DNA of 64,000 nucleotides from Thermodesulfobacteriota bacterium. GTDB taxonomy: Bacteria; Desulfobacterota_D; UBA1144; Nemesobacterales; UBA2774. Shown here piece after piece: positions 1-64,000 of the stretch; position 1 is the stretch's first letter; each line of letters begins with the position of its first letter. The stretch covers positions 1 to 64,000 of the forward strand of contig JBFMCV010000002.1 of the NCBI GenBank assembly GCA_040754335.1, written 5' to 3'. The notes beneath the pieces are model-generated. The model made no database searches. It had not been told where the DNA came from and was given only the letters and a program-made list of their open reading frames with translations. The position numbers and the translations under genes are program-made.

Positions 1-42
1 CCCTAAATCCCCCTAAATCCCCCTAAGTCCCCCTAAATCCCC
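1..42. repeat. Short tandem repeat, 10-bp unit
   Basis: Four head-to-tail copies of CCCTAAATCC, the third with one change (CCCTAAGTCC), run off the left edge, so the true copy number is unknown. They are followed by CCCTTTTTCT and an A-rich stretch. Similar CCCCCT/AAATCC-rich text recurs near 11,868-11,950 and 27,315-27,432, so this is probably one end of a dispersed intergenic repeat family. It lies just past the 3' end of hisS. Confidence 0.75.
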
Positions 43-73
43 CTTTTTCTAATGGGGAAAATAAATATTAGGC

Positions 74-1339
74 TCAGGGCGAGTGGGTTGAGGATATGAG
101 CTCGAGCGCGCTTCCCGCGTCCATTTCCTTCTCGGTGCTCGCGGCCATGTCCCTCACCTTCACGGTGCCCCTGCTCAGTTCGTCACCGCCTATGATGAAC
201 GTGAACCTCGCCCCTGACTTGTCCGCGCGCTTTAACTGGCTCTTAAGGCTCTTGCCGCCGTAATCTGTCTCGGTCGCGACCCCTCTCGCCCTCAGCTCGG
301 ACGCAAGCGAGAACGCCTTCTTCCTCGCGTCCTCCCCCATGTGCGCGATGAAGACACTCACTTCCTTCCCGAACCCTTCGGGGTGTGCCGTCTTGTGGAG
401 GAGTATCAGTCTCTCCATCCCAATGGCGAATCCGATTGCGGGCGTATGCGGCCCGCCCAGCTCCTCGACGAGCCCGTCGTAGCGGCCCCCCGCAGCGACA
501 GCGTTCTGGGAGCCCAGCTCCTCGGTCGTTATCTCGAACACGGTCCTCGTGTAGTAGTCGAGCCCGCGTACGATATTCGGATTTATCACGTAAGGGACTC
601 CCACGGCATCGAGGCTTTCCCTTACTTCCGTAAAATGCCTGAGGCAGTCCTCGCAGAGGTTGTCGAGCATCTTGGGGGCTCCCGAGGCTATCTCCCTGCA
701 CCCCTTGACCTTGCAGTCGAGTATGCGGAGCGGGTTCGTCTCTAACCTTCTTTGGCAATCCTCGCAGAGGCGGTCTTTTTGCGGGGTGAAATAGGCGACG
801 AGCTTCAGCTTGTACTGCGGCCTGCAGTTATGGTCCCCGAGGGATGATATCTCGAGCTTCAGGTATTTCGTTACGCCTGTCTCGTCGAGGAGCCTCCACA
901 CCATAGCTATCAGCTCGGCGTCGGACGCCGCCTCCTCCGGTCCCAGGAGCTCGGCCCCTATCTGGTAGAAGCCCCTGTAGCGTCCCTTCTGGGGCCTTTC
1001 GTGCCTGAACATCATGCCCGAGTAGTAGAGCTTCGTTACGGGCGACTTCGCCCACATCGAGTTCTCTATGTACGCCCTCACGACCCCCGCCGTGCCTTCC
1101 GGGCGGAGCGTGAGCGAGGAGCCGTCCCTGTCCTTAAAGGTGTACATCTCCTTCTCGACTATGTCGGTCGCGGCGCCTATGCTCCTTGCGAATATCTCGG
1201 TGAATTCCAGGACCGGCACCCTTATCTCCGAGAACCCGTAGAGCTCGAAGACGGACTTCGCCCTCTCCTCTATGTGATGCCACCTCTTCACGTCCTCGGG
1301 CAGGACGTCGTGGAACCCTCTTATCGATCTCGTTTCCAT
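74..1339 (-). CDS. hisS: Histidyl-tRNA synthetase
   Basis: Cytosolic class II aminoacyl-tRNA synthetase charging tRNA-His with histidine. The 421 residues match the usual bacterial HisRS length. Class II motif 2 (FRHERPQKGRYR) is at about 111-122, the HisRS-specific GLDYYTRTVFE block at 259-269, GGRYDGL at 284-290 and motif 3 (GFAIGMERL) at 303-311. A Cys-rich insertion (CEDCQRR, LDCK..GC, CEDC; about 192-232) is typical of the family. The anticodon-binding domain spans roughly 325-421. AGGAG lies five bases before the ATG. The gene is transcribed away from the glycosyltransferase across a 211-bp divergent gap. Confidence 0.97.
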   Translation of the reverse strand: METRSIRGFHDVLPEDVKRWHHIEERAKSVFELYGFSEIRVPVLEFTEIFARSIGAATDIVEKEMYTFKDRDGSSLTLRPEGTAGVVRAYIENSMWAKSPVTKLYYSGMMFRHERPQKGRYRGFYQIGAELLGPEEAASDAELIAMVWRLLDETGVTKYLKLEISSLGDHNCRPQYKLKLVAYFTPQKDRLCEDCQRRLETNPLRILDCKVKGCREIASGAPKMLDNLCEDCLRHFTEVRESLDAVGVPYVINPNIVRGLDYYTRTVFEITTEELGSQNAVAAGGRYDGLVEELGGPHTPAIGFAIGMERLILLHKTAHPEGFGKEVSVFIAHMGEDARKKAFSLASELRARGVATETDYGGKSLKSQLKRADKSGARFTFIIGGDELSRGTVKVRDMAASTEKEMDAGSALELISSTHSP

Positions 1340-1550
1340 TATGCTCCTACTGGGGTTGATTATGCGTTTCCCGCGCCCTCTACGGCATAGGGAAATTCGA
1401 GGCCCCGGCCGGCCGCCGGTTTATTATATCCAACGCCCGCCGGTATTTCTAATCGGCCGCGCCGCGAGGGGGAGTAAGCGCGCGGATTAGTCAACCTGCG
1501 AATATGGCCATATACTAATTGCCGTATTCCCGGTTCATTCAGGGTCGATC

Positions 1551-2693
1551 ATGCCGAACGCTGCCCCCGAGAGAGTATTCTACGTAGGAAGCCCCGAGCT
1601 GTTCTCGAGGGGCGCGAGCGCCATACACATCATGAAGATGTGCCAGGCGATGGCGAGGCTCGGCGTGAAAACCACTCTCCTAATACCGACCGACCGCACG
1701 CACGGGGAGATGTTCCAGTACTACGGCGTGGAATCGAAATTCAGGATAGTCCCGTTCCCGTACTTCGGCAACTCGTCCGCGAGGAACATAACGCACGGGG
1801 TGCTCGCGTCCGTATACGCCGGGAGGAAGAGGAAGGAGTTCGACCTCGCGGTGACGAGGAACATAGTCTTCGCCTCCCTCGCGGCGAACGTAATACGCGC
1901 GCCTTTCGTCTATGACGCCCACCACCCGCTCGTCACGGGAGCGCGCGTCCTCTTCAACTCGTTCAAGCGCTCAAATCATCTCGTCCGGTTCACGACGAAC
2001 TCGCGCGGGCTTGGGGAGATATATCTCAGGGAGGGCCTCCCTCCCGAAAAGCTCGTCGTCGCCCACAACGGCGTCGACCTCGAGGGATACAGGTCGCTCC
2101 CCGAAAAGTCCCGGGCGCGGGCAGACCTCGGTCTGCCGGAGGGCCGGAAGATCGTCTGCTATTCGGGCAACATATACGAGGGCAGGGGGATAGAGTATCT
2201 GATAGATATAGCCCCCGGCATGAGCGACGCGCTTTTTCTCATTGTCGGCGGGCTCGAGAAAGACGTCGTGCGGTGCCGGACTCTCGCCCGCGAGAAGAAC
2301 GCCGCGAACATCAAATTCACGAGCTACGTGTCCCACGACATGGTCCCGCTTTATCTCGCGGCCTCCGACCTCCTCGTCATGCCCTATACGTCGCACATGA
2401 CGATAAGGGGAGGAACGTACGCGCAGGACTTCACCTCCCCCATAAAGCTCTTCGAGTACATGGCTTCGGGGAGGCCGATTGTAGCTACGTCGATCCCTTC
2501 CGTCTCCGAGGTTCTGGAAGACGGTGTGAACGCGGTGCTCGTCCCGCCCGACAGCGCGGAAGCGCTCGAAGCGGGCATAAAAAGGGCGCTTGCGGACCCT
2601 CCGCTCTCGGCGCGGCTAGCGGAAAGGGCCTCATACGACGTCAGGGGATACACTTGGGAAGAGAGGGCTAAAAAATTGCTTGGCCTCGAATAA
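1551..2693 (+). CDS. Glycosyltransferase family 4 (GT-B fold)
   Basis: Probable cytosolic retaining glycosyltransferase using a nucleotide-sugar donor to build a glycan or glycolipid; donor and acceptor cannot be told from sequence. The 380 residues show a GT-B arrangement: an N-terminal acceptor half, then a donor half starting near 200 with YSGNIYEGRGIE (204-215) and the GT4 donor-binding segment SPIKLFEYMASGRPIVAT (296-313). No signal peptide or membrane segment is seen. It stands alone with no polysaccharide cluster beside it. The ribosome-binding site is weak (CAGGGT before the ATG). Confidence 0.88.
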   Translation: MPNAAPERVFYVGSPELFSRGASAIHIMKMCQAMARLGVKTTLLIPTDRTHGEMFQYYGVESKFRIVPFPYFGNSSARNITHGVLASVYAGRKRKEFDLAVTRNIVFASLAANVIRAPFVYDAHHPLVTGARVLFNSFKRSNHLVRFTTNSRGLGEIYLREGLPPEKLVVAHNGVDLEGYRSLPEKSRARADLGLPEGRKIVCYSGNIYEGRGIEYLIDIAPGMSDALFLIVGGLEKDVVRCRTLAREKNAANIKFTSYVSHDMVPLYLAASDLLVMPYTSHMTIRGGTYAQDFTSPIKLFEYMASGRPIVATSIPSVSEVLEDGVNAVLVPPDSAEALEAGIKRALADPPLSARLAERASYDVRGYTWEERAKKLLGLE

Positions 2694-2782
2694 CTATTCA
2701 GGTTATATAATTTTCAGGGTATCTTATCACTTCGATTTTAATCTATTCTCGTCAGAATTGATTTGAGCCGCAGTAGAAGGGA

Positions 2783-4300
2783 GTGAAGGTGAGGGTGACA
2801 TACAGGTATTTCTTTATATTTTTTGCCGCGCTCTTCGCAGCTCAGGCGTCCGCTCAGGAGACGGTGGAGGTAAAAGAGCTTTTCGATTACGCCTTCACGG
2901 AGAACGCCGCCACGGGCGGGAAGGAAGAGCCCGCGAAGGAGGAAGAATTCGTGTCGGGCCAGGAGGGCGAGGAGCGCCTGGGCGTAAAGGCCTTCATGCG
3001 CGATTCCGCGATCATGTACACGGGCCTCTGGGCGTCGAGGTTCTTCTACGTAAGGAACAAGAACAGCAGGATATTCGATACTTCCTTTTCCAAATGGTGG
3101 CACAACATAACGCAGTGGCCGGAATGGGACGACGGCGACTCGTTCTTCACGAACTGGGTGACGCACCCCCTCATAGGCGCGGCGGAGTACCTCTTCTACA
3201 GGCAGATGGGGCACGGCTACCTCGTTTCGGCCCTGGGCGTGGTGCTCCAGAGCACGCTCTTCGAATACACTATCGAGGGCACTGTCGAGACTCCTTCCCT
3301 CCAGGACCTGGTATCGACGCCGCTCGTCGGCGTCCCGATGGGGTTCGCGCTCGAGAAGTCCTCCGACTGGCTCGTATCCACGGACTTCGTGCCGGCGAAG
3401 ATACTCGGCCACATACTTAACCCCTGGAAGAACTTCATCGCGGACAGGAAGATCGGGATATACAACCCGTTCTCCGAGACCTTCATGTCGGTGACCGGGC
3501 CCATAGTGTTCACGCCCAATAAAGACATCGCCATAGACCTCGCGTACCCCTACTTCCTGGAGGAGCCTCTCCCGCTCGGGAGGTTCAGGGCCGACCTCGA
3601 GATAGTGAACCTGAAAAATGACGAGGGCGGGCAGTTCATATTCTATTCGATACGGGCGGACGTGCCTTCGAAGAACGGGCTCTGGGGCGTGTACGTGAGG
3701 GTAGCGCAGTCGGGCGTGAACGAGGTGGTGATAAACGGCGAGAACGTGAGGGACGGGTTCGAGTTCGCGAACGTGATGGCGGGCGGGAAGTTCCTCCTCT
3801 GGAAGTCGCATAACTCGGCCGTGTCGGGCGGGTTCGAGCTCGTGCTGCCGACATCCTACAAGGACAACATAGACAGGCTCTCGACCGTGACGCTCTTCAG
3901 GCGGAATTTCCCCATAAACTTGCAGAAGGCGTGGACAATGACCCCATACGTGACGGCCGCCGCGTGGAGTGGGATATTCAACGTGCAGGCGACTGCATCG
4001 ACGGACGTCGTCGTCAACGCCGGCGAGCTCGAAGGGAACTCGGCCGAGTGGAGGCTCAATTACGGGGCCTCCGCGGGGGCTAACTTCCCCGTGATCGCGT
4101 CCCCGGTGCTATATGCTGAGTTCGGAGCGTACACTTGCCTGACCGCGGACACGTTTGCGAAGAACGACATGTTCATGACGGGCGGCGTGAGGTTCGGGCG
4201 CAAGTTCAGCCCCGGCTTCGCCATGCAGTTCCCCGTTTACGGAGCGGACAAGGACATAGACAGGTACAGCTACATGTTCGACTTCCAGGTACGGTTCTAG
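2783..4300 (+). CDS. DUF3943 family protein, paralogue 1
   Basis: Predicted exported, probably outer-membrane-associated protein of unknown function. A signal peptide (about 1-24, ending ASAQ) precedes an acidic linker. The DUF3943-like core at about 70-215 has NWVTHPLIG, LFEYTIEG and PSLQDLVSTPLVG; the rest is aromatic-rich, alternating beta-type sequence ending in a terminal Phe, as in outer-membrane barrels. It is clearly homologous to the equally long product at 5973-7490. The start is uncertain: the strong GAAGGGAG at 2776-2783 touches the GTG at 2783, so the in-frame GTG at 2789 or 2795 may be used. Confidence 0.85.
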   Translation: MKVRVTYRYFFIFFAALFAAQASAQETVEVKELFDYAFTENAATGGKEEPAKEEEFVSGQEGEERLGVKAFMRDSAIMYTGLWASRFFYVRNKNSRIFDTSFSKWWHNITQWPEWDDGDSFFTNWVTHPLIGAAEYLFYRQMGHGYLVSALGVVLQSTLFEYTIEGTVETPSLQDLVSTPLVGVPMGFALEKSSDWLVSTDFVPAKILGHILNPWKNFIADRKIGIYNPFSETFMSVTGPIVFTPNKDIAIDLAYPYFLEEPLPLGRFRADLEIVNLKNDEGGQFIFYSIRADVPSKNGLWGVYVRVAQSGVNEVVINGENVRDGFEFANVMAGGKFLLWKSHNSAVSGGFELVLPTSYKDNIDRLSTVTLFRRNFPINLQKAWTMTPYVTAAAWSGIFNVQATASTDVVVNAGELEGNSAEWRLNYGASAGANFPVIASPVLYAEFGAYTCLTADTFAKNDMFMTGGVRFGRKFSPGFAMQFPVYGADKDIDRYSYMFDFQVRF

Positions 4301-4316
4301 CCTTCTTTTCTTAAAC

Positions 4317-4401
4317 TGTCATTGCGAGGAGCGAAGCGACGCGGCAATCTCGTGAATAAAGCAAGATCGCCCCACGACCACTTCGTGGTCTCGCGATGAC
4401 A
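4317..4401. repeat. Dispersed palindromic repeat, family A (TGTCATTGCGAGG type)
   Basis: Begins TGTCATTGCGAGGAGCGAAG and closes with CTCGCGATGACA, so its ends are inverted copies. The interior holds GCAATCTC and a CCACGACCAC/GTGGTC hairpin. Related copies lie at 19,887-20,020, 21,970-22,116, 38,348-38,569 and 41,715-41,904. Such elements are non-coding dispersed repeats; function unknown. Confidence 0.8.
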
Positions 4402-4410
4402 TGCTAAAGG

Positions 4411-4500
4411 AATCGCGGCTGGAAGCCGCTCCTACGAAATATGGTCTTCAGTTCTGTAGGAGCGCCATTCCCGTATCAAGTACGGGACAGGCCTGGCGCG
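4411..4500. repeat. Dispersed palindromic repeat, family C (GTAGGAGCG type)
   Basis: AATCGCGGCTGGAAGCCGC TCCTAC followed by an inverted GTAGGAGCGCCATTCCCGT half with GGCCTGGCGCG. Family C also occurs at 13,474-13,498, 15,508-15,566, 48,762-48,800 and 53,637-53,708. Each arm is itself a small hairpin (GCGGCTGGAAGCCGC). Confidence 0.75.
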
Positions 4501-4511
4501 AACCGGAACAA

Positions 4512-4535
4512 AAAAGGGAGCCGAAGCTCCCTTTT
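4512..4535 (-). terminator. Rho-independent terminator (bidirectional)
   Basis: Perfect 10-bp stem AAAAGGGAGC / GCTCCCTTTT closed by a CGAA tetraloop, with A and T runs on either side. It is 29 bp past the stop codon of the IPTL-CTERM gene on the minus strand and can also stop transcripts arriving from the DUF3943 gene. Confidence 0.85.
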
Positions 4536-4563
4536 GGTATTTAGTTTTTAATGCCGCTAAACC

Positions 4564-5394
4564 TTACGCTGCCGCTTTCCTCTTTCGTATAGCGATCAAT
4601 AACCCGGCAATCCCTAATACCCCCGCCATGGCGATCATCCCCCATTCGGACAGGGTAGGAATCGCATCGAACTGCACCACGAGAGGCGCGCATTCGGCGT
4701 CGAGCGCTCTGTTTACGACTTCGTACCAGTTTAATATTTCATTGGGGTCGTTCGGGGGCGTGCAGCAGTAATCCCAGCCTATTGCGGTTACCGTACCCGT
4801 GCCGAACGGGGACGTGAACACTCCCACGCCTTTGGTTCCGCTGTATATCACCGTGCCCGGCGTGTTGCTGAATGCAGACGTCAGGTCGGCGGCAACCAGT
4901 GTAGCAGGACCTCCGGCGAACACTGTGCCCGATGCTCCGGGTTGAATCGCAAATGTGTCTACTACATCCTGTACGGTTATTACGCCTACGCCGTATCCGA
5001 ACGTGTTATTGAGAAATTCACCCTCTCCGCCTGCATGGCTGCCTGTCAATATCAGGCATCCGCCGGCGCTTACGAATTGATTAAACAAGCTGTATGAAGT
5101 GGGGGAGAGTGCATTGATAGACTCCGATATAACGACCGCCTCGAATACGCCGAACTTGCCCCTGAACGCGGCCTGCACGTTTTCATCCGTAAGCTCGACC
5201 GAGGTTAATTGATTTTTTCCTCTGGCCGCCAGATACTGGACCGTGCTCGGAAACGGATTGAATTCATAATTCGGCGCGCCCCAGAAATTAAAGTCATGGC
5301 TGGTACCGAATTTAACGAAATCGAGCGCGTAAGAAGAGCCGGATATGCCGATTATAGCAACAAACAGTAGAATATTTATTATAGATTTTGACAT
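4564..5394 (-). CDS. IPTL-CTERM sorting-signal protein
   Basis: Predicted exported surface protein. A signal peptide covers about 1-24. The C-terminus has the tripartite exosortase-type tag: IPTLSEWG (about 245-252), a hydrophobic helix, then IRKRKAAA. The IPTLxxWG motif is the one assigned to exosortase H; no exosortase gene is in this window. The central region (VVISESINALSPTSY, LILTGSHAGGEG) resembles Rossmann or ThuA/GATase-like folds, but the family is not certain. AAGGAG lies eight bases before the ATG and a promoter is visible upstream. It sits between two DUF3943 paralogues and looks more AT-rich than they do. Confidence 0.85.
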   Translation of the reverse strand: MSKSIINILLFVAIIGISGSSYALDFVKFGTSHDFNFWGAPNYEFNPFPSTVQYLAARGKNQLTSVELTDENVQAAFRGKFGVFEAVVISESINALSPTSYSLFNQFVSAGGCLILTGSHAGGEGEFLNNTFGYGVGVITVQDVVDTFAIQPGASGTVFAGGPATLVAADLTSAFSNTPGTVIYSGTKGVGVFTSPFGTGTVTAIGWDYCCTPPNDPNEILNWYEVVNRALDAECAPLVVQFDAIPTLSEWGMIAMAGVLGIAGLLIAIRKRKAAA

Positions 5395-5426
5395 ATGTTA
5401 ATCTCCTTCCTCGTTTAATTGCAACA

Positions 5427-5456
5427 ATAATACTATAATTCCGGTAAATTAGTCAA
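5427..5456 (-). promoter_or_regulatory. Sigma-70-type promoter of the IPTL-CTERM gene
   Basis: On the minus strand TTGACT (-35), an 18-bp spacer and TATTAT (-10), each one base off consensus. It leaves a leader of about 25 nt before the AAGGAG and ATG at 5394. Read by eye; not tested. Confidence 0.5.
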
Positions 5457-5484
5457 TTAAGGTCGAAAAAAACCGCTGAAGCCG

Positions 5485-5546
5485 TTTCCGCCACTCCGCC
5501 AACTCCGCCATCTATATACCCCCGCGGAAGCGGCGGAGTGGCGGAG
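5485..5546. repeat. Palindromic repeat, family E (CCGCCACTCCGCC type), copy 1
   Basis: TTTCCGCCACTCCGCC and GGCGGAGTGGCGGA form inverted arms around a centre containing TATATACCCCCGCGGAAG. The only other copy (10,033-10,093) shares both arms and the TATACCCCCGCG core. Both copies are followed about 30 bp later by a family B element. Confidence 0.8.
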
Positions 5547-5576
5547 AGTCCAATTACGGGAAGGTCTCAACCCTTC

Positions 5577-5657
5577 TTGTCATTTCGACAACGGGAGAAA
5601 TCTGTTGTTTTCATTTGTTTCAAATAATAGATTTCTCACATTCGTTCGAAATGACAA
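5577..5657. repeat. Palindromic repeat, family B (TTGTCATTTCGA type), copy 1
   Basis: TTGTCATTTCGA and TCGAAATGACAA form the ends; inside, GAGAAATCT and AGATTTCTC are inverted around an AT-rich loop. Other copies lie at 7528-7623 and 10,120-10,201, with an expanded copy at 48,383-48,733 and a half copy at about 24,081-24,116. Non-coding. Confidence 0.85.
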
Positions 5658-5972
5658 CAAGGGGAGGTTCGGGGGCGAGAATAACGAGAGAGGTCATTCG
5701 ATCCCTTCGTCCTGCATGCCCTGGACTTGATTCAGTATTAAGGACAGGCGGTCTCGGGATGACGGGAAAAGAATAGCAATCCAACCTGACCGCTTCCGAA
5801 TAATGCGGCAGATGCGATATCTCTATACCTCCGCAACCCCCATAACCATCCCTGCCGCAAATACAACTTTGATTTTGCGTCAATAATTGTTAAAATGTGC
5901 TTGGTGTCGGGGGCTTTCCGGTCCGTATGCCGCGCGGGCCAAGCCGGTCCTGATTCCGCATCTTAATGGAGG

Positions 5973-7490
5973 ATGAGGTTGAAGGCGAAAATCGTCTGTG
6001 CCGTAATACTCTTGCTCTTCCAGCTCGCGCCGGCCCGGGCCGAAGAGCCCGTCACGCCGCACGAGCCTGACGACGCTGTTCTCCCCGCGGAGGGGACTCA
6101 TGCCGACGCTCCCGCTCTTAAAATCAACGATACGAACGAGCCCGCTCCTGCCCCCGACCTCAGGCCTCCGGGCTTCAAGACCTACATGGAAGACACCGCG
6201 ATATGGTACGGAGCGCAGTGGGCCGCGAGGCTCTGGTGGGTGAGAGACAAGAACGTAAAGATATTCGACGGGGGGTTCCACACGTTCTGGAGCAACCTGA
6301 CGAGCGATCCGATCTGGGACGACGAGGACGATTTTGTCGTCAACTGGGTGCTGCACCCGTTCTTCGGCATGTTGTCATACCAGTTCTACAGGGCGAGGGG
6401 GCACAGCGTGTGGGCGTCCGCTTTAGGCTCCGTCATACAGAGCACGCTATTCGAATACGCGATCGAGGGGTGGGCCGTCAGGCCCTCGGGTCTCGATCTC
6501 ATCGTCACCCCGGCGCTCGGCGTCCCGCTCGGATGGACGATGGAGCAGCTTTCCGAATGGCTGATACAGCAGGACTCGAAGGCGGCCCATGTCGCCGCCT
6601 ACTTCGCCAACCCGACGAGGGTCTTCGTCAAGGACACGCAGTTCGGCCTCATCAACCCCGTAACGGGCGCGTTCCAGTACAGGGGACAGTTCACGATATC
6701 GACGACCAAGGGCAAGGCGCTAGAGCTCGGATACCCGAAATTCTTCGAGCCCCCGCTCCCTCTCGGCAGGGTGGGGCTGGACATCGAGCTTATCACGCTC
6801 GAGAAGGCGCTCGGCGGGGAGTTCATTCTATATCCGATGAGGTTCGAGTTCCCCTCCGAGAGCAATTACTGGGGCGTCTACATGGACATACCGTACGGCG
6901 GTACGAACAACGTGACCGACGGGGATACGGATATAAGGGACGGGTACGAATTCGGGAACCTCATGGTCGGGGTGAAATCGCTCCTGGCGAAATCGAAGGA
7001 CTTCGCCCTGGGCGCGGGGCTCGAAGTGTATTTCCCGACCTCGTTCACAGACGACCAGGACAGGCTCGCGCAGATTATAAAATATAGAAGGGACTTCCAG
7101 ATGTACCTCTACAAGGCGACGACCGTTTCGCCGTACGTCACGGCGGGGACATGGAAAGGGGTGTTCAGCGTGCAAGGCGCGCTCGGCTCGGACTTCATTT
7201 TCAACGCCGAGGAATTCGCGGGGCAGGACTTCGAGTTCAGGGTCAACTACCACGCGGCCGCGGGCCTGAACGTCCCCATGACGGGGTCGCCGATCCTGTA
7301 CTGCGAGTTCGACGGGTACTCGATCACTACGTACGACGGCGCGGGCGGCGGCACCGACCTCTTCATCTCCCCCGGCATAAGGTTCGGGCGCAAGATAAGC
7401 CCCGGCTTCACCGTGCAGATACCCGTATACGGGCCTACGGACGACATAGCCAACGCCGACTACGTCTTCGACTTCCAGCTCCGGTTCTGA
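5973..7490 (+). CDS. DUF3943 family protein, paralogue 2
   Basis: Second predicted exported, outer-membrane-type protein. The signal peptide (about 1-23, ending ARAEE) is followed by a Pro/Asp-rich linker, the DUF3943-like core (NWVLHPFFG, LFEYAIEG, GLDLIVTPALG) and a long beta-rich region ending FDFQLRF, almost the same ending as FDFQVRF in paralogue 1. Both are 505 residues, so they probably arose by duplication. The GGAGG at 5968-5972 abuts the ATG; the in-frame TTG at 5979 is better spaced and may be the true start. Function unknown. Confidence 0.85.
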   Translation: MRLKAKIVCAVILLLFQLAPARAEEPVTPHEPDDAVLPAEGTHADAPALKINDTNEPAPAPDLRPPGFKTYMEDTAIWYGAQWAARLWWVRDKNVKIFDGGFHTFWSNLTSDPIWDDEDDFVVNWVLHPFFGMLSYQFYRARGHSVWASALGSVIQSTLFEYAIEGWAVRPSGLDLIVTPALGVPLGWTMEQLSEWLIQQDSKAAHVAAYFANPTRVFVKDTQFGLINPVTGAFQYRGQFTISTTKGKALELGYPKFFEPPLPLGRVGLDIELITLEKALGGEFILYPMRFEFPSESNYWGVYMDIPYGGTNNVTDGDTDIRDGYEFGNLMVGVKSLLAKSKDFALGAGLEVYFPTSFTDDQDRLAQIIKYRRDFQMYLYKATTVSPYVTAGTWKGVFSVQGALGSDFIFNAEEFAGQDFEFRVNYHAAAGLNVPMTGSPILYCEFDGYSITTYDGAGGGTDLFISPGIRFGRKISPGFTVQIPVYGPTDDIANADYVFDFQLRF

Positions 7491-7527
7491 GGGGGGTGTT
7501 TTGCTTTTACCTGCGATCTAACCCGCA

Positions 7528-7623
7528 TTGTCATTTCGACCAACGGGAGAAATCTATTGTTAGTCTTCTATTCTTTAAAATAAATTCAACTAATAGATTT
7601 CTCACATTCGTTCGAAATGACAA
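7528..7623. repeat. Palindromic repeat, family B, copy 2
   Basis: Ends TTGTCATTTCGA / TCGAAATGACAA with inner GAGAAATCTATTGTTAG and AATAGATTTCTC around an AT-rich loop. It lies in the convergent gap between the DUF3943 paralogue and the cupredoxin gene, where it could also work as a transcription barrier. Confidence 0.85.
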
Positions 7624-7697
7624 TATGAGTAGGTCCCGTCTAAAAAAACGCGTTATCCGGTCGTCTCATCGAACCCCTGTTCCGGACATCGGTACGC

Positions 7698-8111
7698 TCA
7701 CATCACCTCAATCGTCCCCACCATCCCTTTTTTCCTGTGCGAGCCGAACATGCCTTTCTTGCCGCAGTAGAACTCGAACTTTCCGGTCTTCTCCGGCGTG
7801 AACGTCACCGTTACGTCCTCGCCCGAAGGGACGTCGACGTCCACGTCGAGCCCTGACGCGGGGTCGTCTATGGTGAAGTTATGCGGGACGATCGAAGTGA
7901 CGCTCCTCAACATCAATTCGACGGGCTTACCCGCCTTCACCGTTATATGATCGGGCGTGAAAGAATAGCTGTCCACGACTATCTCGACCTTCTGGACGTC
8001 GGCAGGAGGCGCTGGCGCGCCTTCCTCAGCATTCGCGGGGTTAAGGCATAATGCGGCATAAGCGGAAAAGAGGATCAATAATGCGGGAAGGTATGAGGTT
8101 ATGAACTTCAT
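7698..8111 (-). CDS. Periplasmic cupredoxin-domain protein
   Basis: Predicted periplasmic mononuclear copper protein, an electron carrier or copper handler. A signal peptide (about 1-28) precedes one beta-sandwich cupredoxin domain (about 40-137). The type 1 copper ligands are all present: His77 in VPHNF, Cys116 in FYCGKKG, His125 in GSHRKKG and Met130 in KKGMVG. AAGGAGG is six bases before the ATG. Its redox partner is not in this window; the lipoprotein gene upstream is on the same strand, about 65 bp away. Confidence 0.88.
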   Translation of the reverse strand: MKFITSYLPALLILFSAYAALCLNPANAEEGAPAPPADVQKVEIVVDSYSFTPDHITVKAGKPVELMLRSVTSIVPHNFTIDDPASGLDVDVDVPSGEDVTVTFTPEKTGKFEFYCGKKGMFGSHRKKGMVGTIEVM

Positions 8112-8176
8112 CGAGGGCCTCCTTATGTGCGCGATAGTTTAAGTATACCCCGCACGCTGCCCTGACGAGGTCGTGC

Positions 8177-8458
8177 TCACTCCGACTGGAGAGAGACGTA
8201 ATTATTCACGCTCTCGTCGTAGGCGGCTTTTTCGCTCTGGCACCTGGTCTGGTCGCCCGAGCTCGACTCCAGGCACTTGTCGAGGGCGCTCCTCGATCTC
8301 TCGACCGCCTGCCTTGCGTCATTCAGCGACTGCTTCTTCTTCGATTCGTTCATAGGGTTGTCGATAGCGATGTCCTTCCCCTGCTTGAGCGTGCTGCAGC
8401 AGACGGCTGGGAGGATCATCATAAAGGTCAGCGTTATCAGAAGAAGGCGGCGGATCAC
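8177..8458 (-). CDS. Small predicted lipoprotein
   Basis: 93-residue product starting at GTG, preceded by GGGGGT. A hydrophobic leader (about 4-19) runs into a Cys-Cys pair (PAVCCS) that may be a loose lipobox; the mature part is charged, probably helical, with two further Cys (KCLESSSGDQTRC). No family is recognised. It precedes the cupredoxin gene on the same strand and may be cotranscribed with it. Confidence 0.65.
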   Translation of the reverse strand: MIRRLLLITLTFMMILPAVCCSTLKQGKDIAIDNPMNESKKKQSLNDARQAVERSRSALDKCLESSSGDQTRCQSEKAAYDESVNNYVSLQSE

Positions 8459-8598
8459 TTTATTACCCCCGGAGATATTTGTCCGGCCGCAATGCCGGCC
8501 GACCGCATCATTATAATCGATATTTGAGAATACGGAAAATCGGCTTGGGAGAGTAATAAATCCCCGGCTGACGCCCAGGGGCGCACGGATATTAAATA

Positions 8599-8631
8599 TT
8601 CCGGAACGGTGAAGCTTTCACCGTCCCGGAA
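8599..8631 (-). terminator. Hairpin downstream of the phasin-like gene
   Basis: TTCCGGAACGGTGAA and TTCACCGTCCCGGAA pair over 15 bp with one mismatch around a 3-nt loop, about 50 bp past the phasin stop. On the minus strand it is followed by AATATTTAAT rather than a clean T-run, so it may be a weak terminator or a 3'-protecting stem. Confidence 0.55.
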
Positions 8632-8682
8632 TCCCATCATCGCCCTGTTAGGAGTTCGGATGTCGGTTGAATAGGGAGCGTA

Positions 8683-9120
8683 TCAGGCGTTGAAGAGGTT
8701 GAAATATTCGCCGAAAAGCGAAAAAGCCCTTTCGATGTTTTCCTGAGCCATCGCGCGGGCGTCCTTCGTGAACTTCTCGGTCATGCTCTTCGCCGTCTGT
8801 ATCTGCTCCTTACGGTATGTAAGATAGCGGTCGAGCTGTTCGGATACCTTCTTAGCGCTCCCGTCGTAGGGGAGGTCCTTAACGAACGGCAGGTCCTTCG
8901 GGAAATCCTTGTAGAACCCGCTCAGGTTCGTCACGAACTCCTTTTCGAGGCCGAAAATATGGTCGGCCTGGGCGCCTAACGCCTTAATGTTCTGCTCTAC
9001 GAGCGAGAACGTGAAATCGAGGCCGTTAAGATAGTTCTCTTTTACGAGACCTGAAAACTCCTTAACGGGCTCCGTTAACTCCTTAACCTTCGATGCTGCT
9101 TTCTTTGTAGTTTCGGACAT
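8683..9120 (-). CDS. Phasin-like protein
   Basis: 145-residue helical, charged protein resembling phasins, which coat polyhydroxyalkanoate granules. After MSETTKKAASKVKELTEPVKEF come long amphipathic helices, a Pro-rich break (KDFPKDLPFVKDLP), then a coiled-coil-like C-terminal half ending FSLFGEYFNLFNA. The ATG at 9120 is chosen because AGGAGG lies eight bases before it; the longer frame to 9186 would overlap the promoter. No PHA synthase or depolymerase is in the window, so a granule role rests on the fold alone. Confidence 0.72.
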   Translation of the reverse strand: MSETTKKAASKVKELTEPVKEFSGLVKENYLNGLDFTFSLVEQNIKALGAQADHIFGLEKEFVTNLSGFYKDFPKDLPFVKDLPYDGSAKKVSEQLDRYLTYRKEQIQTAKSMTEKFTKDARAMAQENIERAFSLFGEYFNLFNA

Positions 9121-9152
9121 GGCGAAACCTCCTGATATTTTTTCTAAAGAAC

Positions 9153-9180
9153 AATATAAACTGGATCGGGGATGTGTCAA
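9153..9180 (-). promoter_or_regulatory. Sigma-70-type promoter of the phasin-like gene
   Basis: Minus-strand TTGACA, a 16-bp spacer and TATATT, about 30 bp before the ATG at 9120. The -35 is consensus and the -10 one base off; this is one of the clearest promoters in the window and suggests strong constitutive expression. Confidence 0.65.
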
Positions 9181-9439
9181 GGGCATTTATTCGCAAATGC
9201 ACAAAATAATATTTGTTGTAGGACAGGCGGTTATATGTGTTAATAAAATATTAACAGTCGCATGTGCTAATAGAAAATAGGCCCCTTATATAGCTATGAT
9301 TGAATTATTACAGCGGGTTAAGTCAGCTATTCGTGACGGGGTTCACGAACTTGAGGGTGAATCCGCCGGACGCGGAGATAATTTTAAGGTTAGAATGTTC
9401 TCGGCGGTTATTATTCTGTCCGCGTCTGGATAGTAAAGG
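9181..9439. other. Divergent intergenic region with inverted repeats
   Basis: Between the phasin promoter and the CDP-alcohol phosphotransferase gene. TTCGTGA/TCACGAA pair at 9330-9349. Further on, GACGCGGA (9369-9376) and TCCGCGTC (9419-9426) are inverted around an AT-rich stretch ending 13 bp before the ATG, so the leader could fold. No gene seen. Confidence 0.4.
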
Positions 9440-10018
9440 ATGAAATACGCATCGTTTAAATCGGTTCCCGATCTCCTCTCATTCGCGAGGCTCCTCCTCG
9501 TGCCCGTCATCTGGGCGCTCGCCGCGCTAGGCCTGCCGGTCTGGACTGGCGTCGTACTCCTGGCTGCCGGTCTCACCGACGTGCTCGACGGGATAATCGC
9601 GCGGAGGTGGGGCGTCGTTACGGCATACGGGAGCAGGCTCGACTCGATCGCCGACACGCTCATGGAGATATCGGCCGCCGGGGCGGTCATTCTGCTGAGG
9701 CCCGACATTGTCGCGTCGCACTGGCTCATACTCTCAGTGTGGGTCGCGGTGGAGGCGTCTTCAATCCTCCTGGGCTGGATAAAGTTCAGGAGGATAGGGG
9801 ACCTCCACCTCTACCTGTCGAAGGCGGCAGGCATAGTTGCATACGGGTTCGTCATATACACTCTCGTCATTGCTTACAACGAGGCGTTTTTTTACGCTGC
9901 TGTCCCGACCCTCATCCTGGCGTCGCTCGAATGCCTGCTGCTCCAGCTCTTCGCCCGGAGCGTGGACGAGCACATGAGGTCGATATACCACGCATACCGC
10001 GCGGGGAGGCTCTTTTGA
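9440..10018 (+). CDS. CDP-alcohol phosphatidyltransferase family membrane protein
   Basis: Integral membrane enzyme transferring a phosphatidyl-type group from a CDP-alcohol to an alcohol acceptor in phospholipid synthesis. The full family signature is present: Asp47, Asp50-Gly51, Ala54-Arg55, Gly64, Asp68 and Asp72 (D-x2-DG-x2-AR-x8-G-x3-D-x3-D), giving the metal site. Several hydrophobic helices span the 192 residues. Whether it makes phosphatidylglycerophosphate, cardiolipin or phosphatidylinositol phosphate cannot be decided. AAAGG lies close before the ATG. Confidence 0.9.
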   Translation: MKYASFKSVPDLLSFARLLLVPVIWALAALGLPVWTGVVLLAAGLTDVLDGIIARRWGVVTAYGSRLDSIADTLMEISAAGAVILLRPDIVASHWLILSVWVAVEASSILLGWIKFRRIGDLHLYLSKAAGIVAYGFVIYTLVIAYNEAFFYAAVPTLILASLECLLLQLFARSVDEHMRSIYHAYRAGRLF

Positions 10019-10337
10019 CGCATTCCGACTTCTTCCGCCACTACGCCATGTTCCGCAGCCCTATACCCCCGCGAAGGTGGCGGAGTGGCGGAAACCTTAT
10101 TCCGAATGCTCACCTCTCTTTGTCATTTCGAACGTATGTGAGAAATCTATTTTGTAAAGTAAATGAAAACAACAGATTTCTCCCGTTGGTCGATATGACA
10201 TTGTAGGTTAAGCATAGGAGATTCCAACGAATCATATATGAGCGCAGATTCTGTGCCTCAGCATGCACGAGTCGGGCTGCGTTACCGGTTGAGCTGAAGA
10301 GGTACATGAGAATCGGATATGCGCCGCACGTTGTGTG
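10019..10337. repeat. Repeat-filled intergenic region (families E, B and D)
   Basis: Family E palindrome at 10,033-10,093, family B palindrome at 10,120-10,201, then a degenerate family D element from about 10,229 (ATATGAGCGCAGATTCTG, later CCGGTTGAGC and TACATGAGAATCGGATATG) reaching the stop of the next gene near 10,335. The E-then-B order repeats that at 5485-5657. No gene seen. Confidence 0.75.
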
Positions 10338-10631
10338 CTAGAACTGCGTCTTGAAATATAGGAACGGCGGAAGCACGACGCTTATGGTTTTCCTGTCAGC
10401 GCTCGAAATGACGAGCGGGAGGTCTTCTGCCCTGAGCGAGGGGGAATCGTAAGAGAGGCCGGGATTCTTTTCGAGCCTGAGCCCGCGTTCGAGCGACAAA
10501 GCGGTCTCGGCAGGCAAGGTGCGGGTCTCGGCCCTGGCCAGGAGCACTTCACTCTTTCCAGTGTCGTCTTGAGCGGCGGAGAAGGACGCCGCCGCGAGCA
10601 TTATCATTATTGTAGCAATTAACGTTCTCAA
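10338..10631 (-). CDS. Small secreted protein of unknown function
   Basis: 97-residue product starting at TTG; AAGGAG seven bases upstream supports that start. A signal peptide (about 1-20, ending SFSAAQ) is followed by about 77 residues with no recognised domain: a charged part with LPAETALSLERGLRLEKNPG and a hydrophobic C-terminus (ISVVLPPFLYFKTQF). It has no obvious partner; repeats fill both flanks. Confidence 0.6.
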   Translation of the reverse strand: MRTLIATIMIMLAAASFSAAQDDTGKSEVLLARAETRTLPAETALSLERGLRLEKNPGLSYDSPSLRAEDLPLVISSADRKTISVVLPPFLYFKTQF

Positions 10632-11010
10632 TCTTCATCTCCTTACTTCTATTTCGTTAGACACATTAACTAGACGATTGGATGCAGAAAAATTGGACAG
10701 GATGGAGGAAAAATTGGGGACATGCATCCTCATGCGGGAATATTTTGTTGATTGGGCGGCAATTAGGACTTGAAGGCGGTCACCCGTGCATCAGCGAATA
10801 TGCAACCCGTTCGATCCTTCGACCCTTCGACTTCGCTCAGGACAGGCTCGCAGATTAGTATTATTAGGGCTCCATTGTTTGGCGAAAGCTGAGGAGTAAC
10901 AGAATAATCATATATGAGCGCAGATTCTGCGCCTCAGGACGAACGGGTTGGGGAACGTTGACGGCTAGAGCAGAGTGGTTGGATGGAATCGTAAATAAAT
11001 ACTACGTGCG
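10632..11010. repeat. Intergenic region with family F and D repeats
   Basis: Family F text (CTTCGACTTCGCTCAGGACA) near 10,818-10,848 and a family D element at about 10,905-10,985 (ATATGAGCGCAGATTCTGCG, CTCAGGACGAACGGGTTGG, TTGGATGGAATCGTAAA). The last motif recurs at about 17,700-17,720. The first 100 bp hold the leader of the small secreted protein gene. No gene seen. Confidence 0.65.
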
Positions 11011-11796
11011 TTAATACCTGGACAGAGTGCCGCCGTCGACGACTATCACTTCGCCCGTGATGTAGTCTGACGCGCGTGAAGCGAGGAGCACCGTCACGCC
11101 TTTCAAGTCGTCCTCCCCGCCGAACCTGCCCGCGGGTATGGACGCGAGGAGCTCGTCCCCCTTATTCATGAATTCGGGGCTCAGCACTGGCTCCGTCATG
11201 TTAGTCGGGAACCATCCGGGAGCGATCGCGTTCACGCAGATATTGTGCTTTATCCACCTCACCGCGAGGTCCTTCGTCAGCGTCACCACCGCGCCCTTCG
11301 ACGCGACGTATGCAGGGGCGCTCACGAGGCTCGTCGTCTGGTAGCCCATGACTGAGGAGATGTTTATTATCTTGCCGCCGCCCGACTTTATCATCACCTT
11401 AGCCGCCTCCCTCGAGCAGAGGAACGTGCCCGTGAGGTTTATGCCGATGATCTTCTCCCAGTCCTCGAGTTTCGTATCTTCGGGGAGGCCGCCCATGGCT
11501 ATCCCGGCGTTATTGACGAGTATGTCGAGCTTCTCGAATTCAGCGACGGTATCTGAGACCATCTTTATTACGTCAGCCTCGGAGGAGACGTCGCACTTGA
11601 GCGGGAGCGTTTTCACCCCGGCGATCCCTGCAATCTCGCGCGCAGTGTTCTCGCACCCCTCGAGGTTCCTCGCGCACACGACGACGTCGGCCCCCGCTTC
11701 GGCGAGCGCGAGCACCATCTGCTTCCCTATCCCCGTGTACCCTCCCGTGACCACCGCAGTCCTGCCTGTGAGATCGAATAGCTCTTTTACGTTCAT
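11011..11796 (-). CDS. Short-chain dehydrogenase/reductase
   Basis: Cytosolic NAD(P)-dependent oxidoreductase of the classical SDR family, 261 residues from the chosen start. The nucleotide-binding TGGYTGIG is at 17-24, NNAG at about 95-98, catalytic Ser148 with Tyr163-x3-Lys167, and a C-terminal YITGEVIVVDGG typical of FabG and sugar-alcohol dehydrogenases. The substrate is unknown. The ATG at 11,796 has AGGAGG six bases upstream, which excludes the longer frame to 11,826. Confidence 0.9.
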   Translation of the reverse strand: MNVKELFDLTGRTAVVTGGYTGIGKQMVLALAEAGADVVVCARNLEGCENTAREIAGIAGVKTLPLKCDVSSEADVIKMVSDTVAEFEKLDILVNNAGIAMGGLPEDTKLEDWEKIIGINLTGTFLCSREAAKVMIKSGGGKIINISSVMGYQTTSLVSAPAYVASKGAVVTLTKDLAVRWIKHNICVNAIAPGWFPTNMTEPVLSPEFMNKGDELLASIPAGRFGGEDDLKGVTVLLASRASDYITGEVIVVDGGTLSRY

Positions 11797-11827
11797 GATT
11801 TGCCTCCTGTGGTTCCCCTCATGCAAT

Positions 11828-11950
11828 GTCCTTCGACAAGCTCAGGACGAACGGGTTTAGAATTCAAATCCTCCCTAACCCTCCTTTTTCTAAGGAGGGA
11901 ATTAAAAGGATTTTCCCCCTTTGGAAAAGGGGGAGTAAGGGGGATTTTCC
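11828..11950. repeat. Repeat block (families F and G)
   Basis: Family F (CTTCGACAAGCTCAGGACGA then ACGGG) runs into family G: AAATCCTCCCTAACCCTCC, CTAAGGAGGG, then TTTTCCCCCTTTGGAAAAGG with GGGGGA. Family G text recurs at about 27,315-27,432, partly at 24,122-24,165 and in the tandem array at the left edge. Confidence 0.7.
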
Positions 11951-11974
11951 ATATGCTTCTCATAAAGCCTAAAT

Positions 11975-13381
11975 CTACTTCTTCGTCCCGGGCTCGGTCA
12001 TGGACCACGGGTCGAGGAGCTGCTTCAGCTTCTCCGCCGGAAGCACCTTCTTCTCGAGCGCGACCTGCCTCACCGTTTTTCCCGTCTCGTAGGCCTCCTT
12101 CGCTATCTTGGCCGCGCTGTCGTATCCGATCACGGGGGCGAGGCTCGTGCACATGGCGAGGCTCTTCTCTATCATCTCCTCGCAGCGCTTCTTATCGGCT
12201 TTAATGCCCTTCACGCACTTGTCCGTGAACACCTGCGACACCTTGCCGAGGAGCTCTATCGACTGGAGCAGGTTATGACCCTTCACAGGCATCATGACGT
12301 TAAGCTCGAAGTTCCCGAACGTCCCTCCTATCGTTATAGTGAGGTCGTTCCCGATGACCTGCGCCGCTACCTGGCACACGGCTTCGGGGATGACGGGGTT
12401 CACTTTCCCCGGCATGATCGACGAGCCCGGCTGTACGGGCGGTATCATTATCTCGCCTATGCCGCAGCGTGGGCCGCTCCCGAGCCACCTTATGTCGTTC
12501 GCTATCTTCATCAGGCTCACGGCGAGGGTCTTGAGAGACCCGCTCGCCTCGACTACGGCGTCCTTCGAGCCCTGCGCCTCGAAATGGTTCTCCGCCTCGA
12601 CGAGCCTGGTGCCCGTCATCTTGCTGAGCCTCCTGGCGACTAGCCCCGCGAACTTCGGGTGCGTGTTTATGCCCGTGCCCACGGCCGTGCCGCCTATGGC
12701 GAGCTCCGAGAGCTCCTCCCTCGCGTGCTCCACTCTCCTTATCCCGTGCTTTATCATGCTCGCGTATCCGCTGAATTCCTGGCCCAGCCTGATAGGCGTC
12801 GCGTCCTGGAGGTGCGTGCGCCCGATCTTTACTATCTTGTCGAACTCGCGCGCCTTCGCGGAGAGCGCCTTCTCAAGGTTCTTCAGGGCCGGCAACAGCA
12901 CGTCGTTTATCGCGAGTATCGCTGAGACGTGGATCGCGGTCGGGTAGACGTCGTTGCTCGACTGCCCCATGTTCACGTGGTCGTTCGGGTGTATGCCGGA
13001 CTTGTCCCCTTTCTTTACGCCTATTATTTCGTTAGCGCGGTTGGCTATGACCTCGTTCGTGTTCATGTTGGTCGACGTGCCCGAGCCCGTCTGGAAGACG
13101 TCGAGTACGAAATGGTCGTCGAGCTTACCGTCGATGACCTCCTTCGCCGCCCTTACTATAGCGGTCCCGGTCTTCTTGCTGAGGAGCCCGAGCTGCATGT
13201 TGGACTCGGCCGCCGCGAGCTTAATTATCCCCATCGCCTTTACGAGAAGACTGTGCTTGCGTATTCCGCTTATCGGGAAATTCTCTATCGCCCTCGCGGT
13301 CTGGGCGCCGTAATATGCGTTCGACGGGACTTCCATCTCCCCCATCGAATCGTATTCTATTCTCGTAGATTTACTGGCCAT
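11975..13381 (-). CDS. fumC: Class II fumarate hydratase
   Basis: Cytosolic TCA-cycle enzyme interconverting fumarate and L-malate, an oxygen-stable homotetramer without an Fe-S cluster. The 468 residues match FumC. GSGTSTNMN is at 99-107, GRTHLQDATP at 187-196, and the superfamily signature GSSIMPGKVNP at 319-329. Gly at the sixth position of that signature, and GNFELNV further on, favour fumarase over aspartase (which has MPAKVNP). The glyoxylate-shunt fusion at 49 kb makes malate for the same pathway. Its leader abuts intergenic repeats. Confidence 0.93.
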   Translation of the reverse strand: MASKSTRIEYDSMGEMEVPSNAYYGAQTARAIENFPISGIRKHSLLVKAMGIIKLAAAESNMQLGLLSKKTGTAIVRAAKEVIDGKLDDHFVLDVFQTGSGTSTNMNTNEVIANRANEIIGVKKGDKSGIHPNDHVNMGQSSNDVYPTAIHVSAILAINDVLLPALKNLEKALSAKAREFDKIVKIGRTHLQDATPIRLGQEFSGYASMIKHGIRRVEHAREELSELAIGGTAVGTGINTHPKFAGLVARRLSKMTGTRLVEAENHFEAQGSKDAVVEASGSLKTLAVSLMKIANDIRWLGSGPRCGIGEIMIPPVQPGSSIMPGKVNPVIPEAVCQVAAQVIGNDLTITIGGTFGNFELNVMMPVKGHNLLQSIELLGKVSQVFTDKCVKGIKADKKRCEEMIEKSLAMCTSLAPVIGYDSAAKIAKEAYETGKTVRQVALEKKVLPAEKLKQLLDPWSMTEPGTKK

Positions 13382-13651
13382 AAAACTCCTCCTTGGGTTC
13401 TTTGTTCAGGGAGATTAATTATGCCATAACAGGGATATTTTTCTAATTTGGGAGGGGGTGTCGATAAATCTTTGTAGGAGCGGCATCTTGCCGCGATTGA
13501 TTTGGATAGAAAGACTAGATTCCCGATAAAAGCATTCGGGAATGACAGGAATAAAAAACAACGAGATTGCCGCGGTCGCACACTTCGCTCCCTCGCAAAG
13601 ACAGCTTAAGGAAGGCAAAGGGAATTTGCATACGAGCGCAGGTTCTGCGCC
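13382..13651. repeat. Intergenic repeats between fumC and the permease gene
   Basis: Family C hairpin GTAGGAGCGGCATCTTGCC at 13,474-13,498, then TTCCCGATAAAAGCATTCGG, family A-type text (GAGATTGCCGCGGTCGCA, CCCTCGCAAAGACAG) up to about 13,605, and family D text (ACGAGCGCAGGTTCTGCGCC) at 13,632-13,651 that runs into the stop of the permease gene. No gene seen. Confidence 0.7.
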
Positions 13652-15361
13652 TCACACATTAAAGAACAGCCTTATCTTCACGTCGTCGTGCTTAGCCGAA
13701 GTCTCTATCCTGTCGGGATAGACGCCCGTGAGGAAGTCCTTTATCCCGTGCACGAACGCCTCTTCCTCGACGTAATGCCTGTGCTTCGCTCCTACTGCGG
13801 GGAGGGATATGAGCGTACCCTTGTATTCGATTATTACCTCCAGGTTCACCTCGTCATATCCCGCCTCAAGTTTTATTGGCCCCTGCGTAAGCTTCGCCTC
13901 CGTCAGATGGTGGATTATCTGCTCGGTAGACGAGACCGCGTGGTCTATTATCTCGTCGTCCAGCCTCCATTCCTTCTCGTGCGATTTCAGGTGCTCGCGG
14001 AGGTGCTCGCAGGACGGGAGCGCCTTGTCATAGAGGAATACGTCCTTCTTCTTTATGCCGAGACGGAATATGAGGACGAGCACGACTGACGAGATGAGCG
14101 CGAGAGAGAGTGTCGTATCCGTCATGAGCCTGAGCCATTCGGGAAAGCTGTCGAAATAGTCCTCGAAGACCTTCCTCCCTATTCCCAGCAGGAGCGACAC
14201 GCCTACGACGTACGTCATCCTCGAGTCGAGGTTCCTCGTCGTCATTATCTCGATCCCTCCCGAGATCATGAACGCCCCGCTTACGACGAGCGACGCCCCG
14301 ACCACGGAGAGCGGGAGCATGAGGAAGAGCGCGGATATCTTGGGCAAGAACGCGAGCACTATGAGGAATATGCCGGCGGGGAAGGCCATGTATCGGCTCG
14401 TCGAGCCCGCAGCCTGCGAGAGGCCTACTATGCCCGGCGTCGCGTTCATGCCGGGCGCGCCCATGAAGCCGCCCAGCATGCACCCGATGCCGTCGGCCAG
14501 CATGCCCTTTTTTATCGGGCCGAAGTCGGGACGCCTCCAGCCGGAGTCGTTTATCTTCTCAGCCGTCGTGACGACGCCTATCGTCCTAAGCGACGCGGCT
14601 ATACCGGCCGTGAGGAACGCGGGGATGAGAGACGCGTCGAAGCTGTAGGATATGTAGCTTGGGTCGGGAAGGTCGAATACCGCTGCGTTCCTGAAAAGCT
14701 CGATCGAGCTTGCGGGCACGATGCCCAGGAAAAGGGCGGCGACGAACCCGATAGCTATCCCGAAGAGCGAGCACAGGAGCCTGAGAATCCCCTTGAACCA
14801 GACGCTGAACCCCATGATTATCGCGATCGCTATGACGCCCACAAGCAGGTTCTCCGAGTATTGAGGCTTTCCGAACCCTTTCACGTCGAGCAGGTTGCCG
14901 AGAGCCACGAGGCCGAGCTCGATGCCGATGACGAGGACTATGAACCCCGACACGGCGGGCGGGAATATCGGTTTCAGTCGTCGGAGGAATAGCGCCATCA
15001 GCACCTCTACAGCCCCCGCGAATATAGTCATGGCGAATACGGCCGGGAGCCCGCCCGCCTTGACGGCGAGCACGGAGGGGGCGAGGTATACGGCCGAATA
15101 GACCGGGGACGCGAAATAACCCGACCCTATAGGACCCTTCCAGAGGGACTGGAGAATGGTCGCAATGCCGATTGCTATCATCCCCATGCTAATGGCGCTT
15201 GCCGTCACTTTCTCCGGCACGTCGCCGTAGCTCGCTATGAGCACTATATAGACGAGCGTGACTGCGATGTAGACCGTGAACTGGAAGCCGAGGGGGATAA
15301 GCCTGCGGATGGGGGGCATGTCGGTTACGCCGTATATCAGGTCGCTCGGTTTCGTGGCCAC
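13652..15361 (-). CDS. NCS2-type (UraA/XanP-like) permease with cytosolic C-terminal domain
   Basis: Inner-membrane permease of the nucleobase-cation symporter 2 family, probably proton-coupled; substrate unknown. Residues 20-440 contain many hydrophobic helices and the family core GLSQAAGSTSR (about 313-323) after MLADGIGCMLGGFMG. Unlike UraA (about 430 residues) it has a soluble tail of about 125 residues (445-569) with EIIDHAVSSTEQIIHHL and strands LEVIIEYKG and VKIRLFFNV, resembling a degenerate GHKL ATPase or anti-sigma-kinase fold. The stop codon TGA belongs to an adjoining family D repeat. Confidence 0.85.
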   Translation of the reverse strand: MATKPSDLIYGVTDMPPIRRLIPLGFQFTVYIAVTLVYIVLIASYGDVPEKVTASAISMGMIAIGIATILQSLWKGPIGSGYFASPVYSAVYLAPSVLAVKAGGLPAVFAMTIFAGAVEVLMALFLRRLKPIFPPAVSGFIVLVIGIELGLVALGNLLDVKGFGKPQYSENLLVGVIAIAIIMGFSVWFKGILRLLCSLFGIAIGFVAALFLGIVPASSIELFRNAAVFDLPDPSYISYSFDASLIPAFLTAGIAASLRTIGVVTTAEKINDSGWRRPDFGPIKKGMLADGIGCMLGGFMGAPGMNATPGIVGLSQAAGSTSRYMAFPAGIFLIVLAFLPKISALFLMLPLSVVGASLVVSGAFMISGGIEIMTTRNLDSRMTYVVGVSLLLGIGRKVFEDYFDSFPEWLRLMTDTTLSLALISSVVLVLIFRLGIKKKDVFLYDKALPSCEHLREHLKSHEKEWRLDDEIIDHAVSSTEQIIHHLTEAKLTQGPIKLEAGYDEVNLEVIIEYKGTLISLPAVGAKHRHYVEEEAFVHGIKDFLTGVYPDRIETSAKHDDVKIRLFFNV

Positions 15362-15688
15362 GGGCGGTTCCTCTCTGTGAAAGCCGGGATAAACGAATCT
15401 ACTTTATGGAGAGGGGTAATTCAACAGGCGGGCATTACTTCAATTGGATCTTTTCACTGTCCTTAAATAAATTTTAACGACTCCCCATGCTCTACTCCTT
15501 CTGACTCGTAGGAGCGCCATCTTGGCGCGATCATAGTTGGGAATCGCGGCTGGAAGCCGCTCCTACAGTTATAGGTAGAGGGCGGTATAAGCGGTACGCG
15601 TAATCCGGTAATGCTTAGCCCTTAAAACTTTCCCCCTTTTCCATCGTATAATATCCGTATCTTGCATGTGAGCTGAGACGGGCAGCCT
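15362..15688. other. Divergent intergenic region with family C palindrome
   Basis: Separates the permease and sigma-factor genes. A full family C palindrome occupies 15,508-15,566 (GTAGGAGCGCCATCTTGGC, then GCGGCTGGAAGCCGC and TCCTAC). A TATAAT at 15,647-15,652 is about 35 bp before the sigma-factor start, but no good -35 is seen. No gene seen. Confidence 0.55.
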
Positions 15689-16324
15689 GTGTTCGGAATA
15701 AACTCGAAAAGCGGCATATCGGACGAAGAGGCTATGCGGAAATTTCAGAAGGGCGACGACGGGAGCTTCGACCTCCTCCTCGGCCGGCACGGGGCCGGTG
15801 TGCTCAGGTTCATTGTCAGGATGACGGGCGCGGAGAAGCCCCAGGCCGAGGACCTGCTCCAGGAAATCTTCATGAAGGTGATAGAGCGGAGGAAGAATTA
15901 CGACCCCGGCCAGAAGTTCTCGACGTGGCTATACAGCATAGCGCGGAACCACTGCATAGATTTTCTCAGGACCGAGAGCTACAGGAGGCACAGTTCGCTC
16001 GACGCCCCGCTGTCCATGGAGGAAGAGGGGGGCGCCGTCGTCATCGACCTCGTAAGGAGCGGCGACAGGGACCAGGAGGAGAGGGCGTTCGACCTCGAGG
16101 TGAAGGAGCTTATAGACATAGGCGTCAGGGGTTTGAAAGAGGAGTTCAGGGAAGTATTCTTGCTTAGAGAGGTGGAGGGGCTTTCGTTCGAGGAGATAGC
16201 CGTGGTTACGGAATCACCGCTCGGAACGGTAAAGAGCCGCCTCCGCTACGCGTACAAGGGACTCCGCCAGATATTCACGGAGTCGGGGTATTTCGAGGAA
16301 AAACAGAAAGCGAAAGGGGTGTGA
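15689..16324 (+). CDS. ECF-type RNA polymerase sigma factor
   Basis: Alternative sigma-70 family factor directing RNA polymerase to a stress or envelope regulon. Of 211 residues, about 12-85 form region 2 (DEEAMRKFQKGDDGSF, then AEDLLQEIFMKVIERR and FSTWLYSIARNHCIDFLR) and about 140-198 region 4 (LREVEGLSFEEIAVVTESPL then TVKSRLRYAYKGLR). There is no region 3. The GTG start has a weak ribosome-binding site, but the next ATG would cut into region 2. The zinc-finger anti-sigma gene follows nine bases downstream, the usual paired arrangement. Confidence 0.92.
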   Translation: MFGINSKSGISDEEAMRKFQKGDDGSFDLLLGRHGAGVLRFIVRMTGAEKPQAEDLLQEIFMKVIERRKNYDPGQKFSTWLYSIARNHCIDFLRTESYRRHSSLDAPLSMEEEGGAVVIDLVRSGDRDQEERAFDLEVKELIDIGVRGLKEEFREVFLLREVEGLSFEEIAVVTESPLGTVKSRLRYAYKGLRQIFTESGYFEEKQKAKGV

Positions 16325-16333
16325 CCGGAAAAG

Positions 16334-17347
16334 ATGAATTGCGAGAGATGCAGCGAGATATTGGTCGAGTACATACACGGCGGGCTCAGCCCCGAGGAGA
16401 GGGCAATGGTCGCGGAGCACCTGAGCGAATGTAAGGAGTGCGCGCGCGAGCTCGAGGAGTATGTGGAGATAAGGAGGGTGGTGACGGAAGAATCCCCGCT
16501 GCCCGAACCCTCGCGGGAGGTCATGGCGAGGCTCTCCAAAGCCGCGAGGGATCGAGTCTCCCGCGAAAAGCGCCCTTTCTATAAGAGGTTGCCGTACTCT
16601 CCTTTCCTCATACCAGCGCTCTCCACCGCTATCGCGCTCATGGTCTGGTTCTACTACGGCAACTTGGGCAGGGACGTCATGGACACCGCTTCCTACGACG
16701 TGATGGCGAGGAAGATGAAGGAGCCCGGGAGCCGCATGGAAACAGTCGGGCAGGCGGCCCCTGATTCGAGGAGAGAATATCCGGCCGAGGCCGAATCTTC
16801 GCCCGCGCTCGGAGATATCGGGGAGTCAGGCGAAGGTATGCCTGCGGCTCCGGCGCCGCTTCCGCAGGAGGAAACGCGCGCCCTTTCGGACGATCTGCCG
16901 GACGCGGGTGACGGCGCCGAAGAGGTTTCACGAAATAAGGAGAGCGCACTTTTGGACGAAGCGTCCAAAAAATCGGAACCCGCGCGTCCGGCCGCGGAAG
17001 CGGAATCACTGACAGCCGACGCTGCGAAAGTCGATTACAGCGAACTCCTCCGGCTCGCGCAAAGGCAGCAGACGGAGGGGGACTGCGATGCTTCGATAAA
17101 GACGAACGAGATATTGCTCCAATCCTATCCGGAGCCGCCCGCAAACGTGCAGGCGCAGTCCTACCGCTCGCTCGCCGAGTGCTACGAGATGCAGGGGAAG
17201 CTCGACCTCGCCGTGATGAACTACACCCAGCTCGGCCGCGTCTCGCCCGGGGAGAGCGGCTTCGCCAACAGCAGGATCATGAGGATCAGGGACAGGTCGA
17301 TGCAGAAGATCGGCAGCACGAGCCCCGCCCCCTCGCCTGTGAATTAG
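16334..17347 (+). CDS. Membrane-anchored zinc-finger anti-sigma factor with TPR-like C-terminus
   Basis: Probable partner and inhibitor of the preceding sigma factor. The N-terminus has the ZAS motif His29-x3-Cys33-x2-Cys36 plus Cys3 and Cys6. One membrane helix is at about 91-108. Then come a long Ala/Glu/Pro-rich, probably disordered periplasmic linker (about 130-235) and two TPR-like helical repeats (about 237-320, SLAECYEMQGKLDLAVMNY). The external repeats could sense an envelope signal. It is far larger than minimal anti-sigma factors (about 90-200 residues). Confidence 0.88.
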   Translation: MNCERCSEILVEYIHGGLSPEERAMVAEHLSECKECARELEEYVEIRRVVTEESPLPEPSREVMARLSKAARDRVSREKRPFYKRLPYSPFLIPALSTAIALMVWFYYGNLGRDVMDTASYDVMARKMKEPGSRMETVGQAAPDSRREYPAEAESSPALGDIGESGEGMPAAPAPLPQEETRALSDDLPDAGDGAEEVSRNKESALLDEASKKSEPARPAAEAESLTADAAKVDYSELLRLAQRQQTEGDCDASIKTNEILLQSYPEPPANVQAQSYRSLAECYEMQGKLDLAVMNYTQLGRVSPGESGFANSRIMRIRDRSMQKIGSTSPAPSPVN

Positions 17348-17797
17348 TTCTCACTCATTCCTGAGATTGTGGCTCTTTGCGATGTCTCTATTTACCTACC
17401 AAGGTAAAAGAAAGGAACAATCTATTTTCTTCTTTTCCTTGATGAAAAGAAGCAAAAATCATCCGACTGTACATAATTTGCTAAAAATATCATATTAAGG
17501 CGAAAATGTTTTAATTCCGCCCCATCCCTAAAACATTTTTAGGCGCCTTAATACTCTATTTTCTTAACGCAAATTCTGTAATGTCGGAAGAATAAAAATA
17601 CGTGCTTCGACAGGCTTCCGGCTTCGTTAAAACTACGCCGGACATGCAGGACGAACGGGCGGGGAGTCGCTGCGGACGTATTGGATGCTGGCGGAAGCAG
17701 AAGTATTGGATGGAATCATAAAACACACATTGTGTGTGTGAAACTTTCCCCCACGCCGTTCGTAATAATCCCTAAATCCGCAGTAAGGAGATCGATC
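17348..17797. repeat. Repeat-rich gap with a 21-bp-stem palindrome
   Basis: 450 bp separate the anti-sigma and pspA genes. About 17,430-17,465 holds CTTGATGAAAAGAAGCAAAA, also found near 24,190. A large palindrome is at 17,493-17,553: TATTAAGGCG and AAAATGTTTTA pair with TAAAACATTTT and CGCCTTAATA, with a 4-nt bulge and a 15-nt loop. About 17,600-17,740 has family F/D text ending in ACACACATTGTGTGTGTG. No gene seen. Confidence 0.65.
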
Positions 17798-18463
17798 ATG
17801 GGACTTAAGAAGCGAGTGGGGCATATCGTGAAGTCGCAGCTTAGCGACTGGGTGTCGAGGGCGGAGGACCCGGAGAAAATGCTTAACCAGGCCGTAGAGG
17901 AGATGGAGGATGGGCTCGAGAAGGCGAGGGTGAAGATAGGAGCGCTCAGGTTCAGGATAGACGAGCAGGAGAAGCTCTCGAAAAGGATCGGGGAGCAGGT
18001 GAAGTACTGGCAGGAGAGGGCCGAGGACTACGTGAGGCGGGACATGGAGGAGAACGCCGTCGAGGCCGTGAGGAAGAAGAGGACGCTCGAGGAGAAGGCG
18101 AGGAGGCTCGCCGTTGCTCAGGCCGGGGACAGGGGGAAGCTGAAAGACTATGAAAGCCGTTACGCCGAGCTCGATCAGAGAGTCCAGGTTGCCAAGACGA
18201 AGAGGACGCTACTCCTTAAAGAGATCGGCGTCATGAAAGGTTCGCCCGCGTCGAAAGAGGACATAACGGGATGCGCCGGTGCTTACGCGGAAGAGCCGTT
18301 CGATGTCTTCAGGAAGGTCGAGGAGAGGGTCACGGAAGAGGCCGGGCTCTTTGCCGCTGACCGCGAGAAAGAGAGGGAGGAGCGCGAGCACGAAACCCGG
18401 CTCATACATGAAGAAGTCGAAAACCTGAGAAGGAATTTAAACAAGGGAGGCGGTAGGAAATGA
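17798..18463 (+). CDS. pspA: PspA/IM30 (ESCRT-III-like) family protein
   Basis: Peripheral inner-membrane protein of the phage-shock/Vipp1 family, which binds and repairs stressed membranes and forms helical assemblies. The 221 residues are nearly all charged coiled coil: GLKKRVGHIVKSQLSDWVSR is the amphipathic N-terminal helix, followed by the conserved EDPEKMLNQAVEEMEDGLEK. The ATG at 17,798 has TAAGGAG seven bases upstream; the longer frame extends into repeats. The next gene starts in an ATGA overlap. No PspF-type activator or sigma-54 site was seen; the ECF pair upstream may control it, but this is inference. Confidence 0.9.
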   Translation: MGLKKRVGHIVKSQLSDWVSRAEDPEKMLNQAVEEMEDGLEKARVKIGALRFRIDEQEKLSKRIGEQVKYWQERAEDYVRRDMEENAVEAVRKKRTLEEKARRLAVAQAGDRGKLKDYESRYAELDQRVQVAKTKRTLLLKEIGVMKGSPASKEDITGCAGAYAEEPFDVFRKVEERVTEEAGLFAADREKEREEREHETRLIHEEVENLRRNLNKGGGRK

Positions 18464-19872
18464 AGAACTTGAGCAGCATGGCAATCATCGGAATTTTTCT
18501 GCTTATATTCTCGGCGCTCGCGGGAGGGAAATATATATCCGCCTTCCCGACAATACCAAAGCCGAAGGAGAGAGATGTGAACATCGATACGGATCCGGTC
18601 ACGGACACGGTGACCTGGGACATAAAGCTGAGTCACCCTTACGTCGAGAAGGGGTCGCTCAGGGATATGTTCCTCAATCTGAGGATAAAGGGAAAGGAGG
18701 CTGAATTGAAGGAGAGGACTCCGGTAAACCTCGTCCTAGTGATAGACAGGAGCGGCTCTATGGGCGACAGGGGGAAGATAGAGTACGCGAGAGAGGCGGC
18801 GAAGCAGATAATCGCCGGGCTTAATAAGGAAGACAGGCTCGCCGTGGTCGCGTATTCGACGGACGTCGAGCTTTTATTCCCGATTCAGCCCCTCACGGAC
18901 AAGGACAGGGCGGCGTCCGTCGTGAGCGCCCTCTACCCGACGGACTCGACCAACCTCTCGGGCGGACTCGTAAAGGGGATAGAGCAGCTCGATTCGGTCA
19001 AGAGGGACGGGTACGTGAACCGCGTCATACTGCTTTCGGACGGCCTGGCTAACGAGGGTGTTACCGACGTCGGCGAGCTCGGCAGGATCGCGAGCCGCGC
19101 TTCGGAGAAGGGCATACACGTAACGACTATGGGGCTGGGCGTAGATTACGACGAGAACCTCATGATGAGCATCGCCGAGCACGGTGCGGGCAATTACTAC
19201 TTCATAGAGTCCCCGACGCAGCTTAGCGGAATTTTCCGGAAGGAGTTCGGGCAGATCGCCGCCACTGTCGCAAAGGACCCCGTGATAAGGATCGGGTTCG
19301 CGCCGGGCGTAACGCTCGAAGAGGTCTACGGATACATGTGGACCAGAACCCCGGACGGAGTTGCCGAGATAAAGCTCGGCGATTTTTTCGGGGGTCAGGA
19401 GAGGGACATACTCGTGAAACTGAAAGTGCCGGCGGGGAAAGAAGGACAGAACGACCTCGGGAAGGCCGCGCTCGAATTCAAGGACCTGCTTAATAACGAG
19501 AGTCCATCGGGTCTCGTGACGCCGCTTTCCTACGAAGTGACGGATGACGCTGACAAGGTCGCCCGGAACGAGAACAAGGACGTATCGGCGAGGTGGATAT
19601 CCGTCGACGCCTCGGGCGTCTATTATCAGGCGACGACGGCGTACGAAAGCGGAGACAGGCAGGGCGCGCTGTCTAAATTGAAGAGTGCGTATGACAGCAT
19701 CGCTAATCTCAACATGAGCCCCTACAAGAGCGCGAGGACGGTGGAGCAGGAGGCTGAGCTGAGGGACGCGATCGATAGCATCTCCGGCCCTGCCGCGCCC
19801 GCGCCGATGTCGGACGAGGGAAAGAAAATCATCAAGCAGCAGAAGGCTAACGCGAGAGAGGCTCAGAAGTAA
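18460..19872 (+). CDS. VWA-domain protein (YfbK-like), membrane-anchored or secreted
   Basis: Predicted extracytoplasmic von Willebrand factor A protein. An N-terminal hydrophobic segment (about 7-22) is a signal or anchor. A VIT-like beta region (about 45-88) precedes the VWA domain (about 90-260), whose MIDAS motif Asp96-x-Ser98-x-Ser100 (VIDRSGSM) is intact with a Thr in TDSTNLSGG. A beta-rich region and a helical C-terminus (about 390-470) follow. The start overlaps the pspA stop (ATGA), so the two are translationally coupled. Such VWA proteins bind partners through a divalent metal; the partner is unknown. Confidence 0.9.
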   Translation: MKNLSSMAIIGIFLLIFSALAGGKYISAFPTIPKPKERDVNIDTDPVTDTVTWDIKLSHPYVEKGSLRDMFLNLRIKGKEAELKERTPVNLVLVIDRSGSMGDRGKIEYAREAAKQIIAGLNKEDRLAVVAYSTDVELLFPIQPLTDKDRAASVVSALYPTDSTNLSGGLVKGIEQLDSVKRDGYVNRVILLSDGLANEGVTDVGELGRIASRASEKGIHVTTMGLGVDYDENLMMSIAEHGAGNYYFIESPTQLSGIFRKEFGQIAATVAKDPVIRIGFAPGVTLEEVYGYMWTRTPDGVAEIKLGDFFGGQERDILVKLKVPAGKEGQNDLGKAALEFKDLLNNESPSGLVTPLSYEVTDDADKVARNENKDVSARWISVDASGVYYQATTAYESGDRQGALSKLKSAYDSIANLNMSPYKSARTVEQEAELRDAIDSISGPAAPAPMSDEGKKIIKQQKANAREAQK

Positions 19873-19886
19873 AATTGTCCCCACAT

Positions 19887-20020
19887 TGTCATTGCGAGGG
19901 AGCGTATTTTGCGACCGCGGCAATCTCATGAATAAAGCGAGATGCTGAAACAAGTTCAGCATGACAAAAAAGTGAGATTACCGCGCTTCACTCACTTTCG
20001 TTCGCTTCCTCGCAATGACA
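19887..20020. repeat. Family A repeat, double copy
   Basis: Starts TGTCATTGCGAGGGAGCG and ends CCTCGCAATGACA, with inner GCAATCTCATGAATAAAGCG and GCTGAAACAAGTTCAGCATG. It occupies most of the gap between the VWA gene and the following membrane protein gene. Confidence 0.75.
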
Positions 20021-20062
20021 GTTTTTTTTGTGATTGGTCAAGAGACGAACAAGGAGACTCAA

Positions 20063-20686
20063 ATGAAAGCCGAGATAAAATCATTCATAGTTCCGGTGCT
20101 CCTCTCGGGCGTGTGGGGCGTAATAGCGTTCCTCGGCGGGTATGCGGTCTTCAATATGTTTTCACCGGGGCGCGCGTTCTTCTACCCGATACTGCTTGCG
20201 GGGGTCGTATTCGCTTCGACCTTCTCGAAATTCGAGAACGGGAGCGTGGTGTCGGGATCGAGGGCCGCGGTCACGGGTTTCGCGTCGGGGTTCATATACC
20301 TCCTCGTATCGCCGTTATTTCCTCTCCTGGCATCCATACTCGCGGGGGCGTGCCTGGGCGGGGGACTATCTGCGGGAAGTCGCAGGTTCGGAGGGTTCCT
20401 CGATGGAGTTATCTCTACGCTTAAAGGTATGATTATTCTCCCGCTCGTCATAGTCTCGGGCGAGTTCCTGAGCGTGCTCGCACTTATCTACACGAATTCG
20501 GTTCTCCTCTGCTGCTTCATCTGGGGGGCGTGGCTGGGTCTCGGCGTCTGCCTCATCCGCTTCCCTGTTTTCGGGAAGGGGGGCAAACGGGATGAGCTTC
20601 GAATGATCCCCGGGCTCGAAGAGTTCAGGGAGGAATCCAGGGAAATCGAGAGGGATTTGAGGGAGTTTAACGAGGGGATCGGTTGA
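20063..20686 (+). CDS. Integral membrane protein of unknown family
   Basis: 207 residues from the ATG at 20,063, which has AAGGAG six bases upstream. About five or six hydrophobic helices (first at about 8-30) with small-residue runs such as LAGACLGGGLSAGSR, then a charged C-terminal tail (ELRMIPGLEEFREESREIER) probably forming a cytosolic amphipathic helix. No family is recognised. It follows pspA and the VWA gene on the same strand after a repeat and may belong to the same envelope locus. Confidence 0.7.
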   Translation: MKAEIKSFIVPVLLSGVWGVIAFLGGYAVFNMFSPGRAFFYPILLAGVVFASTFSKFENGSVVSGSRAAVTGFASGFIYLLVSPLFPLLASILAGACLGGGLSAGSRRFGGFLDGVISTLKGMIILPLVIVSGEFLSVLALIYTNSVLLCCFIWGAWLGLGVCLIRFPVFGKGGKRDELRMIPGLEEFREESREIERDLREFNEGIG

Positions 20687-20845
20687 GCGCCTTACCGGAC
20701 TTATGATTACCCTACTAGGCTCACTTTTAATCCTGGCAACTACTCAATGTCCCCCGTCGGTTTTAAGGCGAAATTAATGTGTTACTCAAGGTATTCCATA
20801 AATCCTCGATTTGCTGTAAAATAAGTGAAACGGAGGATGACTGGA

Positions 20846-21571
20846 ATGAGGCACTTCACACTTACGGCGTTTCTGATCCTGGCGATAGCTGTCGCCTACG
20901 GAGTTTTAGAATCGCATTATTCTCACGCGGCCGACACCGGCCCGCAGCCGGACGCAGTCAATCCGAACCAGGTCGAGACCGCGGATGAGGCTCTTGACGT
21001 TGAGATAGAGGAAATAGAGCCCGAGCCCCAGCGCCTCTACTGCGCCGAGCAGTGGACGATGCTCTACAAGGGGCAGAAGGCGGACATCAAGGTCACGACC
21101 CGCGGGCAGTATAACGAGATCGCGGTGTTCAGCTGCCCCGACTGCAGCCTCGACGAGCACTACGTGAAACCGTTCCTCGAGTCCGAGTACAGGGGAAAGA
21201 CGGGCCTCATGAGGCTCCACGAATGCGGCTTCACTCAGGCCGTGTTCAAGGGGTTCAGGGGGACCGAGGCGATAGTCGTCGACGTGCCGCGCGTATTTCC
21301 CGACCCGAACCGGCTCCTCTGCGTGAACGACTGGAGCGAGCAGTATCAGAAGGATTATCCCACCATACATATTTCATCGAGGGGCGACCTCAACGAGGCG
21401 ATCGTTTTCTCCTGCCTCAACTGCCCCTTCCAGAAGTCGTTCATCGCGCCTTTCCTCCTCACGGTTTCCGACGGCAAGACCGCCATGGAGCGGATGAAGG
21501 AGTGCGGCTTCACCGAGGTCGTGTTCACGAACCCGATGGGCACGAGGGAAGTCGTGAGGAAAGTGCGCTGA
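20846..21571 (+). CDS. Secreted protein with two tandem cysteine-rich repeats
   Basis: 241-residue predicted periplasmic protein of unknown function. After the signal peptide (about 1-28) and an acidic linker come two homologous units of about 85 residues. Unit 1 has RLYCAEQW, FSCPDC, KPFLESEYRGKTGLMRLHEC and GFTQAVF; unit 2 has RLLCVNDW, FSCLNC, APFLLTVSDGKTAMERMKEC and GFTEVVF. Each keeps four Cys (C...CxxC...C), so it probably binds metal or forms disulfides. The ATG at 20,846 is preferred over the upstream GTG because GGAGG is nine bases before it. Confidence 0.7.
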   Translation: MRHFTLTAFLILAIAVAYGVLESHYSHAADTGPQPDAVNPNQVETADEALDVEIEEIEPEPQRLYCAEQWTMLYKGQKADIKVTTRGQYNEIAVFSCPDCSLDEHYVKPFLESEYRGKTGLMRLHECGFTQAVFKGFRGTEAIVVDVPRVFPDPNRLLCVNDWSEQYQKDYPTIHISSRGDLNEAIVFSCLNCPFQKSFIAPFLLTVSDGKTAMERMKECGFTEVVFTNPMGTREVVRKVR

Positions 21572-21659
21572 CCTGCGCTTGACAATCCCGTGATTGAGAA
21601 TAGCTTAATCCTGCGGCCGGGGACAAAGTCCTCGGACTCTTGAGCAAGGAGCATCGACC

Positions 21660-21878
21660 GTGGGCGACGTCGGGACGTTCCCCTTCGGCTGGGTGAGGGG
21701 CGAGGGCAGCGACAACTGGCAGATTATATGGGACCCGAAGACGAAGACCGTTTTCGCCGAGGGGGCCTTGTCCAGGAAGGTGCTCAAGCTCGGGGAGTCA
21801 TCCACGTGGGAAGAGGCCAAGCGCTTCGCCGACAGGGTGATTAATGATCCCGGGGATTATTTCCCCGGTCGAGTGTGA
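21660..21878 (+). CDS. Small hypothetical protein
   Basis: 72 codons from GTG, with AAGGAG eight bases before it. The product (GDVGTFPFGWVRGEGSDNW, then WDPKTKTVFAEG and STWEEAKRFADRV) is rich in Trp and charged residues, with no signal peptide or membrane segment. It resembles no family I recognise. Codon use is like its neighbours, which favours a real gene. Confidence 0.55.
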   Translation: MGDVGTFPFGWVRGEGSDNWQIIWDPKTKTVFAEGALSRKVLKLGESSTWEEAKRFADRVINDPGDYFPGRV

Positions 21879-21969
21879 TCTGCCTCCCGGTATTCTTTCC
21901 CTTTACGTTCATCGGCTATTCTCTCAACCCAATCTCTGCTAAAATAGAGCCTGACCAGTTTTATGTATC

Positions 21970-22116
21970 TGTCTTCGCGAGGCCACGTTAGTGGCCGTGG
22001 CGATCTCTTTTTTTGTCATCCTGAACCATGTCCTGAACTCGTTTCAGGATCTATTCAGGATCTCGTCTTTTTCTTGAGATTGCCGCGGTCGCAAAGTGCG
22101 CTCCCTCGCAATGACA
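21970..22116. repeat. Family A repeat, long version
   Basis: TGTCTTCGCGAGGCCACG to CCTCGCAATGACA with an insert carrying GTCATCCTGAACCATGTCC and CAGGATCTATTCAGGATC. The same insert is nearly identical at about 38,368-38,440, so this is a composite mobile-type repeat. It precedes the alpha/beta hydrolase pair. Confidence 0.75.
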
Positions 22117-22182
22117 ATGAAGGAGCTGCAGTAGCGCTTCGCAGAAATCAATCATGAGCAAACATTGCATGCGGATGCTGAT

Positions 22183-23082
22183 ATGAAATACATGGAGCAG
22201 GAGCTGGTTTCCATACCCTCGGGCGAGGGCAAGGTAGACGCGCTTTACTACCACAGCACTGTGAAGGACGACCGTATACCGGAGAGGGACGTAGGCATCG
22301 TGCATGTCCACGGGTTCCTCGGCAATTTCTTGGACGGGAGCCAGCGCTTCCTCCCGCCGATACTCGCCGAGGCCGGGTACTCCTCGCTCGCCATAAACAC
22401 GCGCATGGCGAACTTCGGCCTCTTCTTCGGCTACGGGATAATAGACGACGTCATGCCCCAGATAGACGCCGCTGTCGATTACCTCGTCAGGCTCGGGTAC
22501 AAGAAGGTCATCATCTCCGGGTACAGCCTCGGCACGTGCATTGTGCTCAGGTACGCGTCGCTCAGGAGCGACCCCGAGCGCTACCCTCATCTCAAAGGCG
22601 TCATGTCGCTCGCGACTCCCTATTCTATGCCCGAATCTATAAGGAAGCGGTGGAACAGGTGGGGGAGCGAGCCCTCGTACGACGAGGTTTACGAAGAGGC
22701 GAAAGAGATACTGAAGCCCGACCCGTACAACACGCAGCACGACAGGACGATACTCATATATAAAGGCCGCGGGAATACGTACCTCCCCTGGCACACGGAG
22801 ATCTACACGTACAAGACCTGGTGGTTCCTCGCGGGGCCTGAGGCTTATATGGCGAAGGCGTACCTCAAGATGGAGAGGATAAAGCTCCCGCTGCTGTTGA
22901 TCCAGGGATGGTACGACGACATCGTGAAGCCCGAAGAGACTCACAGCCTCGCGGACATTGCGATACAGTCGGGCAACCAGGACGTCTCCGCCTTTTACGT
23001 GAACGCGGGACACACGTTCGAGGGGAAAGAGGAAGAGCTGGGGGAGATCATCGTCAGGTGGCTCGACAAGAGGTTCAGATAA
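22183..23082 (+). CDS. Alpha/beta hydrolase, paralogue 1
   Basis: Predicted cytosolic alpha/beta-hydrolase-fold esterase or lipase-like enzyme, substrate unknown. About 299 residues with oxyanion-hole text VHGFLGN near 41-47, nucleophile elbow GYSLG with Ser about 115, an acidic residue in GWYDDIV (about 245) and His in AGHTF (about 277). The ATG at 22,183 is the first in frame; a TTG at 22,165 or the ATG at 22,192 are alternatives and none has a clear Shine-Dalgarno. The next gene is a divergent paralogue 18 bp on. Confidence 0.85.
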   Translation: MKYMEQELVSIPSGEGKVDALYYHSTVKDDRIPERDVGIVHVHGFLGNFLDGSQRFLPPILAEAGYSSLAINTRMANFGLFFGYGIIDDVMPQIDAAVDYLVRLGYKKVIISGYSLGTCIVLRYASLRSDPERYPHLKGVMSLATPYSMPESIRKRWNRWGSEPSYDEVYEEAKEILKPDPYNTQHDRTILIYKGRGNTYLPWHTEIYTYKTWWFLAGPEAYMAKAYLKMERIKLPLLLIQGWYDDIVKPEETHSLADIAIQSGNQDVSAFYVNAGHTFEGKEEELGEIIVRWLDKRFR

Positions 23083-23100
23083 GGGAACGGACGGTCAGAA

Positions 23101-24012
23101 ATGGTTCCGAGACAGAGAAAGCTCCTCTCATTCAGCGCCCCGGACGGTTTTCTTATAAACGCCGTCCTCGTGTCGGGCGAATTCGAGAAAGAAAAGGACC
23201 TGTATAACACGCCCATAGTCCTCCTCGTCCACGGCGTGCTCGGGCATTTCCTCGCGAGGGGGACGCCGAGGCTCCTTCCAAACGCGCTCGTCGAAAGGGG
23301 CATCAGCTCTCTCTCCATAAACACGAGGCTCGCGTTCACGGGCCAGATATTCGGCGGGGGGATATTCGACGACTCGGTGCTCGACATAGACGCCGCGGTC
23401 GGCGCCCTCGTTGCCGAAGGGTTCAAAAAGATATACGTCCTCGGATGGAGCCTCGGGGCGAACATCACCGTCTATTATGCCGTGCGCGGCGCACACAGGA
23501 ACGTGAAGGGAGTCATACTCGAAGGATGCTCGTCGTCGCTCCCCCTCTCGCACAAGCGGAGGCTCGACAAGTGGCAGAGCATACCGTCCTACGAGCACAT
23601 ATACGAGCTCGCGAAAAAGGTGCTCAAGCCCGACCCGTCAGAGACGAAGAACGACAGGATATTCGTCGTCTACAGGGCGTGGGGCCCTTCGTTCGACCCC
23701 GCTGACTGCGAGATGTTCACGTACAGGACGTGGTGGTACATGAGGAGCCCCGAGGCGCAGAACGCGAAGACGAACGAGATAATCTCGGGCGTGAGGGTGC
23801 CTGTGCTCTTCATACACGGCGAGCAGGACGACGTAGTCGGGGCGGACGAGGTCAACGAGCTCCTGGGGACTCTCAGGAAGTCGGGGAATAAAAAAGCCGA
23901 ATTGACCTTTATTCCGGGCGCCAAGCACGACTGCATGGAAAACCCCGCGTTCACTGTAAATACTGTAGTCGAGTGGATTAACAAGTCGGCGGGAGGGAGG
24001 AAGAAGGGATGA
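23101..24012 (+). CDS. Alpha/beta hydrolase, paralogue 2
   Basis: Second alpha/beta hydrolase (303 residues) with the same plan: VHGVLGHF near 43-50, nucleophile elbow GWSLG (Ser117), Asp in EQDDVVG (about 243-244) and His276 in GAKHDCME. It shares with paralogue 1 SINTR, W...SYDE/SYEHIYE, LKPDP, a TYKTWW/TYRTWW block and the catalytic elements, so the pair probably arose by tandem duplication. No strong ribosome-binding site precedes the ATG. The two probably form an operon and may act on related acyl esters. Confidence 0.85.
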   Translation: MVPRQRKLLSFSAPDGFLINAVLVSGEFEKEKDLYNTPIVLLVHGVLGHFLARGTPRLLPNALVERGISSLSINTRLAFTGQIFGGGIFDDSVLDIDAAVGALVAEGFKKIYVLGWSLGANITVYYAVRGAHRNVKGVILEGCSSSLPLSHKRRLDKWQSIPSYEHIYELAKKVLKPDPSETKNDRIFVVYRAWGPSFDPADCEMFTYRTWWYMRSPEAQNAKTNEIISGVRVPVLFIHGEQDDVVGADEVNELLGTLRKSGNKKAELTFIPGAKHDCMENPAFTVNTVVEWINKSAGGRKKG

Positions 24013-24459
24013 GAGGGGCCGTGTTTTTTTCTGTCTTCGCGAGGGAGCGTAGCGACCGTGGCGATCTCGTTCCCTTATCTTGTCATTTCGAACGCATGCG
24101 AGAAATCTATTGTTTATCTTGTATTTCCCTCCTTTACTAAAGGAGGGCCAGGGTGGATTTTAAACAAAATTAAAATTATCTTTTTCTTCTTTGTCTTGAT
24201 ACAAAGAAGCAAAAATCACACACGTAGTGTGTCTTACGGTCGTTACGTAGCTACAGGTGCATATCCGACAATCGTAGGAATTGAGCGGTAGCGGAGGTTA
24301 AGGCAGAATCTCGGCTAAAATATCTTATTACGGCTAAAATCGATAGATTCCTCCTGCAATCCTTCGGGAGTGATACCCGTTCAACCCTTCGACAAGCTCA
24401 GGACGAACGGGTTTGGCTTCATTGCCGGTTTAAGCAGTGAAGATACATGAGGATCGCAT
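24013..24459. repeat. Repeat mosaic upstream of the L-2-hydroxyglutarate oxidase gene
   Basis: In order: half a family A element (about 24,032-24,070), half a family B element (24,081-24,116), family G text (CTTTACTAAAGGAGGGCC), CTTGATACAAAGAAGCAAAA (near 24,190), a small palindrome ACACACGTAGTGTGT at about 24,219-24,233, and a family F/D element from 24,373 that continues across the start codon of the next gene. No gene seen. Confidence 0.7.
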
Positions 24460-24480
24460 ATGAGTACACATTCTGCGCAG
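24373..24480 (+). repeat. Family F/D composite repeat carrying the next gene's start
   Basis: CTTCGACAAGCTCAGGACGA, ACGGGTTTGGCTTC, CCGGTTTAAGCAG, TACATGAGGATCGCATATGAG, then ACACATTCTGCGCAG. It aligns without gaps to 53,747-53,825 and in part to 10,270-10,330, 37,606-37,670 (inverted) and 48,335-48,378 (inverted). The GAGGA at 24,449-24,453 and ATG at 24,460 inside it are the apparent initiation site of the oxidase gene. Confidence 0.7.
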
Positions 24481-25665
24481 AGCTGCAACATACTCATCGT
24501 GGGCGCGGGGATTACGGGGCTCGCGACCGCGCGGGAGCTCGCCAAACGAGGTGTCGGCGACGTCCTCATCCTGGAAAAGGAGGAGAGGCTCGGCGCTCAC
24601 GCGAGCGGAAGGAACAGCGGCGTGCTCCACGCGGGCATCTACTATTCACCCGGGACTAACAAAGCGAGGTTCTGCGTCGAGGGGAACCGGCTCATGAAGG
24701 AGTACTGCCGGGAGAGGGGCCTCACGCTCAAGGAAACCGGCAAGGTGATAGTCCCCGACAGCGACGAAAAAGAAGAGATGCTTGCGGAGCTAAAGAGAAG
24801 GGCGGATTCCTCCGGGGCGAGGTGTTCCGTTATCGACCCGAAAGAGCTCCTCGAGATCGAGCCTTACGCCGCGCCCGGAAGAAGGGCCATCTATTCCCCC
24901 GACACGGCCGTGGTCGACCCCGCGGAGATACTGAACGAAATGAGAAGGGAGCTCGAAGCGGGAGGAAAGGTGCGGTTCCTCTTACGCGCTTCGTTCCTCG
25001 GACTAAAGGAAACGCACACCGCCGTCACGAGCGCGGGGGATATAAGGTTCGGAAAGCTCGTCAACGCCGCGGGCACTTTCGCGGATAAAGTTGCGGCGGC
25101 ATTCGGCGTCGGCGGGGATTACAAGGTGCTCCCGTTCAAGGGCACGTACAAGAAGCTGAAAAAGGAGAAGGCGTATCTCGTGAAGGGGAACATATATCCC
25201 GTCCCCGACTTGAGGAACCCTTTCCTCGGCGTGCACTTCACGAGGAGCGTCAGGGACGAGGTCTACATCGGCCCGACCGCCATCCCCGTATTTGGCAGAG
25301 AGGAATACGGGTTTCTCGACGACCTCTCCCTCGAATCGCTCTCCATACTCTTCCGGGACGGCGTGCTCTTCTTCGCGAACGACGCGTTCAGATACGCGGC
25401 CCTGACGGAGATAAGGAAATACTCGGCCCGTAACCTGATCGAAGAAGCGAGGGGGCTCCTTCCCTCCGTCGGTATCGGCGACGTAGAGGACACGCCCAAG
25501 CGCGGCATACGCCCCCAGCTCGTAGACTGGCGGACGAAGGAGCTCGTGACCGACTTCGTCGTGGTCAGGGAAGGGGACTCGCTCCACATACTCAACGCCA
25601 TATCCCCCGCATTCACCTGCTCGCTGGCTTTTGCGAGGCATACGGTCGATATGCTGCTCGGATGA
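24460..25665 (+). CDS. lhgO: L-2-hydroxyglutarate oxidase/dehydrogenase (LhgO family)
   Basis: FAD-dependent oxidoreductase converting L-2-hydroxyglutarate to 2-oxoglutarate, passing electrons to oxygen or the quinone pool. The 401 residues include the FAD-binding IVGAGITG (13-20), the L2HGDH-type HASGRNSGVLHAGIYY (47-62) and a C-terminal NAISPAFTCSLAFARH block. An in-frame TGA sits 12 nt before the ATG and no other start precedes the FAD motif, so the ATG at 24,460 is forced; that ATG and the first seven codons lie within a dispersed repeat. Confidence 0.9.
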   Translation: MSTHSAQSCNILIVGAGITGLATARELAKRGVGDVLILEKEERLGAHASGRNSGVLHAGIYYSPGTNKARFCVEGNRLMKEYCRERGLTLKETGKVIVPDSDEKEEMLAELKRRADSSGARCSVIDPKELLEIEPYAAPGRRAIYSPDTAVVDPAEILNEMRRELEAGGKVRFLLRASFLGLKETHTAVTSAGDIRFGKLVNAAGTFADKVAAAFGVGGDYKVLPFKGTYKKLKKEKAYLVKGNIYPVPDLRNPFLGVHFTRSVRDEVYIGPTAIPVFGREEYGFLDDLSLESLSILFRDGVLFFANDAFRYAALTEIRKYSARNLIEEARGLLPSVGIGDVEDTPKRGIRPQLVDWRTKELVTDFVVVREGDSLHILNAISPAFTCSLAFARHTVDMLLG

Positions 25666-25763
25666 ATGGTTATCGGATTATCTTCGGCGGCGTCCGGTCA
25701 AATTTGGCAAGGTCAAAAATTCCCATGTAAATTACTCCGCATCAGAATTCAACAGGTGAAGCC

Positions 25764-27053
25764 ATGCCCGAACTGAGAATTATTCGCACGTACGCAGGCG
25801 TGCCCGATTCGCACACGATCGATTCATACATATCCCGAGGCGGCTATACCGCTCTCCCCAAGGCATTAGGGATGAAGCCCGATGAAATAATAGAGGAGGT
25901 AAAGAAGGCAGGGCTCAGGGGTAGGGGAGGCGCGGGTTTCCCGACCGGGGTGAAGTGGAGCTTCATACAGAGGGACTCTAAGAAGCCCATATACCTCTGC
26001 TGCAACGCCGACGAGAGCGAGCCCGGGAGCTTCAAGGACAGGGAGATACTGGAGCAGGACCCTCACCAGATGCTCGAAGGCATAATCATCGCATGCTACG
26101 CGATCAATTCGCACAAGTCGTACATATACATAAGGGGCGAGATGCCCTACGGCGCGAAGATAATCGAGGGTGCGATCAGGGAAGCTTACGAGAGAGGCTA
26201 TCTCGGCAGGAACATACTCAACTCGGGCTTCGACCTCGACGTCGTGCTCTTCAGGGGCGCAGGCGCGTATATTTGCGGCGAGGAGACGGGCCTCCTCGAA
26301 TCGATAGAGGGGAAGAACGGCGAGCCCAGGCCGAAGCCGCCTTTCCCGGCGCAGGTAGGGCTGTTCGGATGTCCGACGATCATAAACAACGTGGAGACGC
26401 TCGCGTGCGTGCCGCATATAATTAATAAAGGCGCCGACTGGTTCGCCGGCATAGGCATACCCAAGAACACGGGCACAAAGATCTACGGCCTCTGCGGGAA
26501 CGTAAACAAGCCCGGCCTCTACGAGCTGCCCCTCGGCATTACGCTCCGGGACCTCATAAACGAGTACGGGGAAGGCGTGCCGGGCGGGAGGAGCGTCAAG
26601 GCGGTCTCTCCCGGCGGCTCTTCTGCCGGCGTCCTCTCCGCGGACGAGCTCGACATAACGATGGACTTCGATTCCCTCGCCGCCGCGGGCTCCATGCTCG
26701 GCACCGCGGGCGTGACGGTCATGGACGATTCGACCTGCATGGTCAGGGTCGCACAGAACCTCGCCCACTTCTACAGGGACGAGTCCTGCGGGCAGTGCGT
26801 CCAGTGCAGGGAAGGGACGTGGTGGCTCGAGAAGATGCTCACGACGATAGAAGAGGGGAGGGGGAGGATGGAGCACATAGACACACTCCTCGACGCGTGT
26901 TTCCAGATGAGGGGGACGACCATCTGCGCGCTCGCCGACGGGTGCGCGATGCCCATAGATTCGATAGTCAGGAAATTCCGCCACGAGTTCGAAGACCACG
27001 TGCGCCTGGGCAGGTGCCCTTTCGAGAGGAAGACTCTCGGGGAGTGGGTGTAG
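25764..27053 (+). CDS. nuoF: NuoF-like NADH-binding flavoprotein subunit
   Basis: Subunit that binds NADH and FMN and passes electrons to a 4Fe-4S cluster, as in complex I or NAD-linked formate dehydrogenases and hydrogenases. The 429 residues carry GLRGRGGAGFPTG (50-62), GAGAYICGEETGL (165-177) and cluster ligands Cys342, Cys345, Cys348 and Cys388. All motifs are intact. No nuoE, nuoG or other complex I gene is next to it; partners must be elsewhere. The stop codon directly abuts a small CACACATAGTGTG palindrome. Confidence 0.92.
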   Translation: MPELRIIRTYAGVPDSHTIDSYISRGGYTALPKALGMKPDEIIEEVKKAGLRGRGGAGFPTGVKWSFIQRDSKKPIYLCCNADESEPGSFKDREILEQDPHQMLEGIIIACYAINSHKSYIYIRGEMPYGAKIIEGAIREAYERGYLGRNILNSGFDLDVVLFRGAGAYICGEETGLLESIEGKNGEPRPKPPFPAQVGLFGCPTIINNVETLACVPHIINKGADWFAGIGIPKNTGTKIYGLCGNVNKPGLYELPLGITLRDLINEYGEGVPGGRSVKAVSPGGSSAGVLSADELDITMDFDSLAAAGSMLGTAGVTVMDDSTCMVRVAQNLAHFYRDESCGQCVQCREGTWWLEKMLTTIEEGRGRMEHIDTLLDACFQMRGTTICALADGCAMPIDSIVRKFRHEFEDHVRLGRCPFERKTLGEWV

Positions 27054-27467
27054 CACACATAGTGTGTTCTATTATTCTTCCACATCGCCTCTGCCTGATT
27101 CAGCATCTGAGGCATGTTTTTATCCGCGGCGACTAACCTGCGCAGTAGCTGCGCTCGTATACGGTTTCATCTGGCTTCTTTTCTTAATACAGCATCTCAA
27201 ATAACCCGTTCGTCCTGAGCTTGTCGAAGGACAAAAGGACTCATGGCAAAAGTTTCCCACCCCGCCGCCAAAGGGGGGTATATAGGGTTGGCGGTGGCGG
27301 CGGACTCTCTTTTTTTAATCCCCTCCTTTGGAAAAGGAGGGATAGGGAGGATTTGCCTTTTCTTATTTTAAATCCCCCTGAATCCCTCCTTCGACAAGCT
27401 CAGGACAGGCTCTTTTTCTAAGGGGGAAAATGCCTTAAATTCTCTCTGGGGGGTGCTCATCCGCCGC
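27054..27467. repeat. Repeat-filled intergenic region
   Basis: CACACATAGTGTG directly after the nuoF stop, family D text (CTGCGCAGTAGCTGCGCTCG at about 27,147), family F at 27,202-27,235 (CGTCCTGAGCTTGTCGAAGG), CCGCCAAAGGGGGG text and family G at about 27,315-27,432 (CCTTTGGAAAAGGAGGGAT, CTTCGACAAGCTCAGGACAG). Short frames inside it are repeat-derived. No gene seen. Confidence 0.7.
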
Positions 27468-27938
27468 TCAATACACGTACGGCACCAGGCGGGAGGTCTT
27501 TCCCTTGTAGAGCGAATAGTCGCTGAAGTAGGACGAGTAGAGCCTGTCCTCGAACCTTATGTCCATGATAAAGACGGCCAGGAGAATGAGCCAGAGGACG
27601 AACCCCTCGATCTCGAGCCTGTCGACAGCGAGGGCGAGCGTTATGATGAGTATGGCCGTGTACACCGGGTATCTCACGAAATTGTAAGGCCCTTTGGCCA
27701 CGAACCTCGTCCGCGGATGGAGGTCGAGGGAAATGCGGAATTTTCTTACCCTGTTGGTCCAGACTACCCAGAGGACTATCCATATCCCCGCGATCTGGAC
27801 GAATATCAGGAGCGGGTGCTTCGCGACGGCGGGCCCGGTAACGAGGATCAGAGCCGCGACGATGAGCTCGAGGGCATAGTATATGAGGAGGTCCCGCTTG
27901 CCGGGCCTCGCTTTCTCATCCGTGTATTCCGTGTTCAT
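27468..27938 (-). CDS. Isoprenylcysteine carboxyl methyltransferase-like membrane protein
   Basis: 156-residue integral membrane protein of the ICMT/phospholipid methyltransferase type, probably methylating a lipid or small molecule with SAM. About four hydrophobic helices; the cofactor-binding signature is GPYNFVRYPVYTA (about 83-95) with a following RFEDRLYSSYFSDYSLYK block, where family members usually have an acidic pair and F..Y..Y. The substrate is unknown and the conserved His of RHP is Tyr here (RYP). The ribosome-binding site is weak; it stands alone between repeats and tatA. Confidence 0.75.
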   Translation of the reverse strand: MNTEYTDEKARPGKRDLLIYYALELIVAALILVTGPAVAKHPLLIFVQIAGIWIVLWVVWTNRVRKFRISLDLHPRTRFVAKGPYNFVRYPVYTAILIITLALAVDRLEIEGFVLWLILLAVFIMDIRFEDRLYSSYFSDYSLYKGKTSRLVPYVY

Positions 27939-28126
27939 ATCTCACGCAGAGCCTCACGGATTGTTCGCTGATCGCGTATGCAGTTATCCCTTCCCGTTTT
28001 CCGGGTATGTCCGGACAAGACCATATTTCCCCCCACCGGAATGAAACACCGGCAGGGTAATTATACAACTATTCCGTACCCGGAGTCATCAGGGGAATTT
28101 GCTTCTTTATTCGGATGCAGAGGGGG

Positions 28127-28369
28127 TTACTGAGCGTTCTTTTTGCTCTCGGAAGCCGCGCCGGTTGTTTCCAGCTTGGGGTCGTTTATCTGCTTCGTTT
28201 CATCCTTGGAAGGGGTGACGTCTATCTCGTCATCCTTCATCGATTTCCTGAAACCCTTGATCCCCTTCCCGAGGGAAGCCCCCAGGTCGCCTAACCTGCT
28301 GGGACCGAAGATTAATAGCAGAATCACAAGGATTATTAAAAGTTCGGGTAGCCCGAAATGTCCAAACAT
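28127..28369 (-). CDS. tatA: Twin-arginine translocase subunit TatA/E
   Basis: 80-residue Tat component forming the channel that exports folded proteins. The N-terminal membrane helix (about 5-21), hinge FGPSRLGDLGASLGKGIKGF (about 21-40) and acidic amphipathic tail match TatA. FGP and the following Gly-rich amphipathic helix are conserved. tatB and tatC are not adjacent. GAGAGGT precedes the ATG. Confidence 0.92.
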   Translation of the reverse strand: MFGHFGLPELLIILVILLLIFGPSRLGDLGASLGKGIKGFRKSMKDDEIDVTPSKDETKQINDPKLETTGAASESKKNAQ

Positions 28370-28623
28370 GCCGTTACCTCTCAGTAGATAAGGTACAGAT
28401 ATTCAGGGGTAATGTCAATTGGGGGCGCTCCGGCGCTCTTTTGTTCAATCCTGCCCGTTCGTCCTTCGACAAGCTCCCCTCTACGTTTAAGCTTCGCCGG
28501 GGAGGCAGGACGAGCGGGCGCGAGGGCGGACGGATTCGTAAGTCACACCAAGCGTGTGTCGTTAATTTTCCTTGACTCTCATTTCTGTAAGTTCCATACT
28601 TTAAAAACAGGAAGGAGAAAGCC
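28370..28623. repeat. Intergenic region with family F repeat
   Basis: Divergent gap. Holds the tatA leader, a family F element at about 28,452-28,520 (CCTTCGACAAGCTCC, TTAAGCTTCGCCGGGG, AGGACGAGCGGG) and ACACCAAGCGTGTGT at about 28,543-28,557. No gene seen. Confidence 0.55.
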
Positions 28624-28941
28624 ATGAAAGATAACGGACGGGTCAAGGAAGGAATAGATACCTTGAAGGACGAGGTGGAAAGGCTGAGACACGAATTCTC
28701 AAATATTTCGGACAACATACTCGATTTCAGCCGCAAGGCCTACAAGTCGGGAAACAGGAGGCTCGGCAGGGAGGCCGCAAGGCTCCACGAGGAGCTGGGC
28801 GCCGGGGTCGAGAAGGCGCGCAGGACGGGCCGGAGCGGCGTGGAGGCGCTTGAGGGCAGGATCGTGCGGAAGCCCTTTCTCAGCATTCTGATCGCTTTCC
28901 TGGCGGGCGTGCTCGCGGGCAAGCTCATGGACCGCGAATAA
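28624..28941 (+). CDS. YqjD/ElaB-like (DUF883-type) protein
   Basis: 105-residue protein, probably anchored in the inner membrane and, by analogy to YqjD and ElaB, linked to ribosomes or stress; function not established here. A long charged coiled coil (about 8-75) is followed by a C-terminal Gly/Ala-rich helix RKPFLSILIAFLAGVLAGKL (about 83-102) and MDRE. AAGGAGAA precedes the ATG. It is followed at 56 bp by the MgtC-family gene. Confidence 0.8.
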   Translation: MKDNGRVKEGIDTLKDEVERLRHEFSNISDNILDFSRKAYKSGNRRLGREAARLHEELGAGVEKARRTGRSGVEALEGRIVRKPFLSILIAFLAGVLAGKLMDRE

Positions 28942-28996
28942 GACCGAATAAGACCAGGGATTCCTGTAAACCGCTTAAGCACGGAGGGCGCGCAGA

Positions 28997-29485
28997 ATGG
29001 ATTATATAGTGCAGATGGTCAATTCCCTCCCGCTAGAGCTTAAGATTCTATCCTACGTCGTAATATCTATGCTCCTTGGCGCGGCGGTCGGCCTCGACAG
29101 GGAGCTCGCCGACAAGCCCGCGGGGCTAAGGACCCACATGCTGGTCGCGGGCTCGTCCGCGCTCCTGGTATCGCTCGGCAAGCTGATAGTCCCCGACTTC
29201 GGACTTTCGGACGTAGCCCTCGGCTCGGATCCATTAAGGATTATAGGCGCGATAATCACCGGGGTGAGCTTCCTCGGCGCGGGCACGATCATAAGGAGCG
29301 GGGGAGAGGAGAGGGTGAAGGGACTTACGACCGCGGCCGCGCTTCTGTTCGTCTCATCAGTCGGCATATGCGTCGCTTTATCTAAGCCGCTTCTCGCGAT
29401 AGGGGTGACAGTCATCACCCTTGCGACACTGAGGGGCGTCGTGTACCTCGAGAGGAAGTTCGGATTCGGCAAGAGGGAGTTATAG
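28997..29485 (+). CDS. MgtC/SapB family membrane protein
   Basis: Integral membrane protein of the MgtC family (162 residues), which in other bacteria affects magnesium-limited growth and membrane potential. About five helices; the family core GAAVGLDRELADKPAGLRTH (about 28-47) and GVSFLGAGTI (about 89-98) are present, with LTTAAALLFVSSVG further on. It lacks the C-terminal ACT-like domain of Salmonella MgtC, so it resembles the short SapB-type group. Convergent with the NDH-2 gene, 20 bp away. Confidence 0.9.
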   Translation: MDYIVQMVNSLPLELKILSYVVISMLLGAAVGLDRELADKPAGLRTHMLVAGSSALLVSLGKLIVPDFGLSDVALGSDPLRIIGAIITGVSFLGAGTIIRSGGEERVKGLTTAAALLFVSSVGICVALSKPLLAIGVTVITLATLRGVVYLERKFGFGKREL

Positions 29486-29505
29486 TTCCTGCCCCGTGAA
29501 GCACT

Positions 29506-30834
29506 TCATTCGCCCGGTTTCCCGTTCTTGCTGTTGACGAGGGACGAAGGGTACTCTCCCGTAATCAGCCTCACTCCCCTTTTCCTCGTGAAGTAGTTCC
29601 ACGCCCACTGGAATAGCACGAGCACCTTGTTGTCGAATTCGATGAGATAACTTAAATGGACTAACGCCCATATGAGCCATGCGGGGAATCCCGAGAGCCT
29701 CATCCACGGGAGGTCGGCCACCGCGGCGTTCCGTCCAATAACGGCCAGGATTCCCTTGTTCTCGTATTTAAACGGTTTCGTTTCCTTTCCCGCGAGCCTG
29801 TTTTTTATGATCCCCGCGACGTACCTCCCCTCCTGCATGGCGACGGGCGCTACTCCCGGAAGAGGCGTTCCGCCCTGGTGCGAGAAGTTCGCGAGGTCGC
29901 CGATGACGAATATGTCGGGATGTCCCGGTATCGTGAGGTCGGGCCCTACTATGACCCTGCCGGTGCCGTCCAGCGCGGCTCCCGCTCTTTTTTCGAGCAC
30001 CCTGCCGAGGGGCGACGCCTTCACGCCTGCGGTCCAGAGTATCGTCCTCGATTCTATCTCATCGCAGACGCCCTTGCAGCTGAGGGCGGCCTTGTTCCCC
30101 TCTATGCCCGTAACGAGCGTATCGAGCCTCACCGTGACGCCGAGCCTCCTGAGAGATTCGGCGGCCTTCTCCGAAAGCTCGGGCGGATAGGAGGGGAGCA
30201 CATGGTCCCTGCCTTCGACGAGTATAATCTCGGCCTTCGCCGTGTCGATGTTCCTGAAATCGTGCCTCAGCGTGGTGCGCGCGAGCTCGCCTATGGTGCC
30301 CGCGAGCTCGACCCCGGTCGGGCCCGCCCCGACTATGAGAAAAGTCATCCACGCTTTCTGTATCTCCGGGTCGGGCTCGCGCTCCGCCGCCTCGAAAGAC
30401 AGCAGTATCTTTCGTCTCATCTCGAGCGCGTCCTCGACGGTCTTGAGCCCGGGAGCCGTCTTCGCCCACTCCTCGTGCCCGAAGTAGTGGTGGCTCGACC
30501 CGGTCGCGACTACGAGTGTGTCGTAGGTGACTATGCCGTCTTTCAGCACTACGGCTTTCTCGCCGGGCACAATGTCCGTCACCTCGGCCTGATAGACGTG
30601 CGTATTCCTGTACCTGCTCAGCACCATCCGCAGAGGGGAGGCTATCTCGCCGGGAGAGAGCCAGCCCGCCGCGACCTGGTAGAGGAGCGGCTGGAAGAGA
30701 TGGAAGTTCCTCCTGTCTATGAGCGTAACGCGTATTCCGGAGCGGGAGAGCGCCTTCGCAGCGTAAAGCCCCCCGAACCCTCCTCCGAGTATGACGACGT
30801 GGTGCTTCTGCGAGTCATCGGCAGCTGTAGTCAT
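29506..30834 (-). CDS. ndh: Type II NADH:quinone oxidoreductase (NDH-2)
   Basis: Single-subunit FAD enzyme on the inner face of the membrane, oxidising NADH and reducing quinone without pumping protons. The 442 residues have the FAD-binding ILGGGFGGLYAAK (15-27), the second Rossmann motif FLIVGAGPTGVELAGTIGEL (about 165-184), DIFVIGD near 310 and a C-terminal membrane-binding amphipathic region (WLIWALVHLSYL). It gives a non-pumping route for NADH alongside the transhydrogenase encoded further on. Confidence 0.9.
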   Translation of the reverse strand: MTTAADDSQKHHVVILGGGFGGLYAAKALSRSGIRVTLIDRRNFHLFQPLLYQVAAGWLSPGEIASPLRMVLSRYRNTHVYQAEVTDIVPGEKAVVLKDGIVTYDTLVVATGSSHHYFGHEEWAKTAPGLKTVEDALEMRRKILLSFEAAEREPDPEIQKAWMTFLIVGAGPTGVELAGTIGELARTTLRHDFRNIDTAKAEIILVEGRDHVLPSYPPELSEKAAESLRRLGVTVRLDTLVTGIEGNKAALSCKGVCDEIESRTILWTAGVKASPLGRVLEKRAGAALDGTGRVIVGPDLTIPGHPDIFVIGDLANFSHQGGTPLPGVAPVAMQEGRYVAGIIKNRLAGKETKPFKYENKGILAVIGRNAAVADLPWMRLSGFPAWLIWALVHLSYLIEFDNKVLVLFQWAWNYFTRKRGVRLITGEYPSSLVNSKNGKPGE

Positions 30835-31049
30835 ATCCGTTTAGTATCCCTGACGGGAGGTGAATTCTGAAATCCATTTGCCGCCTGTCCCGGCGCCTCC
30901 CGGCCGGGAATGCGTACAAATAAATAATTAAAATTACATACTATAGTCTTGGCGGACCTGCCGATATAATTACGGCATGATCCGGAGTTATGCGCACACG
31001 CCTGTAAGGCGGGCCGGATATACGGGACAATCCCGGGGGATATTCTTCT

Positions 31050-32876
31050 ATGGGCGAACACTTTCTCATCGGATTCGCGGCGATAATCGTGCTCGGCATC
31101 GGCGCTTACTGGGTCTCATGGCGGCTGAGGATACCTGCCATACTTCTGCTCCTGGCCTCCGGTTTCGTGGCGGGCCCTGTAACGGGGCTCATAAACCCGG
31201 ACGAGATATTCGGGGACATCCTGCTGCCCGTGGTTTCGGTCTGTGTTGCCGTGATACTTTTCGAGGGCGGGATGAACCTCAAGTTCTCGGAGCTGAGGGA
31301 GATAAGGAGGGTGGTCGTGAGCCTCGTGACCGTGGGCGTATTGGTCACGTGGGCCGTTACCGCAGTAGCCGCATATTTCCTATTCGGCTTCAGCCACCAG
31401 ATAGCGTCGCTCCTGGGCGCGATCCTAGTCGTAACGGGCCCGACCGTCATCATGCCGCTTCTCCGTAATTTAAGAGCAACGGGCAAGATGGGCTCGATCA
31501 TGAAATGGGAAGGTATAGTGATCGACCCTATAGGGGCGATGCTCGCCGTGCTCGTCTTCCAGTCGGTCGTCGCGGGCGGGGTGATCGAGGCGACCGAGAA
31601 AGTGGGGTTGAGCGTGCTCAAGACCGTGATCGTCGGCGGCGCGGTGGGCGTCGCCGGGGCGCGGGCGTTGATAATCATACTTAAGAAATACTGGGTCCCC
31701 GATTACCTCCAGAACTCGGTCACGCTCATGATCCTCATCGCCGCTTTCACGTTTTCCGACTACATACAGAAGGAATCGGGGTTCGTTACGGTGACGATAA
31801 TGGGCATCGTGCTCGCCAACCAGAGGGAGGTGAGCGTAAAGCACATAATGGAATTCAAGGAGACGCTCCGCGTGCTCTTCATATCGAGCCTGTTCATCAT
31901 TCTGTCGTCGAGGCTCACTTTCAGCGACCTCGATTTCCTGATGAGCTACAAGAGCGCTCTCTTCCTCCTCGTGCTGTTCGTCGCAGCGAGGCCGCTCAGC
32001 GTTTTCCTCTCGACGCGGGGCAGCGGTCTGCAGTTAAAGGAGAAGATATTCCTTTCCTGGATGGCCCCGCGCGGCATAGTCGCCGCCTCGGTAGCCTCGG
32101 TCTTCGGACTTAAGCTCGTGCAGGACGGTTTCACGGAGGCCGAGCACCTCGTGAGCATAACGTTCCTCGTTATCACTGCGACCGTGCTCGTCTACGGGCT
32201 CACCGCGCCGTCTCTCGCGAGGAAGCTCGGCATAGCGAAGCCCGACCCGCAGGGAGTGCTCTTCGTAGGAGCGCACGACTGGGCGAGGGCGATAGCGAAG
32301 TTCCTCCATGACGACGGCTTCATGGTGTCGCTCGTCGACTCGAGCTGGGAGAACGTGTCGGCCGCGCGCAAGGACGGGCTCGAGGCGCATTATAAAAACA
32401 TCATCCTCGACGACGTGGCCGGGCAGGTAGACTGCGGCGGGATAGGGAAGCTCCTCGCTATCACGTCGAACGACGAGGTGAACTCGCTCGCGGCGTTAAG
32501 CTTCGTCGAGTCGTTCGGGCGGTCCCAGGTGTACCAGCTCCCGAGGCAGTCGGGCAGGCACAGCGCGCACGAGGAGAAATCCGTGTCGGAGCTGACCGGA
32601 AGGTTTTTATTCTCGCCCGAGGCCACATACGAGTACATTACTTTTCAGTTCGGGACAGGGGCGGTCATAAGGAAGACACAGATGACCGCCGAATTCGACT
32701 ACGAGGCGTTCATGAGCCAACACGGGGGTAAAGCGGTGCCTCTCTTCCTCATCAAGGAGAACGGGGACCTGCTGGCTTTTGCTAACGACAACCCGCCCGT
32801 ACCCCAGCCGGGCCACCACGTCGTGGCGCTCGTCGCCGAGGTTGCGGACGGAACGAGCGGCGGCGCGCAGGGGTAA
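31050..32876 (+). CDS. CPA-type cation:proton antiporter with RCK/TrkA-N domain
   Basis: Inner-membrane sodium or potassium/proton antiporter. Residues 1-390 hold about 12-13 helices including the family core LLGAILVVTGPTVIMPLLRN (about 129-148) and WEGIVIDPIGAM. Residues about 397-510 form a Rossmann-like RCK/TrkA-N domain (VLFVGAHDWARAIAKFLHDD) that would bind nucleotide and gate transport, and about 540-590 resemble a degenerate TrkA-C. A GGGGGAT is about nine bases before the ATG. It is divergent from ndh across 215 bp with no clear promoter read. Confidence 0.9.
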   Translation: MGEHFLIGFAAIIVLGIGAYWVSWRLRIPAILLLLASGFVAGPVTGLINPDEIFGDILLPVVSVCVAVILFEGGMNLKFSELREIRRVVVSLVTVGVLVTWAVTAVAAYFLFGFSHQIASLLGAILVVTGPTVIMPLLRNLRATGKMGSIMKWEGIVIDPIGAMLAVLVFQSVVAGGVIEATEKVGLSVLKTVIVGGAVGVAGARALIIILKKYWVPDYLQNSVTLMILIAAFTFSDYIQKESGFVTVTIMGIVLANQREVSVKHIMEFKETLRVLFISSLFIILSSRLTFSDLDFLMSYKSALFLLVLFVAARPLSVFLSTRGSGLQLKEKIFLSWMAPRGIVAASVASVFGLKLVQDGFTEAEHLVSITFLVITATVLVYGLTAPSLARKLGIAKPDPQGVLFVGAHDWARAIAKFLHDDGFMVSLVDSSWENVSAARKDGLEAHYKNIILDDVAGQVDCGGIGKLLAITSNDEVNSLAALSFVESFGRSQVYQLPRQSGRHSAHEEKSVSELTGRFLFSPEATYEYITFQFGTGAVIRKTQMTAEFDYEAFMSQHGGKAVPLFLIKENGDLLAFANDNPPVPQPGHHVVALVAEVADGTSGGAQG

Positions 32877-32920
32877 GGCGGCATTCCGGGCGCGGATAAG
32901 GTGTCAGAACGGGTCAGCAT

Positions 32921-33082
32921 ATGAGTGAAGTCGATGAGGTCAGGGACTGCATCTCGGAATTCTACAATATAATAATAGAAGGATATTTCCTCGGGATTAC
33001 GGGTAAAGAGGTCTTTGAAACCCGCGATAAGAATTTTGCGGCCACGTACGCTGTCGTTGGGAAAAGGAATCGAAAAAGGTGA
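32921..33082 (+). CDS. Possible 53-codon ORF before the methyltransferase gene
   Basis: ATG at 32,921 to TGA at 33,080-33,082 gives a 53-residue product starting MSEVDEVRDCISEFYN and ending VVGKRNRKR. It ends eight bases before the methyltransferase ATG, an operon-like spacing, but has no clear ribosome-binding site and no recognised family. It could be a small regulator, a remnant, or chance. Confidence 0.3.
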   Translation: MSEVDEVRDCISEFYNIIIEGYFLGITGKEVFETRDKNFAATYAVVGKRNRKR

Positions 33083-33089
33083 GCAAGGA

Positions 33090-33731
33090 ATGAATGCCGG
33101 AACGAAAGATCATTGGGACCGGGTTTACGCCGCGAATGAGATAAACAGGCTCGGCTGGTATGAAGCGGCTCCTGAACCCTCAATAAGTTTGATATCGAAA
33201 TGCCGGATCGGAAAAGACGATCCCATTCTGGACGTCGGTGCGGGAGCATCTACTTTGATCGATTATCTCCTCGATCAGGGATACAGTAACATTACCGTTT
33301 TAGATATAAGCGAAACGGCGCTGGAAAAGCTCAAGGAACGGCTGGGGGAGGAGAAAAGCCGCCGGGTAAGATGGATAGTGGACGATATTACGGAGCCCGC
33401 TCAAATGGCGGAGTTACGGGACGTGGCTCTCTGGCACGACAGGGCGCTTCTGCATTTCCTGCTCGGGGAAAAAGAACGGGAGATGTATTTGACCGTCCTT
33501 AACAGGTCGGTAAGGATCGGGGGATATGTAATCATCGCGGCCTTTTCGCTGACGGGGGCCAGGAAGTGCAGCGGTCTCGACGTCATGAATTACGATCAAA
33601 GAATATTGTCGGATTTTCTTGGGAAGGATTACTGCCTGATCGAATACTTCGACTACCTGTATTACACACCTTCGGGTCAGGAAAGACCCTACATTTACAC
33701 TTTATTCCGGAGGAAACAGTCTAAGGACTGA
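33090..33731 (+). CDS. Class I SAM-dependent methyltransferase
   Basis: 213-residue cytosolic methyltransferase of the small-molecule type. HWDRVYAANEINRLGWYE is followed by motif I LDVGAGAST (about 47-55), motif post-I ITVLDISETAL and WIVDDITEP. The acceptor is unknown; the WYE and LHFLLGEKERE pattern resembles thiol, tellurite and thiopurine-type methyltransferases. The start is weakly marked. Codon choice (more CGG, AGA and TTA, less AGG) and lower GC differ from the neighbours, hinting at separate origin. Confidence 0.85.
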   Translation: MNAGTKDHWDRVYAANEINRLGWYEAAPEPSISLISKCRIGKDDPILDVGAGASTLIDYLLDQGYSNITVLDISETALEKLKERLGEEKSRRVRWIVDDITEPAQMAELRDVALWHDRALLHFLLGEKEREMYLTVLNRSVRIGGYVIIAAFSLTGARKCSGLDVMNYDQRILSDFLGKDYCLIEYFDYLYYTPSGQERPYIYTLFRRKQSKD

Positions 33732-33754
33732 AATTTATCGGGATGGGAAGTTAT

Positions 33755-34021
33755 TCACCCGGTGATGGCCGCGAGTATGAAGCTCAGAACGAAGAGGCAC
33801 GCTATTATCCCCATCATGACGCGGGGAGGCTTTCCGCTGTAGCCCCTGTGGGCGTTGGGGACGCTCGACTGTGCGAAGCTCTCCCTTCTTTGCATGAGGC
33901 CCTTTCCGGCGCGGGAATGCGATTTCGGCTTGGCCGCTTGCTCGGCCTCTTTGGCCTGAACCCTTTCCTCGACGGCCTCGGCCGCCTCTCTTATTTCTTC
34001 AATGCGCTCTTCTTCGGACAT
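33755..34021 (-). CDS. Small tail-anchored membrane protein
   Basis: 88-residue protein: an acidic, Ala/Glu-rich N-terminal coiled coil (about 1-30), a basic linker with AKPKSHSRAGKGLMQRRES, and one C-terminal helix (about 67-87, VMMGIIACLFVLSFILAAI). The layout suggests a tail-anchored inner-membrane protein. No family recognised. It lies 86 bp beyond the CBS gene on the same strand. Confidence 0.6.
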   Translation of the reverse strand: MSEEERIEEIREAAEAVEERVQAKEAEQAAKPKSHSRAGKGLMQRRESFAQSSVPNAHRGYSGKPPRVMMGIIACLFVLSFILAAITG

Positions 34022-34106
34022 CTCGTTTTTCTCTTACGTATGATACTCGCCCGCCCCGACCTGCATAATGTCTGTCGGCCCGGCCGGCGCGTGAAATTAT
34101 ATCGGG

Positions 34107-34565
34107 TTATCTGGAGACTTCCAAGTACGGGCCGAACGCGTATTCCTGCGCTACCTTGAGCTGGTACTTGAGCTCCTTCACGAGTATCCGCTGCAGGTCG
34201 CTCCACGCGAGCATGCCGTAATACTGGCCGTCCTCGTCGAGTATGAAGAGGTGCGATATGCCGTGCTCGTTCATGAGGTCGAGGCATTCATAGAAAGTGG
34301 ATTCGAGGGTGACCGTGTGAAGGACCTCGCTCATGATCTCCGCTATCTTCACCTCTGACGGCTTCTTGCCGAGGGCCACAAGCTTGGTTGCGAAATCCGA
34401 ATGACCCACGACTCCGACTATATGCCCGCCCTGCATAACGCCTGTGGTCCTTACCTTGAAATTCCGGAGTTTCAGAGCGGCGACGTCGGCCGTGTCTTCA
34501 GCATCCACAAAATACACCCTGTCTCTCGCGCCGATAAGATCGCGGACTTTCATTTCTTCCAGCAT
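34107..34565 (-). CDS. CBS-domain pair protein
   Basis: 152 residues made of two CBS motifs (about 5-60 and 73-130) that form one Bateman module, expected to bind adenosyl nucleotides. MKVRDLIGARDRVYFVDAED opens the first; IAEIMSEVLHTVTLESTF and HGISHLFILDEDGQYYGML mark the second. There is no attached catalytic domain, so it is probably a stand-alone sensor. The ribosome-binding site is strong (AGGAGGTG before the ATG). Confidence 0.9.
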   Translation of the reverse strand: MLEEMKVRDLIGARDRVYFVDAEDTADVAALKLRNFKVRTTGVMQGGHIVGVVGHSDFATKLVALGKKPSEVKIAEIMSEVLHTVTLESTFYECLDLMNEHGISHLFILDEDGQYYGMLAWSDLQRILVKELKYQLKVAQEYAFGPYLEVSR

Positions 34566-35148
34566 GGATGCTCACCTCCTGTTGAATTTTAAGGGCTAAT
34601 TAATAATACCCCCCCTATTTAGATAATAGCATAATTTACGAGTGTAAAGAACCCCCTTTTGTTATCGACTCCGCACGCTCCCAGGTGGTATGCCCGGTCA
34701 CCCCCCCTGTAAAGCCCGGGCAGGTTCTCGTTCCCGTTACCGGCATGCGAATAAAAATCGGGCCCGCGGCATCGAAATATGAACGTCTTTGCCTGAAGCG
34801 TTCCCTCGCCGCGCCTTTCCCGCGCCTGCGTATATCGTGTATAAATACTGTTCAGGTGATACAAAAATAACACGGTTATCAGCCATTTCACCGATTGTCC
34901 GAAAACGTAACATCCTATGGTCATTGGATAAAGTTGCTAATGGCATGGCGTTTGCCATAACAATGCCGTGTATAAGCCGGTGCGGATTTACCCAAAGCAT
35001 AAATCTAATAAATCCGGCATGTTAAAAACCGGCGATCGACTTGAAATAATACCGGTGAACCAATAAAATAAAGAAAGGGCGGGGGTGAATGAATCTATAT
35101 TCATCCTGTAGGAATTAATAATAAATAAAAATTATAAGGAGAATAGAG
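34566..35148. other. 583-bp divergent intergenic region
   Basis: Separates the CBS and rhodanese genes and is more AT-rich than its surroundings. It contains GCCCGGTCACC facing CCCGGGCA near 34,691-34,728 as a loose inverted repeat and TACCGGTGAACC near 35,050. No known dispersed repeat family, RNA or supported gene is seen; the short frames here show no coding signal. Confidence 0.45.
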
Positions 35149-35994
35149 ATGGCAGAGTACGCGCATCCGGAAGTTGTGGTAAGCACCGAATGGGTCTCCC
35201 AGCATTCGAAAGACCCTGACATAAAGATAGTCGAGTCCGACGAGGACGTGCTTTTATACGAGGTCGGACACATCGAAGGGGCCGTGAAGATAGACTGGCA
35301 GACGGACCTCCAGGACCAGCTCATAAGGGATTACATAGACAAGGCGAAATTCGAGAAGCTGCTGTCGGAAAAAGGCATCTCGAACGACACCACGGTCGTG
35401 TTCTACGGCGACAAGAACAACTGGTGGGCATGCTACGCCTACTGGGTGTTCAAGCTCTTCGGCCACGATAAGGCGCTCGTCATGAACGGCGGCAGGCAGA
35501 AATGGATCGAGGAGGGGAGGCCTCTTACGAAGGAAGTCCCGGATTATCCGAAGACGAATTACAAGGTATCGGGCATAAACGAGTCCATCAGGGCGTTCAG
35601 GGACGACGTCACGAAGCACATCGGAACGAAGAAGCCCCTCATAGACGTGCGCTCGCCCAAGGAGTTCACGGGGGAGCTGCTCCACATGGAAGCGTACCCG
35701 CAGGAAGGGGCGCTCAGGGGCGGGCACATACCCGGCGCGAAGAACGTGCCCTGGGCTACTGCGGTGAAGGAAGACGGCACGTTCAAGTCGGCGGACGAGC
35801 TTAAGGCGATATACGAGGAGGGCAAGGGGCTCAAGAAGAACGACGACGTGATCGCATACTGCAGGATAGGAGAGAGGTCGTCCCACACGTGGTTCGTCCT
35901 CACGTACCTGCTCGGCTTCGACAGGGTGAGGAACTACGACGGCTCGTGGACCGAGTGGGGGAACCTGGTCAAGGCCCCGATAGAGAAACCCTGA
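35149..35994 (+). CDS. Tandem-rhodanese thiosulfate/mercaptopyruvate sulfurtransferase
   Basis: Transfers sulfane sulfur from thiosulfate or 3-mercaptopyruvate to a thiophilic acceptor through a Cys persulfide. The 281 residues hold an inactive N-terminal rhodanese domain (about 8-130) and an active C-terminal one (about 150-275) with catalytic Cys238 in the loop CRIGERS. The CRxGxR loop fits thiosulfate sulfurtransferases better than CG[S/T]G-type mercaptopyruvate enzymes. AAGGAG precedes the ATG. SufE and SufU follow on the same strand beyond a terminator-like hairpin, suggesting a joint role in sulfur trafficking. Confidence 0.92.
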
Positions 35995-36030
35995 GCTTCG
36001 GGGTATTATTATATATATGGAAACAGACCG

Positions 36031-36064
36031 GGGTGTGCCGGGAACAGCCGTCGCACCCTTTTTT
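36031..36064 (+). terminator. Rho-independent terminator after the rhodanese gene
   Basis: GGGTGTG and CGCACCC (one G-U pair) with an inner CCGG/GCCG part, followed by six T residues at 36,059-36,064. It lies 36 bp past the rhodanese stop and 33 bp before sufE, so sufE-sufU may use their own promoter or read-through. Confidence 0.65.
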
Positions 36065-36096
36065 ATTGCCGGTGCGGTAATTATCAGAGAAAGGCC

Positions 36097-36522
36097 ATGA
36101 CCAGGATAGATGAGATCATAGGGCAGTTTCAGGACGCCGACTATCAGGAGACGCTCTCCATGCTCCTCGATTACTCCGAGGCGCTGCCTCCGCTACCGGA
36201 GGAGTACAGGGACGCGAGGGACGCGGGGTATAACCGCGTGCCCGAATGCGAAACGCCGGTGTACATTTTCGTCGATATGAAGGACGGGAAGGTGCATATC
36301 CACGCCGACGTGCCCGAGGAATCCCCGACCGTGAGGGGTTTCGTCTCGCTCCTCGTCGACGCGTTCAACGGGGCGACTCCCGGCGAGATCGAAACGGCCC
36401 CCGAGAACCTCATACACAGCCTGAGCCTCGACCGGAAGCTCGGAACGAGGCGGATGTTCGGACTCTCCGCGGTGTATAACCGCATCAGGAGCGAGGTCAG
36501 GAACGCGGACGGCGCGCTCTGA
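36097..36522 (+). CDS. sufE: SufE-type sulfur acceptor
   Basis: Cytosolic Fe-S cluster assembly protein that takes persulfide sulfur from a cysteine desulfurase. The 141 residues match SufE in length; the acceptor Cys51 is in NRVPECETPVYIF, the position of the conserved VxGC, and RRMFGLSAVYNRI replaces the common C-terminal helix. No sufS, sufB, sufC or sufD is present here. sufU follows 58 bp on. Confidence 0.9.
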   Translation: MTRIDEIIGQFQDADYQETLSMLLDYSEALPPLPEEYRDARDAGYNRVPECETPVYIFVDMKDGKVHIHADVPEESPTVRGFVSLLVDAFNGATPGEIETAPENLIHSLSLDRKLGTRRMFGLSAVYNRIRSEVRNADGAL

Positions 36523-36580
36523 GGCTCATGCCTGAGAGCAGCCTGTCGGCCGGAGCCCGAACCCCGATAGAGAAAACACG

Positions 36581-37000
36581 ATGAAACACGACGAATTGAT
36601 GGAGCTTATCGTCGATCACTATAAAAACCCGTCCAACAGGGGCGTGATCGAAAACGCGAGCGCCGTGCAGAAGGGAGGGAACCCGGGGTGCGGGGACATC
36701 GTAACCGTATATGTCGACGCGGACGAGGAGGGCGTCGTGAGACGCCTCAGCTTCGAAGGGGAGGGGTGCATGGTGAGCCAGGCGGGGACGTCGCTCATAC
36801 TCGAGAAGGCCGAGGGCTTGACGCTATCCGAGATAGAGGAAATGCCGCCCGAGACCGTGTCCGGGATGCTCGGCAAGAGGCTTGTCATGACTAGGCCCAA
36901 CTGCGCGCACCTCGGGTTCAATACGCTCAAGCTCGCGGTCAGGAAGCTGATCGCCGAGGATGTGAACGGCCTCAAGCACAGTGAGGCAAACCCGGAATAA
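36581..37000 (+). CDS. sufU: SufU/IscU-type Fe-S scaffold or sulfur-transfer protein
   Basis: 139-residue member of the NifU-N/IscU/SufU family. The three cluster or zinc ligands are Cys37 (NPGCGD), Cys63 (GEGCMVSQA) and Cys108 (RPNCAHLGF), with Asp39 beside the first. HYKNPSNRGVI at the N-terminus is typical. An insertion between the second and third Cys (TLSEIEEMPPETVSGMLGKR) suits SufU more than IscU. Having SufE and SufU side by side is notable, since both can serve as sulfur partners of SufS. Confidence 0.9.
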   Translation: MKHDELMELIVDHYKNPSNRGVIENASAVQKGGNPGCGDIVTVYVDADEEGVVRRLSFEGEGCMVSQAGTSLILEKAEGLTLSEIEEMPPETVSGMLGKRLVMTRPNCAHLGFNTLKLAVRKLIAEDVNGLKHSEANPE

Positions 37001-37047
37001 AGCCCTTTCCGCACCTCCGCCCGTCTTCACTCTCTCTGATTGCTTCT

Positions 37048-37518
37048 TTACGACTTCGGCTTGACGACGTACATATTGGGGTTCTGGAGCCTCACGGCCT
37101 GGAGCCTCTGCTGTATGAGGGAAGCGAACCTCTTCATGAGCTCGTAGCCCAGGTCATGGTCCTCTTCGCATTTAGTCCGAATGAACGTGCCGTCGAGCAC
37201 GACGGTCTTAGTGGGCGCGACGACTTTCGCGTCGAAATGGCAGAGATGCGGCGGGAAAAGCCATGCCCATCCCAACACATCACCCTCTCCTATCATCTGT
37301 ATGGTTATCGGGTCCCTGTCCGGGGCGAGCCTCGTCTCGAGCGCCACTATCCCCTCCTGGATGATATAGAGCTTGTTGCCCTTGTCGCCCTCGTGGAATA
37401 TGTAATCCCCTTCCTTGAAACTCGCATGGGTCGCCTTTTTCGCTATCATGTCCAGATACTTTTTATCGAGCCCCTTGAAGCAGTAGTGCCCGCTTAGTAT
37501 GGATTCGAGTGTCTGCAT
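37048..37518 (-). CDS. Cyclic-nucleotide-binding domain protein without HTH
   Basis: 156-residue single-domain cNMP-binding protein. The beta-barrel CNB fold spans about 20-125, with ASFKEGDYIFHEGDKGNKLY and IQEGIVAL typical of the CRP family and a RLAPDRDPITIQMIGEGDVLGW segment where the phosphate-binding cassette lies. No C-terminal helix-turn-helix follows, so it is unlikely to bind DNA. The ATG at 37,518 with GGGAGAA upstream is preferred over the longer frame to 37,596. Confidence 0.85.
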   Translation of the reverse strand: MQTLESILSGHYCFKGLDKKYLDMIAKKATHASFKEGDYIFHEGDKGNKLYIIQEGIVALETRLAPDRDPITIQMIGEGDVLGWAWLFPPHLCHFDAKVVAPTKTVVLDGTFIRTKCEEDHDLGYELMKRFASLIQQRLQAVRLQNPNMYVVKPKS

Positions 37519-37596
37519 GGCGGCATTCTCCCGGAGATATATGTATACCTGTATTATATCATTTTTACGGGCGGGGACGCAGGACCCGCGGCACAC

Positions 37597-37960
37597 AATG
37601 TGTGCTCATATACGATTCTAGTGAACCTCCTCTGCTTCGTCTTGTAAATGTAACTCTAACCCGTTCGCCCTGAGGCGCAGAACCTGCGCACGTATATGAT
37701 CCCTCTGTCGCTCCCCAGCTTTAGTCAAATAATGGAGCCAATCCTGAACTGCGCGCCTGTCCTGAGATCCGTTCATCCTGAGCTTGTCGAAGGACGAAGG
37801 ATCGAAGGGTTGAACGGACGTGTGATCGGAAGCACAACCCATTCATACTTCGATAAACTCAGTACGAACGGGTTGGGGGTTGATGGATTGGTCTTAGATA
37901 CAGCCCCACCCGAACCCTCCTCCTCATAAGGGCCGATTTATTATAGCATGCAATAATTCT
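37597..37960. repeat. Inverted family D and F repeats
   Basis: Starts with CACACAATGTGTGCTCATA and GATTCTAGTGAACCTCC, an inverted family D element, then CTAACCCGTTCGCCCTGAGG, CGCAGAACCTGCGCACGTAT, and family F elements near 37,765-37,830 and 37,850-37,872. No gene seen. Confidence 0.7.
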
Positions 37961-37982
37961 GGTACATTATTGATTGCCGCCT

Positions 37983-38327
37983 ATGAAAAGACTGTATACG
38001 CCCGGGGACGAATCGGAGCTGGTATTCCTCAAGAGCATGTTCGAGGCTTCGGGGATGCCCTATTACGTCCAGAACGAGAACTTCGGCTCTCTCTATACGG
38101 GATCCTATATGAGCCCGCTCAACGCGAAGACGATAATGGTGCCCGAGGACATATTCGACGACGCGAAGGACCTGATCAGGAGCGTTAACGAGAACGCGGT
38201 GTTCGAGGACGAGCGCCCCGGACGGGAAGAGGGCGGCGTGAATGTGCTCGATGCCGTGCTGAATCTCCTCTCCTTCGGCCTGCTGTTCCGCGGCCCGGGA
38301 AAGAAGACCGGAAGGAAGGACGACTGA
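37983..38327 (+). CDS. DUF2007-type putative signal-transducing protein
   Basis: 114-residue protein. The N-terminal about 70 residues (MKRLYTPGDESELVFLKSMF, then MPYYVQNENFGSLYTG and IMVPEDIFDDAKDLI) match the DUF2007 pattern, a small alpha/beta domain fused or adjacent to signalling proteins. A short hydrophobic stretch (VLNLLSFGLLF) and a basic tail follow. The ATG at 37,983 is preferred over a TTG at 37,974; the ribosome-binding site is weak. Function unknown. Confidence 0.75.
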   Translation: MKRLYTPGDESELVFLKSMFEASGMPYYVQNENFGSLYTGSYMSPLNAKTIMVPEDIFDDAKDLIRSVNENAVFEDERPGREEGGVNVLDAVLNLLSFGLLFRGPGKKTGRKDD

Positions 38328-38778
38328 CGGCTCGCCCCCGCGCGTGCTGCGAGAGTAGCCATGGCGATCTCTTTTTTTGTCATCCTGAACCATGTCCTGA
38401 ACTAGTTTCAGGATCTATTCAGGATCTCATCTTTTTCAAGAGATTGCCACGGTCGCACACGACGTAATTTGGCTTGTGAAACTCTTTTGCATAAATGAAT
38501 GAGCATATTTGCAAGCATCCGACAGCGACCGGTTCTTACGCTTGCTCAGAACCGTTCCTCGCAATGACACTTAAACGGTCCGCTGGTTTTTCAATATTTA
38601 GGTCTCCTAAACTTGACTGATCTGAAAATATTTATAGAATCATAAAGCGCTTGATTTCGTGAAAATGAAGATCAGGTTGGCATTGCACGCCTGTTTTATG
38701 GTAAATTCGATATTGACTGAGGACTGGAGTTTGGGTAATTTCTAGTCCCCCCGGTTTGTCGGAGGGCGGAGATAATTT
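38328..38778. other. Gap upstream of the pnt operon
   Basis: Repeat block to 38,569, then about 200 bp of leader. TTGACT (38,713-38,718) with a 17-bp spacer and TAATTT (38,736-38,741) is a weak promoter candidate. Strong ribosome-binding text GGCGGAG precedes the pntAA ATG. No gene seen. Confidence 0.45.
38441..38569 (+). repeat. 129-bp direct repeat, copy 1 (left of pnt operon)
   Basis: From AGATTGCCACGGTCGC to CGCAATGACA. It matches 41,776-41,904 without gaps, with four differences by my reading (about 97 percent identical). It contains GCATAAATGAATGAGCATAT and an inverted CGGTTCT/AGAACCG. The outer 38,348-38,440 part is a family A-type element shared with 21,970-22,116. Confidence 0.9.
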
Positions 38779-39912
38779 ATGCGCGTAGGGATAATCAAAG
38801 AGTCACTCGACGGCGAGAGGCGCATCGCGGCCGTCCCTGAAACAGTGAGCAAGATGACGAAGGCCGGGACGGAGGTCGTGGTCGAATCCGGAGCGGGCGC
38901 GGCGTCATTCATAAGCGACGCAGAGTTCGAGCAGGCGGGCGCTGCGGTCTCGCAGTCTAAGGACGAGATACTCTCGAGCTCAGACGTAATATTAAAGGTA
39001 AACAAACCCACCCTGGCGGAAATAGAGAAGATGAAGGAGGGGGCGATAGTCGTGTCTTTCCTCCAGCCCTTCTCCAGCCCTGAAGAGATAAAGAAGCTCG
39101 CCGGGCGCAAGGTCTCCGCGCTCTCGATGGAGATGGTGCCGAGGATCACGCGGGCGCAGCGCATGGACGCGCTCTCCACGATGAGCACCGTAGCCGGCTA
39201 CAAGGTAGTGCTGCTGGCGGCAAACGCGTGCGGGAGGTTCTTCCCGATGCTTTCCACCGCCGCGGGGACGATCCATCCCGGCAAGGTGATGATCATAGGC
39301 GCGGGCGTGGCGGGGCTCCAGGCTATTGCCACGGCCAAGCGTCTCGGGGCCGTGGTGACGGCGTTCGACGTGAGGCCGGCCGCGGGCGAGCAGGTAAAGA
39401 GCCTGGGGGCCGAGTTCGTGTCGCTCGACGTTCCGCACGAGCAGGCGGAGGACGTAGGCGGCTACGCGAAGGAGCTCTCCCCTGAATTCTACAAAAGCGA
39501 GCAGGAGCTGATACGCAAATACTCGAAAGACTCCGACGTCATCATAAGCACGGCGCTCATCCCCGGTAAGCGCGCCCCGATACTCATCACCGAGGAGATG
39601 GTGAGCGAGATGAAGCCCGGCTCGGTCATCGTGGACATGGCCGTAGAGCACGGCGGGAACTGCACGCTATCGGAGGCGGGGAAGGAAGTCGTTAAGCACG
39701 GGGTTACGATAATCGGGTTCCCTAACATACCGGCGATGATGCCGGTTCACGCGAGCCTCCTCTACGCGAGGAACATTCTCGCGTTCCTGAACCTGATATC
39801 TCCCGACGGGAAATCAGCCGTCCTCGACCTCGGGGACGATATAATAAAGGGCTCTCTCATCACACACGGTGGAGAGATAGTCCACCCGGCCATAAAAGAG
39901 GCCGTGAAATAA
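38779..39912 (+). CDS. pntAA: Proton-translocating NAD(P) transhydrogenase, alpha-1 subunit
   Basis: Soluble NAD(H)-binding domain I of proton-pumping transhydrogenase, exchanging hydride between NADH and NADP+. The 377 residues begin with RVGIIKESLDGERRIAAVPE and hold the Rossmann motif GAGVAGLQAIATAKRLGA (about 174-191), TAFDVRP and the mobile-loop type region. Subunits alpha-1, alpha-2 and beta are separate genes here, the three-subunit form. GGCGGAG is eight bases before the ATG. The operon is enclosed by two nearly identical 129-bp direct repeats. Confidence 0.95.
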   Translation: MRVGIIKESLDGERRIAAVPETVSKMTKAGTEVVVESGAGAASFISDAEFEQAGAAVSQSKDEILSSSDVILKVNKPTLAEIEKMKEGAIVVSFLQPFSSPEEIKKLAGRKVSALSMEMVPRITRAQRMDALSTMSTVAGYKVVLLAANACGRFFPMLSTAAGTIHPGKVMIIGAGVAGLQAIATAKRLGAVVTAFDVRPAAGEQVKSLGAEFVSLDVPHEQAEDVGGYAKELSPEFYKSEQELIRKYSKDSDVIISTALIPGKRAPILITEEMVSEMKPGSVIVDMAVEHGGNCTLSEAGKEVVKHGVTIIGFPNIPAMMPVHASLLYARNILAFLNLISPDGKSAVLDLGDDIIKGSLITHGGEIVHPAIKEAVK

Positions 39913-39931
39913 AGAAAGGAGGCGTCGTCTC

Positions 39932-40234
39932 ATGGACGGAGCGTTATTAGTCGCCGGATTGTATATATTCATGCTTGCAGCATTCCTCGGGTTCCTCGTT
40001 ATATCGCGCGTGCCTCCGCTCCTTCATACGCCGCTAATGTCCGCAACGAACGCGATATCGGCGATAATCGTGGTCGCGGCGATCCTCGTCGCGGGCGGAG
40101 GTCACGGGGGCCTCGTGACTGTGCTCGGCACGATAGCCGTCGCCTGCGCGATGTGTAACGTCGTGGGCGGTTTCCTTATCACGGAGCGCATGCTGAAAAT
40201 GTTCAAGAAAGGGGACGGTAAGAGCGAAAAATGA
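39932..40234 (+). CDS. pntAB: NAD(P) transhydrogenase, alpha-2 subunit
   Basis: 100-residue inner-membrane subunit contributing part of the proton channel (domain II). Three or four hydrophobic helices; RVPPLLHTPLMSATNAIS is the family hallmark, with HGGLVTVLGTIAVA following. AAAGGAGG precedes the ATG. Its stop overlaps the next start (ATGA), so it is translationally coupled to pntB. Confidence 0.95.
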   Translation: MDGALLVAGLYIFMLAAFLGFLVISRVPPLLHTPLMSATNAISAIIVVAAILVAGGGHGGLVTVLGTIAVACAMCNVVGGFLITERMLKMFKKGDGKSEK

Positions 40235-41622
40235 GCCACGTTATCACGAACATCGTATATCTGATTTCGGCCCTCCTTTTCATCCTGGGGCTCAAGGGCC
40301 TGAACTCGCCCGAGACCGCGCGCCGCGGACAGAAGATGGCGGCGATCGGCATGGCGATGGCGATCATCGGCACCCTCTTTCAGCACGAGGTCATCACCTA
40401 CGAGTGGATAATCGTCGGCATGATAATCGGGTCCTTGGCGGGCATAGCAATCGCCGCGTGGACGCCGATGACGAAGATGCCCGAGCGAACCGCGCTCTCG
40501 CACGCATTCGGCGCGCTGGCCGCGGCGCTCGTCGGTGTAGCGGAGTACTATCACGGCCAGGATCTCAACAGCGTTAGGATGACTGCGATAGGGTCCGAAG
40601 TCATGCTCGGGAGTCTCACCTTCACCGGCAGCATGATGGCCTTCGGCAAGCTCCAGGGCATTCTCCCCGGAGCGCCGTGGACCTACAAGGGGCAGAACGT
40701 ATTCAACATATCCCTCCTCGGAGTGATCGTACTTTTCGTCATAATACTCGTGTTCGTACCCTCGGCGAGCTTCCTGTTCTATCTCGGGCTCGCGCTCGCC
40801 CTCACGTTCGGCGTAATGCTGATTCTTCCGATAGGCGCGGCCGACATGCCGACGGTTATTTCAATATTGAACTCCTATGCCGGTATTTCCGCGGCGCTCC
40901 TCGGGTTCGCGCTCAACAACAAGATACTCATCATCGCTGGCGCTCTCGACGGGGCTTCGGGCTTCATACTCTCGATCATCATGTGCAGGGCGATGAACCG
41001 CTCCTTTACGAACGTGCTCTTCGGCGCTTTCGGAAAGATAGAGGAGGGGGAAGAGGGGGCCGCCGTCGACGAGGACGTTAGCCCCAAACAGGCCCGCTCC
41101 GGCACTCCCAAGGAGGCGGCCGAGATATTCAAGACCGCGAAGTCGGTCATCGTCGTACCCGGGTACGGCATGGCGGCCGCCCAGGCGCAGCACAGCGTAA
41201 GGGAGCTTGCCGACATTCTCCAGGCGCAGGGGACGGAGGTGAAATACGCCATACACCCGGTCGCGGGAAGGATGCCCGGACACATGAACGTGCTGCTCGC
41301 CGAGGCGAACGTGCCCTACGACGTGCTCATAGACATGGACGACATCAACCCCGAGTTCCCCGACGCCGACGTCGCGTTAGTCATAGGTGCCAACGACGTA
41401 ACCAACCCCGCAGCGCGCCACGACAAGTCGAGCCCGATCTACGGGATGCCTATTCTCGACGTCGACAAGGCGAAGCACATAATGGTAATCAAGCGGAGCA
41501 TGAACCCGGGGTTCGCGGGCATCGAGAACGAGCTCTACTTCGACGAGAAGACCATGATGGTGTTCGGCGACGCCAAGACGGTCGTGGGGAATATCACGAA
41601 AGAGCTAAACGACCTTAAATAG
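40231..41622 (+). CDS. pntB: NAD(P) transhydrogenase, beta subunit
   Basis: 463-residue subunit with about eight or nine helices of domain II (about 1-260) and the NADP(H)-binding domain III (about 285-463). Domain III carries VIVVPGYGMAAAQAQHSVREL (in two adjacent parts), VAGRMPGHMNVLLAEA, DMDDINPEF and ALVIGANDVTNPAA, all conserved. It converts the proton gradient into NADPH. ATGA overlap with pntAB; the repeat block starting at 41,715 lies about 90 bp downstream. Confidence 0.96.
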   Translation: MSHVITNIVYLISALLFILGLKGLNSPETARRGQKMAAIGMAMAIIGTLFQHEVITYEWIIVGMIIGSLAGIAIAAWTPMTKMPERTALSHAFGALAAALVGVAEYYHGQDLNSVRMTAIGSEVMLGSLTFTGSMMAFGKLQGILPGAPWTYKGQNVFNISLLGVIVLFVIILVFVPSASFLFYLGLALALTFGVMLILPIGAADMPTVISILNSYAGISAALLGFALNNKILIIAGALDGASGFILSIIMCRAMNRSFTNVLFGAFGKIEEGEEGAAVDEDVSPKQARSGTPKEAAEIFKTAKSVIVVPGYGMAAAQAQHSVRELADILQAQGTEVKYAIHPVAGRMPGHMNVLLAEANVPYDVLIDMDDINPEFPDADVALVIGANDVTNPAARHDKSSPIYGMPILDVDKAKHIMVIKRSMNPGFAGIENELYFDEKTMMVFGDAKTVVGNITKELNDLK

Positions 41623-41775
41623 CGGGGGCGGACAATTTCCGCTGATATACGGTTCCTTCCAACTTATCCGCTAAAACCAGCGACCGAAGCCCAACCCGTT
41701 CGCCATTAATAATCTGTCTTCGCGAGGCTCCGAAGCATTGTGCGAAGGAGCCGTGGCGATCTCGCTTTATTCTTG

Positions 41776-41904
41776 AGATTGCCGCGGTCGCATACTACGT
41801 AATTTGGCTTGTGTAACTCTTTTGCATAAATGAATGAGCATATTTGCAAGCATCCGACAGCGACCGGTTCTTACGCTTGCTCAGAACCGTTCCTCGCAAT
41901 GACA
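41776..41904 (+). repeat. 129-bp direct repeat, copy 2 (right of pnt operon)
   Basis: Second copy of the element at 38,441-38,569 in the same orientation. It begins AGATTGCCGCGGTCGC and ends CGCAATGACA. The family A half at 41,715-41,775 precedes it (TGTCTTCGCGAGGCTCCG). Confidence 0.9.
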
Positions 41905-42019
41905 GGTGGAGGGAGTGAGATTGCCGCGGTCACTCCCGGCTTCGATCGAAGGCTTCCGGCTTGGCTAACGCTACGCCGGACGAGACGCCGTGATAAAGCG
42001 TTCCCTCGCAATAACAAAC
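41905..42019. repeat. Family A-type repeat remnant past the RND gene
   Basis: GAGATTGCCGCGGTCACTCC, CTTCCGGCTTGGCTAACGC, TACGCCGGACGAGACGC and CCCTCGCAATAACA fill the gap up to the stop codon of the RND gene. The CGGCTT..ACGCCGGAC part is shared with about 17,610-17,645. Confidence 0.6.
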
Positions 42020-45000
42020 TTATACCTTCCCCCACTTTATAATCTTCAAATCCAGCACGAACACGGCGTAGAAGACAGGGACGAGCACGAGCTCTATGAC
42101 CGTCGCAAGCGCGAGGCCGCCTATCTGCGCGTAGCAGAGGGGCTGCCAGAGCGGGCCACCGTGTATGGCGAGGGGGAAGAGGGCGAGTATCGTCGCGCCT
42201 ACGGTTATAAGCACGGGTCTCAGACGCGCGATCCCGGCATCGAGCAAGGAGTCCTCGAACGGCTCCCCTTCCTCGTGCTTCACCTCTATGAAGTCGAAGA
42301 GCACTATCACGTGGCTCACGATAACCCCTACGAGGCTCGCGATGCCGAGGAACGCCATAAACCCGAATGCCTCCCTCATTATGAGCAGCGCCGCGAGCGA
42401 GCCGACTACGCCGTACGGGACGGCCGCGAATACGAGGAAAGGCTTTACCGCGTTATTGAACTGGAGCACGAGCGCGACGAATATCGCCAGTACGGATATG
42501 ATGAGGACGGTCGTGAGGTTCCTGAAACCCTGTATCTGCTTCGCCTTCTCCCCTCCGTACACCATCTGATACCCGGGCGGGAGGCTGTCTTCGAACGCGT
42601 CTATCTCTTTCCCGGCCTTGCCGAGTATCGTCGAGGGGTACGCTCCCGGCTCGGGGAAGCCTATCACGCTGATGGTCCTGAAATGCTCGCGGCGCATAAT
42701 GCGCGAGACCTCCATCCCGTAATTGACGGACGATACTTCGAGGAGCGGAATCTTCTGCTCGTTGTCGGAGGCGTAGACGTAGAGGCTCTGTAGGTCCGAG
42801 AGCTCGGCCCTCTCGTCCACCCGGAGCCTTGCGAGCACCGGAATCTGCTTGTCCCCCTCCTGATATACCGTGACCTCGGCCCCGCTCAAACCCGCAGCCG
42901 AGGATACGGCCACGTCTTCGTTCGTTATTCCGGAAAGGTTCGCCCGGTCGGGGTCTACGTCGAGCCTCACCCTGAAGCTGTCCTCGAACCAGTCGTCCCT
43001 CACGCTCATGGTCTCGGGCACTTTCCTGAGTATGCCCTTGAGCTCCTCCGAAAGCCTCCTCAGAGTGCCGATGTCCTCGGCCTCGCTCACGTACTCTGAG
43101 CTGATGTCCGATCTGCCTGATATGTGTATCTGTATCGGGTAGTCGACCGGGTTCAGCTGGAGCTGTCTCACCTCGAAGTACGCTCCCGGTATCCTCCCCG
43201 AGAGCGCCTTCTGTATCACGGGCGCGAGCGCGGGCGTGTCGTCCTTGTCGCTCACCTTCAATATTATCTGCGCGTAGTTCGTCTGCTGCTGCTCCGGGGA
43301 GAGCGTATACCAGAAGCGCGGGCCGCCTCCGCCGACGAATGCGGTCACGGAATCGAGGACGCTCTCTTTCCTCTTTTCCTTCACGCCGTATTCGCGTGTG
43401 ACCTCTTCGATCACTTCCTCCGCCTTCGCCGCAACCGCATTCGTCTGAGAGAGCGCGACTCCGTTCGGGAGCCAGACGTCTACGTATGAGAGGTACTCGA
43501 CGTCCTCGGGAAAGAAAGAGGACGCAAGGCGTGAGGCCACGAGGCCGCCCAGGACGAAGAAGGCGAGCGAGAACGCGAGCACCTTCTTCCTGTGCTCGAT
43601 CGCGTACTTCCCGACCCGGTGATAGAAGCCGTAGAAGCCGGTCGTTCTCTTTTCCTCTATGGTCTCTTCGGGCTTTTTCCCCGCTCTCAGCAGGTAGAAC
43701 CCCAGGAACGGAATGAACGTCATCGAGACGAGCCTCGAGGAGACGAGCGCGCACGCCATCACGACGGGGAGGCTGTAGAGGAACTCCCCTGTCGTGCCCG
43801 TGAGCATGAGGTAGGGGAGGTACGCGACTATGTTCGTCACTGTCGCGAACATTATCGCGCGGGCGAGCTTCGTCGGGCCCAGCCACGAGGCGACCTCGGG
43901 CGGGTGGCCTAGCGCGAGGTTGCTCTTTATCGCGTCGTTCGCGACGACGGGGTCGTCGACGAGGAGCCCCAGCGCTATGATGAGCGTCGCGATCGAGACC
44001 TGTTGTAAATCGATTCCGAGGAGATACATGAGCCCGAACGTCATAGAGAGCGTTATCGGGATCGAGAGCGCCATGAGCAGCGCCGAGCGCCATTCGCGGA
44101 AGCCGAACCACGCGACCAGGACGACGAGTATGATCGCCTCGACGAGCGCCTCCATGAAGAGGTCCATGTTGTCCTGCACCTGCTCGGGCTGGTCGGAGGT
44201 CTTGGCTATGATGAGGTCTCTGGGGATGATGTGCTGTAGCTCCGCCTTGGCCTGATCTAGCGCTTCTCCGAACTTTTCTATCTGGTCGTCTTTTCTCATC
44301 TGTACCGCGAGAGTGATGGCCCGGGACCTCCGCCATTTGCCGTCCTTATCGCGCCACGAATAGAAATTGAGAAAGGTCGGAGGGTCCTGGTAGCCCCTCG
44401 TTATCTCGAACAGGTCTCTCAGGTAAACGGGCACACCCTCGGGGGTCTTCGATATGACGACGCCCCCTATCTCGCCCGGGTCCGTGAACTGTCCCGACGG
44501 GTAGACCAGGACTTCGCTGCCTCCGACGTCGAACTCCCCTCCGGGCAGGTCTGTGTTGCGGGCGTTCACCTTCTGCTTTATATCGGCGGGCAGGATTCCG
44601 TACGAGGCGAGCTCCTCCTGGGAGTAGTCGAGATAGACGCGCTGGGGGAGGACGCCCGAGCGCTCTATTATGGAAACCTCCTCGACCGACTGGAGCACCT
44701 CCGTTATGAGCTCGGTCACGTTCTCGAGGTCGCTGTAGCTGTACTTGTCTCCCGCGACCGCTCCGAGCTTCTTTTCCGTCTCAGCGGCGTTTCCTATGAG
44801 CACGGGCTCCCAGGCGTCCACGTGGAAGCCCGAGAGACCGAGCTTTTCGGCGGAGAACCTTTTCGTGAACGCGAGGAAATCTCCGGGGCTCGCCGTTACT
44901 TCCGCGTCTAATGCAATGAACCCGGGCGCGCTCACGACGCGCGGGTCTTTCGCCATGCCTCCCTCTGTAAGTGATATGGAGAGCATTTCGAAGACCGTGC

Positions 45001-45649
45001 CGAGGCTCGCGGCGTCGATCGAGCCCGGCAGCGCGACGACGAAAGTCATGCGCTTGCCCGCTTCCTCCGGGGGGAACTGCGAGCGCATGGACTCTATCGC
45101 TTTATTTATGTTCCGGGCGCGGACTGCTATCTCGACTCCGCTTTCCTTGGGGGACGCGACGGTGAGCATCATCGCCGCGGTGTTCCCGAAACCGCTGTTG
45201 AACTTTATAGGCCCCGCGCCATTCGGGAGGTTGTTGTTCAGGTAATCGAGGCGGAGGTTTATGTCGTTGAACTGCGGGGTCGTGTCCTTCAGGTCTTCGG
45301 ATAACTGCACCTGGACAATGGCCATTCCCGGAAGCGACGTGGACTTTATCGCGAACTCGTTTCCGGGGTCGGGCTCGTGGAGGTATGAGTTCTGGGCTAT
45401 CGTCTCCTCCATGGGCTTCGTTACGAGCTGCTCGACCTTTGCCGCGTCCGCTCCCGGCCAGGGGCACGTCGCGACCGCGATGAGGACGGGTATGTCCGGG
45501 TCCTTCCGCTTGGGCATGTTGAGCCAGCCGTATACGCCCCATGCTAAGACCGCGATCAGCAGCACCCATGAGATCTGCCTCTTCTCGGTAAAGAAGCGCG
45601 CCGTGTTGTGCGTGCTGGCGATTATGTCGTTGTCGTCTCTGTGCGGCAT
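42020..45649 (-). CDS. RND efflux pump, inner-membrane permease subunit
   Basis: Proton-driven tripartite pump component. At 1209 residues it is about 150 longer than AcrB-type pumps. Paired transmembrane blocks and porter domains are evident; the TM4 proton-relay Asp pair is in ALGLLVDDPVVANDAI. The extra length is mostly a soluble segment at about 167-302 within the first porter region (FVVALPGSIDAASLGTV, RVVSAPGFIALDAEV), before KYSYSDLENVTELITEVLQS. The substrate is unknown. Last gene of a tolC-adaptor-pump operon. Confidence 0.93.
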   Translation of the reverse strand: MPHRDDNDIIASTHNTARFFTEKRQISWVLLIAVLAWGVYGWLNMPKRKDPDIPVLIAVATCPWPGADAAKVEQLVTKPMEETIAQNSYLHEPDPGNEFAIKSTSLPGMAIVQVQLSEDLKDTTPQFNDINLRLDYLNNNLPNGAGPIKFNSGFGNTAAMMLTVASPKESGVEIAVRARNINKAIESMRSQFPPEEAGKRMTFVVALPGSIDAASLGTVFEMLSISLTEGGMAKDPRVVSAPGFIALDAEVTASPGDFLAFTKRFSAEKLGLSGFHVDAWEPVLIGNAAETEKKLGAVAGDKYSYSDLENVTELITEVLQSVEEVSIIERSGVLPQRVYLDYSQEELASYGILPADIKQKVNARNTDLPGGEFDVGGSEVLVYPSGQFTDPGEIGGVVISKTPEGVPVYLRDLFEITRGYQDPPTFLNFYSWRDKDGKWRRSRAITLAVQMRKDDQIEKFGEALDQAKAELQHIIPRDLIIAKTSDQPEQVQDNMDLFMEALVEAIILVVLVAWFGFREWRSALLMALSIPITLSMTFGLMYLLGIDLQQVSIATLIIALGLLVDDPVVANDAIKSNLALGHPPEVASWLGPTKLARAIMFATVTNIVAYLPYLMLTGTTGEFLYSLPVVMACALVSSRLVSMTFIPFLGFYLLRAGKKPEETIEEKRTTGFYGFYHRVGKYAIEHRKKVLAFSLAFFVLGGLVASRLASSFFPEDVEYLSYVDVWLPNGVALSQTNAVAAKAEEVIEEVTREYGVKEKRKESVLDSVTAFVGGGGPRFWYTLSPEQQQTNYAQIILKVSDKDDTPALAPVIQKALSGRIPGAYFEVRQLQLNPVDYPIQIHISGRSDISSEYVSEAEDIGTLRRLSEELKGILRKVPETMSVRDDWFEDSFRVRLDVDPDRANLSGITNEDVAVSSAAGLSGAEVTVYQEGDKQIPVLARLRVDERAELSDLQSLYVYASDNEQKIPLLEVSSVNYGMEVSRIMRREHFRTISVIGFPEPGAYPSTILGKAGKEIDAFEDSLPPGYQMVYGGEKAKQIQGFRNLTTVLIISVLAIFVALVLQFNNAVKPFLVFAAVPYGVVGSLAALLIMREAFGFMAFLGIASLVGVIVSHVIVLFDFIEVKHEEGEPFEDSLLDAGIARLRPVLITVGATILALFPLAIHGGPLWQPLCYAQIGGLALATVIELVLVPVFYAVFVLDLKIIKWGKV

Positions 45650-45709
45650 GGGTCTCGGTCGGTTACCGGACGGTTTAAGATTGCTTCACTTGCTCCCTTC
45701 GCTCCACGA

Positions 45710-46822
45710 TCACGGGATTATTCTTACCTCTTCTCCTTCGCGGATGATCTGGGAGCCCATGATTACGACCTTCTCTCCGGGGGCGAGCCCTTCCATCACG
45801 GCCACGCTGTTCCCGTATACGCTCCCCAGGAGCACGTCCTTTTTCCGCGCGAATGTTTTCCCTTCCCGCTCGTCTACGACGAACACGGCGAATTCCCGGC
45901 CGTCCGTCGAGGAGCGCACCACGGAGCCGAGAGGGAGCAGCACTACGGGCACGTCTTTCCCTTTTGTATCGAGCGCGAGAGAGGCGATCATGCCGGGCTT
46001 AAGGACGTTATCGGGGTTCGGTATCGTTATCTCGACGTTAAACACACGCGACCGCGAGCCCGCTTCGGGCGCTATCTCCGTAATCCTCCCCTTAAAGAAC
46101 GTGTCCGGTATGGATTCTGTAGTGACCGACATCCCGTCCCCGAGCTTCACGTCCCCTAGCACTACGTCGGGCACGGCGAAGAGCACTTTCACCGACGTAA
46201 CGTCGGCCAGCACGAATCCCCGGGTGCCCGGCCTCACGTAGCTCCCGACCTCTATGTCGCGCTCGAGGAGTACGCCGTTCATGGGCGCGCGCATGGTGCA
46301 GTAGTCGAGGTTCTGCTGCGCGCCCACTACCTTGGCCTTCCCGCCCTCAACCTGCGCCTTCGCGGTCTCATACTCCTTGGTCGCGTGCTCGTAGTCGTTA
46401 ATCGTGATGCTCTTGGTCGAATACAAGATAGTAGTCCTGTCGTAATCGGCCTTCCCTTTTACGTATGACGCCTGCGCCTCCGCGAGCTCCGACTTGGCCT
46501 CTATCACCTTGGAGAGATATTCCGTATCGTCTATCGCCGCCAGCGCGGCTCCCTTCGTTACATCATCGCCTTCCTGCACATCCCTCATGCGCCCGTCCGA
46601 GCCCATGACCTGCATGATCTCCCTGACGTATCCGTCGACCTTGAAGTCGAGGCTCACCTGCGTATAAGGGTTTACGGTCGCCGTGAACCTGAGAGGGCCC
46701 GTGACCTCGCCCGGAGTGGCGGCCTTCACCCTCACCGGCGTGACGGTCTTTTCGTATCCGCTCCCGCACGCGCACAGCGCGGCGGCCAGGGCAAAGGCTA
46801 TGTGTGCGGAGATGCGTCTCAT
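45710..46822 (-). CDS. RND pump periplasmic adaptor (membrane-fusion lipoprotein)
   Basis: 370-residue adaptor linking the RND pump to the outer-membrane channel. The signal peptide ends in lipobox ALCAC, with Cys19 the probable lipidation site. A lipoyl/barrel-sandwich part flanks a coiled-coil hairpin (about 100-185, VIEAKSELAEAQASYVKGKA), followed by beta-barrel and membrane-proximal domains (GMIASLALDTKG, GLAPGEKVVIMG). GGGGAGGAAT overlaps the end of the TolC gene; six bases separate them. Confidence 0.92.
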   Translation of the reverse strand: MRRISAHIAFALAAALCACGSGYEKTVTPVRVKAATPGEVTGPLRFTATVNPYTQVSLDFKVDGYVREIMQVMGSDGRMRDVQEGDDVTKGAALAAIDDTEYLSKVIEAKSELAEAQASYVKGKADYDRTTILYSTKSITINDYEHATKEYETAKAQVEGGKAKVVGAQQNLDYCTMRAPMNGVLLERDIEVGSYVRPGTRGFVLADVTSVKVLFAVPDVVLGDVKLGDGMSVTTESIPDTFFKGRITEIAPEAGSRSRVFNVEITIPNPDNVLKPGMIASLALDTKGKDVPVVLLPLGSVVRSSTDGREFAVFVVDEREGKTFARKKDVLLGSVYGNSVAVMEGLAPGEKVVIMGSQIIREGEEVRIIP

Positions 46823-46828
46823 GCGCGT

Positions 46829-48226
46829 CTATTCCTCCCCCATCGCTTTCTCGAGCTCCGCGCGCGCGGTCCAGTATCCGAGCACGGCTTCCTGATAGTC
46901 CTTGTTCTTTTCCTCGAGGGACGATTCCGCTTCGAGCACTTGCTCTAGGATGGCGGATTCCTGCCTGTACTTGTTCATCGTAACGCGGAGCCTTTCTCTC
47001 GCGGCTGCCTGCTCCATCTCCGTAACGTCTATCAGGGCCGCGGCTTCTTCAAGCTTGCGTATCTTTGTATTGACGTCGATGATGACGTCGGATTCCGATT
47101 CGTCGAGCAGGTTCTTCGCCTGGATCACCGCCTTCTTCTTCTCCGCTATCTCCGCCTGCCTCCGCCCCCAGTCGAAGAATTCCCACTTGGCGAATAGCGC
47201 CACGGTCGAGGTGTTCTCGGGCAGGAGCTCTATGTCGAGGTTGGCGGTGTACTGGAGCTGTACCCCTACTTCGGGTATGTACTTCGACTTCTTGATATCC
47301 ACCTCGTTCTCCGCGAATTCGATATTGAGCCTGGCGGCGTTCACCTCCGGGCGCTCCGCGAGCGCTATCTCCTCCGCCTCTTTCGGATTAACGGTAATCG
47401 ACTCCGCGCTTCCCACGGGGGTGACCGTGAACTCCGTCTCCACGTCCCGCCCGAGGAGCTTGTTCAATTTCTCCTTCTGCGTAGCCATTTCGTTTTTCGT
47501 CTTGAATTCGTCGTACTCTGCCTTGCCGAGCCTGGCCTTCACCTCGAGGCTCTCGCTCTCGAGAGCCCTGCCCACGGCGACGTACCTGTTGACGAGCTCG
47601 TAGAGCTCCCGGAGGAATACTATCTTTTCCCTCTCCGCCTGGAGCTCGCTCTCCGATTTCAGTATGTTGTAGTACTCCTTCTTCACTTCCTCGGCCACCT
47701 GCTGCTGTCTCGCGCGGAGCTCCTCGCCGAAGAGGGACTTCTCCACCTTCCGCTGCTTCACGTAGAGGTATATCTCGTAGAGCTGCGTTATGGGCTGGGC
47801 GACTGACGCGTTAATGAACGTCGTGAAATCGGGCGCGGTCGATATCTTGGTGGTCTCGGCAGGTATAGGGCCTATTCCGGGGAAGTTGCCGAACGCCCCC
47901 TTCCTGAACGTGAAGGCTTCGTTAGACAGGTGATAGGACTCGTACGCGCTCACGTTGAATTCCGGGAAGAGCTTCGTCTTGGCCGCCCTGACGGCGTCAC
48001 CCGCCTTCTCCACCTGTAATATGGCGTTATCTATGGAGAGGTTGTCCTCGAGCGCGATCGAGAGCGCCTCTTCGAGCGTGAGCGTCTCGATGTGGCCGCT
48101 TTCTTCTCCCCCCGAGGCCGGGGGGGAGGGGAAATAGACGGTCAGAGCCAGGAAGGCGCATATCAGAACGCGATAAACGCGTCCCGGGAGCCCGGCGCCC
48201 GCTCGTAAGTGCACAGATGGACCCAT
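46829..48226 (-). CDS. TolC-family outer-membrane channel
   Basis: 465-residue outer-membrane efflux protein. After the signal peptide (about 15-42) come LTLEEALSIALEDNLSIDNA and two homologous helical repeats of about 200 residues, rich in long amphipathic helices (EVDIKKSKYIPEVGVQLQY starts the second beta segment). It would form the exit duct for the pump encoded by the next two genes. GGAGG directly abuts the ATG at 48,232, so the ATG six bases on (48,226) is better spaced and is chosen. Confidence 0.92.
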   Translation of the reverse strand: MGPSVHLRAGAGLPGRVYRVLICAFLALTVYFPSPPASGGEESGHIETLTLEEALSIALEDNLSIDNAILQVEKAGDAVRAAKTKLFPEFNVSAYESYHLSNEAFTFRKGAFGNFPGIGPIPAETTKISTAPDFTTFINASVAQPITQLYEIYLYVKQRKVEKSLFGEELRARQQQVAEEVKKEYYNILKSESELQAEREKIVFLRELYELVNRYVAVGRALESESLEVKARLGKAEYDEFKTKNEMATQKEKLNKLLGRDVETEFTVTPVGSAESITVNPKEAEEIALAERPEVNAARLNIEFAENEVDIKKSKYIPEVGVQLQYTANLDIELLPENTSTVALFAKWEFFDWGRRQAEIAEKKKAVIQAKNLLDESESDVIIDVNTKIRKLEEAAALIDVTEMEQAAARERLRVTMNKYRQESAILEQVLEAESSLEEKNKDYQEAVLGYWTARAELEKAMGEE

Positions 48227-48382
48227 CGACATCCTCCTTTAATGTACGGCCGGTAAAGCGTAAGGAATTCTGAATCTCAGGTTCAAATTATTTTAGATAA
48301 TTTTATCACTAAAATAAAACTGGCGGACAGACAATGTGTGCTGATGTACGGTTCTCATGTGACTCCTCTGCTAAACCTACAA

Positions 48383-48733
48383 TGTCATTTCGACCGCTGC
48401 TTCGAGCGAGCAACGGTTTCGATCGAGTGAGAAACCGGTCGACCCCGGCTGATTGCTGTGAGTTGTCATCTGCTTCAATAGTTACTGAAAACAAAATAAG
48501 TAGGACGCCTCGGGCTGATTGTAAGTTCGCTTCTCACAAGCAGCATCCGTGTAGTAGAAAACAAAGCGGGAGAAATCTATTGTTAGTATTTCTTCTTTAA
48601 AACAAATCAAACCAACAGATTTCTCGCTATTAGAATTTGGTACAGCGACATTACCAGTATTACTTAACATCGTGTTTCATAAGCATAGGCGTCCGGTTCT
48701 TGCACTAGTTCAGAACCGTTGCTCGAAATGACA
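48383..48733. repeat. Expanded family B repeat with inserts
   Basis: Opens TGTCATTTCGACCGCTGC and closes GCTCGAAATGACA. Between are GGGAGAAATCTATTGTTAG and ACCAACAGATTTCTCG (the normal core at about 48,569-48,626) plus extra blocks TTCGATCGAGTGAGAAACCG and CCGGTTCTTGCACTAG. The last resembles CCGGTTCTTACGCTTG in the 129-bp repeats, so families A and B share modules. Confidence 0.65.
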
Positions 48734-48957
48734 AGTAAGGGGCGAGATTGCCGCACCAGGCCTGTCCCGTACTAGATACGGGAATGGTGCTCCTACAATT
48801 CTGAGCGGCTCTCCGCAATTTCTCCCCGGGCAATTCACAAGGGCTTAAAAACAGGTAGAATGTTTAAAAAGGGGCAGGGTTCTATATTTTTTACCTATGA
48901 TCGCCTGTTGTGCATTGCAGAGCAGATTTTTTTCTCCGGCCCGACGGCAATATTACT

Positions 48958-48987
48958 CCGTAATGGTAAATATATTAATAATTACGG
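48958..48987 (+). promoter_or_regulatory. Inverted repeat upstream of the glyoxylate-shunt gene
   Basis: CCGTAAT (48,958-48,964) and ATTACGG (48,981-48,987) are perfect inverted arms 16 bp apart, just upstream of the promoter candidate at 49,007-49,034. The position suits a regulator-binding site, but the regulator is not known. Confidence 0.35.
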
Positions 48988-49006
48988 CAGGTTATTATAG
49001 TTTTAT

Positions 49007-49034
49007 TTGATTTGAGGGCCGGGTGTATTATAAT
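49007..49034 (+). promoter_or_regulatory. Sigma-70-type promoter of the glyoxylate-shunt fusion gene
   Basis: TTGATT, 16-bp spacer, TATAAT; consensus -10 and a partial -35. It predicts a leader of about 50 nt before AAGGAG and the ATG at 49,091. Confidence 0.5.
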
Positions 49035-49090
49035 GATGGTTCCCTTTTTTAAACTTTTGCACAGTAAAAAACCCAAGGAGAAGGAGCGAC

Positions 49091-52000
49091 ATGAGCACCG
49101 TTCGTGATATTTCAAAACAGCCGTTCAAGGTAATCTCGGCGCCGAGGAACCTCCAGATAAGGAACAGCCTCCTGAGCGAGTATGCCGACATATATACTCC
49201 TCAGGTCCTGGAAGCACTCAAGGCGCTTTCCGTATTCAATAAAGACCAGAAGCTGCTGATGGAAAAGCGGTACGCGAGGCGCGCGCAGCGGAACCGCAAC
49301 AGGGAGAGGATAAGGTTCCTCAACCCGAACGATTTCATACCCCGCACCAATATAAAGGTACAGGACGCGCGGGACGGCAAGTTCGTGGGCTCCGAGATCC
49401 CTCATGACCTCCAGAGGCAGTGGATACAGGGCACGGGCCCCGCGGCCAAGCCGAACACTTCCCTCGACAAGAGCATCAGGAACGTAGCTTACGCTCTCCT
49501 TTCGGGCGCTGACGGCTGGATGTTCGACGGCGAGGACGCCCTCGGACAGATAAACACGATGTCGCTCGACAACCAGAGGAACCTCAAGCTCGCCATAAGG
49601 AAAGACCCGGTTTTCATGAACGTCGCCGAGCAGGTCTCGAGGGAGATGAACGACTGGGCGAAGGGGTTCTTCGGCCGCGAGATCATACTCGACTGGAGAA
49701 AGCAGCTCGACTTCACGACGAAGATCTTCCGCGCGAGGGGGCTGCACCTCGACGACAGGCACATAAGGGACGAGAACGGTCTCATGCTTTCGGCCTCGAT
49801 CGTCGATGTAGTGCTTTACATTGTGAACAACTATCAGGAGCTCGATAAATCCGGCTCGTCGCTCGTTCTATACCTCCCGAAGATACAGACGGCCGAAGAG
49901 GCCGCATTCTGGAACGAGCTCTTGTCCGCGCTGGAGGACCACCTGAACCTTCCGCTCGGCGCGATAAAGGTATACGTGCTCGTCGAGCAGCTGGAGGCCA
50001 CCTTCCAGCTGATGGAGATACGCGCGGCGCTCGGCAGGCATTTCGTCGGGTTCAACACGGGCAGGTGGGATTACATAAACAGCGTGTCCGACGCGATGGC
50101 GTGGGACCAGTCTTTCATAAACCCGAACATAGAATCGATAACGATGACTTACGGCTACATGAGGAATTACGAAGACCGCGTGCGCAGGGCCGTGAACACT
50201 CCGGGCGTCAACCATAACTACGCCCTCTGGCAGGGCGGAATGGAGCCCAACATCCCCGTAGGCTCCGACAAGGGTGTAAAAGAGGGGATGAAGAAGGCGG
50301 TCGAGGGGGCAAAGAGGGAGCAGCAGGCCGGGGCCAGCGGCAAGTGGGTCGCTCACTGGAAGATGGTGCACATAGTAAGGCCGGTATGGGAAGAAGCCGG
50401 GGAAGAGAACCAGATGGGCAAGAAGTTCCCGCCCCTCACCTACACCGACGAAGACGCCGACGGTCTCACTCTACTCGAGCCGGCGCCGAGGACCGTAAGG
50501 GGCGCAAGGAACCTCATATCCGTCGCATTACAATACGGCAACGCCTTCGGACAGGGCTTCCAGGCGGCGGCGCTCAAGCCCGCCGACTTCTTCGGCAACG
50601 ACGACATACTCTATTTAATGGAAGACATGGCCACGGGCGAGATACGCCTCAGCATACTCTGGGAATGGGTGGACAAGGGCGCGGTCCTCACCGAGGACGA
50701 CAAGGAGACCGGGGTCAAGGCAGGGGACATATTCACCTCGGATTTATTCGAGAGGCTCCTCGCCGAGGAATACGACAAGCTGCTCAAGGCGAAGGACAAG
50801 GACGTACACGACGACTCCAAGCCCACGACGCTCCCGATAGCTAGGGAGATAGTGGAGACATACGTGCTCGACAACATCAAGACGCCCTGGTACATCGACC
50901 TCCTCAACATAAACCTCAACAACCACGACCTCTCTACGGCCAAGATCAGGATAAAGCAGTACATGGACGCCTTCAAAAAGGACGGCACGCGTATCACGGA
51001 GAACCTCGACTTCCTCCCTGAAACGAGGATAGACACGACTCTCGAGGACGAGCTCGATTCGTTCGAGAGGGAAGTGAGGGAGATGAAGGAGTGGTTCGCG
51101 CAGCCGAGGTTCAAGGGCATAAGGCGTCTTTACTCGGCCCGCCAGGTGGTACAGCAGGCGGGGACGATAGAAAACGACTACACGGTCGCGAGGAGATACT
51201 CCGAGGAATTCTACAACAGGCTCCGGGAGCTCTTCGCCAAGGGTGAGCAGATAACGACTTTCGGCCCCTACTCGCCGGGACAGATAGTCACGATGAAGCG
51301 CATAGGGATAGAAGGAATATATCTCGGCGGCTGGGCGACGTCCGCCAAAGGGTCGCTGTCTGAAGACCCGGGCCCGGACCTCGCGAGCTATCCGCTGAGC
51401 CAGGTGCCGGATGAGGCTGCCGGGCTAGTGCGCGCTCTCCTCACCGCCGACAGGAACCAGAAGTTCATGAGGTCCCGCATGTCGGAGAAGGAGAGGAAGG
51501 CGACGCCGAAGGTCGATTACAGGCCTTTCATTATCGCCGACGCCGACACGGGACACGGAGGCGACGCCCACGTGAGGAACCTCATCAAGAGATTCGTCGA
51601 GGCGGGCGTTACCGGTTATCACATCGAAGACCAGAAGCCGGGCACGAAGAAATGCGGACACCAGGGCGGCAAGGTGCTCGTTCCGGTTGACGAGCAGATA
51701 AAGAGGCTGAATGCCGCAAGGTTCCAGCTCGATATAATGAAAGTGCCGGGGATCATCGTCGCCCGCACGGACGCCGAGGCCGCAAACCTCCTCGACGGAA
51801 GGGGAGACGAGCGCGACCAGCCGTTCATTCTCGGAGCGACGAACACGACCGTTCCCGGATACAAGAACTGCTACCTCGCTATACTCAAGAGGTTCTTCGA
51901 CAAGGGCATCACCGACGTTAACGGGTTCATGATGTACAAGATATCGGACGCCGAATACGACGAGGTATACGAGTGGTTCGACAAGGTCGGCCTCACCCCT

Positions 52001-53341
52001 ATCATAGACAAGAGCATACAGGCATTGAAGGAAGGAAAAGAAAGGAGCATAACGAAGCCGCTCGAGAACGCGGCCAGCAAGTTCGTCGAGACCTGGGAAG
52101 TGGAGTCGGGCCTCATGACCTACGCCCAGGCCGTGGCCGAGCAGATGGAGTTCGCGATAGAAGAGGGCAGGAACCTCGGGATGACAATAGACGAATGGTT
52201 CGAATTCGCGAATCACTCTTCCTACCAGCACGCGAGGGACAGGGCCAGGCTGATGGGAATAGAAGCCGCGTGGGACGCGGAGCTCTCGAGGACTCCCGAG
52301 GGATACTATCAGGTCAAGGGCGGAATAGAGTACGCCATAGCGAAATCGCTCGCGGTCGCTCCTTACGCAGACCTTATATGGATGGAAACCAAGACCGCAA
52401 ACTACGAAGAAGCGAAGGAGTTCGCCGAGGCTATACACGCCGAGTTCCCGGACAAGATGCTCGCGTACAACCTGTCGCCGTCCTTCAACTGGGACACGAC
52501 CGGGATGAGCGAGGACGAGATGAGGAACTTCCCGAAAGAGATCGGGAAGCTCGGCTACGTGTTCGACTTCATCACCTACGGCGGGCACCAGATAGACGGT
52601 CTCGCGGCGGAAGAGTTCGCGACGGCTCTCAAGCAGGACGGGATGCTCGCGCTCGCGAGGCTCCAGAGGAAGTTCAGGCTGCTTGATTCGCCCTACAGGA
52701 CTCCGCAGACGCTCGTCGGAGGGCCGAGACTCGACGGCGCGCTCGCCGCATCGTCGGGACGTACCGCTACTACCGTCGCCATGGGCAAGGGCTCGACACA
52801 GGTGCAGCACCTAGTCGAGACCGAAGTCCCGCCGAGGATACTCGAGGACTGGCTCGAGCTCTGGTCCGAGCACTACGGCATACCGGGCCGCCTGAGCGTC
52901 AAGCTGAGGCCCCACACGGCCGGCTCCGAGCTCCTCGAGCTTACGGTCAAGGACGAGGGCGGTAACAAAGTCGCCGACGTCATATTCGCCACGATACACG
53001 ACCGCTGGGGGAACAACTTCGTTTCCGTCAGGGACCAGAATACGTTCGAAGACAAGTTCCGGAAGAAGAGGCTCATGGCCCTCATACACATATTCCTGAT
53101 ACACAGGTATAAGGCCGTCTCCGTGCACTACGTGAGCCCGACCGAGGACAACCAGAAACAGGCCCAGGGTATGAAGGCTATGGGTATATACGACGAGGTC
53201 AACACCGAGATCGGGCACATCATAGTTGCGAGGGTCAATACGGAGAGAGTTAAGGAGCTGCTTGCCCCGGACCTCACCGAGCTCAAGAGTTTCATAGCGA
53301 AGAAATCGAAGCCGAAGGGCAAGAAAAAAGACAAGCAGTAA
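49091..53341 (+). CDS. Fused malate synthase / ICL2-type isocitrate lyase (bifunctional glyoxylate shunt enzyme)
   Basis: 1416-residue protein expected to cleave isocitrate to succinate and glyoxylate and condense glyoxylate with acetyl-CoA to malate. Residues about 1-650 are malate synthase A-like, with [10 protein letters not shown] (320-329). Residues about 655-1250 match the long isocitrate lyase 2 type: [26 protein letters not shown] (745-756), signature KKCGHQGGK (853-861, catalytic Cys855) and SPSFNW (1129-1134). About 1255-1395 correspond to the C-terminal domain of mycobacterial ICL2, a GNAT-like acetyl-CoA-responsive module there ([29 protein letters not shown]). A Lys-rich tail ends it. 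AAGGAG is six bases before the ATG; a strong terminator follows. Confidence 0.93.
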
Positions 53342-53360
53342 ACTTTAAGACAGCGAGTTG

Positions 53361-53396
53361 CGGAGGCCCCGGTCAAAAAGGGCCTCCGGGTTTTTC
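53361..53396 (+). terminator. Rho-independent terminator of the glyoxylate-shunt gene
   Basis: Nine-bp perfect stem CGGAGGCCC / GGGCCTCCG around an A-rich loop, followed by GGTTTTTC, 20 bp after the stop codon. A textbook intrinsic terminator. Confidence 0.9.
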
Positions 53397-53423
53397 AATC
53401 CGTGACGGAGGGAGTTTTAAACG

Positions 53424-53516
53424 ATGATCGAGCTGCTTCCGCCTTTCCTGTACGCGATCTTTCTTCTCGGGTTCGTCCTCGCGCTTTTGCTCAAGGCGAG
53501 GAATATAAAGGACTAG
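53424..53516 (+). CDS. 30-residue single-pass membrane miniprotein
   Basis: ATG at 53,424 to TAG gives MIELLPPFLYAIFLLGFVLA then LLLKARNIKD: one hydrophobic helix (about 5-22) with a basic C-terminal end. GGAGGGAG is nine bases upstream, a strong ribosome-binding site, and it lies 28 bp after the terminator. Size and layout resemble small stress or accessory membrane peptides. Its own promoter is not obvious. Confidence 0.5.
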   Translation: MIELLPPFLYAIFLLGFVLALLLKARNIKD

Positions 53517-53801
53517 GCACACACACGTAGTGTGCTTTTCGGTTCCTTCCGGTTTATCAGCTTAAATCAGCGTCTGAAGCCCAACCCGTTCGCCCTGAGC
53601 TTGCCTGCAATAAATTCAGGCCGCGACCACGTTTGTATATCGCGCCAAGATGGCGCTCCTACAATAAACGTAATCCTTTCTCAGTAGGAGCGGCTTCCAG
53701 CCGCGATTCCAATAGAAAAGAGTGAAGGGTGGGAAGTTATTGCAGCACGAACGGGTTTTGCTTCGCTGTTGGTTTGGGCAGAGAAACTTCGGTAGGACCG
53801 T
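53517..53801. repeat. Repeat block between the miniprotein and trhO
   Basis: ACACACGTAGTGTG palindrome, then CCAACCCGTTCGCCCTGAGC (family F), a family C pair at 53,637-53,708 (CGCGCCAAGATGGCGCTCC, GTAGGAGCGGCTTCCAGCC) and a family D element from 53,747 that continues into the 3' end of trhO. No gene seen. Confidence 0.7.
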
Positions 53802-54725
53802 TTATGAGCGGACATTGTCCGCCCTCGATTTGTATCCCTGCCTCTCGCGGGTCTTCCTGCGGTTGTGCTCGTGGTGTTCCTCGAGGCATTCTACGGAGCA
53901 GCAGCCTTCGTTCTCATCGCTGCATCTCTTGCACAGTATCACGAGGTCGTCGCAGGCGGTGTTCCTGCAGTTCTGGTAGCGGTCGGAGCTCTCGCCGCAG
54001 ACGACGCAGCGTGATATCACCACGCCCTCGGCCTCGACGTCCGAGACGAGCCTGTCGTCGAAGACGAAGCACTTCCCCTCCCAGAGCGTGTCCGGATATT
54101 TCTGGCAGAAGTTGATGATTCCGTCCTTTAGCTGGCGGACGTCGGTAAAGCCCCTGCTTATCATGTAGGCGGTCGCCTTCTCGCACCTTATCCCGCCCGT
54201 GCAGTATGTCACGATCTTGCTATGTTTCTTGTCCTTGAGCTCTTCGAGGGCTTCCGGGAACTCGCGGAACGAATCCATCTTCGGAATCACGGCGTTCCTG
54301 AACCTCCCGACGTCCGACTCGTAGCTGTTCCGCGTGTCGAGCATGATGAAGTCCTCGCCGCTCTCGTATAGGGCGATGAGCTCTTCGGGGGTGATGTACT
54401 TCCCTCTCTTGCTCATATCCACTTCCTTTTCGAGACGGATAATCTCCATCTTCACCCTTACTATGAGCTTCCTGAACGGGAGGAAGGACGCGGTCTCTTC
54501 CTTGAAATTGACGTCCGAGAACCCTTCGATCGAGGTAAGGAATTCTTTGTACCTCTCCACCTGCTCCCGCGTTCCAGCGAATGAGCCGTTTATGCCCTCG
54601 CGCGCGACGAGCAGCTTCCCGAGGAGCCCTTCCTTGCAGCAGAACTCTCTCTGCCGGGCGGCGAAGCCGTCGGGGTCGGCTATTTCGATGAATTTATAGA
54701 AGAGGATTATGTGTACGTCGTTCAT
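53802..54725 (-). CDS. trhO: tRNA uridine(34) hydroxylase (rhodanese-like TrhO)
   Basis: Cytosolic oxygen-dependent enzyme of the YceA/TrhO family that hydroxylates U34 of certain tRNAs, the first step toward cmo5U/mo5U. The 307 residues have the N-terminal domain (ILFYKFIEIADPDGF, LLVAREGINGSFAG), a rhodanese domain with active Cys in TYCTGGIRCEKA (about 194) and a Cys-rich C-terminal tail (CVVCGESS, NCRNTACDD, CKRC, CCSVEC). The last codons and TAA lie in a family D repeat, which may have replaced the original 3' end. Confidence 0.92.
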   Translation of the reverse strand: MNDVHIILFYKFIEIADPDGFAARQREFCCKEGLLGKLLVAREGINGSFAGTREQVERYKEFLTSIEGFSDVNFKEETASFLPFRKLIVRVKMEIIRLEKEVDMSKRGKYITPEELIALYESGEDFIMLDTRNSYESDVGRFRNAVIPKMDSFREFPEALEELKDKKHSKIVTYCTGGIRCEKATAYMISRGFTDVRQLKDGIINFCQKYPDTLWEGKCFVFDDRLVSDVEAEGVVISRCVVCGESSDRYQNCRNTACDDLVILCKRCSDENEGCCSVECLEEHHEHNRRKTRERQGYKSRADNVRS

Positions 54726-54731
54726 TGCGTC

Positions 54732-55061
54732 TCATTTGCCGGATGTAATATTTCCCTTTGCGTCTTCCTTCAGGCGGGCAGGAATGTCCATCCGCTCATG
54801 GAGTATGCTGATTATACCCAATACTCCTCCTGAAAGAACCCGGAAGAATATGAAGTGCCTCTCATAACGTATGTAGAAAATCTTTTCAAACCCCGTGCGT
54901 TCGAGCGTTCGCCAGAGCTTCTGATCCTTCTGGGCATTCGAAATCGCGTCGTGCATTCCGCGCATGTATTCTACAGCCTTCCGCTCTCCCCACTTCTCAA
55001 GTGTGTAATCCCATATCTCGTCCTGTCTCCTGTCCGCGGCGGGGAAAAAACGATACCGCAT
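54732..55061 (-). CDS. parE: RelE/ParE-family toxin
   Basis: 109-residue type II toxin. RYRFFPAADRRQDEIWDYTL, RKAVEYMRGMHDAISN, and the C-terminal YERHFIFFRV with GIISILHERMD match the ParE/RelE fold. ParE members poison DNA gyrase while RelE cleave mRNA; His at the C-terminal HERMD position fits ParE. The ATG overlaps the antitoxin stop by one base (TAATG), so the pair is coupled. Confidence 0.9.
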   Translation of the reverse strand: MRYRFFPAADRRQDEIWDYTLEKWGERKAVEYMRGMHDAISNAQKDQKLWRTLERTGFEKIFYIRYERHFIFFRVLSGGVLGIISILHERMDIPARLKEDAKGNITSGK

Positions 55062-55321
55062 TATGATTTCTGTTTACCGCGGTTTCTCGAGATCACGTCA
55101 TCGGCGCTTACCTCTACGAATTCGCTCTCCCCGGCGCTCATGCCGGGTTCGAGCTCGCCGCGGAGCCGCTGCCACCTGTGCTCTTCGAGACGCTCATAAT
55201 CCTGTCTTATGAGGGCCCGTATGTATTCGCTAACGGACTCGTACATGCCTTCGGGCCCCGTACGCTCCCTGACGAATTTGATCAGCTTTCCCGATATTCT
55301 CACGTTTACGCTTTCAGCCAT
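55061..55321 (-). CDS. parD: ParD/CopG-family antitoxin
   Basis: 86-residue antitoxin. The N-terminal ribbon-helix-helix (SVNVRISGKLIKFVRERTG, then YESVSEYIRALIRQDYE) should bind DNA, and the disordered C-terminal part (EFVEVSADDVISRNRGKQKS) would wrap the toxin. TAAGGGGG precedes the ATG. A strong promoter and an operator-like palindrome are just upstream, so autoregulation is expected. Confidence 0.9.
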   Translation of the reverse strand: MAESVNVRISGKLIKFVRERTGPEGMYESVSEYIRALIRQDYERLEEHRWQRLRGELEPGMSAGESEFVEVSADDVISRNRGKQKS

Positions 55322-55345
55322 CGCTTGCGCCCCCTTACTCAGGAT

Positions 55346-55374
55346 ATTATAGAATATGTATCGAGAAACATCAA
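55346..55374 (-). promoter_or_regulatory. Sigma-70-type promoter of parDE
   Basis: Minus-strand TTGATG (55,369-55,374), 17-bp spacer and consensus TATAAT (55,346-55,351). It leaves a leader of about 18 nt before the parD ATG. Confidence 0.7.
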
Positions 55375-55375
55375 T

Positions 55376-55398
55376 TTTGTGAGAAATATGCTCACAAA
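55376..55398. promoter_or_regulatory. Operator-like palindrome upstream of parDE
   Basis: TTTGTGAG and CTCACAAA are perfect inverted arms around AAATATG, directly upstream of the -35. A symmetric site here fits binding by the ribbon-helix-helix antitoxin. Confidence 0.6.
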
Positions 55399-55480
55399 TA
55401 AGACCATGGATGTAGGGGGTTTTGCGGCTCGGCGGATAAAGCCTCGGGATTGTCTATCGCAGCGCTGAAGTTGTTGCCAT

Positions 55481-55572
55481 AAAAAGAAAAAGAGGGAGCA
55501 CCCGTTACCGGAATGCGCCCTCTTTTCTTAAAGGAGGATGGAGGATAGATTTAAGTGCGTTACTTAACTTTC
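55481..55572 (-). ncRNA. Candidate small RNA with C/U-rich seed (about 92 nt)
   Basis: A good minus-strand promoter (55,579-55,607) faces an intrinsic terminator (stem about 55,486-55,529 with T-run complementary to 55,481-55,485), predicting a transcript of about 92 nt. It would start with a TTAAGT/ACTTAA hairpin, then an unpaired ATCTATCCTCCATCCTCCTT, then the terminator stem AAGAAAAGAGGG / CCCTCTTTTTCTT. The repeated CCTCC can pair with GGAGG ribosome-binding sites. No open frame fits. Could instead be a terminated leader of parDE. Confidence 0.5.
55486..55529 (-). terminator. Intrinsic terminator of the candidate small RNA
   Basis: On the minus strand AAGAAAAGAGGGCGCA pairs with TGCTCCCTCTTTTTCTT with one bulge, around CGGTAACGGG, ending in a T-run. 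It also has the right sequence to end plus-strand transcripts. Confidence 0.7.
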
Positions 55573-55578
55573 ATTATT

Positions 55579-55607
55579 AATATAAAGGATGGCTCTTAAT
55601 TTGTCAA
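55579..55607 (-). promoter_or_regulatory. Sigma-70-type promoter of the candidate small RNA
   Basis: Minus-strand TTGACA (55,602-55,607), 17-bp spacer, TATATT (55,579-55,584). No supported CDS starts downstream before the terminator at 55,529-55,481. Confidence 0.65.
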
Positions 55608-55712
55608 GCGGAATTTTCACTGCGAATTTTATCCTTTGTTAACGGAGATTATTGCCGCGGATAAGCGCTGACCGGCGCTGCAAGACGATCGCACGCATAG
55701 CCCGAGACGGGG

Positions 55713-58391
<2,679 letters not shown>

Positions 58392-58766
58392 GATGGTAGG
58401 GGCTCGTCTGATACGTGTTACAGCTACGTGCGTTCTTCTGTCCCGGAACGTCCGCAGGTAAAAGCCCTTTTATCCTCCTCTCCGATCTTCGTGTGTCGTT
58501 ATTCCCTGCGTGCCCGGATACGGACGGGAACCGCACACTGTGTGTATTATTTTACAGCGGAGACGGCCCGGTATGAATAGTCTCATATTAATTAGAGCCG
58601 AGTGCTGATAACTCTGAGCCGGGTTTCACCGGGCGGTGGCGATCTTGAGGATAGAAGGGTTTATTGTTTATGAGGTCTAACGTGACAGAACGGTGTTTCG
58701 ATATAAAAAATACCGTAAAATTAATTTCGGTGATCGACCCGTGACCCCGGGGGGGTGAAGCGGTTT
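58392..58766. other. Intergenic region between the GH63 and DUF2934 genes
   Basis: 375 bp with a CACACTGTGTGTATT palindrome-like motif near 58,533 and otherwise no recognised repeat, RNA or gene. The two flanking genes run in the same direction (minus), so this is the GH63 leader and the DUF2934 3' flank. Confidence 0.45.
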
Positions 58767-58988
58767 CTACTTTTTCTTCTTTCCGAAGACAATAGTCTCG
58801 GCCTCGAGCCAGTGCTCGACGTCTTTTCCGTGGACGCATCCGCTCTTCTCGTAAAGCTCGTATGCGACTCTCGCGATCTTGTCGTGAACGGACTCTTTGG
58901 ACGAAGAGGATTTTTTGCCCGCGGTCTTGGGGTTGGCCGCCTTTTTGCTTGCAGTCCTTTTCGGTGCTGCTTCTTTTTTAGTCGCCAT
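58767..58988 (-). CDS. DUF2934 domain protein
   Basis: 73-residue protein: a Lys/Ala/Ser-rich histone-tail-like N-terminus (about 1-30, KRTASKKAANPKTAGKK) and a short DUF2934 domain (about 34-68, HDKIARVAYELYEKSGCVHG and DVEHWLEAE), where the family shows IRxRAYELWE..G...GxDxxHWLxAE. Function unknown; possibly nucleic-acid-binding. AAAGGAG precedes the ATG. Confidence 0.8.
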   Translation of the reverse strand: MATKKEAAPKRTASKKAANPKTAGKKSSSSKESVHDKIARVAYELYEKSGCVHGKDVEHWLEAETIVFGKKKK

Positions 58989-59424
58989 CTTGGGCTCTCC
59001 TTTACCCGTAATATATGAACATAAATATTATTTTCATACAATGATATATCAATATCCGTCCGGTGTCATCTCCGAATTTTCAGATTAACACGAAATTCAT
59101 ATTAAGACAGCCCGGTTGTGTGCGGCTACTCGCTACTCCCGTATATACCCGGATCGTCGGCGCCGGCACACCCGCTTACTTGACACATTGTTTGAGCCTA
59201 GCTTAATATTTGAGAGGGCAGCTCGTCCACGCGCTGTCGCGTCTCCCGTCGTTGTGCTTACGTTCATATCGGTCAGGTATTCGGTGTGCGTCTGATGAGG
59301 CAACGCTTCACCGGCGGGAAGGGTGGACGTTCTACATCTTATCAGCGGCTCGTTCGTATGATTCACGTAACGGACGGCGGGATCGAATCAAGAAAACCGG
59401 AGATAGCGAGGAGGAGTCGGAAAA
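58989..59424. other. Divergent intergenic region
   Basis: 436 bp. The left part is the AT-rich leader of the DUF2934 gene. TTGACA (59,180-59,185) with an 18-bp spacer and TAATAT (59,204-59,209) is a candidate promoter for the next gene, giving a leader of about 210 nt. Nothing else is recognised. Confidence 0.4.
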
Positions 59425-59907
59425 ATGAAAACTGGAATATACACTCTGATCGTTGTTATGGCCGCGGTTTCGGGGCTCTTCACGACGGCGGCTCTGGGGG
59501 ATTTGTCGGGCGGCGAAACGAGGGCGAAGCTGATTGGCTCCTGGGTGTGGGAAGAAGGAGAGGGGATCAGCCGCACAGTGACCTCGTACTCGTTCAGCGG
59601 CGACGGCACGTTCACATGGACTGTGGCGCAGCCGGGGATGCCGGGATCGTCCGGCAACAGGACGGTAACGGGCAGCTGGCGTCTCGAGACCGCAGAGAAA
59701 GGGCTAAAAGCGATTTTTGACGAGGCGAACATGCTCATCCTCGAATATCAGGTAAGTGAAGCCGGTACGGACGCCCTTGTGCCGACTTCGAAGAAATACC
59801 TGGTGGTGATAAGCATAGACAATACCCTCGGGGGGAAGGAGACGCTGAGACTGATGCCGCCCGACGGCTCGCTCCCGGGCACGCAGTACTTTTTCAGGGC
59901 GCAGTGA
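59425..59907 (+). CDS. Secreted hypothetical protein, lipocalin-like size
   Basis: 160-residue exported protein with a signal peptide (about 1-25). The mature part is beta-rich (LIGSWVWEEGEG, VTSYSFSGDGTFTWTV, TVTGSWRLETAEKG, YLVVISIDN), a pattern seen in small lipocalin-like proteins, but no family is certain. Strong GGAGGAG eight bases before the ATG. It stands alone. Confidence 0.7.
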   Translation: MKTGIYTLIVVMAAVSGLFTTAALGDLSGGETRAKLIGSWVWEEGEGISRTVTSYSFSGDGTFTWTVAQPGMPGSSGNRTVTGSWRLETAEKGLKAIFDEANMLILEYQVSEAGTDALVPTSKKYLVVISIDNTLGGKETLRLMPPDGSLPGTQYFFRAQ

Positions 59908-60299
59908 TACAGGCTTGTGCCAGGCGGCCCGAGACCAGCCCGGGCGTGTCATTGCCGTTCACGTGACATCGGACCGGAAATCAGATACGCGGCGTTTCTG
60001 AGCGGTGGAGCGCGAATCGAACGGGGAGGCTGAACGTGAATGCGGTATGCCCCGGATCGGGTTGCGTCGTTATTCCATTTTCTTTAATATCGGTCGCCGC
60101 TGGCCATCTCTATTTACAACTCACCCCAAGTGCACTATTAATTTAGACGTGAGGACTTTGAACAGAATTTGGCCGGAGTCGACGACAAAGCCTGTTAACT
60201 ACCCGAGTTGCCTGTTAATTTCCGAAAGTCCATTCCCGGCGCTGCCGGTCGAACGGTAAAAAGCACGGTGAGATTCCGTGAAAAGTCCGAAGGTCGGAA
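59908..60299. other. Gap before the hybrid kinase gene
   Basis: 392 bp without a supported gene. Near the end, CACGG/CCGTG (60,263-60,279) and CCGA/TCGG (60,288-60,298) form two small hairpins just before the kinase ATG, the second overlapping the place for a ribosome-binding site. An 84-codon frame at 60,005-60,259 has no coding support. Confidence 0.4.
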
Positions 60300-62783
60300 A
60301 TGAAAGAGGACAATAAGACAAAGAAGCAGCTCCTGACCGAGATCGAAGGGCTCCGTCTCGAATCGGCCCGTTACCGAGAGAACGAGAAAGAGCTCGCCCG
60401 CCGTGTGGAGGAGCTCTCCGTATGTATCCGGAGCATCGGTGACGGCGTGATCGTCGCCGGGACGGACGGCTGCATAATGCTTATCAACAGTAAGGCTGAG
60501 GAGCTCACCGGCTTCACCCCGGGAGAAGCTGCAGGGAAGCCGCTCGGGGAGGTCCTGCGTCTCTATAATGATAACGACAGGGAAAACCCTATAGATCTCG
60601 CGAACCGGGTTCTGGAAACGGGCGAGAAGCTCGGTCTGCCGAGAGATACGGTTCTCGTCACGCGCGACGGGTCATCCCGTTTCGTCTCGGCGAGCTTCGC
60701 CCCTGTAAGTTACGAGGAAACCGACTTCAGGGGAGTGGTCGTGGTGTTCCGCGATATAACGAGGCTCAGGGAAACGGAACGGGGACTGATAGAGAGCGAG
60801 AAGAAATACCGCACCATCATCGAGAACAGCTACGATCTAATATACGAGGTGGATTCCGGGGGGAACATACTCTACGTGAACCCGATCTGCCTCGAGCTTA
60901 CCGGATACACGCAGTCGGAGCTCCTCGGGAAAAACGCCTTCGATTTCATGCATCCGGACGACATGCCGGCTGCGCTCGCCGTCTTCATGCGCGCCGTGTC
61001 TAACCTCACCACGGAGAAGGCTACGTTCAGGGCGCTCCACAAATCGGGGGAATACCGGTGGCTCGAGTGCGTGGGCAAACCGTTCCTTACGGCCGCGGGG
61101 GAGATACGCGGCGTCATTATCACGAGGGACGTTTCCGAGCGGAAGGCGAGGGAAGAGGAGCTCCTTGCGCTCAATACACTGATGAAAGCCGTGCACAGGT
61201 TCCTCGATCTCCGCGAGGTCTACGACGTCGCGCTCGACGTGATAATGAATATGGAAAACATGGACATGGCCATAATATATCTCGTGGACGGGGAGAGGAA
61301 GGAGGCCGTCGTGCAGGCGAGCAGGAACTTCCCCGAACATTATCTGGAGAGGGCGGGGAGGATACCCAGCCCGAGGGGGCTCACCTGGAAGGTCATAAAC
61401 TCAGGCGCGGTCGTGAACATCGAGGACGCGCAGAAGGACGGGGAGATCGGGCCTGCGGGAAGGGAGCTCGGGCACCACAGCCTGCTGGGCATACCGATAT
61501 TCCTTGAAAACGAAGTTATAGGCGTAATATGGTTCCTCGGCTACAAGGAGCGGAAGTTCAGCGAGCATGAAGTCCGCCTCCTCTCGGCGATGGGGGACCA
61601 GATCGGGATAGCGATAGCGAAGGCGAAGATGCTCGAGGAGATCAAGTCGGCCCAGGAAAAGCTCGTCCAGTCGGAGAAGCTCGCCTCCCTCGGGCAGATG
61701 ATATCGAGCATCGCGCATGAAATAAACAACCCCCTCACCCCGGTCGTCGGTTATTCGCAGAGGCTGCTGGCGATGCCCGGTCTCGACGATAACGAGAAGA
61801 AATCGCTCGAAATCATAAACGTCTCGGCCCAGAGGGTCGCGAAGATAATCGAGAAGCTGCTTTCGTTCTCGAGGAATTACACACCGCAGAGGACGTATGA
61901 GGACATAAACGCGCTCGTGAGGGAGTGCGTGGATTTCAGGGACTACCAGCTGAAGCTCGGGAACATAGAAACGGTCACCGACCTCGATGAGGGGATACCC
62001 AAGACAATGGTGGATTCCGCCCAGATGCGGCAGGTATTTACGAACATCATTCTCAACGCCGAGCAGGCGATGAGCGGAGGGGACATCAGGGGGCGCCTGA
62101 GAGCCGTGACCAGGCTCAGGAACGGGAGCGTCATAGAAATCACGTTCGAGGACAACGGCCCCGGAATACCTAAAGACGTGATCGGAAAGATTTTCGACCC
62201 GTTCTTCACCACCAAGGAGCCCGGCAAGGGCACGGGCCTCGGTCTCGCCGTTGCATACGGGATAATTAACGAGCACGGCGGGGAGATCCGCGCGGAAAGC
62301 GCTCCGGGGCAGGGTGCGGTTTTCGTAGTCAGCCTGCCGGTGTTGGGAGAGGCTGAAGTGCCGGTCGTGCGCAGCGAGGAGCGCGTACGGAGGAGTTCCG
62401 TGGGTGCCCATGACAAGAGGATGCTCATAGTCGAGGACGAAGAGCTTGTCGTCGATCTGATAAAAGGCGTACTGGAGAATGACGACATCGCCATAGATAT
62501 CGCCAGGGACGGCGAGGAAGCGCTCGCCAAGACCGTTTCCCGCGAATACGATCTGATAGTCTGCGACATCAAGATGCCGGGGATGGGCGGGATCGCGTAT
62601 TACAACAGGATCAGGATATTGAACCCGCCGCTCGCGAAGAAGATCATTTTCATAACGGGCGACCCGAGCAGCGAGACGATGGACTTCCTGAAGACGACTG
62701 GGAACGAGTATATAACAAAACCGTTCAAGGTCGAGCAATTCAGGTCGCGCGTGTGCGAATTGCTGAACACCGGTCAGGATTGA
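60300..62783 (+). CDS. Hybrid sensor histidine kinase (PAS-PAS-GAF-HisKA-HATPase-REC)
   Basis: 827-residue, apparently soluble kinase. Coiled coil about 1-40; PAS 1 about 40-155 (TGFTPGEAAGKPLGEVL); PAS 2 about 165-285; GAF about 295-440; HisKA with phospho-acceptor His473 (SIAHEINNPL); HATPase with N-box Asn586, DNGPGIP (618-624) and GTGLGLAVAYG (644-654); C-terminal receiver with Asp756 and Lys807. No membrane helix, so the signal is probably intracellular. No output regulator lies beside it; the phosphorelay partner is elsewhere. Weak ribosome-binding site. Confidence 0.95.
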   Translation: MKEDNKTKKQLLTEIEGLRLESARYRENEKELARRVEELSVCIRSIGDGVIVAGTDGCIMLINSKAEELTGFTPGEAAGKPLGEVLRLYNDNDRENPIDLANRVLETGEKLGLPRDTVLVTRDGSSRFVSASFAPVSYEETDFRGVVVVFRDITRLRETERGLIESEKKYRTIIENSYDLIYEVDSGGNILYVNPICLELTGYTQSELLGKNAFDFMHPDDMPAALAVFMRAVSNLTTEKATFRALHKSGEYRWLECVGKPFLTAAGEIRGVIITRDVSERKAREEELLALNTLMKAVHRFLDLREVYDVALDVIMNMENMDMAIIYLVDGERKEAVVQASRNFPEHYLERAGRIPSPRGLTWKVINSGAVVNIEDAQKDGEIGPAGRELGHHSLLGIPIFLENEVIGVIWFLGYKERKFSEHEVRLLSAMGDQIGIAIAKAKMLEEIKSAQEKLVQSEKLASLGQMISSIAHEINNPLTPVVGYSQRLLAMPGLDDNEKKSLEIINVSAQRVAKIIEKLLSFSRNYTPQRTYEDINALVRECVDFRDYQLKLGNIETVTDLDEGIPKTMVDSAQMRQVFTNIILNAEQAMSGGDIRGRLRAVTRLRNGSVIEITFEDNGPGIPKDVIGKIFDPFFTTKEPGKGTGLGLAVAYGIINEHGGEIRAESAPGQGAVFVVSLPVLGEAEVPVVRSEERVRRSSVGAHDKRMLIVEDEELVVDLIKGVLENDDIAIDIARDGEEALAKTVSREYDLIVCDIKMPGMGGIAYYNRIRILNPPLAKKIIFITGDPSSETMDFLKTTGNEYITKPFKVEQFRSRVCELLNTGQD

Positions 62784-62851
62784 GTCCCGCCTGCGTTTTC
62801 CGCCGCGGGAGGGCGCCTTTCATCCCGTGTTCATGTCCTCGTTCTCCCGGG

Positions 62852-63976
62852 TCATGTCTGCGCTGCCGACATCACCTTGCGGAAGCGGATCAGGGCGGAA
62901 ATCAAAAATAATACTCCAAGAACGACCACGGCTCCGAAGTCGCGCCAGACTGCGCTTATACCCGCGTCGCGAAAGAGCACGGCCTGCGCGAATCCGACGA
63001 AGTGTGTCGAGGGGGAAAGCTGCATGAATAGCTGGAGCGGAACAGGCATGCTGTCACGGGGGGTATATGCGCCCGAGAGCAGCGACATGACGAGGAAGAC
63101 CGGAATCGCGAGGAGCCCGAACTGCGGCATCGAGCGGGCTATTGTCGCAAGGAATATTCCGAGCGATGTCACGGAAAAGAGATAGGCTATAGTCCCGGCC
63201 ACGAACAACGGAATCGAACCGGCTATCGGGACGCCTAACAGCCACTGGACGACTAAATACAGGGACATTGTGGAAGCGGCCACTATTATTAGTCCGTTCG
63301 ACCAGATCTTGGCGAGCATTATATCGAACGGGCTTAAGGGCATGACCAGCAGGTGCTCGATCGTACCGTGCTCCCGCTCCCTTATCAGCGCGGCTCCGGT
63401 GAGTATTATGGCCATCATCGTGATATTGTTGATTATCTCCATCACGCTCTGAAACCACCTGGATTCGAGATTGGGATTGAATTTCGACCTGATGACTATG
63501 TCGACGGGGGTCTCGTAACTCTCTCCTTTGAGAAACTCCTGCGTCTCTTCGAATATGATGTTCTGGATGTAGGCGGCGCCCCTCCCGGCAATGCTCATGG
63601 CGGTTGCGTCCACGTTAAGCTGTATGTCGGGTGTTTTGCCTGACAGCAGGTCCTTCTGGAAGTCAGGAGGTATGTCTATTACAAAAGCGTATTTCCCCGA
63701 ATCCATGCCTGCGTCGATCTCCCCGACCGTGATCATGACCGGGGGCTTGAAGTATGGATCGAGGAGGGCGTCTCTAAAGCGTCCGGAGAGCGTGGAACTG
63801 TCCTCATCGGCGATCGCAATCGACGCGTTCTCGACGTCGGTGCCGCCGCTCTCCGTAGCCTCGTAGACAGCGAACGTAAAGGCGTACACGATGAGGAACA
63901 CAAGAAAGAGGTCGTAGCGAAAACTGTAGAGCTCCTTAATCCCGAGCCTGTAGATGTTGTCGAGTCTTTTGATCAT
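62852..63976 (-). CDS. ABC-2 type exporter permease (YbhR/YbhS-like)
   Basis: 374-residue inner-membrane permease for a lipid, drug or polymer exporter. One N-terminal helix (about 18-36), a large extracytoplasmic domain (about 40-175, VIDIPPDFQKDLLSG, FLKGESYETPVDIVIRSKFN), then five helices with the ABC-2 signature EREHGTIEHLLVMPLSPFDI (about 200-219) and LFMQLSPSTHFVGFAQA. AGGAGA precedes the ATG. A probable upstream gene, likely a second permease or the ATPase, ends at about 63,992, beyond the visible edge. Confidence 0.92.
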   Translation of the reverse strand: MIKRLDNIYRLGIKELYSFRYDLFLVFLIVYAFTFAVYEATESGGTDVENASIAIADEDSSTLSGRFRDALLDPYFKPPVMITVGEIDAGMDSGKYAFVIDIPPDFQKDLLSGKTPDIQLNVDATAMSIAGRGAAYIQNIIFEETQEFLKGESYETPVDIVIRSKFNPNLESRWFQSVMEIINNITMMAIILTGAALIREREHGTIEHLLVMPLSPFDIMLAKIWSNGLIIVAASTMSLYLVVQWLLGVPIAGSIPLFVAGTIAYLFSVTSLGIFLATIARSMPQFGLLAIPVFLVMSLLSGAYTPRDSMPVPLQLFMQLSPSTHFVGFAQAVLFRDAGISAVWRDFGAVVVLGVLFLISALIRFRKVMSAAQT

Positions 63977-64000
63977 CAGCTCTCCTGTGTCTTAAGCAGT

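Follow-up and report, generated by a model that had tools for sequence, protein, structure and literature searches.

A multicopy family of predicted anti-Shine-Dalgarno small RNAs in Dadabacteria with a promoter in common with type II secretion genes

On the minus strand of the window, that is, the whole stretch of 64,000 nucleotides analysed here, a promoter is followed only about 90 nt later by an intrinsic terminator. An earlier note, made from the letters of the window, had proposed that this interval encodes a small RNA (sRNA) able to mask Shine-Dalgarno (SD) sequences, raising the question of whether such an RNA is real, what it could pair with and under which control it might stand. Both landmarks were borne out: the TTGACA-N17-TATATT promoter matches the consensus at 11 of 12 positions and is conserved in the other copies described below, and a scan of the predicted transcript met stop codons in every frame and no start codon that could be used (Table 1). 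Our overall reading, to which we assign a probability of about 0.6, is that of a multicopy family of SD-masking sRNAs working without Hfq, co-expressed with type II secretion and damping SD-led translation.

Table 1. Parts of the predicted sRNA locus and its neighbours in the window
Feature	Position	Strand	Remark
-35 hexamer TTGACA	55602..55607	-	conserved across aligned copies
Operator 1, palindrome TTAAG-N7-CTTTA in the -35/-10 spacer	55583..55599	-	putative; sequence pattern
-10 hexamer TATATT	55579..55584	-	spaced 17 nt from -35
Operator 2, palindrome TTAAG-N7-CTTAA, overlapping the first transcribed bases	55551..55567	-	putative; RNA helix not conserved
Predicted sRNA, lineage A copy, ~92 nt	55481..55572	-	start inferred from promoter
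Anti-SD seed AUCCUCCAUCCUCCUUUAA (ATCCTCCATCCTCCTTTAA)	55528..55546	-	conservation; predicted unpaired
Intrinsic terminator hairpin and U tract, 3' end TTTTTCTTTTT	55481..55529	-	fold and covariation
RHH-like antitoxin	55061-55321	-	neighbour only, not part of sRNA element
ParE toxin	54732-55061	-	neighbour only, not part of sRNA element

Copies and distribution of the element

Starting from a 171-nt query, further copies were found in the own genome and in genomes of the same genus, the same family and other families, several per genome. In the own genome three strong copies were detected, namely the one in the window (C2), C3:478651-478745 and C5:329684-329778. Deduplication left about 64 distinct copies, which share either the promoter-seed-terminator block or the seed and terminator; the 60 with the standard promoter were aligned, and the block reads TTGACA - TWAAG-N7-CTTTA - 15 bp - TTAAr-N7-CTTAA - TCATCCTCCATCCTCCTTTAA - terminator. 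A covariance model (R1), which matches the window at 55571-55479 with 72.9 bits, detected the element in 44 of 44 genomes of the order, across all seven families (Dadabacteria), with one to eight copies per genome. Conservation in relatives, set beforehand as the test that could refute the proposed sRNA, was therefore found. With the same model, streamlined 1-Mb class-mates (f8) gave essentially no match, marginal at best. It is this conservation across copies, rather than local motif scores, that excludes a chance pattern for the element in the window. A second, weak match of the model in the window (24086-24177, minus strand; 18.9 bits, E 0.028) is probably due to chance.

The exact seed 20-mer occurs at 49 loci across 84,980 species. 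Nearly all of these are in bins of Dadabacteria lineage, labelled either Dadabacteria or Desulfobacterota/Deltaproteobacteria, the contigs under the latter labels matching the same relatives; the 20-mer was not found in viral contigs. A 4-kb Candidatus Brocadia contig (PHFX01000095.1, L073) carries a full lineage-B copy together with its neighbour gene and is probably a misbinned Dadabacteria contig, while a seed match in Rossellomorea is the ribosome-binding site of an unrelated gene and probably a chance event. In Rfam 15 no family was found at gathering or relaxed cut-offs, the best chance match being RsaE with 20 bits versus the 79 needed, and the literature searched appears to contain no description of a small RNA from Dadabacteria. 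Judged by sequence, the element is one copy of a previously undescribed sRNA family confined to one bacterial phylum, and we have hardly any doubt that this predicted family is real and conserved. It has the sequence features of anti-SD sRNAs, namely its own promoter, an intrinsic terminator, no open reading frame and an accessible CCUCC-type seed. An Hfq gene was found in 0 of 58 genomes, with positive controls detected, which speaks against assignment to the Hfq-dependent class.

Seven loci (L059, L161, L166, L167, L062, L064 and L092) have seed and terminator without the operator promoter, the last three with an ordinary TTGACT promoter in its place, and are apparently the same kind of RNA under different control.

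As for the surroundings in the window, the upstream neighbour is a GH63/MGH1-like hydrolase gene, while a ParE toxin and antitoxin and then a UPF0176 rhodanese gene lie downstream. In this genome and in G003, the ParE/RHH pair (54732-55321) separates the sRNA from the rhodanese gene, which is conserved; since the pair is absent in G001, it looks like a recent insertion. Farther away, positions 49091-53341 (plus strand) encode a 1416-aa protein in which Pfam recognises the TIM barrel and C-terminal domain of malate synthase together with isocitrate lyase; by this domain content it is a fused glyoxylate-bypass enzyme.

The seed and the predicted RNA fold

Conservation among the aligned copies is highest in the seed, which is nearly invariant, both CCUCC cores included. 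It has CCUCCUUU in common with the 3' end of the 16S rRNA gene of its own genome (GGATCACCTCCTTTTTCA), and it is complementary to GGAGG-7 nt-AUG, an ideal initiation region. Genus g10 retains CAUCCUUCAUCCUCCUUUUU as its seed. In the divergent family f5 (two genomes), promoter and terminator are kept and the seed is swapped for a CCUCC repeat, CUCCUCCUCCUG, in the forms CUCCUCCUCCUGCUU and CUUCCUCCUCCUCCUGAUUU. The anti-SD property thus outlasts the sequence change, which speaks for selection acting on this property and lends support to the original idea of a candidate sRNA with an anti-SD seed. On these grounds, pairing with SD sequences is likely to be the mode of action of the sRNA.

The 94-nt RNA has a predicted folding energy of -27 kcal/mol, which corresponds to z = -3.5 relative to shuffled sequences; in this fold the CCUCC stretch is unpaired. 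The mean predicted unpaired probability of the seed was 0.86 in the window and averaged 0.90 across the family. The only structure predicted by RNAalifold was the terminator stem, with 12 pairs and compensatory changes in 11 of the 12; by pair count in the alignment, 93.4% of the cells of this helix are paired. For the whole tested structure, the covariation score was 0.476, versus 0.226 in shuffled and at most 0.145 in slid controls. A role of the element as DNA only would leave the terminator covariation unexplained.

Of the RNA layout first drawn for this locus, the exposed AUCCUCCAUCCUCC stretch and the terminator stem were confirmed, while the 5' hairpin was not conserved as an RNA helix. 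This hairpin is predicted for the RNA in the window, yet 41/60 copies break its pair 10/18 and 31/60 its pair 11/17 (numbering of alignment A1); loss of the inner pairs in a large share or even the majority of copies rules it out as a conserved RNA structure. A DNA palindrome is the better reading, namely the second of two putative operators, and the outer TTAA/TTAA of the hairpin persists because it belongs to one of two similar 17-bp palindromes. The alignment revealed no conserved helix around the seed, a finding that sets the family apart from the cuckoo/CcsR sRNAs, which carry their anti-SD motifs in hairpin loops.

Several known systems resemble the predicted family in part. The tandem sibling sRNAs NmsR of Neisseria meningitidis have two predicted anti-SD motifs, down-regulate their targets by an antisense mechanism, act on TCA-cycle mRNAs and are under RelA control (PMC5362039); the Dadabacteria RNAs are likewise anti-SD siblings with predicted antisense action, but differ by their secretion-linked dual-operator promoter, by the lack of a detected Hfq gene and by the absence of an Rfam relation. 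The cuckoo/CcsR and SmelA075-type sRNAs of Alphaproteobacteria also occur in several copies with repeated CCUCC anti-SD motifs, there as CCUCCUCCC in hairpin loops (PMC3927594, PMC10253847); RNAs with such loops occur in Rhizobiales (PMC3927594), and an RpoH promoter drives joint transcription of the CcsRs and a DUF1127 protein (PMC10253847). In our family, by contrast, the seed is predicted to be unstructured, and every copy comes with a promoter and a terminator of its own. In Listeria monocytogenes, the five homologous LhrC1-5 copies are controlled by one regulator, LisRK, and carry UCCC motifs, located in loops, in a single-stranded stretch and in the terminator, with an envelope-protein target and no requirement for Hfq (PMC4132741). 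Homologous copies under one regulator (here putative) and C-rich SD-blocking sites are common to both; the promoter in common with a secretion system distinguishes the Dadabacteria RNAs from LhrC. Finally, sX13 of Xanthomonas represses mRNAs with G-rich starts through C-rich motifs in three hairpin loops, independently of Hfq, and promotes type III secretion through HrpX (PMC3771888); C-rich motifs and a secretion-system link recur here, but the Dadabacteria sRNA has its promoter in common with the secretion genes.

A promoter in common with type II secretion genes

The earlier note said nothing on operators, copy number, a promoter in common with type II secretion or the lack of conservation of the 5' hairpin as an RNA feature. 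The two 17-bp palindromes lie at a nearly fixed distance of 32 bp start-to-start, the first of them between -35 and -10, where it begins 2 nt after TTGACA alike in the sRNA, gspC and gspL promoters. From their pattern, they are likely the dual operator of one putative dimeric regulator. A search of the order for the composite promoter returned 89 matches in 30 genomes, the reversed-pattern control returning 0. Matches outside the sRNAs fell on gspC in 21 genomes and on gspL in 2; nearly all the remaining ones are accompanied by the seed, and two lie at contig ends. No other conserved gene with this promoter was found in the order-wide search.

The gspC start codon follows operator 2 by 0-4 nt, without an SD between. 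In the own genome, the gspC product is recognised as Pfam T2SSC, and the gene heads a gspC-D-E-F..J-K operon (assigned from gene order and N-termini, with Pfam for C and D), while gspL-M-N bears a similar operator. A strict search of seven genomes for perfect operator palindromes returned the sRNAs, gspL and two other sites in G034. In that genome a further gene (L413:1500-1984, G034:C47; protein start MDVKAKSVKQRIFGLGRF) lies behind a dual-operator promoter and may belong to the regulon there as an additional member. Upstream of gspC, no regulator gene was evident in the loci inspected by eye from N-termini.

The coupling to secretion is not universal, since in genus g10 operator 1 is kept at the sRNA and lost at gspC, and in f5 a family search over the phylum detected no GspC. 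In the same search, GspC was missing from the class-mates without the sRNA, and this joint absence may be one evolutionary event. All together, these promoter sequences make it very likely that the sRNA is co-regulated with type II secretion.

Proposed mode of action and its alternatives

The mechanism that we infer from these conserved features would run as follows, from transcription to direction of regulation and physiological role. Each trans-acting sRNA of about 90 nt would be made from its own sigma-70-type promoter, with a putative dimeric regulator acting on the two palindromic operators, and ended by the intrinsic terminator. As a mimic of the 16S rRNA 3' tail, its unstructured seed would pair with extended SDs (AAAGGAGG), and in the best cases with the start codon as well, so that ribosomes would be kept from entering with no need for Hfq. 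The putative regulator would also drive gspC-K and gspLMN, whose mRNAs are proposed to be exempt from the sRNA because they start without an SD.

The leaders of gspC and gspL (n=23) have no SD (mean +2.2 kcal/mol), and their predicted duplex with the seed averages -2.2 kcal/mol, compared with -10.8 as the median over 163 genes; in the own genome, gspC pairs more weakly than 97% of genes and gspL is average. Export-type N-termini were seen in 34/55 genes of the AAAGGAGG-N7-ATG type with an unrelated spacer, and export signals in 10/12 proteins whose start region matches the full seed with at most two mismatches. As these fractions do not differ (p = 0.2), the extended SD itself appears to be the mark of exported genes, and the seed-complementary spacer was rejected as an export marker beyond it. 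Among 99 heuristic genes at loci not chosen for their SD, export-type N-termini track strong SDs (p = 4e-4); with starts chosen blind to the SD, the association had p = 0.005 and the rank correlation was not significant, all these values depending on heuristic gene starts and a hydrophobicity rule. In the own genome and the family loci, the longest SDs (AAAGGAGG) head mostly predicted signal-peptide or lipoprotein genes. With the strongest SDs heading mostly exported proteins, the synthesis of the latter is proposed to be held back when the secretion machine is induced; such selective damping is possible, though we lean somewhat against it.

A 5' leader attenuator, halting transcription at the terminator and reading into the next gene under some condition, would fit the syntenic lineages A, B and C, in which the downstream gene has the same orientation and mostly lies at a distance of 45-200 nt. 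It would also fit the finding that promoters dedicated to the downstream genes do not, overall, rise above shuffles (8.4 versus 8.2). It is disfavoured because 18/62 copies face a convergent gene and because tandem copies exist (G007:C32 and G014:C203), each with its own promoter and terminator. Moreover, the downstream genes are unrelated between lineages while the seed is invariant, the family alignment has no conserved alternative helix, and the next operon in the window has its own TTGATG-N17-TATAAT; we consider an attenuator quite improbable.

Two other readings keep the sRNA and change its reach. If the full-length seed, including the complement of AUG, selected a small target set instead of masking SDs broadly, its match to an ideal initiation region would be expected, as would candidates such as a PilQ-like mRNA in HR37, a PBP-like lipoprotein in the own genome, the perfect 21-nt match in HR37 (L066), which lies at the start of a gene, and the gene-start matches with at most two mismatches in other genomes. 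These matches are scattered and not orthologous between genera, no single mRNA target with near-full complementarity being conserved across the family, and the invariance of both CCUCC cores, together with the changed seed of f5, argues for recognition of the SD as such; we consider a narrow target set unlikely. Damping of all SD-led mRNAs, or of the ribosome itself, under a stress sensed by the regulator, with an incidental link to secretion, would agree with the CCUCCUUU held in common with 16S rRNA and with up to eight copies per genome, but the promoter is common to the gsp genes and to no other conserved gene found, and SD strength is itself skewed to exported proteins, so that we give this general role a similarly small chance.

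In conclusion, our data favour an SD-masking sRNA family coupled to type II secretion. In its most far-reaching and more tentative form, one regulator would form a two-tier regulon, turning on both the SD-less gsp operons and the sRNAs that silence mRNAs with extended SDs, mainly of exported proteins. If this were true, mRNAs of one functional class would be addressed by the presence or strength of their SD, and the family would offer a clear example of a setting where SD strength could label a class for regulation. The skew of the longest SDs could also bear more generally on the translation of exported proteins.
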